Assembly: GCA_947570625.1 (NCBI GenBank)
Contig: CANOUP010000014.1
Span: 1 to 49,177, forward strand
Direction of reading: 5' to 3'
DNA from: an uncultured Clostridia bacterium
Lineage (GTDB): Bacteria; Bacillota; Clostridia; Christensenellales; Borkfalkiaceae
Length of the DNA: 49,177 nt
Positions 1-49,177 of this stretch are shown piece after piece (the first letter of the stretch is position 1; every line of letters starts with the position of its first letter). A program made the position numbers and the translations under genes. The notes below the pieces were generated by a model. It saw only the letters and a program-made list of their open reading frames with translations, was not told the origin of the DNA and made no database searches.

Positions 1-1009
1 TATTCTCGCAATCCGATATCGTTGTTGTATATGTACCATAGCTGGACGGTCTCGTGCTTTCAATCATTCCAGCGATTCCGCCTACGTAAGATGCACCTGT
101 AACCGCACCATTGTTAGTGTTGGCATCGATTTCCAATGATCCGTTTATAGTAATATAGCCCACAACGCCACCGACTTTTTCATTGGAAGTTACGCTTGCA
201 TTGTTGACATTGTTGTAAAGGTTCGTATTAGAATAACCTGCAATACCCCCCACACAGGAAGCGTATTCGCAGTTTATCGTTCCGTCGACTTCACACCCTT
301 TAATTGTGCCTGAGTTTTTACCAGCAATAGCACCAACATTATTGCCGCTACCGGAACCGGTAATATCAACATCTTCTAATTTAAGATTACTAACTGTACC
401 TTTCAGCTCGGAAAATAATCCTACATTATCAGCGGATTTTACCTTGAGCGATAAATTCTTTATGCTATGACCGCCACCTGTTAATACACCCGTAAATCCG
501 TCTATCGGAGTCCAGTTATTTTCAGAAGAAAGGTCAATATCTGCACCGAGTACATAACTCTTGCTTGTATTTGCGATTGCTTTCAAATCTTCAACCGTAT
601 TAATCATATTACCTTTTACGGTAATTTCTACAATGTTTGAAGTCAGCAAGCCGCTCGTTGAGTTTGTTGCTTGAATTTTAACCGTTCCAGGCAGATTGGC
701 TCTAAAAAATTTGTTGGTATAATTATCGTTTTTATTTAAGTCCTCAAACTCAAACGAACCATCTACGGTATTGTCACCAACTATTTTCCACTCATAGTCT
801 GCGTGCTTCATATCAAAATCGTAAGATTTTGTTATGGTAATTTCGACACGTTCACCCGCCATCATTTCAGTAGGACAGCTTATGGTAAAACTCTTTTCCT
901 TTGAGCTTCCGCCACCGTCACCAAAACAGCCAGTTAATCCCATCAAACCGCAAACCATAGCCGCTACGGCTAACAGGACGATAAGTAGATTCCTTTTTGC
1001 TTTTATCAT
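1..1009 (-). CDS. GLUG-repeat surface lipoprotein (3' end cut by window)
   Basis: Reading from the ATG at 1009 leftwards the frame is open to the window edge, giving 336 codons of an incomplete gene. The N-terminus is basic, then hydrophobic, and ends in the lipobox LTGC with the lipid-acceptor Cys at residue 28, so the product should be a secreted lipoprotein. The rest resembles the 855-residue neighbour: an Ig-like N-terminal part, then GLUG-type repeats of the pattern VGGIAG separated by Asn-rich turns, a family found in bacterial surface proteins and adhesins. A GGAGG sits 7 nt before the ATG. It lies 31 bp after the preceding minus-strand gene and is the last visible member of a five-gene operon. 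The true C-terminus is outside the window. The exact ligand cannot be read from sequence. Confidence 0.85.
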   Translation of the reverse strand, partial: MIKAKRNLLIVLLAVAAMVCGLMGLTGCFGDGGGSSKEKSFTISCPTEMMAGERVEITITKSYDFDMKHADYEWKIVGDNTVDGSFEFEDLNKNDNYTNKFFRANLPGTVKIQATNSTSGLLTSNIVEITVKGNMINTVEDLKAIANTSKSYVLGADIDLSSENNWTPIDGFTGVLTGGGHSIKNLSLKVKSADNVGLFSELKGTVSNLKLEDVDITGSGSGNNVGAIAGKNSGTIKGCEVDGTINCEYASCVGGIAGYSNTNLYNNVNNASVTSNEKVGGVVGYITINGSLEIDANTNNGAVTGASYVGGIAGMIESTRPSSYGTYTTTISDCEN

Positions 1010-1040
1010 AATGATTCCTCCAAAGAATTTTTAATATTAT

Positions 1041-3608
1041 TTATTGGTACAAAATATTATCTGATGAATAGCCTACAAGCTCATTAGTATTATTCCCGCC
1101 AGTTACTTTGGCAAGGTTTTTACTTCCCGTTATTGCACTTACATAAGTGGCTGTTCCTATTAAACCACCTATCTTTTCTCCACTCGCTTTTACATTCCCT
1201 TTATTAGTACAACCTATTAACTCTATATACCCATAATAGTAGTTATAATTTCCGTAGCTGACTTTGTACGAGCTTTGGTATCCGTGCGCTTCTCCAAATA
1301 AGCCGCCCACGTTTGAAGTTCCTGTAATCTCGCCTTCGTTCACATTGTTTTCTACATTGAACGTTACGTTATTGTAGCTACTCTCTGCACCCAAATATCC
1401 CGCGATTCCGCCAACATACGTAGTTCCTGTTATTTTACCTCTATTCGTATTTTCGTTTAGACTTGTACCTTTCGGCATCACCATATATCCAGCTATACCG
1501 CCAGTATAAGCACCTTTCGCTGTTATATCTACTGTGTTTTTACAATTCGACGCATCCGAGCATTTGCCTGCAAGACCACCTACGTATGAGCAATTAACGT
1601 TACTTTCTGTTATTGTATTTGTTGTTACAATCGTTCCGTTATTCTCACACTCAGCCAACTTTGTACTCGCGCCACAACCTACAATACCGCCAACATACGC
1701 TTTGCCTGTTATCGTATTGCTATTTATATAACCATTTATTGTTGCACCGTTAGAAATGTATCCTGCAAGTCCACCCGTATAGTTGCCGCCTGTTATGTTC
1801 GCAAGGTTTTCACACGAATAGACCATCAATTCGGACATACTCAAATATCCTACAAGTCCGCCCGTATAGTCACGACCTTCTACTGTTGCTAAATTGCGGT
1901 TTGACTCAAAGGACGTTAAGTTGGAGTAAACATATCCTACTAATCCGCCTGTATATTCTGCACCACCCGTTACTTCGCCATTATTGGTACTTCCATTTAC
2001 ACTTTCTGCCCAACCAGCGAGTCCACCTACATATTTACTATTCCCAGTTATCTCGCCATAATTTTCACTATCCGTTATAGATGTACATTTGCCTGCAAGT
2101 CCGCCAACATACATACCTGTTCCAGTAATATCTACTTCGTTTTTACACGAATCTACCGTCCCACACGTACCTGCCAATCCGCCGATATATGTATATCCGT
2201 CTGTTGTGGCTCTTTTCGCTATTACACTACCACTGTTTTCACAGCTGCTTAGGTTTGCTCCACTACCTACTATTCCGCCCAAATACGCTAATCCAGTTAT
2301 TGTATTTTCATTTCGAGCACCCGTAATGGTAAGTGTGCCACCGCCGGAATATCCGCCTAAATATCCACCAACATAATTCCCACCGGTTATATCTGCAAGA
2401 TTTTTACTTTCTGTTATTGCACTTACATAAGTGGCTGTTCCTATTAAACCACCTATCTTTTCCCCACTTGCTTTTACTTCGCCTTCATTAGTACAGCTTA
2501 TTAACTCTATATTCCCGTAATAGTAATTGTAATTTCCATAGCTGACTTTGTACGAGCTTTGATATCCGTGTGCTTCTCCAAATAAGCCACCCACGTTTGA
2601 AGTTCCTGTAATCTCGCCTTCGTTCACATTGTTTTCTACATTGAACGTTACGTTATTGTAGCTACTCTCTGCACCCAAATATCCCGCGATTCCGCCAACA
2701 TACGTAGTTCCTGTAACCGTGTTCGTATTCGTATTGCCCTTTAGTTCCCCATTGGTCGGTAATACTATGTATCCTGCTATTCCTCCAACGTATTCGGACG
2801 CCGTAATATCTGCGTTGCATTTTGAATTTGTTATTATACCTTTATTTTCGACTTTGCCCGCTATTCCGCCAACATACGAAGATGACGGAGCTTCTATCGT
2901 TCCTGAAACAGAACAGTTGCTGATTTGCCCATTACTAACCCCTGCCAATATACCTATATTGGTTTGCTTGCTTTTTGTCTTTATCGTCGCATCAACAATG
3001 TTCAAATCATATACATTGCCCGTAAGCTTAGCGAACAACCCGATATTATCTGACTTGGCATCAATAATAAAGTTTTTGATTGTATGCCCTGCCCCACTAA
3101 AATTACCCGAAAAATCAAATGGAATCCAATTGGCATTCCCCAAATCAATATCGCAAGTCAATTCATAAGATTTAGTTGTACCGGAAATTGCTTTAAACTC
3201 TTCTACTGAACTAATCGTATTAGCATAAAAACTGATAGATACAGTGTTACTTTCAGCAACAACTTCTCCATCTTCAATATAGGATAATTTGATAGAAGCA
3301 GAACCCGACTTGGAAGCAATAACAAATGTATCCCACCAATTTTTCTTATTATCTAAAGTATGCGAAAATTGAGCATCACAAGAATTTTCGCCAACGAATT
3401 CATACTTTATTTTATCTTGCAAAAATGGTGAAAAGCTCGCAGATTTTTCAAGTTTAACAGGCGCGCCCACCTCAGCAGATTCGTCGATAGAAATAGTTAT
3501 AGTCTTTGTGCCACTCGATCCGTTATCTCCACACGCAACTAATCCTATCAAGCAAAATGCGGAGATAATCAAAGTCAAGATTATTAAAGATAAATGTTTC
3601 CTTTTCAT
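1041..3608 (-). CDS. GLUG-repeat surface lipoprotein, 855 aa, with recent internal duplication
   Basis: Signal peptide with lipobox LVAC (acceptor Cys 26), a Ser/Gly-rich linker, an Ig-like region to about residue 130, then some twenty GLUG-type repeats (YVGGIAG, YTGGLVG) to the C-terminus. Such repeats are known from secreted adhesins and surface-layer-type proteins and are expected to form a beta-solenoid. The repeat units alternate with short Asn/Glu-rich loops. Two 314-bp stretches inside the gene (1117-1430 and 2401-2714) are nearly identical, so the solenoid was recently lengthened by duplication. There is no LPXTG motif, so anchoring is by lipid. It is 15 bp downstream of the HExxH membrane gene in the same operon. 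Its Shine-Dalgarno is weak, which suggests coupling. Function is inferred only as an extracellular binding protein. Confidence 0.88.
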   Translation of the reverse strand: MKRKHLSLIILTLIISAFCLIGLVACGDNGSSGTKTITISIDESAEVGAPVKLEKSASFSPFLQDKIKYEFVGENSCDAQFSHTLDNKKNWWDTFVIASKSGSASIKLSYIEDGEVVAESNTVSISFYANTISSVEEFKAISGTTKSYELTCDIDLGNANWIPFDFSGNFSGAGHTIKNFIIDAKSDNIGLFAKLTGNVYDLNIVDATIKTKSKQTNIGILAGVSNGQISNCSVSGTIEAPSSSYVGGIAGKVENKGIITNSKCNADITASEYVGGIAGYIVLPTNGELKGNTNTNTVTGTTYVGGIAGYLGAESSYNNVTFNVENNVNEGEITGTSNVGGLFGEAHGYQSSYKVSYGNYNYYYGNIELISCTNEGEVKASGEKIGGLIGTATYVSAITESKNLADITGGNYVGGYLGGYSGGGTLTITGARNENTITGLAYLGGIVGSGANLSSCENSGSVIAKRATTDGYTYIGGLAGTCGTVDSCKNEVDITGTGMYVGGLAGKCTSITDSENYGEITGNSKYVGGLAGWAESVNGSTNNGEVTGGAEYTGGLVGYVYSNLTSFESNRNLATVEGRDYTGGLVGYLSMSELMVYSCENLANITGGNYTGGLAGYISNGATINGYINSNTITGKAYVGGIVGCGASTKLAECENNGTIVTTNTITESNVNCSYVGGLAGKCSDASNCKNTVDITAKGAYTGGIAGYMVMPKGTSLNENTNRGKITGTTYVGGIAGYLGAESSYNNVTFNVENNVNEGEITGTSNVGGLFGEAHGYQSSYKVSYGNYNYYYGYIELIGCTNKGNVKASGEKIGGLIGTATYVSAITGSKNLAKVTGGNNTNELVGYSSDNILYQ
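1117..1430 (-). repeat. Direct repeat copy A inside the GLUG lipoprotein gene
   Basis: Aligns without gaps to 2401-2714 (offset 1284 bp, a whole number of codons). By eye about 18 of 314 positions differ. The differences are confined to the low-coordinate part, and the last 120 bp or so are identical, as if a recent gene-conversion tract homogenised that end. Confidence 0.9.
2401..2714 (-). repeat. Direct repeat copy B inside the GLUG lipoprotein gene
   Basis: Partner of copy A at 1117-1430, in the same reading frame and orientation. It encodes the same GLUG units, including the YVGGIAGYLGAESSYNN stretch. Recombination between the copies would remove or add 428 codons in frame, so it could create length variants of the protein. 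Confidence 0.9.
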
Positions 3609-3623
3609 ATCAAAACCTATTTT

Positions 3624-4442
3624 TTATTTTTTTGCAACTTTGGTAATCCCCTTTATCGCCAGTCCAAATAGAACCAAGACTCCTGAAAAAATTGCAGACA
3701 AAGCAAGGAATCCCGCAATTGTTAACGAAAAAGATGTCATTGCCGTTGTTACTGCTTCTAATGCGGGTAACGACACAAAATACATTATTATATCCGCTAT
3801 TAAAAGCAACCCTGCGATAAACAAAAAGCCTTTGAATCCGCCCTTAATATCGGCAGTACTTAATTCCATATGGCTTGAAATCATCAAAGCCAAAATCATA
3901 AACAGCCACCACAAGACATTACCCATATTTGTGAATTCAAAAATATCAGTCACTATATCCCAAAATAATTGTAAATATCCTGCATAAGTCGATGCTTCCC
4001 AAAAGTTTGTAGATAGTAACTCAACAAACTGTATTTCTGCCATCACATCGGTAAATACATCATTAACCATTAAAAACATTAACAGTATCAACAAACCGCT
4101 TCCACATAAAATAGGGGCGATACCTATAAAAAAATTCCCTATCTGATGATATAAGTTTTTAGGATTGTATGTATGATTTACATATCCCAATGTTCCATCG
4201 GTTGAATTTGGCTGATACAGTTTTATCTCAGTTATCTTGTGTCCGAAAACAACACACATCAAAGCGTGGCTTAATTCGTGTATAGGCGTACCGACTACGC
4301 CTGTAGCAAGTAAAATCTTCGTTGCATTATCACCAACAATCTTATAAAATGCTTTACGGCATAGGGCAATAATAAGTCCGAAAACAACTATTACCCCTAC
4401 CGTAAACACCAACTGATATATAAAGTTAGTAAAAATCTCCAT
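3624..4442 (-). CDS. Integral membrane protein with HExxH zinc-protease-like motif
   Basis: 272 residues with about six hydrophobic segments. An N-terminal membrane helix is followed by HELSHA at residues 55-60, the zinc-binding glutamate/histidine signature of membrane metalloproteases such as the M50 site-2 family, here placed at the start of the second hydrophobic stretch. A second metal-ligand motif typical of M50 (NPDG or similar) was not recognised, so membership is tentative. The gene starts 5 bp after the stop of the upstream lipoprotein gene without a Shine-Dalgarno, so translational coupling is likely. Being the only non-lipoprotein in the operon, it could process or export its neighbours' products. 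That is inference. Confidence 0.75.
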   Translation of the reverse strand: MEIFTNFIYQLVFTVGVIVVFGLIIALCRKAFYKIVGDNATKILLATGVVGTPIHELSHALMCVVFGHKITEIKLYQPNSTDGTLGYVNHTYNPKNLYHQIGNFFIGIAPILCGSGLLILLMFLMVNDVFTDVMAEIQFVELLSTNFWEASTYAGYLQLFWDIVTDIFEFTNMGNVLWWLFMILALMISSHMELSTADIKGGFKGFLFIAGLLLIADIIMYFVSLPALEAVTTAMTSFSLTIAGFLALSAIFSGVLVLFGLAIKGITKVAKK

Positions 4443-4447
4443 AACTA

Positions 4448-7312
4448 TTAATCGTTATTATAAACAACAGATATTTCAGTTGACTTATTGGAATTGAGTT
4501 TATATATGCCATTATCATCAAACTCATTACCAATCACCTGAACTTGAATTTTGTATGTTGCACCAACAGTTGTCATTGTAAACGAATAGGTTATGTACTC
4601 ATCTGTTTCAGAAATAACGTTATTTCTTTCTATTCCTCCTACAAACAACTTATAGCCCGTTGCTCCTGCTTGCTTCTTAACGGTAACCGTAATGGTATTA
4701 CCGCTTGTTTCAACTTTGAAAGAATTAGAATTTGTTAAAGCATCCTGACAAACGGGTTGGGTAATTCTTGATACTCTTTGCGTGAACGAGTAGATTTCAG
4801 AATTGATAATATCCGATCCGTTACCAACTGCTCTAATACTAACTTCAAATTCGCCCTCAGTAGTAAACGTGGGGGTATAAGAATTAGTTTTTACAACAGA
4901 CCACGTGGCGTCTTTGCTCAACTTTATTTCGTATCCAGTTGCACCTGCAACTGCATCCCAAGAATAACTATCACCATTTTTAACAAAATTAGAAACCTGC
5001 GCTAATTTGGTAAATGTGAACGAGTTGGATTCAGGAGAATCTACCGTTTGCACATTATCTCCAAGTGCAACAACAGATACCGTATAGCTTCCAACACCAA
5101 AATTGGTCATAGAATACGAGCTTCCAGTAACACGGACTTCATTTGTCGCTTCACCGGATTTAGTAATCAGTAATTTATATGAATTACAATTGATACTATC
5201 AACGGACGAAGGATTCCAAACAAGCATATCCCCACTAACCTTAACAGTCGAAGGGCGATTATACTTGCTTATCGTCTTTGTAGCAGATACATCGGAGTTA
5301 ATAACGTCCGTGCCATTGCCGATAGCATAGACACTTATCTGAGTTCCGTGTCCTTCGGCAATAGTGCTTGCATATCCCATTAAATCGAACGAAGTAGAAT
5401 CTGCATTATAAGATTCTGTTCCGAGAATAACTTTGTATGCTGTGGCATCAGGAACAGTTCCCCACGTCAACAATCCGTTGGTTATTATTAAATTCGACGG
5501 TGTTACAAGTTTTTTAACAGCTAATGCATTGGAGAAGCCACCTGTTATTACTTCTTCTCCGTTGCCCATAGCCTGAACATATATAGAATGTGTTCCAGCC
5601 GCCATATCCGTCAATGTAAATTCCGTTGTAGTAACTTCTGTACGTTTTCCATCAACCGTCAATACATACTTGCTCGTATGATTTACCGAATCCCAATTGA
5701 TAACATTTCCGTTTATCATCAAATTCTGCGGCGTTGCCAATTTTGTTACATTAAATTCAAGTGGTACTTTGCAATCAAGTATTGCACCGTCGGTCGTAAC
5801 TGAACCACGCGCAATAATTTGGAAATTCACAACAGACTCTTCAACTTTATTTGTCATTTTGGATAAATCCACAGAAAAAGTTGAACCATTAGTAATAGTC
5901 GCAATTTCCACATCATCGGCAAGCAAGGCGTAACCTGATGCACCCAAAGAAGGAGTAAATGTTACTGATACCTGATTTTGTTCTAACGGTCTATTGATAA
6001 TTTGTTTATTTGTGGGCGTTGCCAACCGTTTAACAGGATAAGCTGTACTGAATTTGGATTCATATATGCCACCCATTCCAAGTGACGTTGCCTTTACATA
6101 TACAAGATAATCTCCCGCATCTTCAAAAGCATAATCGTAAACAAAGGTCTCCTCTCCTACTGCCGTAGTATGAATAACTTCGTTATCTTTTTCAATCTTT
6201 AACTCATACCCCGCACAACCCGTCACCTGATTCCAACGTATAACACCATCGCTATAACTAACCACAGGGCTACGGAGAATATTGACAGTTATCTCATTTG
6301 ACCAATGCGAGAACCAGAAATCGCCCTTGCCAATGGGATAAATTTGAATACGATAACTACTGCCGCTTGCAAGTGCGGCATACTCGTTTGTGGTTAACTC
6401 TTCATTATTTACGACGCCATTAACCTTTATTTTATAGCGAACGGCGTTCTCAGAAGCTGTCCATTTCAACTTACCATCCGACACGGTTAATCCCTCAATA
6501 GGCGCAATATATGTATAGGTTTTCGCGTCAGAATACACCGAATCGTAAGTATTGTTATTTTTGTTTCCGACAGCATAAATCGAAACAGTAAAATCCTCGT
6601 TACCCGCTACATAACCATAACTATTTGTTGAAGAAGTGAACTCCTCATTGCCGATTTTTACGACATACGAAGTCGCATCTTGCACTTTCTCCCAGGTAAA
6701 TACTTCGGAATCATATGTAATATTTGTAGGTGCAGATAAAACTGTTCCTGTTAATGTATCACTCCACAGCGAATAGTAAGGAATATTTCCGTCAGAACTT
6801 TCAGCCTGTCCTTTCAAAGCGCGTACTTTATAGGAAAATGAACCTGATGTGGCAGGATAACTGTTTGTCCCAACCGCACTTGATACTATATTCCCATTAT
6901 ACATAATCTCGTATTTCTCTGCGGTATCCAATGTATTCCAAGTCAAATTACCTTGCTCTATAGCAAGTCCCGTTACTTGACCGATATTTTCAAAACGAAT
7001 AGAATAAGTAGGATTTTTATCACTACCTTCTTTGATTACAGCTTCAATAGAAAAATCAAAATCTTCTCCATTGGAATTGTATCTGTATGAAACAGTACCG
7101 TCAGCTTGACTGACAATAGATTCGGTGCCGTTATTTATGTTTATTTTATAATTCTTTGCATTTTTAACGGAACTCCAAGTAATTTGTTCTCCGTTGTATG
7201 TAAGGTTAGTAATGCTTTTTGCACCACTATCACCATTAGAACAAGCGGCAAAAATGACGCCCACCCCTATTACCATAAGCACACAAGCTAACAGAGTTAA
7301 TAATTTTTTCAT
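4448..7312 (-). CDS. Lipoprotein of tandem fibronectin-III-like domains, 954 aa
   Basis: Signal peptide with lipobox FAAC (acceptor Cys 24). The mature part consists of roughly nine repeats of 90-100 residues, each opening with a strand pattern such as LTWNTLDTAEKYEI or ISWDSV..A..Y, followed by SNSYT-type and VRALG/VYAIGNG strands. This is the hallmark of Fn3-like beta-sandwich domains common in secreted clostridial proteins that bind carbohydrate or host matrix. No catalytic domain is visible. GGAGG lies 7 nt before the ATG. The gap to the upstream BspA/InlB gene is 15 bp and to the downstream membrane gene 5 bp, so it is part of the same operon. Confidence 0.85.
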   Translation of the reverse strand: MKKLLTLLACVLMVIGVGVIFAACSNGDSGAKSITNLTYNGEQITWSSVKNAKNYKININNGTESIVSQADGTVSYRYNSNGEDFDFSIEAVIKEGSDKNPTYSIRFENIGQVTGLAIEQGNLTWNTLDTAEKYEIMYNGNIVSSAVGTNSYPATSGSFSYKVRALKGQAESSDGNIPYYSLWSDTLTGTVLSAPTNITYDSEVFTWEKVQDATSYVVKIGNEEFTSSTNSYGYVAGNEDFTVSIYAVGNKNNNTYDSVYSDAKTYTYIAPIEGLTVSDGKLKWTASENAVRYKIKVNGVVNNEELTTNEYAALASGSSYRIQIYPIGKGDFWFSHWSNEITVNILRSPVVSYSDGVIRWNQVTGCAGYELKIEKDNEVIHTTAVGEETFVYDYAFEDAGDYLVYVKATSLGMGGIYESKFSTAYPVKRLATPTNKQIINRPLEQNQVSVTFTPSLGASGYALLADDVEIATITNGSTFSVDLSKMTNKVEESVVNFQIIARGSVTTDGAILDCKVPLEFNVTKLATPQNLMINGNVINWDSVNHTSKYVLTVDGKRTEVTTTEFTLTDMAAGTHSIYVQAMGNGEEVITGGFSNALAVKKLVTPSNLIITNGLLTWGTVPDATAYKVILGTESYNADSTSFDLMGYASTIAEGHGTQISVYAIGNGTDVINSDVSATKTISKYNRPSTVKVSGDMLVWNPSSVDSINCNSYKLLITKSGEATNEVRVTGSSYSMTNFGVGSYTVSVVALGDNVQTVDSPESNSFTFTKLAQVSNFVKNGDSYSWDAVAGATGYEIKLSKDATWSVVKTNSYTPTFTTEGEFEVSIRAVGNGSDIINSEIYSFTQRVSRITQPVCQDALTNSNSFKVETSGNTITVTVKKQAGATGYKLFVGGIERNNVISETDEYITYSFTMTTVGATYKIQVQVIGNEFDDNGIYKLNSNKSTEISVVYNND

Positions 7313-7327
7313 ATTGTTACCTCCAAT

Positions 7328-9448
7328 TTATTGATTATTATAACTCCAAATATGATTTGACATCTCGCTCCATTTGTCCGCTGTTCTATATTGGTCAAGA
7401 ATGTCCATAGAATTTTTTACATAGATACCAAAATCCGCATCTATATCATAAAAAGCATCCGCACCCAAAGTTGGCGGCGCACACTCAACTATAATTGTTT
7501 TAAGATTTGAGCAACTTCTAAAAGCTCTATCACCTATCGCTACAATATTTTGCGATATAGTAATCTTTTCAATATTTGAAAATGAAAATGCATTATCAGA
7601 AATCTTAACAACTTTTTGCGCATTAAGAATCTCTGGTATTACAACATCTGTATCAGTACCAAAATATTGCCTTATCGCATAGCCCCCATCAACTTCTTCT
7701 ATAGCAAAATCCCCATATATTGTGCCGAGCGAATAAATCTGAGATGATATGTTCCGCCAATTATTTTCCGATTGATACCGTTTTATCATTGTACTTGTAA
7801 CATAAACAGAGAAAGTATCTGATACACCGGACAATGCTGTTGCATTCAATGTCGGAACTTTACTCAGATCTATTTTCATTGCCTTCAAATTCAGGCAATC
7901 CAAGAAAGCATCTGCACCAATAGTAAACAATGCCGCATTACCTGAAATTGTCACGTTAATAAGATTTCGGCTATTTTCAAATGCACCCTTTTCTATTGAA
8001 GAAATTTTGTTTCCAATTTCTATAAACTTGATTTTTGAACCGCTGAATGCGTATTCTGATATTTTAGTAGCTGAAGGATCAATCAAACAAGTTTCCGCGT
8101 CCTTTGCTGCCGGATATTGTACAAGATATGTAGAGTTGCCTATTTTGTAATACAGCACTCCATCAAGAGCCATATACTTTTCGTTAGACGGTTCAACAAC
8201 TATATTCTCAAGTTTTGCCATATTACGGAAAGCACCCGTACCTATCGTTTTTACATTTTCGGATAAGTAAATATCCGTAATTAAACCACAATCAGAGAAA
8301 GTAAACTTCCCTATACTATTCACTTTATATGGTATATCAATGTTGGTTAATGCCGAACAACCAAAAAATAGATTATCAGGCAGACTTGTTATGGCTGTGG
8401 GAATATTAACCTTCTCTAATGCAGTACAGCCTTCAAATGCCGAGCCTGTAAATTCACTTATAGATTGCGGCAATATAATTTCTTTAACCGTAGAAGAGTT
8501 AATTTTATTTATTCGCGTTACCTTTTTTCCGTAGTATGAATCGGGTATAACTATTTTTTCAGCATTACCATTATATGTTACTTCATATTCTCTATCTTTT
8601 GTAGAAGCTATCGTAGTAAATTGAAGAATATCGTTTGAACCAATTTCAAATTTCGCGTACAAATTAACGTAATCGTCCAAGTTATCTGTTATTGTATAAG
8701 GAAACTTAATTGCAGATAAATTTGTCGAATCAACGCACCAAGAAACAAAACAATAGTTATCCTTTATGCTTGTAGGCAACTCATTTAATACCGTCCCAAC
8801 AGAATAGGTTACTTGATTAACTTCACTGCCATCTGTATTAAAAGCAAATGTGACAGTTTTCTCACCCCAATGTGCATATAATGTTGTTCCATCCCCGTTC
8901 AATGGATAAACACTATTATTGTAAATCTCGGCTTCCGTTGTCAAATTACCTGATACATCCGTGATTTGAACTCCGCTTGTTTTATCCGTAAACCAACCTA
9001 AAAAGGATGAACCACTCTTTTGCGGCACAGGAAATCGTGAAGAGATTTTTGCATCGTATGTAACAGCTAAATCGGATACGGTATTTTGCGCCGTTGCGCC
9101 ACAATAATCAAAAGTTATCTTATAATTATTAGCTTCCCAATGTGCAAATAATTTTGTTGGGTTATCGCCTTTCCAAGTCAACCCTGCACTATCGCCCTGT
9201 GCATCAGTATATGCCGAGCCACCTTCTTGCTCACTATACCAACCCAAAAAGGTATAGCCCGTTTTTGTTGCACTACCAAAATTATAAGTCGAATCTATCT
9301 TTGCACTTGATTCACGAACTATTGTGTTACCATCATATAACGTAACAGTAATGCTATTCGCACCACAAGCAGCCAATAATATACATAACGGTAATATCAA
9401 GCCAACAAACGCTAATAAAAAGTAATTTACTTTCTTACGGTCTGCCAT
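7328..9448 (-). CDS. InlB-repeat and BspA-type leucine-rich-repeat lipoprotein, 706 aa
   Basis: First gene of the lipoprotein operon. Lipobox LAAC (acceptor Cys 28) follows an N-terminal hydrophobic segment. Residues about 30-270 contain InlB B-repeat (Flg_new) modules with the signature GYTFLGWYSEQ and FLGWFTDK. From about residue 280 to the end there are BspA-type LRR_5 units such as VTSIGDRAF and KTIGTGAF, known from surface adhesins of Treponema, Bacteroides and Trichomonas. AGGAGA precedes the ATG by about 6 nt. Upstream, at 9495-9653, is a promoter-bearing inverted-repeat element that currently points away from the gene. I saw no good leftward promoter there, so expression may depend on inversion. 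Confidence 0.9.
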   Translation of the reverse strand: MADRKKVNYFLLAFVGLILPLCILLAACGANSITVTLYDGNTIVRESSAKIDSTYNFGSATKTGYTFLGWYSEQEGGSAYTDAQGDSAGLTWKGDNPTKLFAHWEANNYKITFDYCGATAQNTVSDLAVTYDAKISSRFPVPQKSGSSFLGWFTDKTSGVQITDVSGNLTTEAEIYNNSVYPLNGDGTTLYAHWGEKTVTFAFNTDGSEVNQVTYSVGTVLNELPTSIKDNYCFVSWCVDSTNLSAIKFPYTITDNLDDYVNLYAKFEIGSNDILQFTTIASTKDREYEVTYNGNAEKIVIPDSYYGKKVTRINKINSSTVKEIILPQSISEFTGSAFEGCTALEKVNIPTAITSLPDNLFFGCSALTNIDIPYKVNSIGKFTFSDCGLITDIYLSENVKTIGTGAFRNMAKLENIVVEPSNEKYMALDGVLYYKIGNSTYLVQYPAAKDAETCLIDPSATKISEYAFSGSKIKFIEIGNKISSIEKGAFENSRNLINVTISGNAALFTIGADAFLDCLNLKAMKIDLSKVPTLNATALSGVSDTFSVYVTSTMIKRYQSENNWRNISSQIYSLGTIYGDFAIEEVDGGYAIRQYFGTDTDVVIPEILNAQKVVKISDNAFSFSNIEKITISQNIVAIGDRAFRSCSNLKTIIVECAPPTLGADAFYDIDADFGIYVKNSMDILDQYRTADKWSEMSNHIWSYNNQ

Positions 9449-9500
9449 ATGTTCTCCTTTTATTTTTCAACAATGAACAAATTAAATTGTACGCGTACAC

Positions 9501-9520
9501 CTAATATCATAATAGGTGTA
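9501..9520 (+). repeat. Left inverted repeat of switch 1
   Basis: Core CTAATATCATAATAG followed by GTGTA. The surrounding 27 bp (9495-9521) form an almost perfect palindrome (12 of 13 pairs) centred on 9508. Confidence 0.85.
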
Positions 9521-9539
9521 CAAATCTTAAAGTTTGTAT

Positions 9540-9561
9540 CACCTAAAAAATAAAATAAGAC
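9540..9561 (+). promoter_or_regulatory. Conserved block shared by both switches (copy 1)
   Basis: CACCTA at 9540 followed by TAAGAC at 9556. Switch 2 has the same two words at 10409 and 10425, with the same 16-nt spacing and the same 27-nt distance from the left repeat's TAGGTG. It may be an accessory recombinase half-site, a site for a helper protein, or a conserved leftward regulatory element. Confidence 0.55.
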
Positions 9562-9590
9562 ATTTTTAATGCTGAATAACCAACAAACAC

Positions 9591-9619
9591 TTGCTTTATG
9601 GAAGAAAAAGTGTTATAAT
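9591..9619 (+). promoter_or_regulatory. Rightward sigma-A promoter inside switch 1
   Basis: TTGCTT at 9591-9596, 17-nt spacer, TATAAT at 9614-9619. The predicted transcript would start near 9626 and meet a terminator about 70 nt later without entering a gene on the plus strand. Confidence 0.75.
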
Positions 9620-9633
9620 TTTCTTTGTATATA

Positions 9634-9653
9634 TACACCTATTATGATAATAG
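9634..9653 (-). repeat. Right inverted repeat of switch 1
   Basis: Reverse complement of 9501-9520 except for one base. Its central 15 bp, CTATTATGATAATAG (9639-9653), is a perfect palindrome apart from the central base. The spacer TATGATA is exactly the inverse of TATCATA in the left copy. Confidence 0.85.
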
Positions 9654-9664
9654 ACGAAAAAGTT

Positions 9665-9697
9665 AAGGCATCAGAGTTTTGACTCTGATGCCTTTTA
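9665..9697 (+). terminator. Intrinsic terminator facing switch 1 promoter
   Basis: A 13-bp perfect stem (AAGGCATCAGAGT with its complement at 9682-9694), a 4-nt loop and a T-rich tail. It lies 12 bp beyond the right inverted repeat and would stop the rightward transcript in the present orientation. Confidence 0.85.
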
Positions 9698-9857
9698 TAT
9701 CAGGTCAGCACCAAATAAAATTTATGACGTGGCTGAAACCCATACGGCTTACTTCATACTCGGAATAAATCGGAGACTTCTTCGGTCAATTGTATGTGTT
9801 GCTCACTGAATACTATAAGGTTCTTATAACGGTGCGCCTTGATACCCTAATAATTAA
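9698..9857. other. Non-coding spacer, possible decayed coding remnant
   Basis: About 160 bp between the switch-1 terminator and the stop of the SLOG gene. On the minus strand a stretch of about 28 codons without a start reads protein-like (RYKNLIVFSEQHIQLTEEV) before a stop. It could be the tail of a lost gene or chance. Nothing else was recognised. Confidence 0.3.
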
Positions 9858-10337
9858 CTAACCATTTCGTTCCACACTTACCCTATCCACACGCTTGATT
9901 TCAATTCCGCGCTCTATCGCTTTATTCAAACAATGTGCCGCACCACCATAATCGCGTACTACATAGGCTACAAGCATATCGGAATTTTCTACAAGCCATT
10001 CGTTGCGTTTTGTTATGGCAGACTTATAGTGCACTTTATGAAGTTCTCTTGGATACTCCACCTCGTCATAGTAATTTTCATACGCTTCCATATCCGCAAC
10101 CGGATACGGTATAACAAGTATCAATGAACTATTATGTTCACCCAGCTCTCGCTTTGCTCGTTTAATTACGGAAGCTACAATAGTGTCAAATTCGCCATTA
10201 CGACCAACATAAAACTCAACGTACTCTTTTGAGTTTATCAACTCTCTAACAACAGAATCCACTTGATCTTCTACAAAGAAAAAATCGTCAACTTCTCGAT
10301 GTCCTATAAATGAAACGCGGTATATATCCATAGTCAA
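9858..10337 (-). CDS. SLOG-family (DUF1273/YpsA-like) nucleotide-binding-fold protein
   Basis: 159 residues. The opening VSFIGHRE, the central FYVGRNGEFDTIVASVIKRA and the C-terminal GGAAHCLNKAIERGIEI match the SLOG/DUF1273 Rossmannoid fold. Those proteins bind nucleotide-derived ligands and occur in nucleotide-signalling and conflict systems. The protein is soluble, with no signal or membrane segment. The frame begins at a TTG (10337) 12 nt after GGAGAGAG. An ATG at 10331 is the alternative start but lies 18 nt from that site. Directly upstream is switch 2 (10362-10514), whose promoter currently faces away, so expression may be phase-variable. Its partner or ligand is unknown. A sensor role is inference from the fold. 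Confidence 0.75.
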   Translation of the reverse strand: MTMDIYRVSFIGHREVDDFFFVEDQVDSVVRELINSKEYVEFYVGRNGEFDTIVASVIKRAKRELGEHNSSLILVIPYPVADMEAYENYYDEVEYPRELHKVHYKSAITKRNEWLVENSDMLVAYVVRDYGGAAHCLNKAIERGIEIKRVDRVSVERNG

Positions 10338-10366
10338 TTAGATGATAATTCTCTCTCCGTTTTGTT

Positions 10367-10385
10367 CACCTATTGTTGTAATAGG
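10367..10385 (+). repeat. Left inverted repeat of switch 2
   Basis: CACCTATTGTTGTAATAGG, paired with its inverse at 10496-10514 (18 of 19 bases). Confidence 0.9.
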
Positions 10386-10408
10386 TGAACAAAACCGTGC
10401 TTTTTGTA

Positions 10409-10430
10409 CACCTAAAAACTAACGTAAGAC
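10409..10430 (+). promoter_or_regulatory. Conserved block shared by both switches (copy 2)
   Basis: CACCTAAAAA followed by TAAGACA at the same distances as in switch 1. It includes a third CACCTA half-site. Read leftwards it contains TTGTCT and TACAAA 18 nt apart, a weak promoter-like alternative. Confidence 0.55.
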
Positions 10431-10450
10431 AAAAATATAACTTTGAGCCG

Positions 10451-10479
10451 TTGACTTTGACGGCTTATTTTGCTATAAT
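10451..10479 (+). promoter_or_regulatory. Rightward sigma-A promoter inside switch 2
   Basis: TTGACT at 10451-10456, 17-nt spacer, TATAAT at 10474-10479. The transcript would run only about 50 nt into the terminator at 10512-10540, which overlaps the end of the oppositely oriented recombinase gene. Confidence 0.8.
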
Positions 10480-10495
10480 AAAGGAAATTAAATCC

Positions 10496-10514
10496 CCTAT
10501 TACAACAATAGATG
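10496..10514 (-). repeat. Right inverted repeat of switch 2
   Basis: Contains CTATTACAACAATAG, the exact reverse complement of the left core, immediately next to the terminator stem. Confidence 0.9.
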
Positions 10515-10540
10515 GCTCATAATTCGTGAGCCATTTTTTA
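10512..10540 (+). terminator. Intrinsic terminator facing switch 2 promoter
   Basis: Stem ATGGCTCA (10512-10519) with TGAGCCAT (10527-10534), 7-nt loop, then six T. The T-tract is on the plus strand only, so it does not serve the minus-strand recombinase gene that ends at 10538. Confidence 0.85.
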
Positions 10541-11470
10541 TAATAATTTGCCCAAGCGATTCATCATCTCGCGCTTATGTTCCATAAGACTATGTACATA
10601 TCTATTGAGCGTTACATTGGCGTTTTTGTGTCCGAGTATTTCAGACAGTGTTTTAACATCCATTCCACATTCGAGCGCGCGAGTAGCAAACGTGTGTCGA
10701 AGCGAGTGAAAGCCTTTATGCGGAATATGTAGACGCTTCAAGAACAATTCAAAGCTACGCTGATATGCTCTAACGGATATGAGCTTATCCGAATCGGACG
10801 CGATCACATAAACGGAATTACTATCTTTCTTTAAGTTCCGCAAATACGGGATCAACTGCTTCGGGAACGGTATCTCTCTTTCCGAAGTTTCCGTTTTGGG
10901 CGTATCTGTTATGCGGGCGAACTGACCATTATCGTCTTTACCATCGTGGCAAGATTTAGATACCGATATTATGCCCTTTTGAAAATCTATATCACTCCAC
11001 TCCAAAGCAAGCAGTTCGCCAATACGCAATCCGGTATAAAGACACAACACCACACCGAACATTTTTGCCTTCTTTCCGTTCAACACCGCTTGTTCGATTT
11101 GTTTCTGTTCGGTAGGCGTAAAACAAGTTACCTGCTTTTCTCTTGCTTTCGGTCGTTTGATTTTGTCCGCTGTGTACTCTGAGATTTGTCCAATCGCATA
11201 AGCAACCTTCAACGAGTTCTGAATAACGGTTATTATGCCATTCACTGAATTTGCCGACAGCCCCTTGCCCGTTTTCAAGTTTCCGCTCTGCAAAAGTTCC
11301 GTTGTAAAGCGTTGCAAGATGAGCGGCGTGAGTTCGCACATCTCATAATCGCCAAGCGATCCGACAATATGTTGAGATACTATTTCCGAGTACCTGATGT
11401 ATGTTTTCTGTTTAGACGAAGGTTTGACATAGCTTTCGAGCCATTCCCTTAACCATTCTTTGTATTGCAT
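10538..11470 (-). CDS. Tyrosine recombinase (phage-integrase family), candidate switch invertase
   Basis: 310 residues, full length for the family. An N-terminal SAM-like DNA-binding domain occupies about residues 1-95, then the catalytic domain. The catalytic set is visible: Arg in TGLRIGE (about 149), Lys in the beta-hairpin TDTPKTETSERE, HSLRH (about 255), GH in ILGHKN and the nucleophile Tyr in NRYVH (about 290). AAGGAG lies 9 nt before the ATG. It resembles both integrases of mobile elements and promoter invertases. Its 3' end abuts switch 2, with the SLOG gene and switch 1 beyond, and no excisionase or att pair was seen. This makes a role in inverting the two promoters attractive, but it is unproven. 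It may instead be the relic integrase of the AT-rich island. Its own promoter is not obvious. Confidence 0.9.
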   Translation of the reverse strand: MQYKEWLREWLESYVKPSSKQKTYIRYSEIVSQHIVGSLGDYEMCELTPLILQRFTTELLQSGNLKTGKGLSANSVNGIITVIQNSLKVAYAIGQISEYTADKIKRPKAREKQVTCFTPTEQKQIEQAVLNGKKAKMFGVVLCLYTGLRIGELLALEWSDIDFQKGIISVSKSCHDGKDDNGQFARITDTPKTETSEREIPFPKQLIPYLRNLKKDSNSVYVIASDSDKLISVRAYQRSFELFLKRLHIPHKGFHSLRHTFATRALECGMDVKTLSEILGHKNANVTLNRYVHSLMEHKREMMNRLGKLL

Positions 11471-11513
11471 TGATTTATCTCCTTTCTGAATATTATTTTA
11501 TTTTAAACGAAAA

Positions 11514-11543
11514 GAAGCCGCACGAAAATTATCGTGCGGCTTC
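11514..11543 (-). terminator. Intrinsic terminator upstream of the recombinase gene
   Basis: 12-bp stem GAAGCCGCACGA with its complement, 6-nt loop. The minus strand continues with CTTTTCGTTT, so it probably ends leftward transcripts arriving from the ppdK side and insulates the recombinase. Confidence 0.75.
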
Positions 11544-11582
11544 CTGTGAATTGCCAATATTAAATTGTAATGTTTTATTATT

Positions 11583-11615
11583 AAGAGCCGATACAATTTG
11601 CATCGGCTCTTATTT
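11583..11615. terminator. Hairpin terminator near the island boundary
   Basis: 10-bp perfect stem AAGAGCCGAT / ATCGGCTCTT with a 9-nt loop and T-rich flanks on both sides. It lies just beyond a short minus-strand reading frame that stops at 11618. Confidence 0.65.
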
Positions 11616-11617
11616 TG

Positions 11618-11735
11618 TTAGAGATATACGTCCACAATAATTTCTTCCCATTGGGATTCGCGCGTTAGCACATTAAGAAATTTGCGACGATACTGCTTGG
11701 CTTCTTCAAAGCTAATGGAGAAAGACCAAAAAGGC
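11618..11735 (-). other. Possible gene fragment between ppdK and the island
   Basis: Beyond the ppdK stop a different minus-strand frame continues for about 39 codons and ends in the protein-like stretch LTRESQWEEIIVDVYL before TAA at 11618. No start codon with ribosome-binding site is visible after ppdK, so it is probably a 3' fragment of a gene broken when the AT-rich island arrived, or chance. The base composition shifts here from AT-rich to about even. Confidence 0.3.
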
Positions 11736-14390
11736 TTATTTTTTGTTCTCCTTGCTTTGTTTAATAGCAGCCTGGGCGGCCGCAAGGCGCGCGATGGGCA
11801 CGCGGTAAGGCGAGCAGGAAACATAGTTAAGACCTATGGCGTGGCAGAACTCGATTGACGAAGGGTCGCCGCCGTGTTCGCCGCAGATACCTACGTGAAG
11901 GTGCTTGTTTGCGCCCTTGCCGAGCTTAACAGCCATATCCATAAGCTTGCCTACGCCCTTGGTGTCAAGACGAGCGAACGGGTCGCTTTCGTAAATCTTG
12001 TTTGCGTAGTAAGAAGGAAGGAATTTGCCTGCGTCGTCGCGCGAGAAGCCGAACGTCATCTGCGTCAAATCGTTCGTGCCGAAGCAGAAGAAATCTGCTT
12101 CTTCCGCGATTTCGTCGGCGGTGAGCGCCGCACGGGGAATTTCTATCATGGTGCCGACTTCGTATTTGAGAGCAACGCCCGAAGCTTTGATAACTTCGTC
12201 CGCGGTAGCAACGACCGTCTTTTTAACGTAAGACAGTTCCTTGACTTCGCCCGTAAGGGGAATCATAATTTCGGGAACGACCTTCCAGTTCGGATGCTTC
12301 TTCTGAACGTTTATCGCCGCCTTAATAACGGCTTTGGTCTGCATAACTGCGATTTCGGGATAGGTTACCGTAAGACGGCATCCGCGGTGTCCCATCATCG
12401 GGTTGAACTCGTGCAGGTCGGAAATAAGCTGTTTAATCTGAGCGACGGTCTTGCCCTGCGTCTTTGCGAGTAATTTAATGTCTTCCTTGTCGGTGGGCAC
12501 GAACTCGTGAAGAGGGGGGTCAAGGAAACGGATAGTAACGGGCTGTCCTTCCAAAGCTTCCATAAGTCCTTCGAAGTCCGCCTGCTGCATGGGCTCGATT
12601 TTAGCAAGAGCCGCTTCTCTCTCTTCCACCGTGTCTGCGCAAATCATTTCTCTGAACGCGCCTATTCTCGCGGGGTCGAAGAACATATGCTCGGTACGGC
12701 AAAGACCGATACCCTGAGCGCCGAACGCGGCCGCCTGCTTTGCGTCGCCCGGAGTGTCTGCGTTGGTTCTTACGCCGAGCGCTTTATACTTGTCGGCAAG
12801 CTCCATAATTCTGCCGAAATAGCCCGAGTTGGGGTCTGCGGGAACGGTGGGAATAAGGCAGTCGTAGATATTACCGGTGGAGCCGTCGAGCGAAATGCCG
12901 TCGCCTTCCTTGAATACTTTGCCTGCAAGGGTGAACCTCTTGTTCTCCTCGTCCATCTTTATATCTCCGCAACCGGATACACAGCAGGTTCCCATACCGC
13001 GCGCAACAACCGCCGCGTGCGAAGTCTGACCTCCGCGAACGGTAAGGATACCCTGAGCGTACTTCATGCCTTCGATATCTTCGGGAGAAGTTTCAAGACG
13101 TACGAGAACGACTTTTTTACCCTTCTTGCCTTCGGTAACGGCGTCTTCCGCGGTGAATACGATACTGCCCGCGGCCGCGCCGGGGGAAGCAGCTATACCC
13201 TTGCCGATGACGTTTTTCTTGTCGGCTTCCTTCAAAGCCTTAACGTCGAACTGGGGATGAAGAAGCATATCGAGCGACTTTGCGTCAATCTGCATAAGAG
13301 CTTCTTTTTCGCTTATCATTTTTTCATCGATAAGGTCGCACGCAATTTTGATTGCGGCCGCCGCCGTACGCTTGCCGTTACGGGTTTGAAGCATATAAAG
13401 CTTGCCTTTTTCGATGGTGAATTCCATATCCTGCATATCGCGGTAGTGCTTTTCAAGCGTATTGCAGACTTCGAGGAACTGGTTGTAAACTTCGGGCAGA
13501 ACTTCCGCCATCTTTGCGATGGGCATGGGAGTACGTACGCCCGCAACTACGTCTTCGCCCTGGGCGTTCATAAGGAATTCGCCCATAAGTCCCTTTTCGC
13601 CCGTCGCGGGGTTACGAGTGAACGCAACGCCCGTTCCGCAGTCGTCGCCCATGTTGCCGAACGCCATCATCTGAACGTTGACGGCGGTACCCCACGAATA
13701 GGGGATATCGTGGTCCATACGGTAGATGTTTGCACGGGGGTTGTCCCACGAACGGAATACGGCTTTGACCGCTTCGAAAAGCTGTTCCTTGGGGTCGGTG
13801 GGGAATTCTTTGCCGAGCTGTGCTTTGTATTCTGCTTTGAACTGGTGGGCAAGGCTCTTCAAATCGTCGGCGGTGAGGTCGACGTCGAATTCCACGCCCT
13901 TTTCTTCCTTCATCTTATCGATGAGTTTTTCGAAATATTTCTTGCCGACTTCCATAACGACGTCGGAGAACATCTGAATAAATCTTCTGTAACAGTCCCA
14001 AGCCCAGCGGGGATTGCCGGACTTTTCCGCTATGGTATTAACTACGTCTTCGTTAAGACCGAGGTTGAGTATGGTATCCATCATGCCGGGCATGGAAGCT
14101 CTCGCGCCCGAACGTACGGAAACGAGCAGGGGGTTTTCCTTGTCCCCGAACTTCTTACCGCAGATTTCTTCCATCTTGTCGATATAGGTCAAAATCTCCT
14201 TCTGAATATCATCGTTGATTCTGCGCCCGTCTTCGTAGTACTGAGTGCAGGCTTCCGTCGAAATCGTGAAGCCCTGGGGTACGGGAAGACCTATATTTGT
14301 CATTTCGGCAAGGTTGGCACCTTTACCGCCCAAAAGTTCGCGCATTGTTGCATTACCCTCTTTGAAAAGATAGCAATACTTTTTTGCCAT
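11736..14390 (-). CDS. ppdK: Pyruvate, phosphate dikinase
   Basis: 884 residues, the usual size. The enzyme interconverts pyruvate, ATP and Pi with phosphoenolpyruvate, AMP and PPi in the cytoplasm, and in anaerobic Clostridia it often works glycolytically using PPi. Domains in order are an ATP-grasp nucleotide-binding domain (GGKGANLAEM near the N-terminus), the phosphohistidine swivel with GGQTSHAAVVARG (catalytic His near residue 455), and a PEP/pyruvate TIM barrel ending with GICGEHGGDP and the Cys-containing YVSCSPYRVP. The start is set at MAKKYCYLF because GGAGG lies 8 nt before this ATG. An upstream ATG at 14405 would place that ribosome-binding site inside the gene. It is monocistronic with its own promoter at 14431-14459. 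Confidence 0.97.
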   Translation of the reverse strand: MAKKYCYLFKEGNATMRELLGGKGANLAEMTNIGLPVPQGFTISTEACTQYYEDGRRINDDIQKEILTYIDKMEEICGKKFGDKENPLLVSVRSGARASMPGMMDTILNLGLNEDVVNTIAEKSGNPRWAWDCYRRFIQMFSDVVMEVGKKYFEKLIDKMKEEKGVEFDVDLTADDLKSLAHQFKAEYKAQLGKEFPTDPKEQLFEAVKAVFRSWDNPRANIYRMDHDIPYSWGTAVNVQMMAFGNMGDDCGTGVAFTRNPATGEKGLMGEFLMNAQGEDVVAGVRTPMPIAKMAEVLPEVYNQFLEVCNTLEKHYRDMQDMEFTIEKGKLYMLQTRNGKRTAAAAIKIACDLIDEKMISEKEALMQIDAKSLDMLLHPQFDVKALKEADKKNVIGKGIAASPGAAAGSIVFTAEDAVTEGKKGKKVVLVRLETSPEDIEGMKYAQGILTVRGGQTSHAAVVARGMGTCCVSGCGDIKMDEENKRFTLAGKVFKEGDGISLDGSTGNIYDCLIPTVPADPNSGYFGRIMELADKYKALGVRTNADTPGDAKQAAAFGAQGIGLCRTEHMFFDPARIGAFREMICADTVEEREAALAKIEPMQQADFEGLMEALEGQPVTIRFLDPPLHEFVPTDKEDIKLLAKTQGKTVAQIKQLISDLHEFNPMMGHRGCRLTVTYPEIAVMQTKAVIKAAINVQKKHPNWKVVPEIMIPLTGEVKELSYVKKTVVATADEVIKASGVALKYEVGTMIEIPRAALTADEIAEEADFFCFGTNDLTQMTFGFSRDDAGKFLPSYYANKIYESDPFARLDTKGVGKLMDMAVKLGKGANKHLHVGICGEHGGDPSSIEFCHAIGLNYVSCSPYRVPIARLAAAQAAIKQSKENKK

Positions 14391-14430
14391 TGAAAATTCC
14401 TCCAAACGTTTTTGTTTTATTAACTATAAC

Positions 14431-14459
14431 ATTATAAAATAAACAGAGAATTTAAGCAA
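14431..14459 (-). promoter_or_regulatory. Sigma-A promoter of ppdK
   Basis: On the minus strand: TTGCTT (14459-14454), 17-nt spacer, TATAAT (14436-14431), about 40 nt before the ATG at 14390. Confidence 0.75.
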
Positions 14460-14519
14460 GTGTTTAAGCGGAAAATTGATAAATATTTTTACAAATTAAA
14501 ATTCCCCCGCCGTAAAACG

Positions 14520-14547
14520 CCCCGCCCGCGCAAATGCGCGGGCGGGG
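14520..14547 (-). terminator. Terminator of the 407-aa membrane protein gene
   Basis: 12-bp GC stem CCCCGCCCGCGC with a 4-nt loop; the minus strand continues with CGTTTTAC. It separates the gene ending at 14555 from ppdK. Confidence 0.75.
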
Positions 14548-14554
14548 TTTGCCA

Positions 14555-15778
14555 TTACAGTTCGGGTTTTATTTTGTCGTTGTAAATTTTTTCGTTTTCG
14601 CGCTTAACGCGGTCCGCTTCTTCTATTACCGCCTGCTTATCATAAGCCGACAATCCCGAGTTGGATACGCTTGTCTTTAAGGAATCGAGCTCGTTCTGCT
14701 TTCTGTCGTATTCGCGCTTAGCCGAAGCCGCCGCGGACTGGCGGAAAGCGTCGTCGATGCTGCACGCCCGTTCGTAGGCGGAATAAACGTCAATCATATC
14801 GTCCATTCCTATATTCTGCGGAACACCGACACGGGGCAATGATATCATTTTTTCCCTGCGCGTCATATCGAAAAGGATAAAGATAGTCGAAGGGAAAAAG
14901 CTCCATATACTTCCTATAACCGAGGCCGCGGCAAAAACCAAATCCCAGTACCAGGGCAAGCCTATTCTGTCCTTAAACGTTCCGTTCACTATCGTAAAGC
15001 CGTCAATCAGCCGCGCGGGTTTTGTAACTATAAATCCGACGCCGAAAAGCATTATGAGAACGGTGAACACATAACCCCAGAGCCCGTCGCCGTCAGCCGT
15101 GGCGGAAACGGTAAAGCCTACCGTAAGGCATACGATAAACGTTACGATTATAAAAATGGCTTTTATTTTAAGAATTGAAAACGTAGAGAGAGCAATAACG
15201 TACTTTTGCTCGTCCGACATACTTTTAAGCGTGCGCTTATCTACGGGTATTTCCTTGACGGGAATACCGTTTTCGGCAAACCAACCCTTAGACGGATACC
15301 ACTTACCGCCGAAACGGTGTCCTTTGGGTCTTGTTTCCCTGCTTATGTCTATTTCGCCGTCATCCTCTTCGGCAAACGACGTTTTTACAAACGAAGAAGC
15401 TTCGGCGGGCGCGGCTTCCGCCTGAATTTCTTCCTCACCCGACTGCGCAACTTCCACGGGGCGGGCGGCGGACTCTTTAAGGTTTTTAAGTCCGATACAG
15501 CCTGCAACTATGTATAAAATACCGAATAACATTGCAAACAGTGTTAGTATTACACCCAAAATAATGAGGACAACACAAGCCCCCTTTTTCTTTCGCGACA
15601 AATCGGAAAGTATAAGTCCGATTATTCCGAAACTTACACACATATAACCGAAATATACCATGTAGCTTGCGAATTGAAGAAACTCAAAATCCCCAAAGCT
15701 GAAAACGAGTATAAACACACCGAGCGCAATCAATAATAACGCTCCGATTGCGCCTACGACAAACGAAGTCTTTTTCAT
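14555..15778 (-). CDS. Membrane protein of unknown function, 407 aa
   Basis: Not recognised. The N-terminal third has about three membrane helices (MKKTSFVVGAIGALLLIALG and two more), then an acidic Ala/Glu-rich linker and a short cytosolic stretch with RFGGKWYPSKGWF. Two to three further helices follow, and a charged C-terminal helix rich in Lys/Glu/Asp that may form a coiled coil. The start is placed at 15778 because GGGAG precedes it by 7 nt; a longer frame from 15856 would include the promoter. Transcription comes from a strong promoter at 15809-15838 that carries a palindrome between its boxes, so repression by an unknown regulator is likely. It ends in a GC hairpin terminator. Confidence 0.7.
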   Translation of the reverse strand: MKKTSFVVGAIGALLLIALGVFILVFSFGDFEFLQFASYMVYFGYMCVSFGIIGLILSDLSRKKKGACVVLIILGVILTLFAMLFGILYIVAGCIGLKNLKESAARPVEVAQSGEEEIQAEAAPAEASSFVKTSFAEEDDGEIDISRETRPKGHRFGGKWYPSKGWFAENGIPVKEIPVDKRTLKSMSDEQKYVIALSTFSILKIKAIFIIVTFIVCLTVGFTVSATADGDGLWGYVFTVLIMLFGVGFIVTKPARLIDGFTIVNGTFKDRIGLPWYWDLVFAAASVIGSIWSFFPSTIFILFDMTRREKMISLPRVGVPQNIGMDDMIDVYSAYERACSIDDAFRQSAAASAKREYDRKQNELDSLKTSVSNSGLSAYDKQAVIEEADRVKRENEKIYNDKIKPEL

Positions 15779-15808
15779 TTCATTTCTCCCTTGTTTATTA
15801 TTATATAA

Positions 15809-15838
15809 AGTATATATTAGGTATTGCCTAATTGTCAA
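15809..15838 (-). promoter_or_regulatory. Promoter with operator-like palindrome in the spacer
   Basis: On the minus strand: TTGACA (15838-15833), 18-nt spacer, TATACT (15814-15809). The spacer is almost entirely the dyad ATTAGG-N5-CCTAAT (15816-15832). A third ATTAGG at 15845-15850 and a perfect 14-bp palindrome AACTAAATTTAGTT (15855-15868) lie just upstream. Confidence 0.75.
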
Positions 15839-15880
15839 GAAAAAATTAGGCATCAACTAAATTTAGTTATATACAAAAAC

Positions 15881-15901
15881 CCGCCGACATACCGTCGGCG
15901 G
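15881..15901 (-). terminator. Terminator of recO and the yqfC-recO gene run
   Basis: Stem CCGCCGAC (15881-15888) with GTCGGCGG (15894-15901). On the minus strand it is followed by GTTTTTG just after the recO stop. Confidence 0.8.
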
Positions 15902-15903
15902 TC

Positions 15904-16623
15904 TTATATCAGTCTTATGTATTCCGAAAGGCTTTTGAAAGAAGCGTTGAGCTTGTAAGAGAAATATTCGCGGATTAGCCTTAACGCGCGCTTTTCCCCG
16001 TCTGGGGTTATAAAATCCTGCTCGCAGCTTTTGCCCTGAACCATACGCAACACGTTGTAGGTTACACGGCTTGCGCCCGCGCCGTTTCCGCACTCCCCGC
16101 ACGTGAACGAGCCCGTATCCATATCGAATTTAAGTTTGTTCAGTCCGTGAAGGGGCGCGCCGCATACGGCGCAGTTTTCGGCGGTAACCGCATAACCCGC
16201 ACCGCCGAGCGCGAATAAAAGAAAGCTTATAAGCGCACGGCTTTCAGCCCCACCGCACATTTCGGACAACGTTTTTATAAGACGGGTGAAAATTTCACGG
16301 CAGTCCTCGCCCTCGTAGGTCAGCGCGTTGGCCGCTTCTGCCGCCGCCGACGCCGCATAAAATTTGTTGATGTCGGTGCGCAAATCGTAAAAGCTTTCGC
16401 ACTCCGAAGCGTTGACGACCGTGTACCTTCCGCCCTTCTCCGACAGGACGTATTCGGCAAAACAAAAAGGCTGAGCCGCAAATTTCAGCTTTGCCTTAGC
16501 CTTTCTGACGCCCTTTATCCCCGCGGTGATTTTCCCCTTTTCCGCAGTTAGCAAGGTCAATATTTTGTCGTTTTCCTTATAGTCCGCCGATTTAAGCATA
16601 AGACCGTTTACAATGAGTTCCAT
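15904..16623 (-). CDS. recO: DNA repair protein RecO
   Basis: 239 residues. RecO works with RecR to load RecA in recombinational repair. The N-terminal OB-fold begins MELIVNGLMLKSADYKENDKI, the middle is helical, and a zinc-binding four-cysteine cluster is visible in CAVCGAP and CGECGNG. Length and order match the family. It follows yqzL by 5 bp in the conserved Firmicutes order era-yqzL-recO and ends at the terminator 15881-15901. Confidence 0.95.
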   Translation of the reverse strand: MELIVNGLMLKSADYKENDKILTLLTAEKGKITAGIKGVRKAKAKLKFAAQPFCFAEYVLSEKGGRYTVVNASECESFYDLRTDINKFYAASAAAEAANALTYEGEDCREIFTRLIKTLSEMCGGAESRALISFLLFALGGAGYAVTAENCAVCGAPLHGLNKLKFDMDTGSFTCGECGNGAGASRVTYNVLRMVQGKSCEQDFITPDGEKRALRLIREYFSYKLNASFKSLSEYIRLI

Positions 16624-16628
16624 AACCG

Positions 16629-16736
16629 TTAATCGTTACTGTCCAGGCGTTTATAAAGCATATAGTAACTGACGTTTCCCGTCTTTTCGAACATTTTCCA
16701 GGCAAGCTCTGCCGCGTCCCTGTCTTTTTTATGCAT
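16629..16736 (-). CDS. yqzL: YqzL-like small protein, 35 aa
   Basis: A short frame with a strong GGAGG nine bases before ATG (16736). The product begins MHKKDRDAAELAWKMFEKTG and ends YMLYKRLDSND. The pattern W..F..TG....Y.LYK is typical of YqzL, which sits between era and recO in Bacillus, exactly as here. Its function is unknown. Position, ribosome-binding site and the TG-NVSYYMLYK motif together make it convincing despite its size. Confidence 0.85.
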   Translation of the reverse strand: MHKKDRDAAELAWKMFEKTGNVSYYMLYKRLDSND

Positions 16737-16790
16737 AACGGCACCTCCTACCAACAGGTTGCGCAGTTGCGGAAAAAATATAACCTTAAT

Positions 16791-17672
16791 TTATAAGCCG
16801 TATCCGAAATCTTTGAGAAGTGACGGCCGGTTGCGCCAGTCCTCCTTGACTTTTACGTACGTTGTCAAAAACACCTTTGCGCCGAGGAATTTTTCCATAT
16901 CCTGACGCGCAAACGAAGAAATTTCCTTTATCGCCCTGCCCTGTTTGCCTATGAGTATGGATTTATGGTTTTGTTTTTCGCAGATTATATCGATATTTAT
17001 ATCGTACACGCCGTTATCCTTTTTCTCGAACACGTTGACGCATACCGCAACGCCGTGCGGAACTTCCTTGTCAAACTTCAACAGCACTTTTTCGCGCATA
17101 ATTTCGGATACCATAAACCTTTCGCTCTTGTCGGACACGATATCTTCGGTTATTACTTTATCGCCCTCGGGCATTTTTTCGGCAAGGTACGCTTCCAGCT
17201 TGCCGATATTGGTATACCTGCGCGCGGAAACGGGAAGCACGTCGACGTCGATACCGTTTTCGTAAAGCTTTTTTATGTCTGCGGGAATGTTTTCCCTCGG
17301 CATTATATCTATCTTTGTATACGCGATTGCCATTGGCGAACCTGCGGACATAAACTTTTTCATAAGCGCAATATCGCCGTCCGTAATTCCGCCGTGACCG
17401 TCGTGCACGTATAGGATGAAATCTACGTCCTTAGAAGCGGTTTCCGCCGTCTTTGCCATCATATCGGAAAGGCGGGACTGCGCCTTGTATATGCCCGGCG
17501 TATCGACGAACACGAGCTGATAATCGCTCTTGGTCAGTATGCCCATTATCGCGTCGCGAGTAGTCTGGGGTTTTGGCGATACTATTGCCACCTTCTCGCC
17601 GACAAGCACGTTTATAAGCGTGCTCTTGCCTGCGTTTGCTTTGCCTATTACGCCTATAAATCCGCTTCTCAT
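16791..17672 (-). CDS. era: GTPase Era
   Basis: 293 residues. Era binds the 3' end of 16S rRNA during 30S maturation and is membrane-associated. G1 is GKANAGKS (residues 10-17; GRPNVGKS is commoner), switch I has PQTTRD, G3 is DTPG, G4 is TKID (usually NKID) and G5 is SARR. A C-terminal KH domain contains IGKQGRAIKEI. The ATG overlaps the ybeY stop by 4 nt, so the two are translationally coupled. The slightly unusual G1 and G4 do not break essential residues. Confidence 0.96.
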   Translation of the reverse strand: MRSGFIGVIGKANAGKSTLINVLVGEKVAIVSPKPQTTRDAIMGILTKSDYQLVFVDTPGIYKAQSRLSDMMAKTAETASKDVDFILYVHDGHGGITDGDIALMKKFMSAGSPMAIAYTKIDIMPRENIPADIKKLYENGIDVDVLPVSARRYTNIGKLEAYLAEKMPEGDKVITEDIVSDKSERFMVSEIMREKVLLKFDKEVPHGVAVCVNVFEKKDNGVYDINIDIICEKQNHKSILIGKQGRAIKEISSFARQDMEKFLGAKVFLTTYVKVKEDWRNRPSLLKDFGYGL

Positions 17673-18142
17673 ATGCCGTCCCTTTTCAAATTCAATTTCG
17701 CCAGAACGCGCTCTTCCTTTTCGCGCATAATCTTTTTATCTTCGTCGGTCATATGGTCGTAACCGAGAAGATGGCATATGCCGTGCACGGAGAGGTATCC
17801 GACTTCGCGCTCAACGCTGTGACCGTACTCCTCCGCCTGCTCCTCTGCGCGTTTAAGGCAAATTGCAATACTGCCTATGAACAGGCAGTCCTCTTCGTCG
17901 GTGTCGGCGGGATAATTTTCCTTTTTGAGCTCCTTTCCGAAAATGCCGTCCAGCGAGGGAAAGCTGAGCACGTCGGTGACCGCGTCGGTATTGCGCAGTT
18001 CCCTGTTAAGACGGCGGATTTCGTCCTCGTCCACCGTGACGATTTCCGCGGAAAGCGTGCAATCGCTTGAAAATTCGCCCCCGAATGCTTGCGCGATAGG
18101 GGCGAAATCGTAATCTTCGCAATAAATTTTCAAATCGTTCAT
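17669..18142 (-). CDS. ybeY: Endoribonuclease YbeY (16S rRNA 3'-end maturation)
   Basis: 157 residues, normal size. The zinc-binding signature HGICHLLGYDH (three His) is intact near residue 122, preceded by the family motif DVLSFP. It acts in rRNA processing and ribosome quality control and fits functionally with Era next door. It starts 5 bp after the HD gene stop and overlaps era by 4 nt. Confidence 0.95.
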   Translation of the reverse strand: MNDLKIYCEDYDFAPIAQAFGGEFSSDCTLSAEIVTVDEDEIRRLNRELRNTDAVTDVLSFPSLDGIFGKELKKENYPADTDEEDCLFIGSIAICLKRAEEQAEEYGHSVEREVGYLSVHGICHLLGYDHMTDEDKKIMREKEERVLAKLNLKRDGI

Positions 18143-18146
18143 AATC

Positions 18147-19601
18147 TTATTTTTTCTTTGAAATGGTAAGTTTCGGATATGCCACGCGGGAGTGGTAAAC
18201 GCCCGTCAGCTGGTTTACGAGAGTGGTTTTTATAACGGTGAGCTCGCGCATGGTTATGTTGCAGTTGTCGAACTGCCCCAAATCCAGCCTCTCTTCGATA
18301 AGCGTTCTTACGAAAGCTTCCACCTTCTCGGGCGAGCGGTCGGGAAGCGTTCTCGTCGCCGCCTCGGAAGAGTCGGCAATCATTATTATCGCCGCTATCT
18401 TAGACGCGGGCGTGGGACCCGAATACGAATAATTTTCTATATTGAGTTCGCCGTCGCTCATCTTCAAGGCTTTGTAATAGAAATATTTTATGGGCAAGGT
18501 GCCGTGGTGCTGTATTGCAACGTCCGCGAAAAATTCGGGAAGCCTGCTCTTTTTTATAAGCTGTGCGCCGTTGCGGGCGTGAGAACGGATTATATCTACC
18601 GAAAGCTCGGGGGTGATGTCGTCGTGGAAGTTGTACTCCGTCTGGTTTTCGGCGAACATTTCGGGTCCTTTAAGCTTGCCCACGTCGTGATAATACGCGG
18701 CCGCGCGGGCGAGTTCGGAATCTTCGCCTATGGCTTTGGCGCACGCTTCCGCAAGCTGGGAAACGACGACGGAGTGACTGTACGTGCCCGGCGCGTTCTC
18801 TTTAAGCTTTTTAATTAGCTTGGCGCTGTCGCTCGTCAGTTCCCTAAGTCTGAACACCGTCATTTCGGCAAACATAAGCTCGAACAGCGGTAGTATGAAC
18901 ATATACAGCATTATGGTGAGTATACAGCTTACACCGCCGAAAATGAATAAATCGAGTATTTCCGAAGCCGTGGGGTGCGTTACGGGCAGGACCACGACGC
19001 TGTTAATCGCTTCTACGGGAATAAGGAGTATGAATGCGAGCAGTACGCTCTGGAACCTCGTCTTTATTGAATTGAAAATGAATACCGCGACGATACCCGT
19101 ACAGAACCTGCCCAGAAGACAGGCGTAGCTGTAATACATATTCGTATCCAAAACGTTGAGTATTCTGTCGAACATAAGTATCATCAGCGAGAATACCGAG
19201 TTGATGAAAATGGCGTCCCTGCGTCTGAAAAGCGTTGCGCACATAAGCGCGACAAACGCTATCGGGCGGGCGAGCGTGTCCACGTATCTGCTTAAAATGT
19301 ACACGATAAAGAAATCTATATACATTATAAGGAACAGCTCGCAAGGCTTGGAAAAGCGCGAAAGCACGTACTTGTTTTCAAAAAAGAAATAACAGTACAT
19401 TACCGCCGAAAGCACAGCGTATGCGACCGCGACGGTAAGAATAGGCTGGCTGTTTGCCCTGAAATATTCGGCAAACCCCGCCGTGCCCGTGTTCATAAGC
19501 ACCGTAAGTATTACTATTACATACAGTCCCAGCGTGCCGACCGCGAAATTAATAAGGCTTTTAGCAATCTGTTTATTGCTTAGTTTTGTCACTGCCGTCA
19601 A
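18147..19601 (-). CDS. PgpH/YqfF-like 7TM-HD phosphohydrolase, short form
   Basis: 484 residues: about seven membrane helices (to about residue 250), then a cytosolic HD domain with SHSVVVSQL, YYHDVGK, SHARNGAQL and IQHHGT metal ligands. In Bacillus and Listeria the orthologue PgpH (about 700 residues) degrades c-di-AMP. Here the large extracellular 7TMR-HDED domain is missing, so the enzyme keeps catalysis but probably lacks that sensor. The start is a TTG at 19601, chosen because AAGGAG lies 8 nt upstream. It overlaps phoH by 29 nt. The position between phoH and ybeY is the classical one. Confidence 0.9.
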   Translation of the reverse strand: MTAVTKLSNKQIAKSLINFAVGTLGLYVIVILTVLMNTGTAGFAEYFRANSQPILTVAVAYAVLSAVMYCYFFFENKYVLSRFSKPCELFLIMYIDFFIVYILSRYVDTLARPIAFVALMCATLFRRRDAIFINSVFSLMILMFDRILNVLDTNMYYSYACLLGRFCTGIVAVFIFNSIKTRFQSVLLAFILLIPVEAINSVVVLPVTHPTASEILDLFIFGGVSCILTIMLYMFILPLFELMFAEMTVFRLRELTSDSAKLIKKLKENAPGTYSHSVVVSQLAEACAKAIGEDSELARAAAYYHDVGKLKGPEMFAENQTEYNFHDDITPELSVDIIRSHARNGAQLIKKSRLPEFFADVAIQHHGTLPIKYFYYKALKMSDGELNIENYSYSGPTPASKIAAIIMIADSSEAATRTLPDRSPEKVEAFVRTLIEERLDLGQFDNCNITMRELTVIKTTLVNQLTGVYHSRVAYPKLTISKKK

Positions 19602-20568
19602 TTTCCGTTCTCCTTTGTCCGTCTTTTTCGTATGCCCTGACTATGCGCATAACCAGAGGGTTTCTGACGACGTCTTTATCGGTAAGGCGGATTATGCCTA
19701 TTCCCTCGACGTCCTTTAATACTTCTTCCGCGTGTTCGAGTCCGCTCGACTTGCCGTTGGGCAAATCAATCTGCGTTACGTCGCCCGTGATAACCATTTT
19801 ACTGCCGTCGCCCAGACGCGTTAAAAACATTTTCATCTGCTCGCGCGTGGTGTTCTGCGCTTCGTCCAAAATTATGAACGCGTTGGAAAGCGTGCGTCCG
19901 CGCATATATGCAAGCGGAGCGATTTCAATTGAACCGCGCTCCATCAATTTGGTATAAGTTTCCAGCCCCAGCATTTCCTGCAAAGCGTCGTATAAAGGTC
20001 TTAAATAGGGGTCGACCTTAGTCTGCAAATCGCCGGGAAGAAAGCCCAGTTTTTCTCCCGCTTCCACCGCGGGGCGGGTGAGAATTATTTTGTCGACCTG
20101 TTTTTGCTTCATCGCCTGAACGGCGAGGCACACCGCAAGATAGGTTTTGCCCGTACCGGCGGGACCTATGCCGAAGGTTATGCTGTCCCTGTTTATGGCG
20201 TCCACATACTTCTTTTGCCCGACGGTCTTGCATTTTACGGGTTTACCGCGGTAAGTTATGGCGACCGTGCCCGAGGACAGTTTGCATATATCCTGCGCTT
20301 TGCCCTCGCGGGAGAGTTCGATACAGTAAACCACCCTGCCCTTGTCCACAGTTTCGCCGTTATCGGCAAGCGTCAGAAGGCTTTCGATTACGCTGGAAGC
20401 CGACAAAGCCTTGTCCTCCGCGCCCTCGATTACGAACGTCACCCCGTCGACGCGGATGAGAACGCCGAGTTCGCGCATTATTATGTTGAGATTTTCGTCG
20501 AACGAGCCGAGAATACGTTGGAGTTTGTCCGCGCTTCCCGCCTGTACTTTTTTAACGCATTTGTTCAT
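19573..20568 (-). CDS. PhoH-like ATPase
   Basis: 331 residues. An N-terminal KH-like part (GVLIRVDGVTFVIEG) is followed by the PhoH P-loop domain with Walker A GPAGTGKTYLA near residue 145 and the Walker B stretch AFIILDEAQN. Members are thought to act on RNA, often fused or adjacent to YbeY-pathway genes. Lies between yqfD and the HD gene as in Bacillus. Confidence 0.94.
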   Translation of the reverse strand: MNKCVKKVQAGSADKLQRILGSFDENLNIIMRELGVLIRVDGVTFVIEGAEDKALSASSVIESLLTLADNGETVDKGRVVYCIELSREGKAQDICKLSSGTVAITYRGKPVKCKTVGQKKYVDAINRDSITFGIGPAGTGKTYLAVCLAVQAMKQKQVDKIILTRPAVEAGEKLGFLPGDLQTKVDPYLRPLYDALQEMLGLETYTKLMERGSIEIAPLAYMRGRTLSNAFIILDEAQNTTREQMKMFLTRLGDGSKMVITGDVTQIDLPNGKSSGLEHAEEVLKDVEGIGIIRLTDKDVVRNPLVMRIVRAYEKDGQRRTEIDGSDKTKQ

Positions 20569-20587
20569 AATTTATTTTCCCGCGGTG

Positions 20588-21478
20588 TTACCGCATATTA
20601 ATACTTAACTTATGCAAATAGGTAAAATCTATTACGTATTTAACTCCGTCCCCGCACGGCTCCACTGTATGCGAACGCGAAATTATCCCGTCCGTATCCA
20701 AAAGCACCGAAGCATACGCAGATTTCAGGTTCTCTTCTGTTTCTTCGGGCGCAAGGTATTCCCCCCTGCCCGTACATTCCAGTTCCGCGTATCCCGCGGC
20801 AAGACAGTCTGTCCGCGTTTCGCCCGCGGTAACGTAAGGTTCTATTAAAATATCGCCTGCGTTTACGGCGTCGCCCGAAGCCTTGACCGCGGTACCGCAT
20901 ACTGCGACTATGTTCCTCAGTTTGCCCGCCCTGTCGCTGACAAGCGGAGTTTTCAATGCCGTACCGCCCAGCTCGTTATCCACCTGCACATCTATGCGCA
21001 ACACGCTTCCGCTCTTTCTTATATTGCAGAACGTGACCTGCGGAAGGGCGAGTATCCTGCCCGTAGCGGACGGCGCGTCGAAGCCCTTGTAATAGGAAAA
21101 CTCTTTAAGCCCCGTTTCATAGACTATACGCTTAATTTCGGGCGCGAGGTAACTTCCGCTTCCCGTCACCGAAATTCTGAACACGAACAAGTTGGATACC
21201 GCCGACGCGACGATAAACAGAGCCGCCCCCGCGACAAGACCGATACGCGCAAAAACTTTGCCGAGAAAGCGGTTTTTACCGCTTTCCCTTATTACGCTGA
21301 TATTATAACACGGCTTTTCGAAAATTGCAAAAACTTTTTTTATATCTTTATCTTTTACCGAAAATAAGAACGCGACGCCTGATTTTTGACAGTTGTATAC
21401 GCCTATACCTGCCTTTTTAAGCTTTCTCAGCGCGCCTTCGGCGGTGGAATTTATTTTTATACGGGCGGTATCAGTCAA
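20588..21478 (-). CDS. yqfD: Sporulation protein YqfD
   Basis: 296 residues, shorter than the roughly 400 of Bacillus YqfD. There is a cytosolic N-terminus, one strong membrane helix (about residues 75-95, LVAGAALFIVASAVSNLF) and a large outer domain with GSYLAPEIKRIVYETGLKEFS. In Bacillus it is a sigma-E-controlled protein of the sporulation stage IV family with poorly known function. It overlaps yqfC by 8 nt, and its presence suggests a sporulating lineage or a recent spore-forming ancestor. Confidence 0.9.
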   Translation of the reverse strand: MTDTARIKINSTAEGALRKLKKAGIGVYNCQKSGVAFLFSVKDKDIKKVFAIFEKPCYNISVIRESGKNRFLGKVFARIGLVAGAALFIVASAVSNLFVFRISVTGSGSYLAPEIKRIVYETGLKEFSYYKGFDAPSATGRILALPQVTFCNIRKSGSVLRIDVQVDNELGGTALKTPLVSDRAGKLRNIVAVCGTAVKASGDAVNAGDILIEPYVTAGETRTDCLAAGYAELECTGRGEYLAPEETEENLKSAYASVLLDTDGIISRSHTVEPCGDGVKYVIDFTYLHKLSINMR

Positions 21479-21716
21479 TTTTTACCCCCGTAATTTTGCC
21501 CTTTATGAGCAAATCTTCTTCAAAATACTTGCCGAGCGTGAGATTTTCGCCTTCTACCGTTATTCTGTTCTTTTTGAGTGAAAGCACTACTTTGACGGAA
21601 GAATATTCCGATACGCCTTTAATACTGCGGAAATACCCGCCGAAGTCCGGCACGACGGAAAACGACTTTAAAGTGTCCGCGCCCAGCTCCGATAAAATCT
21701 GTTCTAAAAGTTTCAT
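21471..21716 (-). CDS. yqfC: YqfC/YabP-family sporulation protein
   Basis: 81 residues, the normal size. It has the beta-rich YabP fold pattern and the family-type C-terminus LGKYFEEDLLIKGKI. It is the first gene of the yqfC-yqfD-phoH run. No Shine-Dalgarno precedes the ATG. Instead a perfect 20-bp palindrome (21712-21731) overlaps the start, and CATAAAAT, resembling a sigma-E -10 box, ends 5 nt before ATG. Confidence 0.9.
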   Translation of the reverse strand: MKLLEQILSELGADTLKSFSVVPDFGGYFRSIKGVSEYSSVKVVLSLKKNRITVEGENLTLGKYFEEDLLIKGKITGVKID

Positions 21717-21731
21717 AAAATATTTTATGAA
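21712..21731. promoter_or_regulatory. Perfect 20-bp palindrome over the yqfC start codon
   Basis: TTCATAAAATATTTTATGAA reads the same on both strands and includes the yqfC ATG and a putative -10 box. It could be an operator blocking transcription start, or part of a leaderless start. Confidence 0.6.
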
Positions 21732-21762
21732 GAAAGGCTTATCCGTTATACCATAATATATT

Positions 21763-21796
21763 AAAGCCTCCGCGCGGATACCCGCGCGGAGGCTTT
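21763..21796 (-). terminator. Terminator of the giant lipoprotein gene
   Basis: 15-bp stem AAAGCCTCCGCGCGG with a short loop. On the minus strand it ends in CTTTAATAT directly after the stop at 21809. Confidence 0.8.
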
Positions 21797-21808
21797 GCTC
21801 CGATAAAA

Positions 21809-24800
21809 TCAGTTTGCAAATACAAACGTATAGTTGCCGTCAACGTTAAAATAGCTGTAAGCGCTGCCGTCGTCCTCGTTTGTCAAGCCGATAAGTTCGT
21901 CATTGTATTTTGCCGAAATTTCCGCGGCCTTGGTCGAAAAACCGCTTGTAACTTTTATATTTATCTGACCCGAAATATCTTCTTTTACGCCGTTGTTAAT
22001 TCTTCCGACATAATAGTCCTTTTTGTTTGCGAAAGTGTTTTTGACGTAAATGCGTTCTTTTTCGTAAACCGTATACGTTTCCGAAACGGAATTATTATTG
22101 CTGAAAGTGCTTTCGGATTTCTTATCTCCGATATACGCGCCCCTGCACTTCGTACCGTTGACGTTTACCGTAAGAGAATACTGCAATCTTGCGCGGAGCA
22201 CCGTATTGCCGAGCGTCGGCGTTTCAACCGTTTCGCCCGAAAATTCCGTGTCGTCCTTTGCATACCAGCCGTAGAAAGTTCCTTTGCCTTCTTCCGCTAC
22301 GCTTACGCTTGCGATAGAGTCGCCCGACTGCGTGTTATTTACAAACGTTACGCCGTCATCCCTGTTTACTGCCCAGATTGCGTAATACACATCGGATTTA
22401 ACCGTTTCCGCGGTGAAAGTTCCGTCGGTAAATACGAGGTTGCCGTTGTTGTGCGCGTCGTACGCCCAGCCGAGGAAGAAATATCCTTCCGCCCCGACGT
22501 CCGACAGAACGGTTTCGCCCGCCGCGTCAACCGCTACGCCGTATTCGTTGAGAGCCGTAGAGCTTTCGCCGTACATAAACGCTATTTCGCTTATAAGCGT
22601 AATTCTGTCAATGGCTTTCTTTTTGTATTCCGCCTGCACGTTTACCTTTTCCGCCTGCATTTCGAAAACGTGCGCGCCGTTTTCGTCTGCGGTGAGGTTT
22701 GCGAACTCGAGTCCCGACGCAGGTCTTAACTCTATCCTTGCGCCGACGCCCGCGAAATATCTGTTTTCGTAAAGAGTTACTTCGCCAGATACGGTTACGG
22801 GTTTTTCATTTCCTTCGAAACTGCCCGAAGCCGTGATTTCGTACAGCCATTCCGCGCGGTCTTTCAAAGTTATTACAACTTCAACAGGATAGCGCGTTCC
22901 GTCGAGTTCGATACCGCGAGACACGTTAACGGAGTACTGTCCGATATAACCGTCCGCAGACGACAGAGCGTCGAGCTCGGCGAGAATTTCACCGCAAAGT
23001 TCCTCTGCGGTCTGCGCGGAAGTTACTATTCCGCTCCTTAAACAGGAAAGCGTTTCGTATCCGCTTACCGCATATTCGGCATACGCCCACTTGCCCGCTT
23101 CGAACAGCTGTCCCGAAGGTATGTTGTTGCCCTTGTCGTTGAACAAATTGCTTGAATTCTGGTATCCGCTCCAATTGGAGTCGGTGCTTTCGGAAATCTT
23201 GTTGTAGTATACGCAAAGGTCGGTTATGTTGTCGTTGCCCTCTCTCGCACAGCCGAGGAATGCAAATCTGTTTCCGTCGTTCTTGTACGAAGAACCGCCG
23301 AACGTTACGACGTCCGCGAGGAACACCGCCGTCTGCATACCCTTGTTGTCCCTGAACGCTTCCGCCCCGACGGACGTTACGCTTTCGCTTACGAGTACGT
23401 TTTTGAAATTGACGCCCTTGCCGTAGAACGCGCCCGCGCCTATTCCCGTTACGGGATAGCCCGCAAACGTATCGGGTATTACGAGGGTGGCGTTTAAATC
23501 AGAATAATCTTTGTCCGCGCTTTCTTTATCGAAGCCCGTCGCGCAGAAGCTTCCGCCCTGCGCCAGCGTTATATCACGGCTGAACGTATACTGTACGCCG
23601 TTTTCCGCCGTCTGCACGGTATCGACGAATTTCGCGTAATAACTGCCGTATCCCGCCTGCGCCGAAGTTACGTAACTGATAAGTTCGGGTTCAAGGTACC
23701 AGCCCGCGAACGTCTTGCCCTCAACCGTTTTTGCGCACTCGGTAAGGGGCTGACCCGCAAACAGGTGTCCGTCCTCCTGACACTTTTCGCCGTTATACCA
23801 GTACTCTATCGCGCCGGGCGCGGATACGTAAGGTATTATAACCGTGTCGGCTTCGAGGTAGAAGCCGTATCCTATTACCGTTTCTTCGCCCGCATCGTTA
23901 GTCTGCGTGAACCTGACAGAAGTAACGTCGTTGCCGTTGCCGTCGACGTAAATGTTTTTACTGCCGTCCGCGTTTTCGGTAATCTGTTCAACAACGTAAA
24001 TTTTCGAGCCGTACTTCAAGGTCTTTTCTGCGGTAACGTTGCCTTCGCCGTCGAGAACGGTAAGGCGCACGTCGCTGTACTTTTTGGAATACTGCGTAGA
24101 GCTGTTTTCCGTGTTGTAACAGCCGAATATTTCGGTATAGCGTCCGCTGTTTGCGCTATAATCGAACTTGATATCCTTGTGCGCGCTTGTAACCGTTTTG
24201 AAGTAGTTGGGCGCGTGGGTGTAAGTTCTGTCCGTTAATTTAATCTTGGGGTACAGGGCGTTTGCAACGTTCATATACGCGCTTAATCCCTTTATGCCGA
24301 TACTGTCGTCGCGCAGGATTGCCGCATAAAGCGTGGGGAAATCTTTGCCCAGAAGCTTAGCCGAATTGAGCGCAAGCCCGTAATAGCCGTCGTCGGCGCC
24401 CAGACCGAGCGTCGAAGCGAAATCCGAACACTCGCCGTAAACGGTCATACCGTTGACGATTAACGCGTTGAGATAGTCTGAAAGCGCAAATCTCTTTTCC
24501 GCAGGCTCTTCCTCTTCGCTGTTCTGCGAAGGGTCGAACACGTAATATTCGTCCGTTTTGGTGAGATTGGAGCTTATGTCTACTTTAAGCGCTCCGCAGA
24601 CAATTCCCCACGTCGTTGAATTGAAATCCAGCCACCAGCGCAGAGGCGCGTCGTTGCCCTTTACGAGCATATTGTCGAGCAGATAATCGAGCGTCATAAC
24701 CTTGTATATAGCAGACGCCTTGTCTACGTCCCTGCCGAAAGTTATATAGCCGTCGGAATAAGTCACGCTGATATATCTTGTTGCGTTTATTGCAAGCGCC

Positions 24801-27800
24801 GCGGACTGAATCTGAGCTTTAAGCGTAAAGAAGAAGTCGCCGTCGGCGTCCAGCCCCGCAGTAACCGTCGCGTCCTTGAAATCTATGCTGCTGAGTTTAA
24901 GACCGCTTATCTGAACGGGTATCGTTATTTCCCCGCGGAAGCTGAGCCTTACGTCGGGCTTGCCGTCCGCGCTTTCTATTGAGTCAAGAGTATTGTTTAT
25001 GTCGTTTGCCAGTCCCGACACGAAGCTTATGTCGAGATAGCCTTCCTTATCGAAGGTTACGGGCTGTTCGTTTTCGACCGCCTTTGCGGAAAGCGAAAGC
25101 CATTCCTCCGCCTTGACCGCGCTTGCGTAAATATCGTGCGTTTTAGGATTTACGGAAACCGTAACCGTGCCTATTTCGAAGCCGAGCCCGAACTGCGAAA
25201 GCGCCTTGTCGATATTGAGGGTAAGAGTGTTGAGAGTTCCGTCTTCGCTCTTGCCGAAACTCAAATCGAGCGTTAAGAGCGCGTTGATTATATCGGTAAC
25301 GGCAAACTCGGTCTTTTCGTCGGGTATAACCCCGCCCTCGTTTTGCGAAGGAGCCGAAGTTCCGCCCGCAGGAGCGAGCATATCTATTATCGCCGACAGA
25401 TTCTTGTTTTTGATGATTTTTACCACGGCTTCCGCGGCTTTATAAATATCGCCGCTGTCGGCGGTTATTTTAAGACCGTCGGAGTAGACGATTGTTCCGT
25501 CCGCCTGTTCAACGCCGTTGTTTGAAAGATGAGTTCCGCCTACGTTATAAACTGTTACGTAAATTCTACCGTCATAGCAGACCGCGGAGAAATTCACGTC
25601 GGTGCCGTTTATATTCATAAGGGCGTCAAGCTCCATCAGCTTTTTGCCGTCCGCGTCCTCGGTATACCTCGCTTCCGCGCCGACGTACACGCCGCCGAGC
25701 GCGTCAATCCCGCTCTTTGCTCCGTCGAGGATTATATTGACGGTATAAGTATCCGAACCGAGAAGATTTTTTACGGTAAGACTTTCGAAAAGGTCGGTAA
25801 TGTAATCGTATAACGCTTTCGTGAAATCGCCGCTGTTTTCCGCGGAATAGAAAACGTATCCGTTTTCGCTGTTTTCGAAAACGCCGTTGAGTTCGGCAAA
25901 CTTGTCGTCGCCCTCGGCCGCTCCGCGCACTCCCGCCGAGAGGCTGAGAATTTCCGTGCTTGCGCCGTCGGAAATTACCAAATCGAGGTTAATACCGCCG
26001 TTCGCGTCGAGTTTAAGCGTTCCGCTCTGCGCATAGGTGATTACAAGCGAAGCAAGCCCGCCCTCTTCCTCGGCCTCGACGAGTTCCACGGTAAATTTGC
26101 CTATTTCGCCGAAAATCATATCGAGGAGTTTTGCGAAACCGCTTTGTTCCGCCTCCCTTCCGTCAACCGCCGACAGGGCTTGCGCGCCCGTATTTGCGGA
26201 AGGCGTGAAGGCGTTTGCAATGCGCTTGACGCTGTCTATTATTTCGTTGAGTCCCGCGCCGAGCCCGTCTATATCGCGCCTGTAAATTTCCATGCCGAGA
26301 TTGTTGACTGTGAATTTGGCAAGGGGAAGAATTTCGTTGCCGTCCGCGTCCCTATTGTCCTCGTCGTAAACGAAGTTGACGGCGAGGGTTTCGCCCGCTT
26401 CGCCTTCGTAAACCGAAAGATCTGCGCCGAACGCAACGCGCAATTTATTGTTTTTCCAGGATACCTGACCGCCGCCCGCAACGGACATCTTAATGCCGTC
26501 TACGGTAAGCGCGGTATCGAGAGCGAATATTACCTGTTCGCCGTTCTTTATCGCAAGAGCTTCCTTCGAAGCGCGCTTGACCAGTTCCAGAACCTCGCAT
26601 ATATCGAGATACTGCGTCTTATCGGGGGTTGGCATTGCGCGGTCTTCTCCGCATACGGTGAGTTCGACGCCGAAATCGGGAAGCTTGGCGACGAGCGCAA
26701 CGGCTTCGTTTTCGTCTAAGGTTACGTTAAACGCAAGGGTGCCGAGTTTGATATTATTGCCGAGCGCGACGCCTATTTCGCCGAGCAGGTAGTCCGCGTC
26801 GACCGCTATGTCTATACCCGTTTTGTCGGCTTTAAGCTGTTTTATGAGCGCCGTATAATCAAGCGCAACCACTTTGCCTATAATTTCCGCAACGGTGTCC
26901 GTACTGTTCAGAGCGGAAGCGGAAGTATCCGAACCGCCTTCTTCGGCGGAATTGAACATTGCTATAATTTCTTTAACGGTTTCTACGGTATCGGAAATAT
27001 CGCAGTAAACGCGCGCGCCGACGGGATTACCGTTTAGCGTTTCCACGCAAAGATATACTTCGCCGTAATTTTTGTCGGCAAGGCTGATTGAATAATGTGC
27101 GGTAAGCGAAACCTCTATTCCGCCGTAACTGACGTTTATGGGCGCGTAAACCGTAATATCGCCGAAATTGTTTTCCGCCTTCAAAAGCGCGGAAGCGTTT
27201 ATTTCCAGCCCGCTGTTTATAAACGTAAGACCTATCCTGTACACGGGGCTGTTGAGAAGGTTGTAAACGCCGTTTACGTACTTTGTTACGTCCGCATAGT
27301 TTTCCGTATCGGGAACGGTTACCGCGCTTGCCGAAGCCGAAACGCCGAGCGTAAGTCCGAGCGAAGGCGCGCCGCCTTCGAGCGAAACTGCGCTTCCCGA
27401 CAGCGCAAGCGAAAGATTTACCGTGCCTATATCTATGCCGAGGTCTACACCGAGCGCGCCGAGCGCTTCGTCCGCGCCGATACCTATTTCAATCTTTTCG
27501 GACGACGCCCTGAGTTCTTTTATAATCGCGCCGAAGTCAAGCGAAAGCACTTTGTTGACAAGCTGTGCAACGGCAGACGACGCGCCCTCTTCCCCGCCTT
27601 CGTCCGCGGTGCGTACGCCGGGGGTATTTTTGAAATAATCGATAAGCCTTGTTACAGCGCTTACTGTTTCTTCTATGTCGCAGTAAACTTTCGCGTCGAC
27701 GGCTTTACCGCCTATCTCGGTAAGGTGAAGATATATTTTGCCGTATCCTCCGCCGTTGAAACCGACTGTGTAGTATGCGTTAAGCTTAACCGTAAGACCC

Positions 27801-29611
27801 GCGTAATCGACCGTAACCGGCACGCCGACGGAAAGGTTTTTAAAATCTTCCGAAAGGCTGACGATTGCGTTTGCTTCGAGTTTGGCGTTCTTTATGTAAT
27901 CAATATCCGTAACCGTGCCGTCGAATTTTACGAAAACGCTGTAATTTCCGCCCGATACGAGATTTTTGACTCCCGTTATATATTCGGCTATGTCTGCATA
28001 AGTTTCGGCGGGGTTGCGGGATATGACTTCGCCGTCCTCGGAGGGAGCGGCGTCCGCTTGTATATCGAACTTTCCGCCCTCGTACGAAAGGGACGAAAGG
28101 CTCAATTTCGTAAATTCGAACTTGTTCCCCTCTTCGGTGATTTCACGGGAGAAATCGATGCGAAGGTCGATGCCTATTCCGAGATTGAGAAGGTTATCCG
28201 ATTTAACCGCTATCCACGCGGAAGTTTCGTCATAGCCGAAGCCTTCGCCGATGAGCGCGAGCAAATCTTCGAGGTTAAGCCCCGTGCCTGCCTCTCCCGA
28301 CTGCGCGGAGGGTTCTCCCTGACCAAACGTCGAATTAATCCAGTCCGAAAAATCCTTGACGGACGAAACTACTTTGTCAAGCTCCGCAGTGATTGCAAAG
28401 CCGTCGCCGTAATACGCGTCGATTTTGCCGCCGGAGTATTCGACGAACAAATCCTGCTTTCCGCTGTCCTTTGCGCCGAGCGCGAATTTAATTCCCAGCG
28501 TGGAAACGTCGAGGTTGTCGATGCTTATATAAACCTTTCCGTCATACTGCTTACCGCCGAGCGTAAGTTCCAAATCGAACTGCTGACCCTGCGCCGAAAG
28601 GGCTTTTGAAAAACCGCCCATAAGCACGTCGAGGAATTCGGGCTCGTTATCGGTGTCCTCTTCGCCGTCGAGTATTTCGCCGACGTATTTATCGAAGTAA
28701 TCGGTAAAGTACGCGTAGTGCGCGTTGTCGAAGCCTTGTTCGGTATAGTCGAAAACGGTTGTGGTTTTGGAGGTACTGCCCATCGCGATACCGCCGAGCG
28801 CCGCGGGGGCAATTTTCGCCTTCTCTTCGCAGTACGTTTCGAGAATGCGCCACTGCGCGTCGAACTTGAAGGTTATTGCTATTTTTTCGAATTCGGGATA
28901 GGTTTTAAGCCCGCCCCTCGTCTTCATACCGTACTGGTACCAGCAAGCCGCGTCGGAGTTGAGCGTCATTGTCTGCGAATACGTTCCGTCGCCGTTGTCC
29001 GTCACTTCGCCGAAGCTTTCCGTCGTTTCGGAGTTTATCGCGTAAACGGTAAGCTCGGTACTGAACTCGCCGTACTTTTTAAGATAATCGTCTTTTGAGT
29101 AATAAGCGGGCTGACCGTTGCTCCAATCGACCGTAGTAGCCGTGGAATTTTTGGAAGGCTTTGCGCCGTTTCTCATATAAGCCGAACCGCTTCCCACGAA
29201 ACAGCTCTGCGACGCGGATTTTACGAGCGCGGAATAAGAAACGTCCGAGCACACCATTATGCCCGCATTTTTACCGCTGAGCTCTGCGTTTTTATAATCC
29301 TTCCACGTCTGGGTAACCTGTTCGTAACCCGTGGACTTTGTGGAATTGTGCGCGTATGAATGATAAAACTCCGCGTTGTCCAGAACGTAAGCCATGTACG
29401 CCGTGTTTTCGAGAGGCGTATGGTCCGTGGGCTTACTGCCGTCGGTAGGAGCGGGCGCGCGGGTCGTCGACGCGTTGTCGGGCATATCGGGATTTATGTT
29501 CTTCCCGCTGCACGAAGCGCACGACGAACTGCATGCCGTCAGAGTAACGAGGCATAACGCAAATATAATTTGAAGGGCCGTCAAAGCCGTTTTTCTTATG
29601 ATTTTTTTCAT
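21809..29611 (-). CDS. Giant repetitive surface lipoprotein, 2600 aa
   Basis: Lipobox LTAC with acceptor Cys 27, then a Cys/Ser-rich linker, so it is membrane-anchored and secreted. From about residue 330 to 1700 there are repeated units of about 230 residues. Each starts with a helix-like Y-DI--YI-GV-NL segment (near 537, 771, 997, 1523) and continues with alternating hydrophobic beta-strand patterns (ISLSEDFKNLSVGVPVTV, KIYLHL, KVYCDIEETV). This part may form a lipid-binding or bridge-like beta-rich rod. Around residues 1960-2100 there are an InlB-type KTFAGWYLEPE module and BspA-like LRR (VTSVGAEAF), and near 2380-2480 two more InlB-like modules (FLGWAYD, FYGWYAKDD). No LPXTG or catalytic motif is seen. 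It is monocistronic, with a consensus promoter and its own terminator. The role of the repeats is unknown. Confidence 0.85.
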   Translation of the reverse strand: MKKIIRKTALTALQIIFALCLVTLTACSSSCASCSGKNINPDMPDNASTTRAPAPTDGSKPTDHTPLENTAYMAYVLDNAEFYHSYAHNSTKSTGYEQVTQTWKDYKNAELSGKNAGIMVCSDVSYSALVKSASQSCFVGSGSAYMRNGAKPSKNSTATTVDWSNGQPAYYSKDDYLKKYGEFSTELTVYAINSETTESFGEVTDNGDGTYSQTMTLNSDAACWYQYGMKTRGGLKTYPEFEKIAITFKFDAQWRILETYCEEKAKIAPAALGGIAMGSTSKTTTVFDYTEQGFDNAHYAYFTDYFDKYVGEILDGEEDTDNEPEFLDVLMGGFSKALSAQGQQFDLELTLGGKQYDGKVYISIDNLDVSTLGIKFALGAKDSGKQDLFVEYSGGKIDAYYGDGFAITAELDKVVSSVKDFSDWINSTFGQGEPSAQSGEAGTGLNLEDLLALIGEGFGYDETSAWIAVKSDNLLNLGIGIDLRIDFSREITEEGNKFEFTKLSLSSLSYEGGKFDIQADAAPSEDGEVISRNPAETYADIAEYITGVKNLVSGGNYSVFVKFDGTVTDIDYIKNAKLEANAIVSLSEDFKNLSVGVPVTVDYAGLTVKLNAYYTVGFNGGGYGKIYLHLTEIGGKAVDAKVYCDIEETVSAVTRLIDYFKNTPGVRTADEGGEEGASSAVAQLVNKVLSLDFGAIIKELRASSEKIEIGIGADEALGALGVDLGIDIGTVNLSLALSGSAVSLEGGAPSLGLTLGVSASASAVTVPDTENYADVTKYVNGVYNLLNSPVYRIGLTFINSGLEINASALLKAENNFGDITVYAPINVSYGGIEVSLTAHYSISLADKNYGEVYLCVETLNGNPVGARVYCDISDTVETVKEIIAMFNSAEEGGSDTSASALNSTDTVAEIIGKVVALDYTALIKQLKADKTGIDIAVDADYLLGEIGVALGNNIKLGTLAFNVTLDENEAVALVAKLPDFGVELTVCGEDRAMPTPDKTQYLDICEVLELVKRASKEALAIKNGEQVIFALDTALTVDGIKMSVAGGGQVSWKNNKLRVAFGADLSVYEGEAGETLAVNFVYDEDNRDADGNEILPLAKFTVNNLGMEIYRRDIDGLGAGLNEIIDSVKRIANAFTPSANTGAQALSAVDGREAEQSGFAKLLDMIFGEIGKFTVELVEAEEEGGLASLVITYAQSGTLKLDANGGINLDLVISDGASTEILSLSAGVRGAAEGDDKFAELNGVFENSENGYVFYSAENSGDFTKALYDYITDLFESLTVKNLLGSDTYTVNIILDGAKSGIDALGGVYVGAEARYTEDADGKKLMELDALMNINGTDVNFSAVCYDGRIYVTVYNVGGTHLSNNGVEQADGTIVYSDGLKITADSGDIYKAAEAVVKIIKNKNLSAIIDMLAPAGGTSAPSQNEGGVIPDEKTEFAVTDIINALLTLDLSFGKSEDGTLNTLTLNIDKALSQFGLGFEIGTVTVSVNPKTHDIYASAVKAEEWLSLSAKAVENEQPVTFDKEGYLDISFVSGLANDINNTLDSIESADGKPDVRLSFRGEITIPVQISGLKLSSIDFKDATVTAGLDADGDFFFTLKAQIQSAALAINATRYISVTYSDGYITFGRDVDKASAIYKVMTLDYLLDNMLVKGNDAPLRWWLDFNSTTWGIVCGALKVDISSNLTKTDEYYVFDPSQNSEEEEPAEKRFALSDYLNALIVNGMTVYGECSDFASTLGLGADDGYYGLALNSAKLLGKDFPTLYAAILRDDSIGIKGLSAYMNVANALYPKIKLTDRTYTHAPNYFKTVTSAHKDIKFDYSANSGRYTEIFGCYNTENSSTQYSKKYSDVRLTVLDGEGNVTAEKTLKYGSKIYVVEQITENADGSKNIYVDGNGNDVTSVRFTQTNDAGEETVIGYGFYLEADTVIIPYVSAPGAIEYWYNGEKCQEDGHLFAGQPLTECAKTVEGKTFAGWYLEPELISYVTSAQAGYGSYYAKFVDTVQTAENGVQYTFSRDITLAQGGSFCATGFDKESADKDYSDLNATLVIPDTFAGYPVTGIGAGAFYGKGVNFKNVLVSESVTSVGAEAFRDNKGMQTAVFLADVVTFGGSSYKNDGNRFAFLGCAREGNDNITDLCVYYNKISESTDSNWSGYQNSSNLFNDKGNNIPSGQLFEAGKWAYAEYAVSGYETLSCLRSGIVTSAQTAEELCGEILAELDALSSADGYIGQYSVNVSRGIELDGTRYPVEVVITLKDRAEWLYEITASGSFEGNEKPVTVSGEVTLYENRYFAGVGARIELRPASGLEFANLTADENGAHVFEMQAEKVNVQAEYKKKAIDRITLISEIAFMYGESSTALNEYGVAVDAAGETVLSDVGAEGYFFLGWAYDAHNNGNLVFTDGTFTAETVKSDVYYAIWAVNRDDGVTFVNNTQSGDSIASVSVAEEGKGTFYGWYAKDDTEFSGETVETPTLGNTVLRARLQYSLTVNVNGTKCRGAYIGDKKSESTFSNNNSVSETYTVYEKERIYVKNTFANKKDYYVGRINNGVKEDISGQINIKVTSGFSTKAAEISAKYNDELIGLTNEDDGSAYSYFNVDGNYTFVFAN

Positions 29612-29644
29612 GATTTACATCCTGTTTTCGGAGTTTACTCCCGT

Positions 29645-29673
29645 AGTATAGCCTATTTTATTTTTGCTGTCAA
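29645..29673 (-). promoter_or_regulatory. Consensus sigma-A promoter of the giant lipoprotein gene
   Basis: Minus strand: TTGACA (29673-29668), 17-nt spacer, TATACT (29650-29645). Start expected near 29638, leader of about 27 nt containing AGGA before the ATG at 29611. Confidence 0.88.
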
Positions 29674-29687
29674 ACGAATTGAATGTG

Positions 29688-29730
29688 TTGTAATAAAAAA
29701 ATATTACACCCGAAGTGTAAATATTACAAT
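29688..29730. promoter_or_regulatory. Cluster of TGTAATA / TATTACA dyads (operator-like)
   Basis: Four related half-sites alternate in orientation: TTGTAATA, TATTACAC, GTGTAA and TATTACAA. They make overlapping inverted repeats just upstream of the promoter of the giant lipoprotein, in the space it shares with the divergent MinD-like gene. Confidence 0.5.
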
Positions 29731-29808
29731 ATGCGACAATGGTTATCAATATTTTCGCTTTGACTATATATATAATTTATTAAAAAAACACGGAGAAAAC
29801 AAAATTTT

Positions 29809-30540
29809 ATGGCTGTCAAAATTTATATGACAAATTGCAAGGGAGGCGTTGGCGTTACCTCCTGCTGCGTGGGGCTGGGCATAGCTTTGGCAAAGCTCGG
29901 CGAGCGCACTCTCGTGCTCGACGGCGACAGGCTGTGCGCAAGCGCGCTTTACACGGGCGGGCTTGCCAATATGCAGGTTTACACCCTTGCCGACTTCGAA
30001 AAAGGCGCGTGCCGCGCCAAACAGACGCTGGTTTCGCACCCGAAAATTTCCAACCTTTCGTTTGCCGCATCGACGGGGGTTAAGGACGCGCGCTGTGCGG
30101 AGAAGGCGATAGGCGAGCTGGACGGACTTTTCGACTACATACTCTGCGACAAGACGGGCGCCGGCAAGTGCGACCGCGCGATTATCGTAACAGAGCCTTT
30201 CGCGCCTTCGGTTAAGGGCGCCGACGTAAGCAAGGCAATGCTCAACGACGGCGGCATTAAGGACGTGGGGCTTATTGTCAACAGACTCAACGGCGGGCTT
30301 ATCCTCGACGGCGAAGTGATGACGGCGCAGGAAATTTCCGCGTTGCTGCGCACACCGCTGAAAGGCGTTATTCCCGAGGACCTCTCCATCCCCCTCGGCA
30401 GGTGGAGAAAATCTACGCAGAAAGCTTTCGATTTGACGGCGTGCACGGTCACGGGCAGGCGCGAAAGCGTGTGCAACGTGATTAAAGGATACGCAGGGCT
30501 GGGCGGTTACATAAAAAGGAGGGTCAGAGAAAAAATATGA
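29809..30540 (+). CDS. MinD-like ATPase with degenerate P-loop
   Basis: 243 residues. MinD/ParA-type proteins dimerise on the membrane with ATP and position the division septum. Here the deviant Walker A reads KGGVGVTS: the signature Lys 11 is kept, but the P-loop lysine (position 16, same numbering as E. coli MinD) is valine. The Walker B region is FDYILCDKTGAG instead of the usual DSPAG. The loop VLDGDR and the conserved GLIVNRLN and LKGVIPED stretches still identify the family. The C-terminal GYIKRRVREKI could be the membrane-binding amphipathic helix. GGAG lies 12 nt before ATG. It overlaps the MinE-like gene by 4 nt, and no minC is adjacent. ATP hydrolysis is probably lost or altered. 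Confidence 0.75.
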   Translation: MAVKIYMTNCKGGVGVTSCCVGLGIALAKLGERTLVLDGDRLCASALYTGGLANMQVYTLADFEKGACRAKQTLVSHPKISNLSFAASTGVKDARCAEKAIGELDGLFDYILCDKTGAGKCDRAIIVTEPFAPSVKGADVSKAMLNDGGIKDVGLIVNRLNGGLILDGEVMTAQEISALLRTPLKGVIPEDLSIPLGRWRKSTQKAFDLTACTVTGRRESVCNVIKGYAGLGGYIKRRVREKI

Positions 30541-30749
30541 CGGACAAAATAAATTCCATACTCTCGCTCGACAGGGACGATATGTCCGACCTCGAACGCG
30601 AGCTGTTTTTGAAGGACTTTAAGCGCGTCGCCGACGAATACTTCGAGTGCGGGGGCGCCTCGCTCGAAATAACGCGCTCGGACGAAGGCTTTATAGTGTG
30701 CGTGCTTTTCTCCGCGCGCAGAATAAAGAGCATAAAAAAACCGCAGTGA
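30537..30749 (+). CDS. MinE-like small protein
   Basis: 70 residues, start codon overlapping the MinD-like stop (ATGA). The pattern LSLDRDDMSDLERELFLKD followed by ..VADEYFE...SLEIT and a terminal beta-strand FIVCVLFSA resembles the second helix and topological-specificity domain of MinE (LxxDR...LK.DilkVI.kY.e). The C-terminal IKSIKKPQ tail is basic. The N-terminal MinD-membrane part is shortened. Family assignment rests on pattern plus the gene pair, so it is moderate. The stop codon lies in the loop of a terminator hairpin. Confidence 0.6.
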   Translation: MTDKINSILSLDRDDMSDLERELFLKDFKRVADEYFECGGASLEITRSDEGFIVCVLFSARRIKSIKKPQ

Positions 30750-30758
30750 CTGCGGTTT
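30738..30758. terminator. Bidirectional terminator between minE-like and S41 protease genes
   Basis: 9-bp stem AAACCGCAG / CTGCGGTTT with loop TGA. On the minus strand it is followed by a run of T, so it best terminates the leftward S41 gene. Confidence 0.75.
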
Positions 30759-32086
30759 CATCTCTTTGATATTATTTCACAGGCGAGTTCCAGCTCGCTG
30801 TCGGGCAGTGTGCTCTGCCACTCCGCTTTCAGGGGTATACAGCCGTCGGCAACGGTTATGCCCCTGTCGTGTATGCTGGTTGTACAATCGCTCCAAAATA
30901 TTTTAGCCGTGGTAAGCTTCAAAACTTCGCCCGTCGCTTTGTTTTCGAACGGCGTCTGCATTATGCCCTTGCCGTAAGTGCGGGCGGTCTTTACCTCGCC
31001 CCCCGACTTTTTCAGATAATCGAGGTATTCCTCAGAATAGTCGGAGAGAAAAATATTTTCGTAACCGAGCGTGCCGTAACAAATCATCGCGCCCATCAGC
31101 GCTTCGGAAGCGCTTGCCGTCGAGGAGTTCGCAAGCACGTACACCTCCGTGTCCGGGGAAACTCTCTGCGCGGGGTCGGAAATCTTTGCGCAGTTATAGC
31201 GCTGTTCCTTGCCGTTCTTGTCGCGGGCGACCATGGCAAGCTTGCTTTCACCCTCCGCAAAACAGCCCGCTATCGCCTGCATAGTCCTTACATAGCCCCC
31301 TCCGTTCGTCCTTAAATCGAGCACGAGAGAGGTGCATTTTTCGGCGTTGAACTTTTCTATCAGACGGTAAAATTCTTTATCGGCGGTGCCGTAAAACTGC
31401 GAAAGTCTTATATATGCGCAACCCTGCGGAAGGCAGGGTATTTTTTCTTCGGGAGTTTCGTACATTGCAAGCCCGCCGTCCGCGGAATCGCCGAACGTCC
31501 ACGCGGTAGTCTGCGTCGCCATATAAGTATAGCTTGCGGTGTACTCTGCTTTTGCGACGGTATACTCCTTACCGCCCGACGACACGAGAGTTATCTCCTC
31601 GCCGTCGCCCGCCGACGAAACGAGCGCGGAGAAATCGGAGGCGCTTCCGAAAGGCGAAACTTCACCGCCTTTGCCCCCGCTTACAAGCCACTCGCCGGCC
31701 CTTAACCCCTGCATATATGCGGGTGAATTGCCTATAACCGAGGCGACGTATATACCTTTCCCTTCCGCGAAACCGTAGCTGAGCCCCAGTCCGCTCTTGG
31801 AGCCTTCGTTGCTCTTTTGCTCGCGTTCGTACTCTTCTTTCGTGTAATACTCCGAATATCTGTCGAGGTATTTATCGGCAATATACGACAGCCCCGAGCC
31901 CGTAAACTGCGTTTCGTCCGCGCCGAAATAGTAGTACTTGCCGACGGTATCGACAAACCATTCGTAGGAAGAAACGCTGTTGCCCCGCGATAATTTATGA
32001 GTGAAATAGCCCGCGGCAAATCCCGCGAGCGCGACGGCGAGAACAATGAGCGCAATCACCGCGCTTTTTAAAACTTTGTTTTTCAA
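30758..32086 (-). CDS. S41 (CtpA-type) carboxy-terminal processing protease
   Basis: 442 residues. An N-terminal membrane anchor (about residues 8-28) leads to an extracytoplasmic part with a helical region, a PDZ-like domain (GLGLSYGFAEGKGIYV, SPAYMQGLRAGEWLV) and the S41 catalytic domain. The probable Ser-Lys dyad is visible as NSSTASASEAL (Ser near 322) and TYGKGIMQ (Lys near 371), with the substrate-binding LVLDLRTNGGG before it. Such proteases trim or degrade cell-envelope proteins. The start is TTG, chosen because GAGG lies 6 nt upstream. It follows the PucR-type gene by 14 bp in one transcript. Confidence 0.92.
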   Translation of the reverse strand: MKNKVLKSAVIALIVLAVALAGFAAGYFTHKLSRGNSVSSYEWFVDTVGKYYYFGADETQFTGSGLSYIADKYLDRYSEYYTKEEYEREQKSNEGSKSGLGLSYGFAEGKGIYVASVIGNSPAYMQGLRAGEWLVSGGKGGEVSPFGSASDFSALVSSAGDGEEITLVSSGGKEYTVAKAEYTASYTYMATQTTAWTFGDSADGGLAMYETPEEKIPCLPQGCAYIRLSQFYGTADKEFYRLIEKFNAEKCTSLVLDLRTNGGGYVRTMQAIAGCFAEGESKLAMVARDKNGKEQRYNCAKISDPAQRVSPDTEVYVLANSSTASASEALMGAMICYGTLGYENIFLSDYSEEYLDYLKKSGGEVKTARTYGKGIMQTPFENKATGEVLKLTTAKIFWSDCTTSIHDRGITVADGCIPLKAEWQSTLPDSELELACEIISKR

Positions 32087-32100
32087 ACTGAACCTCGTTG

Positions 32101-32469
32101 TTATTTAAGCATATAAAGACTGCGCAGTATCTCGAAAGTAACCGCCATATCGAACACGCGTATATCCAGCCCCGTAACTTTGCGTATCTTGTTAAGGCGG
32201 TATATTAGCGTGTTTCTGTGCATATACAGCTTTCGGGCGGTTTCGGAAACGTTCATACCGTGTTCGAGAAAGCTGTCTACGGTGGACATTGTATCGCCGT
32301 CCTCGAAAATGCGCGCAAAATTTTTGACGTCGTAACCGGCGATAAGCCGTTCGCGCTGGGCTTTCGAAAGCTGGGAAACTATTAAAGGAAGGGGTATATT
32401 TTCGGGCGAATTTTGCGTTCGCCGGGGCATATCCCCGCCCCAATTGCTATTTTCCGTAGAATTATCCAT
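32101..32469 (-). CDS. PucR/CdaR-type helix-turn-helix regulator
   Basis: 122 residues. The C-terminal half (SFLEHGMNVSETARKLYMHRNTLIYRLNKI) is the HTH_30 DNA-binding domain of the PucR/CdaR family, and the N-terminal part is short and has no recognised sensor. GAGGG is 6 nt before the ATG. It is the first gene before the S41 protease and probably regulates it or itself. The target is inference. Confidence 0.85.
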   Translation of the reverse strand: MDNSTENSNWGGDMPRRTQNSPENIPLPLIVSQLSKAQRERLIAGYDVKNFARIFEDGDTMSTVDSFLEHGMNVSETARKLYMHRNTLIYRLNKIRKVTGLDIRVFDMAVTFEILRSLYMLK

Positions 32470-32514
32470 ATTTATCCCTCACCGCGCCTTTGCCGGAAAC
32501 GGGGCGCAAATATA

Positions 32515-32542
32515 ATTATAACACAAATAAATTCAATTTCAA
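32515..32542 (-). promoter_or_regulatory. Promoter of the PucR-type/S41 operon
   Basis: Minus strand: TTGAAA (32542-32537), 16-nt spacer, TATAAT (32520-32515), about 45 nt before the ATG at 32469. The rest of the divergent space to 32680 has no recognisable feature. Confidence 0.65.
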
Positions 32543-32680
32543 GTCTTTTACCGTATATTTTAAAGTATTACCCAACTTATGTATAAATACCGCCCGCGGG
32601 AGTAAAATATTAAAAACGGCAGACAAATACGGCACGGTCGGCAAATATTTCCTTTACTTGCAAAATTTTACGTTTTATCC

Positions 32681-32709
32681 TTGACAGATAAGGCGTTTTG
32701 TATTAGAAT
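32681..32709 (+). promoter_or_regulatory. Promoter of the Pro/Glu-rich membrane protein gene
   Basis: TTGACA, 17-nt spacer, TAGAAT. Start near 32716, leader of about 95 nt to the ATG at 32812. Confidence 0.85.
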
Positions 32710-32811
32710 GATAAAACACAAAAGTATTATTTCCCGCACCATATGCGCGGGTTAAAGCTTAAATATAATTGCTTTAACGTAAGTTTCAACGTTAAATCGG
32801 GAGATATTCAG

Positions 32812-34902
32812 ATGGAAAATTCCGAAATAAAAAAACCGAATAAGTACGCGTCGCTGGTTACATACTTAACCGCCGTCGTATGTTTGCTTCTCGGGCTGTT
32901 CCTGCCGATGTTCAACGGCAACGGAATACTTGCCCTCTGTCTGCCCGACGCGATTAACCGCGCCGCAGGTACCGACATTATAGAAACTTCGAAACTGTTC
33001 GGCATTGCCTTCAACGCCGATTTATTCGGCACGGGCGTTCAGGCGGATTTGCTGGCTTACGCCGTACTCATTTATACGGGCGTTACCGCGCTCGCCGTGC
33101 TTGCGCTCATACCCATAGGACTGACTTTCAACGGCAATACGAAAGCCCCTCTTGTGCTCGAATACATTTTTACCGTCGCGGCCGTAATCGCAACGTCGCT
33201 GTATCCCGTACTCGCGTTACAGCTTCTGCCCGAAACGCCGATAAGCTTTAATCTTATTATAGCATTCGGCGGACCGGTGCTCGCGCTCATGGTGCTGTCG
33301 TGCATTAACAAGAAGGCTTCGGGAGCTTCTAAAACCTTCCTCTTCCTTCTTTCGCTTATCGCGGTTTTCCTGCTGTTCGATATTTCGGTTATAATTCCGC
33401 AGATTGCCGGACCGCTTGAAAACGTAGGCGCATCCGCGGGAATTTTCCCCGGCATACTCAGAATATTCGACAAGAACGTTTCGGGTATCTCCTACCTCAC
33501 CCTTCTCGTTGCCGGACCGAGCGGAGCAAACTTCACGACGCTGTTCCTCTCCGCGGAAACACTGGCGCAGAAAATTACCTGTTGCGTCGCAGTATCCGCC
33601 CCGATTATAATTTTATTCAACTTCTATAAAGACGCGATAAGCCTTTCCTCGAACGCGAACAAGCCCGAACTGTTATTCAACATTGTAAGATACGCCCTAG
33701 CGCTTTTCGTATTCGTACTGCTTATCATAATGACGGCGGTCAGCAAATACGGCTTCGGACTGTTCACTATAATAATATCGGCTATTGCCCTTATCCAGCT
33801 TCTTTTCAGTATCCTTAGGTATATAAGATACATCAAGAAAGTAAAAGAGGACAAGACGGACGAAGATTTCGCAAACCAGACGATAAAGTTTGCAAAGCCC
33901 GTCAAACAGCCCAAACCCGGACCCGAATCCGACGACGTGCAGGACATACCCGAAGTTCCCTCCTTCGTAGGCGCGGAACCCATTGTATCCGAACCGATCG
34001 TCGCGGAAACCATTGAAACCAACGCGGAGCACGGGCAGACGGAACAACCCGAACAGCAGACCGAAGAACAGATTTCCTTCATCGAGCCCGCGCCCGTCAA
34101 CAAGGAAGAAGAAGTTTACGAGGAACCCGTACACGAACACCCCGGCGAAGTGCAGATGGAATTCGAGGAAGTTAAACCTCTCGATACTCCCGCCGAGGAA
34201 CCCGAAACATTCTATATTCCCGACGAAAGACCTGCAGACAATGCCGAAGGCTCCTACGATACACAGGAACCCGACGAAGCGGAAGCCGAGTTCGAGCAGT
34301 CGGAAGAATACGCGTTGCCCGTTACGGACGCCGTTCCCGTTTCATACGAAGAACAGCCCGTTTACACCGAGCCCGCGCCCGAACCCGTCGCCGAACCCGA
34401 ACAGACGGAAAAACCCGAGCCCGTACAGCCTGTTTACGAAGAAGCGCCCGTACAGCCCGTTTATTACTCCGAACCCGTTCCCGAGAAGCAGTCCGCACCC
34501 GAACCTGCACCCGAAGAAGCGCCTGTACAGAAGGTTTATTCAGAACCCGTTCCCGAAAAGCAGTCCGCGCCGGCTCCTGCTCCTGCGCCTGCCCGCGTAA
34601 ACGAAGTTCCCGTAAAAATAGAGATACAGCCCGTGCGTCCTTTCATAGACAAACGCATCTACTCCGAAATGTACGAACAGACGGACAGCTTTATGGAAAA
34701 ACTTACCGAAACGGAAAAGATAGAGTTTACGAGGACGTTCATAGAAAAAGCCAACGGCGATATAGGAAACATTCCCGAATACGTCATCGGCGGAAGCAAC
34801 AAGAAATTCTTCTCGGCGGTATTTATCTATCTCGGCAGAATACGCGGACTTATTTCCGACGGTCTGTTAAACAAAATGTTCAAAGAACTGAATATGCTTT
34901 GA
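32812..34902 (+). CDS. Membrane protein with long Pro/Glu-rich cytosolic tail, 696 aa
   Basis: Not recognised. Residues 1-340 carry about eight membrane helices. Residues about 350-610 are low-complexity and rich in Glu, Pro and Val, with near-repeats of EPVPEKQSAPEPAPEEAP. The last 85 residues are an ordered helical domain (RPFIDKRIYSEMYEQTDSF... to the end) that ends in a basic patch. The start is set at MENSEIKKPNK because GGGAG lies 8 nt before it; a longer frame from 32743 has no ribosome-binding site. Such a layout (membrane anchor, flexible linker, folded tip) fits a scaffold or division-site protein, but that is speculation. Confidence 0.7.
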   Translation: MENSEIKKPNKYASLVTYLTAVVCLLLGLFLPMFNGNGILALCLPDAINRAAGTDIIETSKLFGIAFNADLFGTGVQADLLAYAVLIYTGVTALAVLALIPIGLTFNGNTKAPLVLEYIFTVAAVIATSLYPVLALQLLPETPISFNLIIAFGGPVLALMVLSCINKKASGASKTFLFLLSLIAVFLLFDISVIIPQIAGPLENVGASAGIFPGILRIFDKNVSGISYLTLLVAGPSGANFTTLFLSAETLAQKITCCVAVSAPIIILFNFYKDAISLSSNANKPELLFNIVRYALALFVFVLLIIMTAVSKYGFGLFTIIISAIALIQLLFSILRYIRYIKKVKEDKTDEDFANQTIKFAKPVKQPKPGPESDDVQDIPEVPSFVGAEPIVSEPIVAETIETNAEHGQTEQPEQQTEEQISFIEPAPVNKEEEVYEEPVHEHPGEVQMEFEEVKPLDTPAEEPETFYIPDERPADNAEGSYDTQEPDEAEAEFEQSEEYALPVTDAVPVSYEEQPVYTEPAPEPVAEPEQTEKPEPVQPVYEEAPVQPVYYSEPVPEKQSAPEPAPEEAPVQKVYSEPVPEKQSAPAPAPAPARVNEVPVKIEIQPVRPFIDKRIYSEMYEQTDSFMEKLTETEKIEFTRTFIEKANGDIGNIPEYVIGGSNKKFFSAVFIYLGRIRGLISDGLLNKMFKELNML

Positions 34903-34910
34903 TAAAACCA

Positions 34911-34946
34911 AAAGCGCCTGAACAACCGTTCAAGCGCTTTTATTTT
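34911..34946. terminator. Bidirectional terminator
   Basis: Stem AAAGCGC / GCGCTTT with an inner TGAAC/GTTCA stem and T-rich flanks. Shared by the converging 32812 gene and the sigma-factor operon. Confidence 0.8.
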
Positions 34947-35314
34947 TTGTCTTCTCTTTTTATCGCTACCTTTATCTCCCCGCCTTCGCCCGCGCGTATT
35001 TCCTTGCAGAAGCATTTTACTATATACAGCCCCCTTCCGCTCTCGGCGAACACGTCGGGCGCCGATCGGCTTAAATCAAGCCCGACAAGGCTTTGCGCCG
35101 ATACGGTAATTTCAATCGCGTCGCCCGTAAGCGTGCCCGTAAACTCCGCTTCGTCCCCGCCGTGGCGTATGACGTTGGTTATCAGCTCGCATGACACCAG
35201 CTTACTCGCGAATATATCGTCGTCGTCCGCTCCGGAGCGGCGCAGAAAATCGGCGAAAGCTTTTAGCTCTGCGTTCATATTTTTTAAGTTGTCGACCTTA
35301 AAACTTATTTTCAA
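34940..35314 (-). CDS. RsbW/SpoIIAB-like anti-sigma kinase
   Basis: 124 residues of the GHKL ATPase fold. The N-box Asn is present in CELITNVIRHGG, and a G-box in ESGRGLYIVK. The DxGxG motif between them is not clear. Such proteins bind and inhibit SigB/SigF-type sigma factors and phosphorylate a STAS antagonist. It overlaps the sigma-factor gene by 4 nt and is last in the operon, which is unusual because the kinase normally precedes the sigma factor. Confidence 0.82.
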   Translation of the reverse strand: MKISFKVDNLKNMNAELKAFADFLRRSGADDDDIFASKLVSCELITNVIRHGGDEAEFTGTLTGDAIEITVSAQSLVGLDLSRSAPDVFAESGRGLYIVKCFCKEIRAGEGGEIKVAIKREDKK

Positions 35315-36036
35315 AGCAAAGATTCCCTCAGTTTTTCGACTATCTTTCTTTCCGCGCGCGAAACGAACATCTGGCTTACGCCGAGTATCCTGCCCGCTTC
35401 CGCCTGCGATTTGCCCTGCATAAACCTGAGCGCGACCACCTGCTGTTCGGTGGGGTCGAGCTTTTTTATTTCCGTGCGCAAAGCTTCCCTGTCCTCGAAG
35501 CTTTCGAACTTGTCGTTCGTATCGGGTATAACGTCGTAGAGGTGACCCTCGCCGTCGTCGCTTCCGACTTTCGCGTCAAGGCTGACGGGCGAACGGTATT
35601 CGAGCGCTTCTATCACCTGTTCTTCGGTTACGCCCAGCTTTTCGGTAAGCTGTTTTACGGTGGGTTTAACGCCGTGGTTTTTATAGTATTCGTTTGACTC
35701 CGCACGTATCTTGGACGCAAGCGAATACACCTTTCTCGGCGGTCTAACCGCGCGGGAGTAATCGCGGAAGTAGTTCTTGATTATTCCCGTTACCGTGGGC
35801 GTTATAAACGTTGTGAACTGTACGCCCATATCGGGGTCAAAACGCTCGACACCCGAAATAAGCCCTTCGGACGCCACCTGTAAAAGGTCGTCGTATTCCA
35901 CTCCCCTGCCCGCAAATTTCTTAGCGAGAATTTCGGCGACGTATATGTAATTTTCGACGAGCCTGTTCCTCAGCGCAATATCGCCCGTACGGCGGTATTC
36001 GCGGAACAGCCCGTCCGCTTCTTTCGCGTCAATCAT
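35311..36036 (-). CDS. SigB/SigF-family RNA polymerase sigma factor
   Basis: 241 residues. Region 2 is visible in GLISGVERFDPDMGVQFTTF, region 3 in the middle (TVKQLTEKLGVTEEQV) and region 4 at the end with a helix-turn-helix (AEAGRILGVSQMFVSRAER). This class controls stress or sporulation regulons through partner switching. The start at 36036 gives an ATGA overlap with the upstream gene; a longer frame would extend into it. Confidence 0.9.
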   Translation of the reverse strand: MIDAKEADGLFREYRRTGDIALRNRLVENYIYVAEILAKKFAGRGVEYDDLLQVASEGLISGVERFDPDMGVQFTTFITPTVTGIIKNYFRDYSRAVRPPRKVYSLASKIRAESNEYYKNHGVKPTVKQLTEKLGVTEEQVIEALEYRSPVSLDAKVGSDDGEGHLYDVIPDTNDKFESFEDREALRTEIKKLDPTEQQVVALRFMQGKSQAEAGRILGVSQMFVSRAERKIVEKLRESLL

Positions 36037-36380
36037 ATCCCGAGCGTTACCTTGCTGATAATTCCGTCCTGTTTTGTAATATCGCACCTTTCAACGAGCG
36101 CGCCGATAAGCGCAAGCGAAAGTTCGCAGTCGCCCGCCTTCGTTTGCCCGCCTTCGCCTTCGATTTCCGCGGTTACGCCCCCGTCGGCGGAGAATACCGC
36201 CCTGACTTTTTCGAACCCGCCGTTTTTGAGAATGAGCGCGCTTTCCGTCACGCACACCTTGAAATCTTCGAGCATATCGACGTCGACGTCGGCTGTCGAA
36301 CAGACCGCGCCCGCGACAAGACGCAAAGCGGTCATATATTCGCTGTCGCCGAGATAAAATTCAACCGACAAACTTTTCAT
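36033..36380 (-). CDS. Degenerate RsbW-like GHKL protein
   Basis: 115 residues with the RsbW scaffold (SVEFYLGDSEYMTALRLV, EDFKVCVTES), but the N-box is ALILKNGGF without the catalytic Asn and the DxGxG motif is absent. It therefore probably does not bind ATP and may serve as a pseudokinase or adaptor. The start overlaps the STAS stop (TAATG) with GGAG 8 nt upstream. Located between STAS and sigma factor, where the working kinase is normally found. Confidence 0.75.
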   Translation of the reverse strand: MKSLSVEFYLGDSEYMTALRLVAGAVCSTADVDVDMLEDFKVCVTESALILKNGGFEKVRAVFSADGGVTAEIEGEGGQTKAGDCELSLALIGALVERCDITKQDGIISKVTLGI

Positions 36381-36685
36381 TATCTTATCTCCATTAACGT
36401 GTCGAGCGAGCATATCTGGAACAGCTTTCTTATTCTGGGCTGAACGTTTTTAAGCACCGTAGAGTGTCCGTCGGCTTTAAGCGTTTTGAAGATTTTGACG
36501 AACGTGCCGAGCATTGTGCTGTCTATGAACGTAAGCGACGTACAGTCGAATTCTATGTCCTTTTTATCGTGTCTGTAAGCCGTAGACACCTCGGCGTAAA
36601 AATCTTCGCTTGTTGCCGAATCTATTTCGCCCGAAAGCGAAAATTCGAGCTTGCCTTCGGTTGAAACAAGTTTTACCTGCTGCAT
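36380..36685 (-). CDS. STAS-domain anti-sigma-factor antagonist
   Basis: 101 residues, SpoIIAA/RsbV size. The phospho-acceptor Ser is in FIDSTMLGTF. In its unphosphorylated form it would capture the anti-sigma kinase and release the sigma factor. The start is placed at the ATG 36685 (AGAGG 6 nt upstream); a GTG two codons earlier is in frame. First gene of the partner-switching operon. Confidence 0.9.
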   Translation of the reverse strand: MQQVKLVSTEGKLEFSLSGEIDSATSEDFYAEVSTAYRHDKKDIEFDCTSLTFIDSTMLGTFVKIFKTLKADGHSTVLKNVQPRIRKLFQICSLDTLMEIR

Positions 36686-36761
36686 ACTCACCCTCTGATA
36701 AATTTCCTTTTACTAAATATATAAACAATTGCGCGTACGATAAAACGCGCGCGGGGATAAT

Positions 36762-36790
36762 TTGACACCGCGATAGTTTTATGGTAGAAT
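36762..36790 (+). promoter_or_regulatory. Promoter of the citrate synthase gene
   Basis: TTGACA, 17-nt spacer, TAGAAT. Start near 36797, with GAGAGG before the ATG at 36817. Confidence 0.88.
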
Positions 36791-36816
36791 AAATTATATT
36801 ATTTTGAGAGGTGCAA

Positions 36817-38190
36817 ATGGATTTCAACGAAGCCGACCTGATTGTCAAATACTCGCACGCAATTTCCAAGCTTGCAAAAATGACCGAGGACAACAACAAT
36901 ATAGACCCCTCGTTTTACGAAAAGTTCGACGTCAAGCGCGGGCTGCGCGACAAAAACGGCAAGGGCGTGCTTTGCGGACTTACCGAAATTTCCGAAGTCA
37001 CCGCGTGGGAAACCGCGGACGGAAAACGCAAACCCGTCAAGGGCACGCTGTGTTACAGAGGTTATAACGTAAAGGACCTTGTGCGCGGGTGCATCAGCGA
37101 AAACCGTTTCGGGTTCGAGGAAACCGTTTACCTGCTTCTTTTCGGAAAACTTCCCGCGAAAGCCGAGCTTGACTCTTTCTGCGAGATGCTTGCGGAATTC
37201 AGACAGCTTCCCAAAAACTTCGTGCGCGACGTAATTATGAAATCGCCCTCGAAAGATATGATGAATATGCTCGCGCGGTGCGTGCTCAACCTTTACAGTT
37301 ACGACCCCGACCCCGACAGCGTATCCATACCCAACGTTTTAAGGCAGTGTCTCGCGCTGATTGCACAGCTTCCTATGATTTCGGCGTATTCTTACAGGGC
37401 TTACCGCTACTACAACACAAACGACGGCTCGCTCGTCATACATAAACCCGTGTCGGAATACTCCACCGCACAGAACATTTTGCACGTTTTAAGAAAAGAC
37501 AACGGATTTTCCGATTTGGAAGCAAAAGTCCTCGACGTGTGCCTGACCCTCCACGCCGACCACGGCGGAGGCAACGCTTCAACCTTCACCACCCACCTCG
37601 CGACCTCTACGGGTACCGACACGTACTCTTCCATTTCGGCTTCGCTGGGTTCCCTCAAAGGTCCCAAACACGGCGGAGCCAACATAAAAGTAATGCAGAT
37701 GCTTGAAAACATAAAGGAGAACGTGCGCGACCGCTCTGAAAAAAATGTTTACGACTATGTAAAAAAGATTATTGACCGCAGGGCGTTCGACAGAACGGGT
37801 CTTGTCTACGGCATAGGACACGCCGTGTACACCCTGTCCGACCCGAGGGCGGAAGTGCTTGAAGTTTACGCGGGCAAGCTCGCAGCGGAGAAAAAGCGCA
37901 CGGAAGAATTCGAGCTGTACGAAACGGTGGCACGCGCCGCTTCCGAAATCATATGCGAACAGAAAAACCTCGATAAGCCCGTCACGCCTAACGTGGACTT
38001 CTATTCGGGCTTCGTATATTCCATGCTCAACCTGCCCGAAGCGCTGTTCACTCCCCTTTTCGCCATTGCGAGAATTGCGGGTTGGAGCGCGCACAGAATG
38101 GAAGAGCTGGTATCGGGCGGTAAAATAATACGCCCCGCGTACGAATGCGTTTCGCCGAGGCGCGGTTACGAACCCATTTCAAAACGTTAA
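36817..38190 (+). CDS. gltA: Citrate synthase
   Basis: 457 residues. Condenses oxaloacetate and acetyl-CoA to citrate. Active-site stretches are HADHGGGNAS, GPKHGGAN, GIGHAVY (His near 333) and NVDFYSG (Asp near 392). Some Clostridia use a related Re-citrate synthase instead; this one is the ordinary Si type. The start is ATG 36817 with GAGAGG upstream (the frame could also open at GTG 36811). It is monocistronic and converges with the pseudouridine synthase gene, whose stop overlaps by 4 nt. No other citrate-cycle gene is in the window, so it likely feeds glutamate synthesis. Confidence 0.95.
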   Translation: MDFNEADLIVKYSHAISKLAKMTEDNNNIDPSFYEKFDVKRGLRDKNGKGVLCGLTEISEVTAWETADGKRKPVKGTLCYRGYNVKDLVRGCISENRFGFEETVYLLLFGKLPAKAELDSFCEMLAEFRQLPKNFVRDVIMKSPSKDMMNMLARCVLNLYSYDPDPDSVSIPNVLRQCLALIAQLPMISAYSYRAYRYYNTNDGSLVIHKPVSEYSTAQNILHVLRKDNGFSDLEAKVLDVCLTLHADHGGGNASTFTTHLATSTGTDTYSSISASLGSLKGPKHGGANIKVMQMLENIKENVRDRSEKNVYDYVKKIIDRRAFDRTGLVYGIGHAVYTLSDPRAEVLEVYAGKLAAEKKRTEEFELYETVARAASEIICEQKNLDKPVTPNVDFYSGFVYSMLNLPEALFTPLFAIARIAGWSAHRMEELVSGGKIIRPAYECVSPRRGYEPISKR

Positions 38191-38999
38191 AGACCGAACG
38201 AACTTTCGAAGGTTCTGCCGTTGAGGTAACTCAATTTTCCTTTGAAAGAGAAAGTCAGATATTTAGCGACAAGACGCTGTCTTACGACGGCGTATTTTTT
38301 GTTCAGCGCGCCGTCGCCGTACTTTCCGTCGCCAAGCACGGGACAGCCGATAAATGCCATATGCGCGCGTATCTGGTGGGTTTTGCCTGTGTGAAGCGTA
38401 ATCTCTACAAGCGCGATATCCCCCCTATCTTCGGCGACGCGGTATTCGGTTATTATCTTTTCTGCGGAAGCCGACGGCGAGGAATATATTTTAACCTCGC
38501 TCTTTTCCGCGTCCTTAACAAGATATGCGGTAAGCGTTCCGCTCTTACTTTTAAAATTGTTTTTGCATAGCGCGATGTACTTTTTAACCGCCGTTCTTTC
38601 CCTGAACGCGCAAAGAAGTTCTTTCTCCGCCTCTCTGTTTTTCGCAAACGCGATAAGCCCCTCGGTATTTGTGTCAAGCCTGTGCACGGCGTATATTTCA
38701 CCGCGCGAGGAAAGCTCGCTTGTCAGCCCTTCGCTGGATACGCCAGACTGCTTGTCGGCGATATATATGTTTTCGTCCTCGTATACGGCGGTATGCGAGG
38801 ACTTTGCTTCCTGCGCGGGCGTCGTATAATAGACGACCTCGTCGCCCGCTTTAAGCGGTACGCTGTTTTTAACGCGCGTTCCGTTGACTTTGACGTCGCG
38901 GTTTCTCAAAAGCGCGTTCAGACAGAAAGCCCCCTGCGGATATACGGCGGAGGTAAATTCTTTCAAAGTGCAGTTTTCTTTTGCGTAAAAAGTTTTCAT
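38187..38999 (-). CDS. RluA-family pseudouridine synthase
   Basis: 270 residues. An N-terminal S4-like RNA-binding domain (LLRNRDVKVNGTRV) is followed by the catalytic domain with HRLDTNTEGLIAF (nucleophile Asp) and HTGKTHQIRAHM. It modifies uridines in rRNA or tRNA; the site cannot be told from the sequence. The start overlaps the feoB stop (ATGA), so it is co-translated with the iron transporter, an odd pairing. Confidence 0.93.
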   Translation of the reverse strand: MKTFYAKENCTLKEFTSAVYPQGAFCLNALLRNRDVKVNGTRVKNSVPLKAGDEVVYYTTPAQEAKSSHTAVYEDENIYIADKQSGVSSEGLTSELSSRGEIYAVHRLDTNTEGLIAFAKNREAEKELLCAFRERTAVKKYIALCKNNFKSKSGTLTAYLVKDAEKSEVKIYSSPSASAEKIITEYRVAEDRGDIALVEITLHTGKTHQIRAHMAFIGCPVLGDGKYGDGALNKKYAVVRQRLVAKYLTFSFKGKLSYLNGRTFESSFGL

Positions 39000-40675
39000 A
39001 GGCTGAACAGCAAATTAACGGTATACGCCCCGATAAAGGCTATCGCCGTCTGTACGGCGAAACATTTTAAAGTGAACTTTAACCCCGCTTCCTTGAAGGA
39101 TACGGAGAAAGCGGAAACGCACGCAGGGCACAGAAGTATAAAAGCGCACATTGCAAGCGAACCGGCAAGATTAAGCCCGGTGCCGAGAGGCATAAGCATG
39201 GCGACGGTTGCGGCCACGTTTTCCTTTGCGATAAATCCGCACAGCGCCGCGTAAGCCAGTCTCCAATCGGCTACTCCCATAGGATAGAAGACGGGCGCTA
39301 TCAGTCTGCTGGCGGAAGCGAGCATACTCCTGTCGGGAGAAACGTATTCGAACGAAAACGAGAAGTGCGAAAGCGCCCAGCTGACCGTACAGAATACGGC
39401 GACTATGCCCGTCACCTTTATTATAAACCCTTTCAGATTAAAATACAACTTTTTGAACACCGTTCCCGCCTGCGGGAAAAGTATGGGCGCAACCTCGGAA
39501 AGCATACCCTCCGCCCCGCCTTTAAGCAATTTGGAAAACAGCAGGGTTATCAGTATTCCCGCAAAGTAGAAGCACGTTACGACGGGGAACGGGTCCTTGA
39601 ACATAGGCGCGAGAAAGGTTAGGAACACGGGCAATTTTGCACCGCACGGTATGTATGCGAGCACGGCTATCGTCCTCTTCTGCGCCCCGCCCGTGGAATA
39701 GCCGCGCGTCGTCGAAATCGCCGCCGCGGTACAGCCGAAGCCCGAAACGAGCGAAAACGCCGCCCTGCCCGAAAGGTTCGCCTTTTCAAACAGTCCGTCC
39801 GTCGCAAACGCGAGCGCGCCCGTTATCCCGCTTTCGTCAAGCAGAATCAAAAACAGATACAGTATTGCAAGCTGGGGTATAAACGACAGCACTCCCCCCG
39901 CCCCGCCGATTATGCCGTCCTTTAAAAGCGAAACGGCTATCTCGCTTTTCATATTGCCCGCAACGGCGTTTGCAAGCTTTTCGCAGATAAGATTTTCCGT
40001 CAGATTTTTTAAAATCGCGCCCGGCATTGACGAGTGAAACGCCGTAAAAAACATCAGCGCAATCGAAAATATAAAAAAGAACAGCGCGAAAAAACGGTTG
40101 TAAAACAGCTTATCCGCCCTGCCGAGCTTCGTCTTGCCGAACGCGTAGACTTCGGAAAAGGGTATTTCCTTTCTATGCACGGCAAAATTTATCCCGCGCT
40201 CGATTTCGCTTTTCAGTTTTTTGGGAGAACAGTCGTAAACGGGTATTCCCAGCATTTCGGAAAGTTTTTTCTTATCGACGCTCCCTCCCCGCCTTTTCAG
40301 CCTTTCGCACTTGGTTAGATACATAGCGACGGGCTTACCCGAAGCTATCAGCCTGCGCGTAAGATTCAAGCTGTTTTCCAGCGTGAGCGCGTCGACGACG
40401 TTGATAATCACGTCCGCCTGCCTGACTTCTTCGCCTGCGGAAACCTCCTCCATAGAGTACGCGCTCAGCGCATATAGCCCGGGCGCGTCGACGTAAGTCA
40501 CCCCTCCACTTGTTTTCTGCGCAGGCGAAGTCGTCACGCCGTGGAAGTTGCCCGTCCTTAAATTGCTTTTCGTAAGAGAGTTGAAAAGGGTCGTTTTGCC
40601 GGCGTTGGGATTGCCCGAAAGCACGACCCTTAATGAAGGCGCCCGGCTTCGCGCCGTAACCGCCTTTACTCGCAC
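38996..40675 (-). CDS. feoB: Ferrous iron transporter FeoB
   Basis: 559 residues. N-terminal G domain with G1 GNPNAGKTT and G3 DAPG, then membrane helices with the gating motif GFGCTAAAI and CGAKLPVF. G4 is TKCE where NxxD is expected, so guanine recognition may be altered. It is shorter than typical FeoB (about 650-770). The start is placed at GTG 40675 with GAGGTG 5-6 nt upstream, overlapping feoA by 10 nt. The frame stays open upstream, so an earlier start is possible. Confidence 0.92.
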   Translation of the reverse strand: MRVKAVTARSRAPSLRVVLSGNPNAGKTTLFNSLTKSNLRTGNFHGVTTSPAQKTSGGVTYVDAPGLYALSAYSMEEVSAGEEVRQADVIINVVDALTLENSLNLTRRLIASGKPVAMYLTKCERLKRRGGSVDKKKLSEMLGIPVYDCSPKKLKSEIERGINFAVHRKEIPFSEVYAFGKTKLGRADKLFYNRFFALFFFIFSIALMFFTAFHSSMPGAILKNLTENLICEKLANAVAGNMKSEIAVSLLKDGIIGGAGGVLSFIPQLAILYLFLILLDESGITGALAFATDGLFEKANLSGRAAFSLVSGFGCTAAAISTTRGYSTGGAQKRTIAVLAYIPCGAKLPVFLTFLAPMFKDPFPVVTCFYFAGILITLLFSKLLKGGAEGMLSEVAPILFPQAGTVFKKLYFNLKGFIIKVTGIVAVFCTVSWALSHFSFSFEYVSPDRSMLASASRLIAPVFYPMGVADWRLAYAALCGFIAKENVAATVAMLMPLGTGLNLAGSLAMCAFILLCPACVSAFSVSFKEAGLKFTLKCFAVQTAIAFIGAYTVNLLFSL

Positions 40676-40893
40676 GGCGTCACCTCTATGTTTTTCGCCA
40701 TGGCTTTCCTTAGCCCCAGCCTTACCCCTCCGCACACTATAAGCACACTGCTTTTGAAAAGCGAAAAGGAAATTACCGTAACTTGTCTGCCCGCGCCTAT
40801 ACCGAGAGAGTTGAGCCTTGTAAGCGCGCTCCCCGCAACGTTTACGGCGGTTATATGCGCCGTTTCGCCCTGTTTCAAATCATAAATATTCAT
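40666..40893 (-). CDS. feoA: FeoA-type iron transport protein
   Basis: 75 residues, SH3-like FeoA fold with LKQGETAHITAV, RLNSLGIGAGRQVTV and a final GGVRLGLRKAMA. It assists FeoB. No Shine-Dalgarno is present. TAGAAT (40905-40900) ends 6 nt before ATG, so the mRNA may be leaderless. It is divergent from the 40991 gene. Confidence 0.9.
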   Translation of the reverse strand: MNIYDLKQGETAHITAVNVAGSALTRLNSLGIGAGRQVTVISFSLFKSSVLIVCGGVRLGLRKAMAKNIEVTPCE

Positions 40894-40954
40894 AGATTAA
40901 TTCTATGAGCGCGCAAACTTTTTAATGCAAGAAAATAATGGTTTATTCACAGCG

Positions 40955-40983
40955 TTGACAATTACCGCGGATTATAATAAAAT
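40955..40983 (+). promoter_or_regulatory. Promoter with -10 box 7 nt before ATG (leaderless)
   Basis: TTGACA (40955-40960), 17-nt spacer, TAAAAT (40978-40983). The ATG at 40991 is at the expected transcription start, with no ribosome-binding site. Confidence 0.7.
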
Positions 40984-40990
40984 ATTGTAT

Positions 40991-42400
40991 ATGAAATTAC
41001 AAAAGTGTACGGACATAGTTTTAAAAGCTTGCGCAGGCGTACTGCTTGCCTTCGCCTTTATTCTAACTTTTACCGTGTCCGACTATTACATATTCAACAG
41101 AATAAGCGAATTCGGCGTTGTATTCGTCCTGTCGCAGTGGATAAAAAAGGCGGGGCTTCTTATTATTCCGCTTGCCGTGTACTACAATAAAAAATGCTGT
41201 TCGGATATCGCCAAATACGTACTGCCCGTGTTCGTAATAATTTCCTGTTTCACTTTCGGTAACTTTTTCGACGTTTCGGCGGTAAACGAAAACAGCGCGC
41301 CCTCGGAGCTTATCTACGCGCACATAAACGGGTTTATACCCAAATGGGCGAACATGGCGCTGTTCTTTTCTTCGAACGCGCTGTACCTTGCCGTTTGCGC
41401 GGGTCTGTTTATCCGCGACGGATACAAAGTTAGGGCTAAAAGCTTTATATGGCTTCCCGCTTCGATAGCGGCATGCGCGCCCCTCAACATTTTCGAAAAC
41501 TTTTTCAACATAGACGATATACCCGCAGACAGCTTTTTGCGGTTCAGAAATTTCACCGTCTGGCACGCGCTTGCCGTGCTCATACTCGCGGGCTTCACCG
41601 TAGCGTGCTATTACTTCCTTAAAAACAAGGACAAGCGTGCGCAAAGCGATTACCTGATTGCGGGCGCTATCGTAATGCTTATACAGTACCACAGCAAGGA
41701 CTCTATGGTTATGGGCGACGGTTACAACGTCTACCATACCGTGTTTGCCTGCATACCCCTTTTCATATGCAACATAGGCGTGTACGTCGCAGGGCTGTCG
41801 GTCATTATTAAAAAGCGCGTTACATATTCAATGGCTTTTTTCATTCACGCCGCGGGCGCTATATCCGTTTTCGTATACTTCGGCAGGGACGAGATGTCCG
41901 ATTACGGAATATTTTGCAGTTACTCCATTCTGTATTTCTGCCTTACGCACTGCCTGCTGTTCGCTCTGTCCGTTCTGCCGTCGGCGCTGGGGCATTACAA
42001 GTTCCGTTTTAAAGACTGTATAATCCCGCTTGCCTACTACTTCGCGGTTATAGTAATCGCGTCAATCGCAAGCGCGCTGGTAAGCTCGGCTTCGATGGAC
42101 TTTTCTTACGGCGGTTTCGTGCTGGGCGACGATTACCTGTTGCCCAACTACGCGTTCACGCAGATTAACCCCCTGCCCTTCGAAGTGCCGATGTGGAGGC
42201 TGACTATTTGGCGGTACGATTTGAACGCGCTGTACATAATCGGGCTTTACGCCTTCTATGTAGGCATTTTCGCGGTATTCAACGCTTTCTACTTCCTGTT
42301 CCTGTTCTTGCGCAAAAAGATACTTGCAATCGGAAAACCGAGCGCGGCGCCCGAAATTCAAGCCGAAGCGGCTTTAACAGATTCCGAAAAAGAAGATTAA
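40991..42400 (+). CDS. Polytopic membrane protein of unknown function, 469 aa
   Basis: Not recognised. About eleven to twelve hydrophobic segments spread through the whole length, aromatic-rich loops (Tyr, Phe), and a short charged C-terminus (EDSEKED-like). No transporter signature could be assigned. The start at ATG 40991 coincides with the predicted transcription start. An upstream frame (40925) would overlap the promoter and is rejected. It ends at a bidirectional terminator shared with the converging Na/Pi gene. Confidence 0.7.
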   Translation: MKLQKCTDIVLKACAGVLLAFAFILTFTVSDYYIFNRISEFGVVFVLSQWIKKAGLLIIPLAVYYNKKCCSDIAKYVLPVFVIISCFTFGNFFDVSAVNENSAPSELIYAHINGFIPKWANMALFFSSNALYLAVCAGLFIRDGYKVRAKSFIWLPASIAACAPLNIFENFFNIDDIPADSFLRFRNFTVWHALAVLILAGFTVACYYFLKNKDKRAQSDYLIAGAIVMLIQYHSKDSMVMGDGYNVYHTVFACIPLFICNIGVYVAGLSVIIKKRVTYSMAFFIHAAGAISVFVYFGRDEMSDYGIFCSYSILYFCLTHCLLFALSVLPSALGHYKFRFKDCIIPLAYYFAVIVIASIASALVSSASMDFSYGGFVLGDDYLLPNYAFTQINPLPFEVPMWRLTIWRYDLNALYIIGLYAFYVGIFAVFNAFYFLFLFLRKKILAIGKPSAAPEIQAEAALTDSEKED

Positions 42401-42401
42401 A

Positions 42402-42429
42402 AAAAGCGGACGCGCCTGCGTCCGCTTTT
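42402..42429. terminator. Bidirectional terminator
   Basis: 12-bp stem AAAAGCGGACGC / GCGTCCGCTTTT with a 4-nt loop, followed by T-rich sequence on the plus strand and by A/T on the minus. Confidence 0.85.
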
Positions 42430-42438
42430 GTTTTTATT

Positions 42439-44166
42439 TTATTCCTTGACCGTGTGCCCGTAAGGCGCGACGGAATTTGCAATGTTGTGCATATGGTCGC
42501 CTATACGTTCCATGCACACGGCAAGCTGTAAGAACAGCGCGCCCGCCTCGGCGGTGCATTGGCCCTGCGTCATTCTCGACAGGTGCGACCTCTGCATAAC
42601 GTTGTTCATGCGGTCGGTTTCCTGCTCTTCGCGCTCGACGTCCGGCATATAATAGAGATTGCTCTGCGAGAATACGTTCGTCACGAATTTGTAAAGCTCG
42701 GTTATGTGCCTGTCCATTTCGAGAATTTCGCTTACCGCGTTTTCGGTGAACTCAACCCTGTCCTCTACAAGTTTTTCGGCGTATTCGGTAATATTCTCGG
42801 CGTAGTCGCCTATACGCTCTATATCCGAAACCACGCGGTAGAACGAGCTGATTTTCTTTTCGTCGGTTTCGGAAATTTCCTGCATCGACAGCCTTACTAA
42901 GAATGAGAAGATAAGTTTGTTTTCGCTGTTTATGTATCTTTCCCTTTCGGTGAACTGTTCCTTTGCGGAGAGGTCCTTTTTAAGGAGCATATCCATCGAC
43001 AGCCTGTAATTGGCAAACGCTTCGTCGCCCATTCTGACGAGCTGTTTTCTCACCTGTCCCACCGCTATCGCGGGAGTTTTCAAAAGACGCAAATCCAGCG
43101 TATCCTCGGGACTCTCTTCGGCGGGTTTTTCGTGGACTATAAGACAAGCCAGCTTGACGAGAAGGTTTATAAAAGGAAGCAGGAAAGCAGTTGTAAGCAG
43201 GTTGAATATCATATGGAAAATAGCAATCTGCCACTGCGTCTGCGGAATAAAGCTGTTGAGGAACGACGCTATGTACTTGCCCGCGAACGCCACGGGGAAT
43301 ATGAATATGAAACAGCCTGCAACGTTGAAAAGAAGGTGAACCATCGCCGCGCGCTTTGCGTTTACGCTTGCGCCCATAGACGAAATAAGCGAAGTAAGAC
43401 ACGTACCTACGTTTGCGCCGAGGATTATGCACATTGCCATCTGCAATGAAATCAGCCCCGAACTCGCAAGCGAGATTATTATAGCCGTAAGCGCCGCCGA
43501 CGACTGCATAAGCGCGGTTAAAAGCGCGCCGAGAGCGAACAGCACTATTATTTCCCAGGTAAGGGTGTCCTTGCCCTTGCCTATGGCTATGAACATACCC
43601 TCTACCGCGCTCTTTACGTTGGGACTGTCAAGCATATCCGAAACGGCGCCCGACATTACGTTAAGACCTATGAAAATAAGTCCTATCCCCTCGAAAATCA
43701 TTCCTATCTGTTTCAGCTTACCCGATTTGCCGACAAGGTTTATAACAAAACCCGTAAACGCGACGAGTGCAAACAGCGCCGCTATCGAGAACTGCGCGCC
43801 CCCCGCCGACGACAGAGCCATTATAAACGCGGAAATGGTCGTTCCTATATTCGCGCCCATAATTACGGAAGCCGCCTGCGTAAGCGTCATAAGCCCGACG
43901 TTGACGAAGCCGACTATCATAACCGTGGTCGCCGCCGAACTGTTGACGATGGCGGTTACCGCCGCGCCCGTGCCGACGCCGACGAAACGGTTGCGCGCCG
44001 CCTTGCCCATCAGCCTCCTCATCGATTTGCCGGCGGCTTTCTCGATGTTGCTTCCCATCATGCTCATTCCTATCATAAACACGGTTATACCGCCGAGAAT
44101 GAAAAACAGGCTGTTGACTATCGTCAAAATGTCCGAACCGTTCATACCCAAAAGGCAACTTGTCAT
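42439..44166 (-). CDS. Na/Pi cotransporter family protein with PhoU-like C-terminus
   Basis: 575 residues. Two inverted membrane repeats with NSSAATTVMIVGF and QSSAALTAIIISL, the hallmark of NptA-type sodium/phosphate cotransporters, followed from about residue 340 by a cytosolic helical PhoU-like domain (YINSENKLIFSF, EISETDEKKISSF). It imports or balances phosphate. GAGG lies 8 nt before ATG, with a consensus promoter at 44225-44253. Confidence 0.93.
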   Translation of the reverse strand: MTSCLLGMNGSDILTIVNSLFFILGGITVFMIGMSMMGSNIEKAAGKSMRRLMGKAARNRFVGVGTGAAVTAIVNSSAATTVMIVGFVNVGLMTLTQAASVIMGANIGTTISAFIMALSSAGGAQFSIAALFALVAFTGFVINLVGKSGKLKQIGMIFEGIGLIFIGLNVMSGAVSDMLDSPNVKSAVEGMFIAIGKGKDTLTWEIIVLFALGALLTALMQSSAALTAIIISLASSGLISLQMAMCIILGANVGTCLTSLISSMGASVNAKRAAMVHLLFNVAGCFIFIFPVAFAGKYIASFLNSFIPQTQWQIAIFHMIFNLLTTAFLLPFINLLVKLACLIVHEKPAEESPEDTLDLRLLKTPAIAVGQVRKQLVRMGDEAFANYRLSMDMLLKKDLSAKEQFTERERYINSENKLIFSFLVRLSMQEISETDEKKISSFYRVVSDIERIGDYAENITEYAEKLVEDRVEFTENAVSEILEMDRHITELYKFVTNVFSQSNLYYMPDVEREEQETDRMNNVMQRSHLSRMTQGQCTAEAGALFLQLAVCMERIGDHMHNIANSVAPYGHTVKE

Positions 44167-44224
44167 ATGTTAATCCTCTTTAAAATAGGGTAACCGCTTT
44201 TTTTCAGCAAATTACCACGTTATT

Positions 44225-44253
44225 ATATTAACAGTAATTCAATTTGCTGTCAA
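44225..44253 (-). promoter_or_regulatory. Promoter of the Na/Pi cotransporter gene
   Basis: Minus strand: TTGACA (44253-44248), 17-nt spacer, TAATAT (44230-44225). Confidence 0.8.
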
Positions 44254-44286
44254 ATGAAATTTAAACGATTGCCCGCTCGCTTTTGT

Positions 44287-44315
44287 TTGCAAAATTTTTG
44301 CATTTATTTTAAAAT
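44287..44315 (+). promoter_or_regulatory. Promoter of trmL, 6 nt before ATG (leaderless)
   Basis: TTGCAA (44287-44292), 17-nt spacer, TAAAAT (44310-44315), then ATG at 44322 without Shine-Dalgarno. Confidence 0.7.
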
Positions 44316-44321
44316 ACTGTT

Positions 44322-44813
44322 ATGTTTAACATTGTTTTGGTAGAGCCTGAAATACCGCAAAATACCGGCAACATTGTACGCACCTGTCACGCAACCGGGT
44401 GCATTCTGCACCTTGTGCGCCCGCTCGGATTCGAAGTATCCGACAGATACTTAAAACGCGCGGGGCTGGATTACTGGGACGAGGTAAGCATTTCGTATTA
44501 CGACAGCTTTTTCGAGCTTAAACAGAAGCACCCCACCGCCCGCTTTTACTACTTCACCACCAAAGGGCTGAAAAGGCATTCGGACGCCTGTTTTAAAGAC
44601 GGCGACTTTCTCGTATTCGGCAAGGAAACAAAGGGACTGCCGGAAGAGCTTTTGAAAGACAATAAAGAGTTCTGCCTGAGAATACCCATGATAGGCGAAA
44701 CGCGCAGTCTTAATCTTTCCAACTCCGTTGCAATCGCCGTATACGAAGGGTTACGGCAGAACGGTTTCGAAGGTTTTAAAACCGAGGGACAGCTTCACAA
44801 TTCCAAGTGGTAA
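44322..44813 (+). CDS. trmL: tRNA (cytidine(34)-2'-O)-methyltransferase TrmL
   Basis: 163 residues of the SPOUT knot fold, normal size. Motifs are PEIPQNTGNIVRTCHATG, FGKETKGLPEELL and the knot IPMIGETRSLNLSNSVAIA. Methylates the wobble base of tRNA-Leu. A second promoter between this gene and rdgB indicates separate transcription start sites for the two. Confidence 0.95.
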   Translation: MFNIVLVEPEIPQNTGNIVRTCHATGCILHLVRPLGFEVSDRYLKRAGLDYWDEVSISYYDSFFELKQKHPTARFYYFTTKGLKRHSDACFKDGDFLVFGKETKGLPEELLKDNKEFCLRIPMIGETRSLNLSNSVAIAVYEGLRQNGFEGFKTEGQLHNSKW

Positions 44814-44823
44814 TTCAATCCGC

Positions 44824-44852
44824 TTTACATTTTTATAATTACATTGTATAAT
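44824..44852 (+). promoter_or_regulatory. Promoter of rdgB, 7 nt before ATG (leaderless)
   Basis: TTTACA (44824-44829), 17-nt spacer, TATAAT (44847-44852), then 7 nt to ATG 44860, and no Shine-Dalgarno. Confidence 0.75.
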
Positions 44853-44859
44853 ACTTAAA

Positions 44860-45429
44860 ATGAAGCTTGATAAAATAGCGGTTGCCAGCGGAAACAAGGG
44901 CAAAATAAAGGAAATCAAACAGATTTTTACGGGCGCGGAAACGGTTTCGATGTCCGAACTCGGCTTTGACGGGGATATACCAGAAACGGGAACGACGTTT
45001 AAGGAAAACGCGCTTATCAAGGCGAAGTTTATTGCCGAAAAGTTCAACCTTCCCGCGCTTGCGGACGATTCGGGGCTGTGCGTCGACGCGCTCGGCGGTG
45101 CGCCCGGCATCTACTCCGCTCGGTATTCGGGAGGGAACGACGCCGACAACAGAAGGTTTCTGCTTGAAAAGCTCGGCGGTTGCGCCGACAGGCGCGCGCG
45201 CTTCGAAAGCGCGGTCTGCCTGTATTTCCCCGACGGAAAGTACTTCTTCGGCGAGGGCGCGACTTACGGCAGTATCCTTTTCGAAGACACGGGCGTGAAC
45301 GGGTTCGGATACGACTGTCTGTTCTACTCCGACGATTTGAAAAAGAGTTTCGGCATAGCCTCGGCGGAGGAGAAAAACGCGGTTTCGCACCGGTACCGCG
45401 CGCTGTGCGATTTGAGAAGCAAACTATGA
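44860..45429 (+). CDS. rdgB: XTP/dITP diphosphatase (RdgB/HAM1)
   Basis: 189 residues. It removes non-canonical purine nucleotides (ITP, XTP). The start SGNKGKIKEI and the catalytic ADDSGLCVDALGGAPGIYSARY are intact, and the end has FGIASAEEKNAVSHR. It overlaps the phosphoesterase gene by 4 nt, a pairing common in Firmicutes. Confidence 0.95.
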   Translation: MKLDKIAVASGNKGKIKEIKQIFTGAETVSMSELGFDGDIPETGTTFKENALIKAKFIAEKFNLPALADDSGLCVDALGGAPGIYSARYSGGNDADNRRFLLEKLGGCADRRARFESAVCLYFPDGKYFFGEGATYGSILFEDTGVNGFGYDCLFYSDDLKKSFGIASAEEKNAVSHRYRALCDLRSKL

Positions 45430-45896
45430 TAAAGATTGTCGTGCTTTCTGACACTCACGGTTACAGAAGAGGGCTTGACGAAATCTCGGACGTGCTTGCC
45501 GAAAACGATATGATAATCCACCTCGGCGACACCTCGGGCGACGGCTCGTATTTAGCTTCGCGTTACAAAAACACGGTGGTTATCAACGGCAACTGCGACG
45601 TGTTTCCCGCCGGGAACGACGAGCAGATTATACAGGCGGAGGGCGTAAAAATTTTCGCCTGCCACGGACACAGGTATTCCGTCAAGACAACGCTTGCACG
45701 GCTTGCGGAGAAAGCTTCGGGCGAAGGTTGCGCCGTCGCTCTTTACGGGCACACGCACACCGCGCGCGAGGACGTAATTGACGGAGTCACCCTTTTAAAC
45801 CCCGGTTGCGGAACGCGATACGGCGCGAGAAGCTACCTCTATCTGGTCGTCAACGGCGATAAGTTTACTTACAAGACCGTCCGGTTAAATTCATAA
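45426..45896 (+). CDS. MJ0936/YfcE-type metallophosphoesterase
   Basis: 156 residues. Metal ligands appear in LSDTHG, HLGDTSGD, INGNCD, CHGHRY and GHTHTA. The enzyme hydrolyses phosphodiesters of unknown physiological substrate. The start overlaps rdgB (ATGA); an earlier in-frame start is excluded because it lies inside rdgB. Confidence 0.92.
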   Translation: MIKIVVLSDTHGYRRGLDEISDVLAENDMIIHLGDTSGDGSYLASRYKNTVVINGNCDVFPAGNDEQIIQAEGVKIFACHGHRYSVKTTLARLAEKASGEGCAVALYGHTHTAREDVIDGVTLLNPGCGTRYGARSYLYLVVNGDKFTYKTVRLNS

Positions 45897-45914
45897 TAAA
45901 CAGGATAAGCCATT

Positions 45915-46883
45915 ATGAAATTCAAACATTCTTTCAACGTTTTCATCGATAACTTTTCGTTAACGTACAAACAGCTTTTATACAGGCTTATAGTCGCGGT
46001 TATCGCCGTTGCGCTTTATATCGCCATTATTACGCCCTACGTAAAGGCAGTGACGGGCTCGCCCGACTATATCAACCTGGTCGAAGGCGTAAAAGAGTTT
46101 TTAAAGAGCCTTGTGCGGGGCGATTCCGTGCACATAGGAATGGCGACGGAAAAGATTGAAAACGCGTTCAAGGCGCTTATCGTAATGGTTTCGGAAAGCC
46201 GTGCAAACATCGCCTGGGGCATAGTCGGAATAATCGCCGTGCACGCCGTCGAAAAGTTTGTCGCGGGGCTGGGCAACTATGCCGCCGGCGCGGTCATAAA
46301 CGATAAAATGGCTCTCAGGGCAAACTCTCCCTTCTTCCTCACGCTTGTCCGCAACATAAAAGAAGCTTCTCTTTACAACCTTATGTACGTGCCCCTGTCG
46401 CTTATTTACGACGCGGTCTGCTATATAGGAATATACTTCTTCGCGTTCAAGCTTCTCGCGCTTATACCCTTTATAAATATCTTTATTCAGGTATTCGTCG
46501 CGGTAACCGCCGTGGTACTGGTCATCGCCGTCAAAATGACGTTTACCTCCGACTGGCTCCCCTCGCTGATACGCGGTAAAATGGGGCAGAAAAATTCCTT
46601 TAAGTACACCTTCGGCAGGCGCGGGAAAGGTACGTTCAACGTGCTTTCCAACTTCCTCGTACTCATACTCTTAATCTTCACGGTCAACGCGGCGGGCATA
46701 ATATTTACGCTCGGTTCGGGCGCGCTTTTGACGGTGCCTTCGAGCTACATTATATTTATCTGTTTCGAATTCGTAAACTATTACGACCGCGAAGAGCTGA
46801 AATATTTCATCGATAAAAACACGATTATCAAGCCCGAAAGAGAGCGCGCGGTCACCCGCGAGGAATTTTTCAGGGGCGAATAA
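45915..46883 (+). CDS. Membrane protein of unknown function, 322 aa
   Basis: Not recognised. About six membrane helices, with soluble loops around residues 55-95 and 215-245, and a basic C-terminus rich in Arg/Glu. AGGA lies 9 nt before ATG, 18 bp after the phosphoesterase gene, so it belongs to the rdgB operon. It resembles other hypothetical membrane proteins of Clostridia in composition only. Confidence 0.7.
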   Translation: MKFKHSFNVFIDNFSLTYKQLLYRLIVAVIAVALYIAIITPYVKAVTGSPDYINLVEGVKEFLKSLVRGDSVHIGMATEKIENAFKALIVMVSESRANIAWGIVGIIAVHAVEKFVAGLGNYAAGAVINDKMALRANSPFFLTLVRNIKEASLYNLMYVPLSLIYDAVCYIGIYFFAFKLLALIPFINIFIQVFVAVTAVVLVIAVKMTFTSDWLPSLIRGKMGQKNSFKYTFGRRGKGTFNVLSNFLVLILLIFTVNAAGIIFTLGSGALLTVPSSYIIFICFEFVNYYDREELKYFIDKNTIIKPERERAVTREEFFRGE

Positions 46884-46902
46884 AACAAATGCAAATTTCT
46901 GC

Positions 46903-46940
46903 GCCGTACGCGGTTTTTCGACCGCGTACGGCTTTTTATT
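46903..46940 (+). terminator. Terminator of the rdgB operon
   Basis: 12-bp stem GCCGTACGCGGT / ACCGCGTACGGC, loop TTTTCG, followed by TTTTTATTTATTTTTT. Confidence 0.9.
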
Positions 46941-47032
46941 TATTTTTTCGCGCACACGCGCGTATAATTAACTATATACACCCCGTAAGATTGAAAATAA
47001 ATAAAAATAGTGCAAATTAATCACATACTTCC

Positions 47033-47061
47033 TTTACATTTGTGAAAATATTTTATATAAT
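47033..47061 (+). promoter_or_regulatory. Promoter of the phosphoglucomutase gene
   Basis: TTTACA, 17-nt spacer, TATAAT. Start near 47068, then GGAG before the ATG at 47092. Confidence 0.85.
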
Positions 47062-47091
47062 AAAATCAGCATATTAAATTTGGAGTCAAAT

Positions 47092-48813
47092 ATGAATTAT
47101 TTGGATATATATAAAAACTGGTCAGAGGACGAAAGGCTTAATGCCGAGGGCAGAGAAGAACTTGAAAGCATTAAAGACAATGCGGAACAGATAGAATACC
47201 GCTTCGGCGCGCAACTCGAATTCGGCACCGCAGGCATGCGCGGAATTATCGGTTACGGCACAAATATGATGAACGTTTACACCGTAAAGCGCGCGACTTC
47301 GGGACTGGCGGCATTTATCAAAACACTCGGCGAAGAAGCTATGGCAAGGGGCGTAGCCATCTCTTACGACACCCGTCTGAAAAGCGACGAGTTTGCGTAC
47401 GCGGTTGCGGAAGTGCTTGCTTCCAACAATATCAAGGCTTATATTTTCGACGACGTGCGCCCCGTTCCCATGCTCTCGTTTGCGGTAAGAACACTGCACG
47501 CGACGGCGGGCGTTATGATTACGGCGTCGCACAACCCCAAGGAATACAACGGTTATAAAGTATACGGCGAGGACGGCGCGCAGATGAGCCCCGAGGACAC
47601 GAACGTCGTCGTCGGTTTCATAAACGGCATCGACGATTATCTCGGCGCCCCCTCCCCTACGCCCGAACAGGTTAAAAAATATATAAAGAAAATCCCCTCG
47701 AAGGTCGACAAAAAGTACTATAAAGAACTTAAAAAACTTGCTCTTTCCAAAAAAGCCGTAAAGGTTTGCGGAAAGGATTTAAAGCTTGTCTATACCCCCG
47801 TTCACGGTTCGGGTTATATTCCCGTTACGACTATTCTCAAAAAAATAGGCATTAAAGTAGATACCGTCGAAGAACAGACGCGGAAGGATACGAATTTTTC
47901 CACCGTCGAAGTGCCTAACCCCGAGTTCAAAGAAACTCTGTCAATGGGTATCGCGCTTGCGCAGAGAAAGGGCGCGACGGTCGTATTCGGCACCGACCCC
48001 GACTGCGACAGGCTGGGCGTTGCCGTAAAGAACGCCGAAGGCGAGTTCGAAGCGCTTTCCGGCAACCAGGTGGGCATACTCCTCCTCGACTACATTCTTA
48101 CAAGACTTAAAGAAGAAGGCGCGCTCCCCGAGAACGCCGCCGTCGTCAAATCTTTTGTAACCACGGGTATGGCGAAAGCGATTTGCCGTCAGTTCGGCGT
48201 AGAGCTTTTCGAAGTGCCCGTAGGCTTCAAGTTTATAGGCGAAAAGATTAAGTTATGGGAAAAGGACCATACGTACACTTATGTTTTCGGCTTCGAAGAG
48301 AGTTGCGGATACCTGCGCGGAACGCACGCGCGCGACAAAGACGCCGTAGTCGCCTCGATGCTGTGCGCCGAAATGGTGTGCTACTATGCTTACCGCAACA
48401 AGACGGTTTACCAGCGTCTTATGGAAATTTACGATACTTACAGCTATGTGCTCGACTGCAACATTTCCATACCCTTCAAGGGACTCAACGCAATGAAGGA
48501 TATGAATTCCGTAGTAGACAGACTTAAAACGTCGTCCGTGAAAAAATTCGATATTTACGACGTGACCGCTATCCGCGATTACTCCGCGAACAAGCGAACT
48601 GACATAGCGACGGGCGCGGTTACTCCCATAGGTTCGCCCCTCACCAACTGCGTTTATTACGAAATCGAAAACGGAAGCTTTATCTGCGTCCGCCCTTCGG
48701 GAACGGAACCCAAACTCAAAATTTATTTCTCCGTAAAGGCTCACCGCAAGGAAGACGCCGAATCCGCGCTTGAAAAAATGAAGTCGGCGGTACAGGAGCT
48801 GATTAAAATTTAA
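47092..48813 (+). CDS. Phosphoglucomutase/phosphomannomutase family enzyme
   Basis: 573 residues. The phosphoserine loop TASHNP, metal-binding DPDCDRLG, sugar-binding GFEESCGY and phosphate-binding RPSGTEPK are all present, in the order of the alpha-D-phosphohexomutase family. Converts glucose-1-P and glucose-6-P, linking glycolysis to glycogen and envelope sugars. The start is the ATG at 47092 with GGAG 6 nt before it; a TTG at 47080 is in frame. It has its own promoter and terminator. Confidence 0.94.
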   Translation: MNYLDIYKNWSEDERLNAEGREELESIKDNAEQIEYRFGAQLEFGTAGMRGIIGYGTNMMNVYTVKRATSGLAAFIKTLGEEAMARGVAISYDTRLKSDEFAYAVAEVLASNNIKAYIFDDVRPVPMLSFAVRTLHATAGVMITASHNPKEYNGYKVYGEDGAQMSPEDTNVVVGFINGIDDYLGAPSPTPEQVKKYIKKIPSKVDKKYYKELKKLALSKKAVKVCGKDLKLVYTPVHGSGYIPVTTILKKIGIKVDTVEEQTRKDTNFSTVEVPNPEFKETLSMGIALAQRKGATVVFGTDPDCDRLGVAVKNAEGEFEALSGNQVGILLLDYILTRLKEEGALPENAAVVKSFVTTGMAKAICRQFGVELFEVPVGFKFIGEKIKLWEKDHTYTYVFGFEESCGYLRGTHARDKDAVVASMLCAEMVCYYAYRNKTVYQRLMEIYDTYSYVLDCNISIPFKGLNAMKDMNSVVDRLKTSSVKKFDIYDVTAIRDYSANKRTDIATGAVTPIGSPLTNCVYYEIENGSFICVRPSGTEPKLKIYFSVKAHRKEDAESALEKMKSAVQELIKI

Positions 48814-48882
48814 CAAAAAAAACGGAGCGGGTTTAGGGTAATTCCCATAAGGAATTTAATAAAATGCAAATAAAAAGATTTA

Positions 48883-48908
48883 GGCATAGCGTTAAGCTGT
48901 GCCTTTTC
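48883..48908 (+). terminator. Terminator of the phosphoglucomutase gene
   Basis: Stem GGCATAGC / GCTGTGCC (one G-U pair), loop GTTAA, then TTTTCTGTACTTTTTT. Confidence 0.7.
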
Positions 48909-48992
48909 TGTACTTTTTTCGTGGACGAATTAGGCTACTCGTAGCATAGTGAGATATAGATATGTTTTATATTTCCCGCAAAATTCAATCGG

Positions 48993-49021
48993 TTGCGCTC
49001 TTTCATTTTTCATGATATAAT
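48993..49021 (+). promoter_or_regulatory. Promoter running into a terminator
   Basis: TTGCGC (48993-48998), 17-nt spacer, TATAAT (49016-49021). No coding start lies before the hairpin at 49055-49084. No inverted repeat flanks it, unlike the two switches. Confidence 0.7.
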
Positions 49022-49027
49022 GATTGT

Positions 49028-49088
49028 ACGATAAACAATAATTTAACGGAGATAGACCGATAAGGCGTAACTGTCTTATCGGTCTTTT
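49028..49088 (+). ncRNA. Possible short RNA
   Basis: A predicted transcript of about 60 nt that ends in a 10-bp stem GACCGATAAG / CTTATCGGTC with a T-tract (49081-49090). It contains no reading frame. It may be a small RNA or the attenuated leader of a gene beyond the window. Confidence 0.45.
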
Positions 49089-49090
49089 AT

Positions 49091-49177
49091 TCTAATAGAA
49101 ATTATTTTGAGAAAATTACTTAAAAATGCTTGCTTGTTACGCCGCGTAATGAATTATAATATATGCGAGGTATATTT
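49091..49177. other. Window end, nothing recognised
   Basis: AT-rich sequence with no start codon plus ribosome-binding site that leads into an open frame before the edge. Confidence 0.5.

Follow-up and report, generated by a model that had tools for sequence, protein, structure and literature searches.

A probable invertible promoter upstream of a lipoprotein operon in an uncultured Clostridia bacterium, with a nearby recombinase gene and related sites in the genus

How might an operon of lipoprotein genes be expressed when the promoter next to it points away from it? The question is raised by the window, a stretch of 49,177 nucleotides from an uncultured Clostridia bacterium (Borkfalkiaceae; assembly GCA_947570625.1, contig CANOUP010000014.1), which begins with a tightly packed operon on the minus strand made up of four complete genes and a fifth that the contig end truncates, mainly encoding lipoproteins. 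The first gene (7328-9448) encodes a lipoprotein of 706 residues with List_Bact_rpt and BspA-type leucine-rich repeats (LRR), the second (4448-7312) a lipoprotein of 954 residues, the third (3624-4442) a membrane protein of 272 residues that is similar to zincin peptidases (DUF3267, below the Pfam cut-off), and the fourth (1041-3608) a lipoprotein of 855 residues with GLUG motifs, followed by the truncated lipoprotein-like gene (1-1009), whose start was read by eye. The initial annotation had counted five surface genes here; four are indeed lipoprotein-like, including the truncated one, whereas the product of 3624-4442 rather resembles a membrane zincin peptidase.

Between this operon and the next gene lies the first of two candidate switches. 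Switch 1 is built on a 20-nt inverted repeat (9501-9520 and 9634-9653, one mismatch), which is the sole member of its class in the window (20 nt, at most one mismatch, gap of about 40-400 nt) and has no counterpart in ten dinucleotide shuffles of the window. Each repeat arm sits within a 27-nt dyad with an asymmetric centre, and the two dyads are the predicted recombination sites, one on the operon side (9495-9521, GTACACCTAAT-ATCAT-AATAGGTGTAC) and one distal (9633-9659, ATACACCTATT-ATGAT-AATAGACGAAA). Their centres are exact inverses of each other, both as 5-bp (ATCAT/ATGAT) and as 7-nt spacers (TATCATA/TATGATA). The 111 nt between them (9522-9632), the predicted inner part of the invertible segment, contain a promoter on the plus strand (9591-9619, TTGCTT-17-TATAAT) that points rightward, away from the operon, with a TGn preceding the -10 element, which ends at 9619. 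This promoter matches the consensus at 9 of 12 positions with a weak -35 element (3/6), which explains its absence from a stricter promoter scan. Beyond the distal site, a terminator-like hairpin with a 13-bp stem (9665-9694) separates switch 1 from a small SLOG-like gene; it was called on the minus strand by the scan, and the stem fits the plus strand too. Switch 1, which appears in a single orientation in the assembled window, thus has the layout by which invertons are recognized, namely inverted repeats around a promoter close to the 5′ end of a gene.

The other direction of transcription was also considered. Between the operon ATG and position 9700, no leftward promoter with at least 9 of 12 matches could be detected. 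The best candidates in that direction were four matches of 8/12, and a promoter permanently driving the operon was accordingly set aside; two 9/12 minus-strand matches fall within the first operon gene. A further candidate recognized by eye near the left site (TGTCTT-18-TACAAA) was rejected as too degenerate. When switch 1 is inverted in silico, both centres stay intact, the -10 element ends 86 nt before the operon ATG, and the resulting leader of approximately 80 nt starts with a hairpin formed by the site. The initial annotation had described the repeat with its inverse spacers, the promoter, the terminator, the missing leftward promoter, and the leader length after inversion, and each of them was borne out.

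A tyrosine recombinase gene (10538-11470) and a second switch (10364-10517), both absent from the initial annotation, are present to the right of switch 1. The recombinase (P0001, 310 residues, minus strand), which is the proposed invertase, contains a Phage_integrase domain (PF00589, E 3.4e-28) and a SAM-like N-terminal domain, and six residues found in the expected motifs (R149, K192, H255, R258, H281, and Y291) are those which we take to be catalytic. The solved structures closest to it are "Int protein" entries such as 6en0 (E 5.6e-17, residues 118-306), presumably the Tn1549 integrase, with which it shares a catalytic domain of the same superfamily. Enzymes of the 6en0 family move conjugative transposons, whereas P0001 accompanies small switches with inverted sites, and its length should leave no space for an arm-binding domain in addition to its SAM-like and catalytic domains.

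Switch 2 has the same layout as switch 1, with common half-sites and different 5-bp spacers. Its predicted sites are located on the gene side (10364-10390, GTTCACCTATT-GTTGT-AATAGGTGAAC) and on the integrase side (10491-10517, AATCCCCTATT-ACAAC-AATAGATGGCT), its promoter (10451-10479, TTGACT-17-TATAAT, 11/12) is on the plus strand, and a terminator-like hairpin directly behind it (10510-10536, plus strand) faces this promoter. Downstream of switch 2 is the small gene (9858-10331, minus strand; 157 residues from the ATG), whose product is only weakly similar to SLOG/YpsA-like proteins (E 0.15). Since both promoters point to the right, switches 1 and 2 are both OFF as assembled.

Two additional observations were made on switch 2 and its surroundings. 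A third half-site-like copy is found at 10406-10414, 15 nt inside the segment end, and likewise in genomes G123 and G124 (G, L, and C denote genomes, loci, and contigs, respectively). It scores 8/9 in switch 2 (reached by 3 of 200 shuffles), 9/9 in G124 (0/200), and 8/9 in G123 (7/200), and could possibly serve as an accessory binding site in these three; the best copy in switch 1 scores 6/9, a value reached by 169 of 200 shuffles, and nothing notable was seen in the other 17 pairs examined, and the copy carries no weight in the argument below. Besides, positions 9884-11776 of the window are 99.95% identical over 1893 bp to positions 5695-7587 of locus L049, in a metagenome-assembled genome (MAG) of another species (G120), with unrelated flanks. 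The shared block comprises the end of ppdK, the integrase gene, switch 2, and most of the SLOG-like gene, and of the ppdK gene in the window, L049 contains only the final ~41 nt, with no further ppdK match. Unless one of the two contigs is chimeric, this suggests that the block was recently transferred from a locus like that of the window.

The arrangement of these elements leads to the following proposal. Switch 1 is very probably an invertible promoter that is flipped by a tyrosine recombinase, most likely the product of 10538-11470, and that turns the lipoprotein operon ON and OFF. The recombinase would bind the two half-sites of ~11 bp in each 27-nt dyad and exchange strands within the matched centres of 5-7 bp, whereby the segment between the two sites would flip. 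In the assembled orientation, the promoter would fire rightward into the terminator and the operon would be OFF; in the flipped orientation, ~86 nt would separate it from the ATG of the first lipoprotein gene and the operon would be ON, with the terminator at 9665-9694 expected to insulate the operon from the SLOG-like gene. Switch 2 would do likewise for the small SLOG-like gene, and the differing spacers should bar recombination between the two switches. For the window itself, the flipping of switch 1, the identity of the acting recombinase, and the ON/OFF expression are all inferred from sequence, and relatives of these elements were compared across the genus.

A search of 93 genomes of the genus with a site pattern of two arms and a free 5-nt centre (at most two mismatches) yielded 38 occurrences in 14 genomes, compared with one for the reversed pattern used as a control. 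The argument rests on these tighter matches, because at up to three mismatches the window's own genome shows no excess (10 for the site pattern versus 15 for the control); this genome also has a two-mismatch place at C3:30430. Switch 1 as such was not found in the other genomes: nine of the 93 were matched at the DNA level, and beyond its own genome the matches were short pieces of the dyad only. The sites occur in inverted pairs that enclose a promoter, with spacings of 127-189 nt. In all 14 pairs called on the arms alone, the spacers are exactly inverse, that is, dyad half-sites surround a central overlap that is inverted between partners, as is characteristic of inversion by tyrosine recombinases. 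In a second pairing search, which demanded an exact match of the centres, 21 pairs remained once a chance partner in L117 had been discarded. These pairs are not all independent, since three represent copies of switch 2 of the window and some others are orthologous to one another. No exact-centre partner within 330 nt was found for eight strong sites in seven loci, six of these sites being near contig ends.

The position of these pairs relative to genes is consistent with promoter switches. In 20 of the 21 pairs, at least one neighbouring gene has its 5′ end toward the switch, the exception being L117, where both neighbours show their 3′ ends. The promoter faces a 3′ end in 15 pairs (OFF), a 5′ end in five (ON; L119, where both neighbours present 5′ ends, is counted here), and no called gene in the remaining one. 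The driven genes are often very long open frames, the longest of which spans 3011 codons and runs off the end of its fragment, and Pfam matches such as MBG_3 and DUF6273 are few. Within genomes, no spacer coincidence was observed (0/18, compared with a permuted mean of 1.45), which suggests selection for private addresses but is not significant, since chance yields zero in 17% of permutations.

Some loci with this site have unusual features. Helicase-like cargo was found near integrase-linked switches in L120 (8178-10532, G127) and L129 (2498-3286, G060), with matches to PADLOC PbeA (4e-21 and 8e-07, respectively), and some switches of this site family may therefore control defence-like genes. 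In L054 (1475-3062), sites with the inverse centres ATCAC and GTGAT flank the integrase gene itself and are contained in an inverted repeat (≥105 nt) located where the contig ends; either the integrase segment is itself invertible or the arrangement arose in assembly.

The most direct indication of inversion comes from homologous switches that point in opposite directions. When G049:C19 is compared with G009:C47, the inner segment matches at 116 of 123 positions if inverted versus 61 of 123 if read directly, while the flanks are collinear (107/120 on the left and 87/120 on the right). Individual pieces of the flanks show 90-93% identity on the right and 71-75% close to the switch and on its left, and the 185-bp switch as a whole matches at 94% in the opposite direction. 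The promoter is directed away from the neighbouring long gene in G049:C19 and toward it in G009:C47. A similar relationship is seen between G049:C4 (ON) and G004:C35 (OFF), where the leader is 82% identical in the same direction and the segment 80% identical when reversed; both switches precede related long surface genes (49% identity over 1100 amino acids), and the contig of G004:C35 starts inside the segment, with the far site outside it. Two integrase-linked switches within one genome (L052 and L053) also have inner segments that match at 112 of 142 positions inverted versus 60 of 142 directly. As judged from these alignments, sister switches with the same site are present in both orientations across species. 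In two genomes, contigs end at the sites (G004:C6/C25 and G008:C2/C8; L110, L111, L122, and L123), with shared tips of 55 and 127 bp, which may be a trace of mixed orientations; they were rejected as proof, because the shared part extends into the outer flanks or could derive from sister switches.

An alternative is that a DNA-binding regulator uses the dyads as operators and that the promoter does not move: the perfect 11-bp dyads do look operator-like, but this hardly credible reading gives no reason for centres that are exactly inverse within a pair and differ at other switches, nor for homologous segments inverted between conserved flanks.

Relatives of the window integrase (E ≤ 0.001), many of them distant, occur in 98 of 101 genomes of the wider order and at 11 loci in the named collection. 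We took 41 integrase loci, 38 of which had enough sequence to be scored (41-100% identity to the window integrase), including three that duplicate or nearly duplicate others (L020/L050, L028/L056, and the window/L049). An inverted repeat scoring at least 13 was found in the 420 nt downstream of the integrase gene in 22 of the 38 loci, within ~270 nt, and each of these repeats beats the best of its own 20 shuffles; only 2 of 36 upstream controls reached this score. A strong inverted repeat was not seen beside the integrase in the other 16 scored loci. In the 22 repeat-bearing loci, the promoter points toward the integrase in 19 and away from it in two, and was not recognized in one. Moreover, the site is present in nine of 11 genomes with a close integrase versus five of 82 others (Fisher p 1e-7), a close integrase being defined as E ≤ 1e-120 to the G107 enzyme, with a cut-off picked after the data had been seen. 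A complete tyrosine recombinase adjoins the switches in the window and also at the orthologous operon in G123 and G124. Taken together, it is likely that the recombinase at 10538-11470 flips switch 1. Such a link is not found everywhere: G004, G009, and G049, the genomes of the best-seen inversions, have several sites each and no close integrase in MAGs listed as 93-97% complete, so that either another recombinase acts there or the gene has been lost or is unassembled. As possible sources of another acting enzyme, six of the seven PF00589 loci of these three genomes (all except L159) were checked, and no site lies near them.

The orthologous operon provides a view of the same switch in other species. 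Relatives of the second lipoprotein are found in seven of the 93 genomes (E ≤ 1e-15), two of which, G123 and G124, encode orthologues with 69% identity. In both, the gene order is integrase, one switch, LRR lipoprotein, second lipoprotein, zincin-like protein, and GLUG protein, with identities to the window of 58%, 56%, 69%, 71%, and 35-38% for the five proteins, respectively; the window differs in that the small gene and switch 2 intervene between the integrase and switch 1. The switch centres read AAATC/GATTT in G123 and AAAAC/GTTTT in G124, which differ from those of the window yet match within each pair, implying that the centre has changed on both sides together.

The operon switches of G123 and G124 (L057) both point OFF, and all three observed copies are thus in the same state, as might be expected if switch 1 were a relic that formerly inverted and is now locked OFF, either because its distal arm has degraded or because the adjacent recombinase serves switch 2 only. 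The poor outer arm of the distal site (7/11) and the arms of switch 2, which read GTTCACC rather than GTACACC, would fit such a scenario. However, both spacers and the four core half-site ends of switch 1 are intact, and weak arms are frequent among the pairs; the distal site of switch 2 itself has two 7/11 arms and has nevertheless been kept together with the integrase in G060 and G120. Moreover, the integrase of G107, which is 70% identical to that of the window, adjoins a switch with GTACACC arms. A locked relic is therefore improbable in our view, and a switch 1 that can still invert remains preferred.

Another explanation is that a mobile cassette, consisting of the integrase and its cargo, uses the sites for attachment, with the inverted layout as a by-product of insertion. 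The nearly identical block shared with L049 indicates that this stretch has moved between species, and the cargo behind the integrase varies between genomes. However, the ends of the shared block (9884 and 11776) are not at the sites, many of the closely spaced inverted pairs have no integrase nearby, and inverted sites invert rather than excise, inversion being what the comparisons show. As a full explanation, such a cassette is very improbable, and an invertible promoter, OFF as assembled, is the best reading of switch 1, as the initial annotation had proposed; it is supported by the opposite orientations between species, the spacer identity within pairs, and the linkage to recombinase genes.

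Invertible promoters served by tyrosine recombinases are already established, including in Clostridia (PMC5903667, PMC11892184), and the locus in the window is very probably a new, well-supported example. By its description, it is similar to inverton group 139, which is associated with tyrosine-type invertase group 35 and comprises 33 invertons, 32 of them from the class Clostridia: in both cases, promoter-type invertible segments have a tyrosine-type recombinase or integrase nearby, but inversion in group 139 is described as read-based and in cultured strains (PMC11892184). RecV of Clostridioides difficile, as described in PMC5903667, is likewise a tyrosine recombinase that serves several small intergenic segments, some of which precede surface-protein genes; it works at a distance, and the repeats of its target segments are for the most part unrelated, whereas the switches in the window share half-sites, have individual spacers, and adjoin the recombinase gene. 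With Mpi of Bacteroides fragilis, the window would have in common the scheme of one invertase and many surface-gene promoters with a common repeat, but Mpi, according to the same source (PMC5903667), is a serine recombinase and the enzyme in the window is a PF00589 tyrosine recombinase, which places it outside the Mpi type.

A broader and considerably more tentative idea is that the genus possesses an addressed switchboard, in which one recombinase family and a shared 11-bp half-site would be combined with a separate 5-bp spacer for each promoter. Several very large surface genes per genome might then flip independently, and the recombinase-plus-switch module might pass between species and be set before different genes.

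With these findings, uncultured gut Clostridia known from metagenomes gain a family of promoter switches tested by orientation, together with a candidate enzyme and a defined site of 27 nt. Because this site is searchable, existing metagenomes could be used to read switch states, and the rule of matched spacers makes true switch pairs recognizable without reads. The combination of a compact recombinase, readable half-sites, and interchangeable spacers would also help to study how a single cell keeps several inversions apart.
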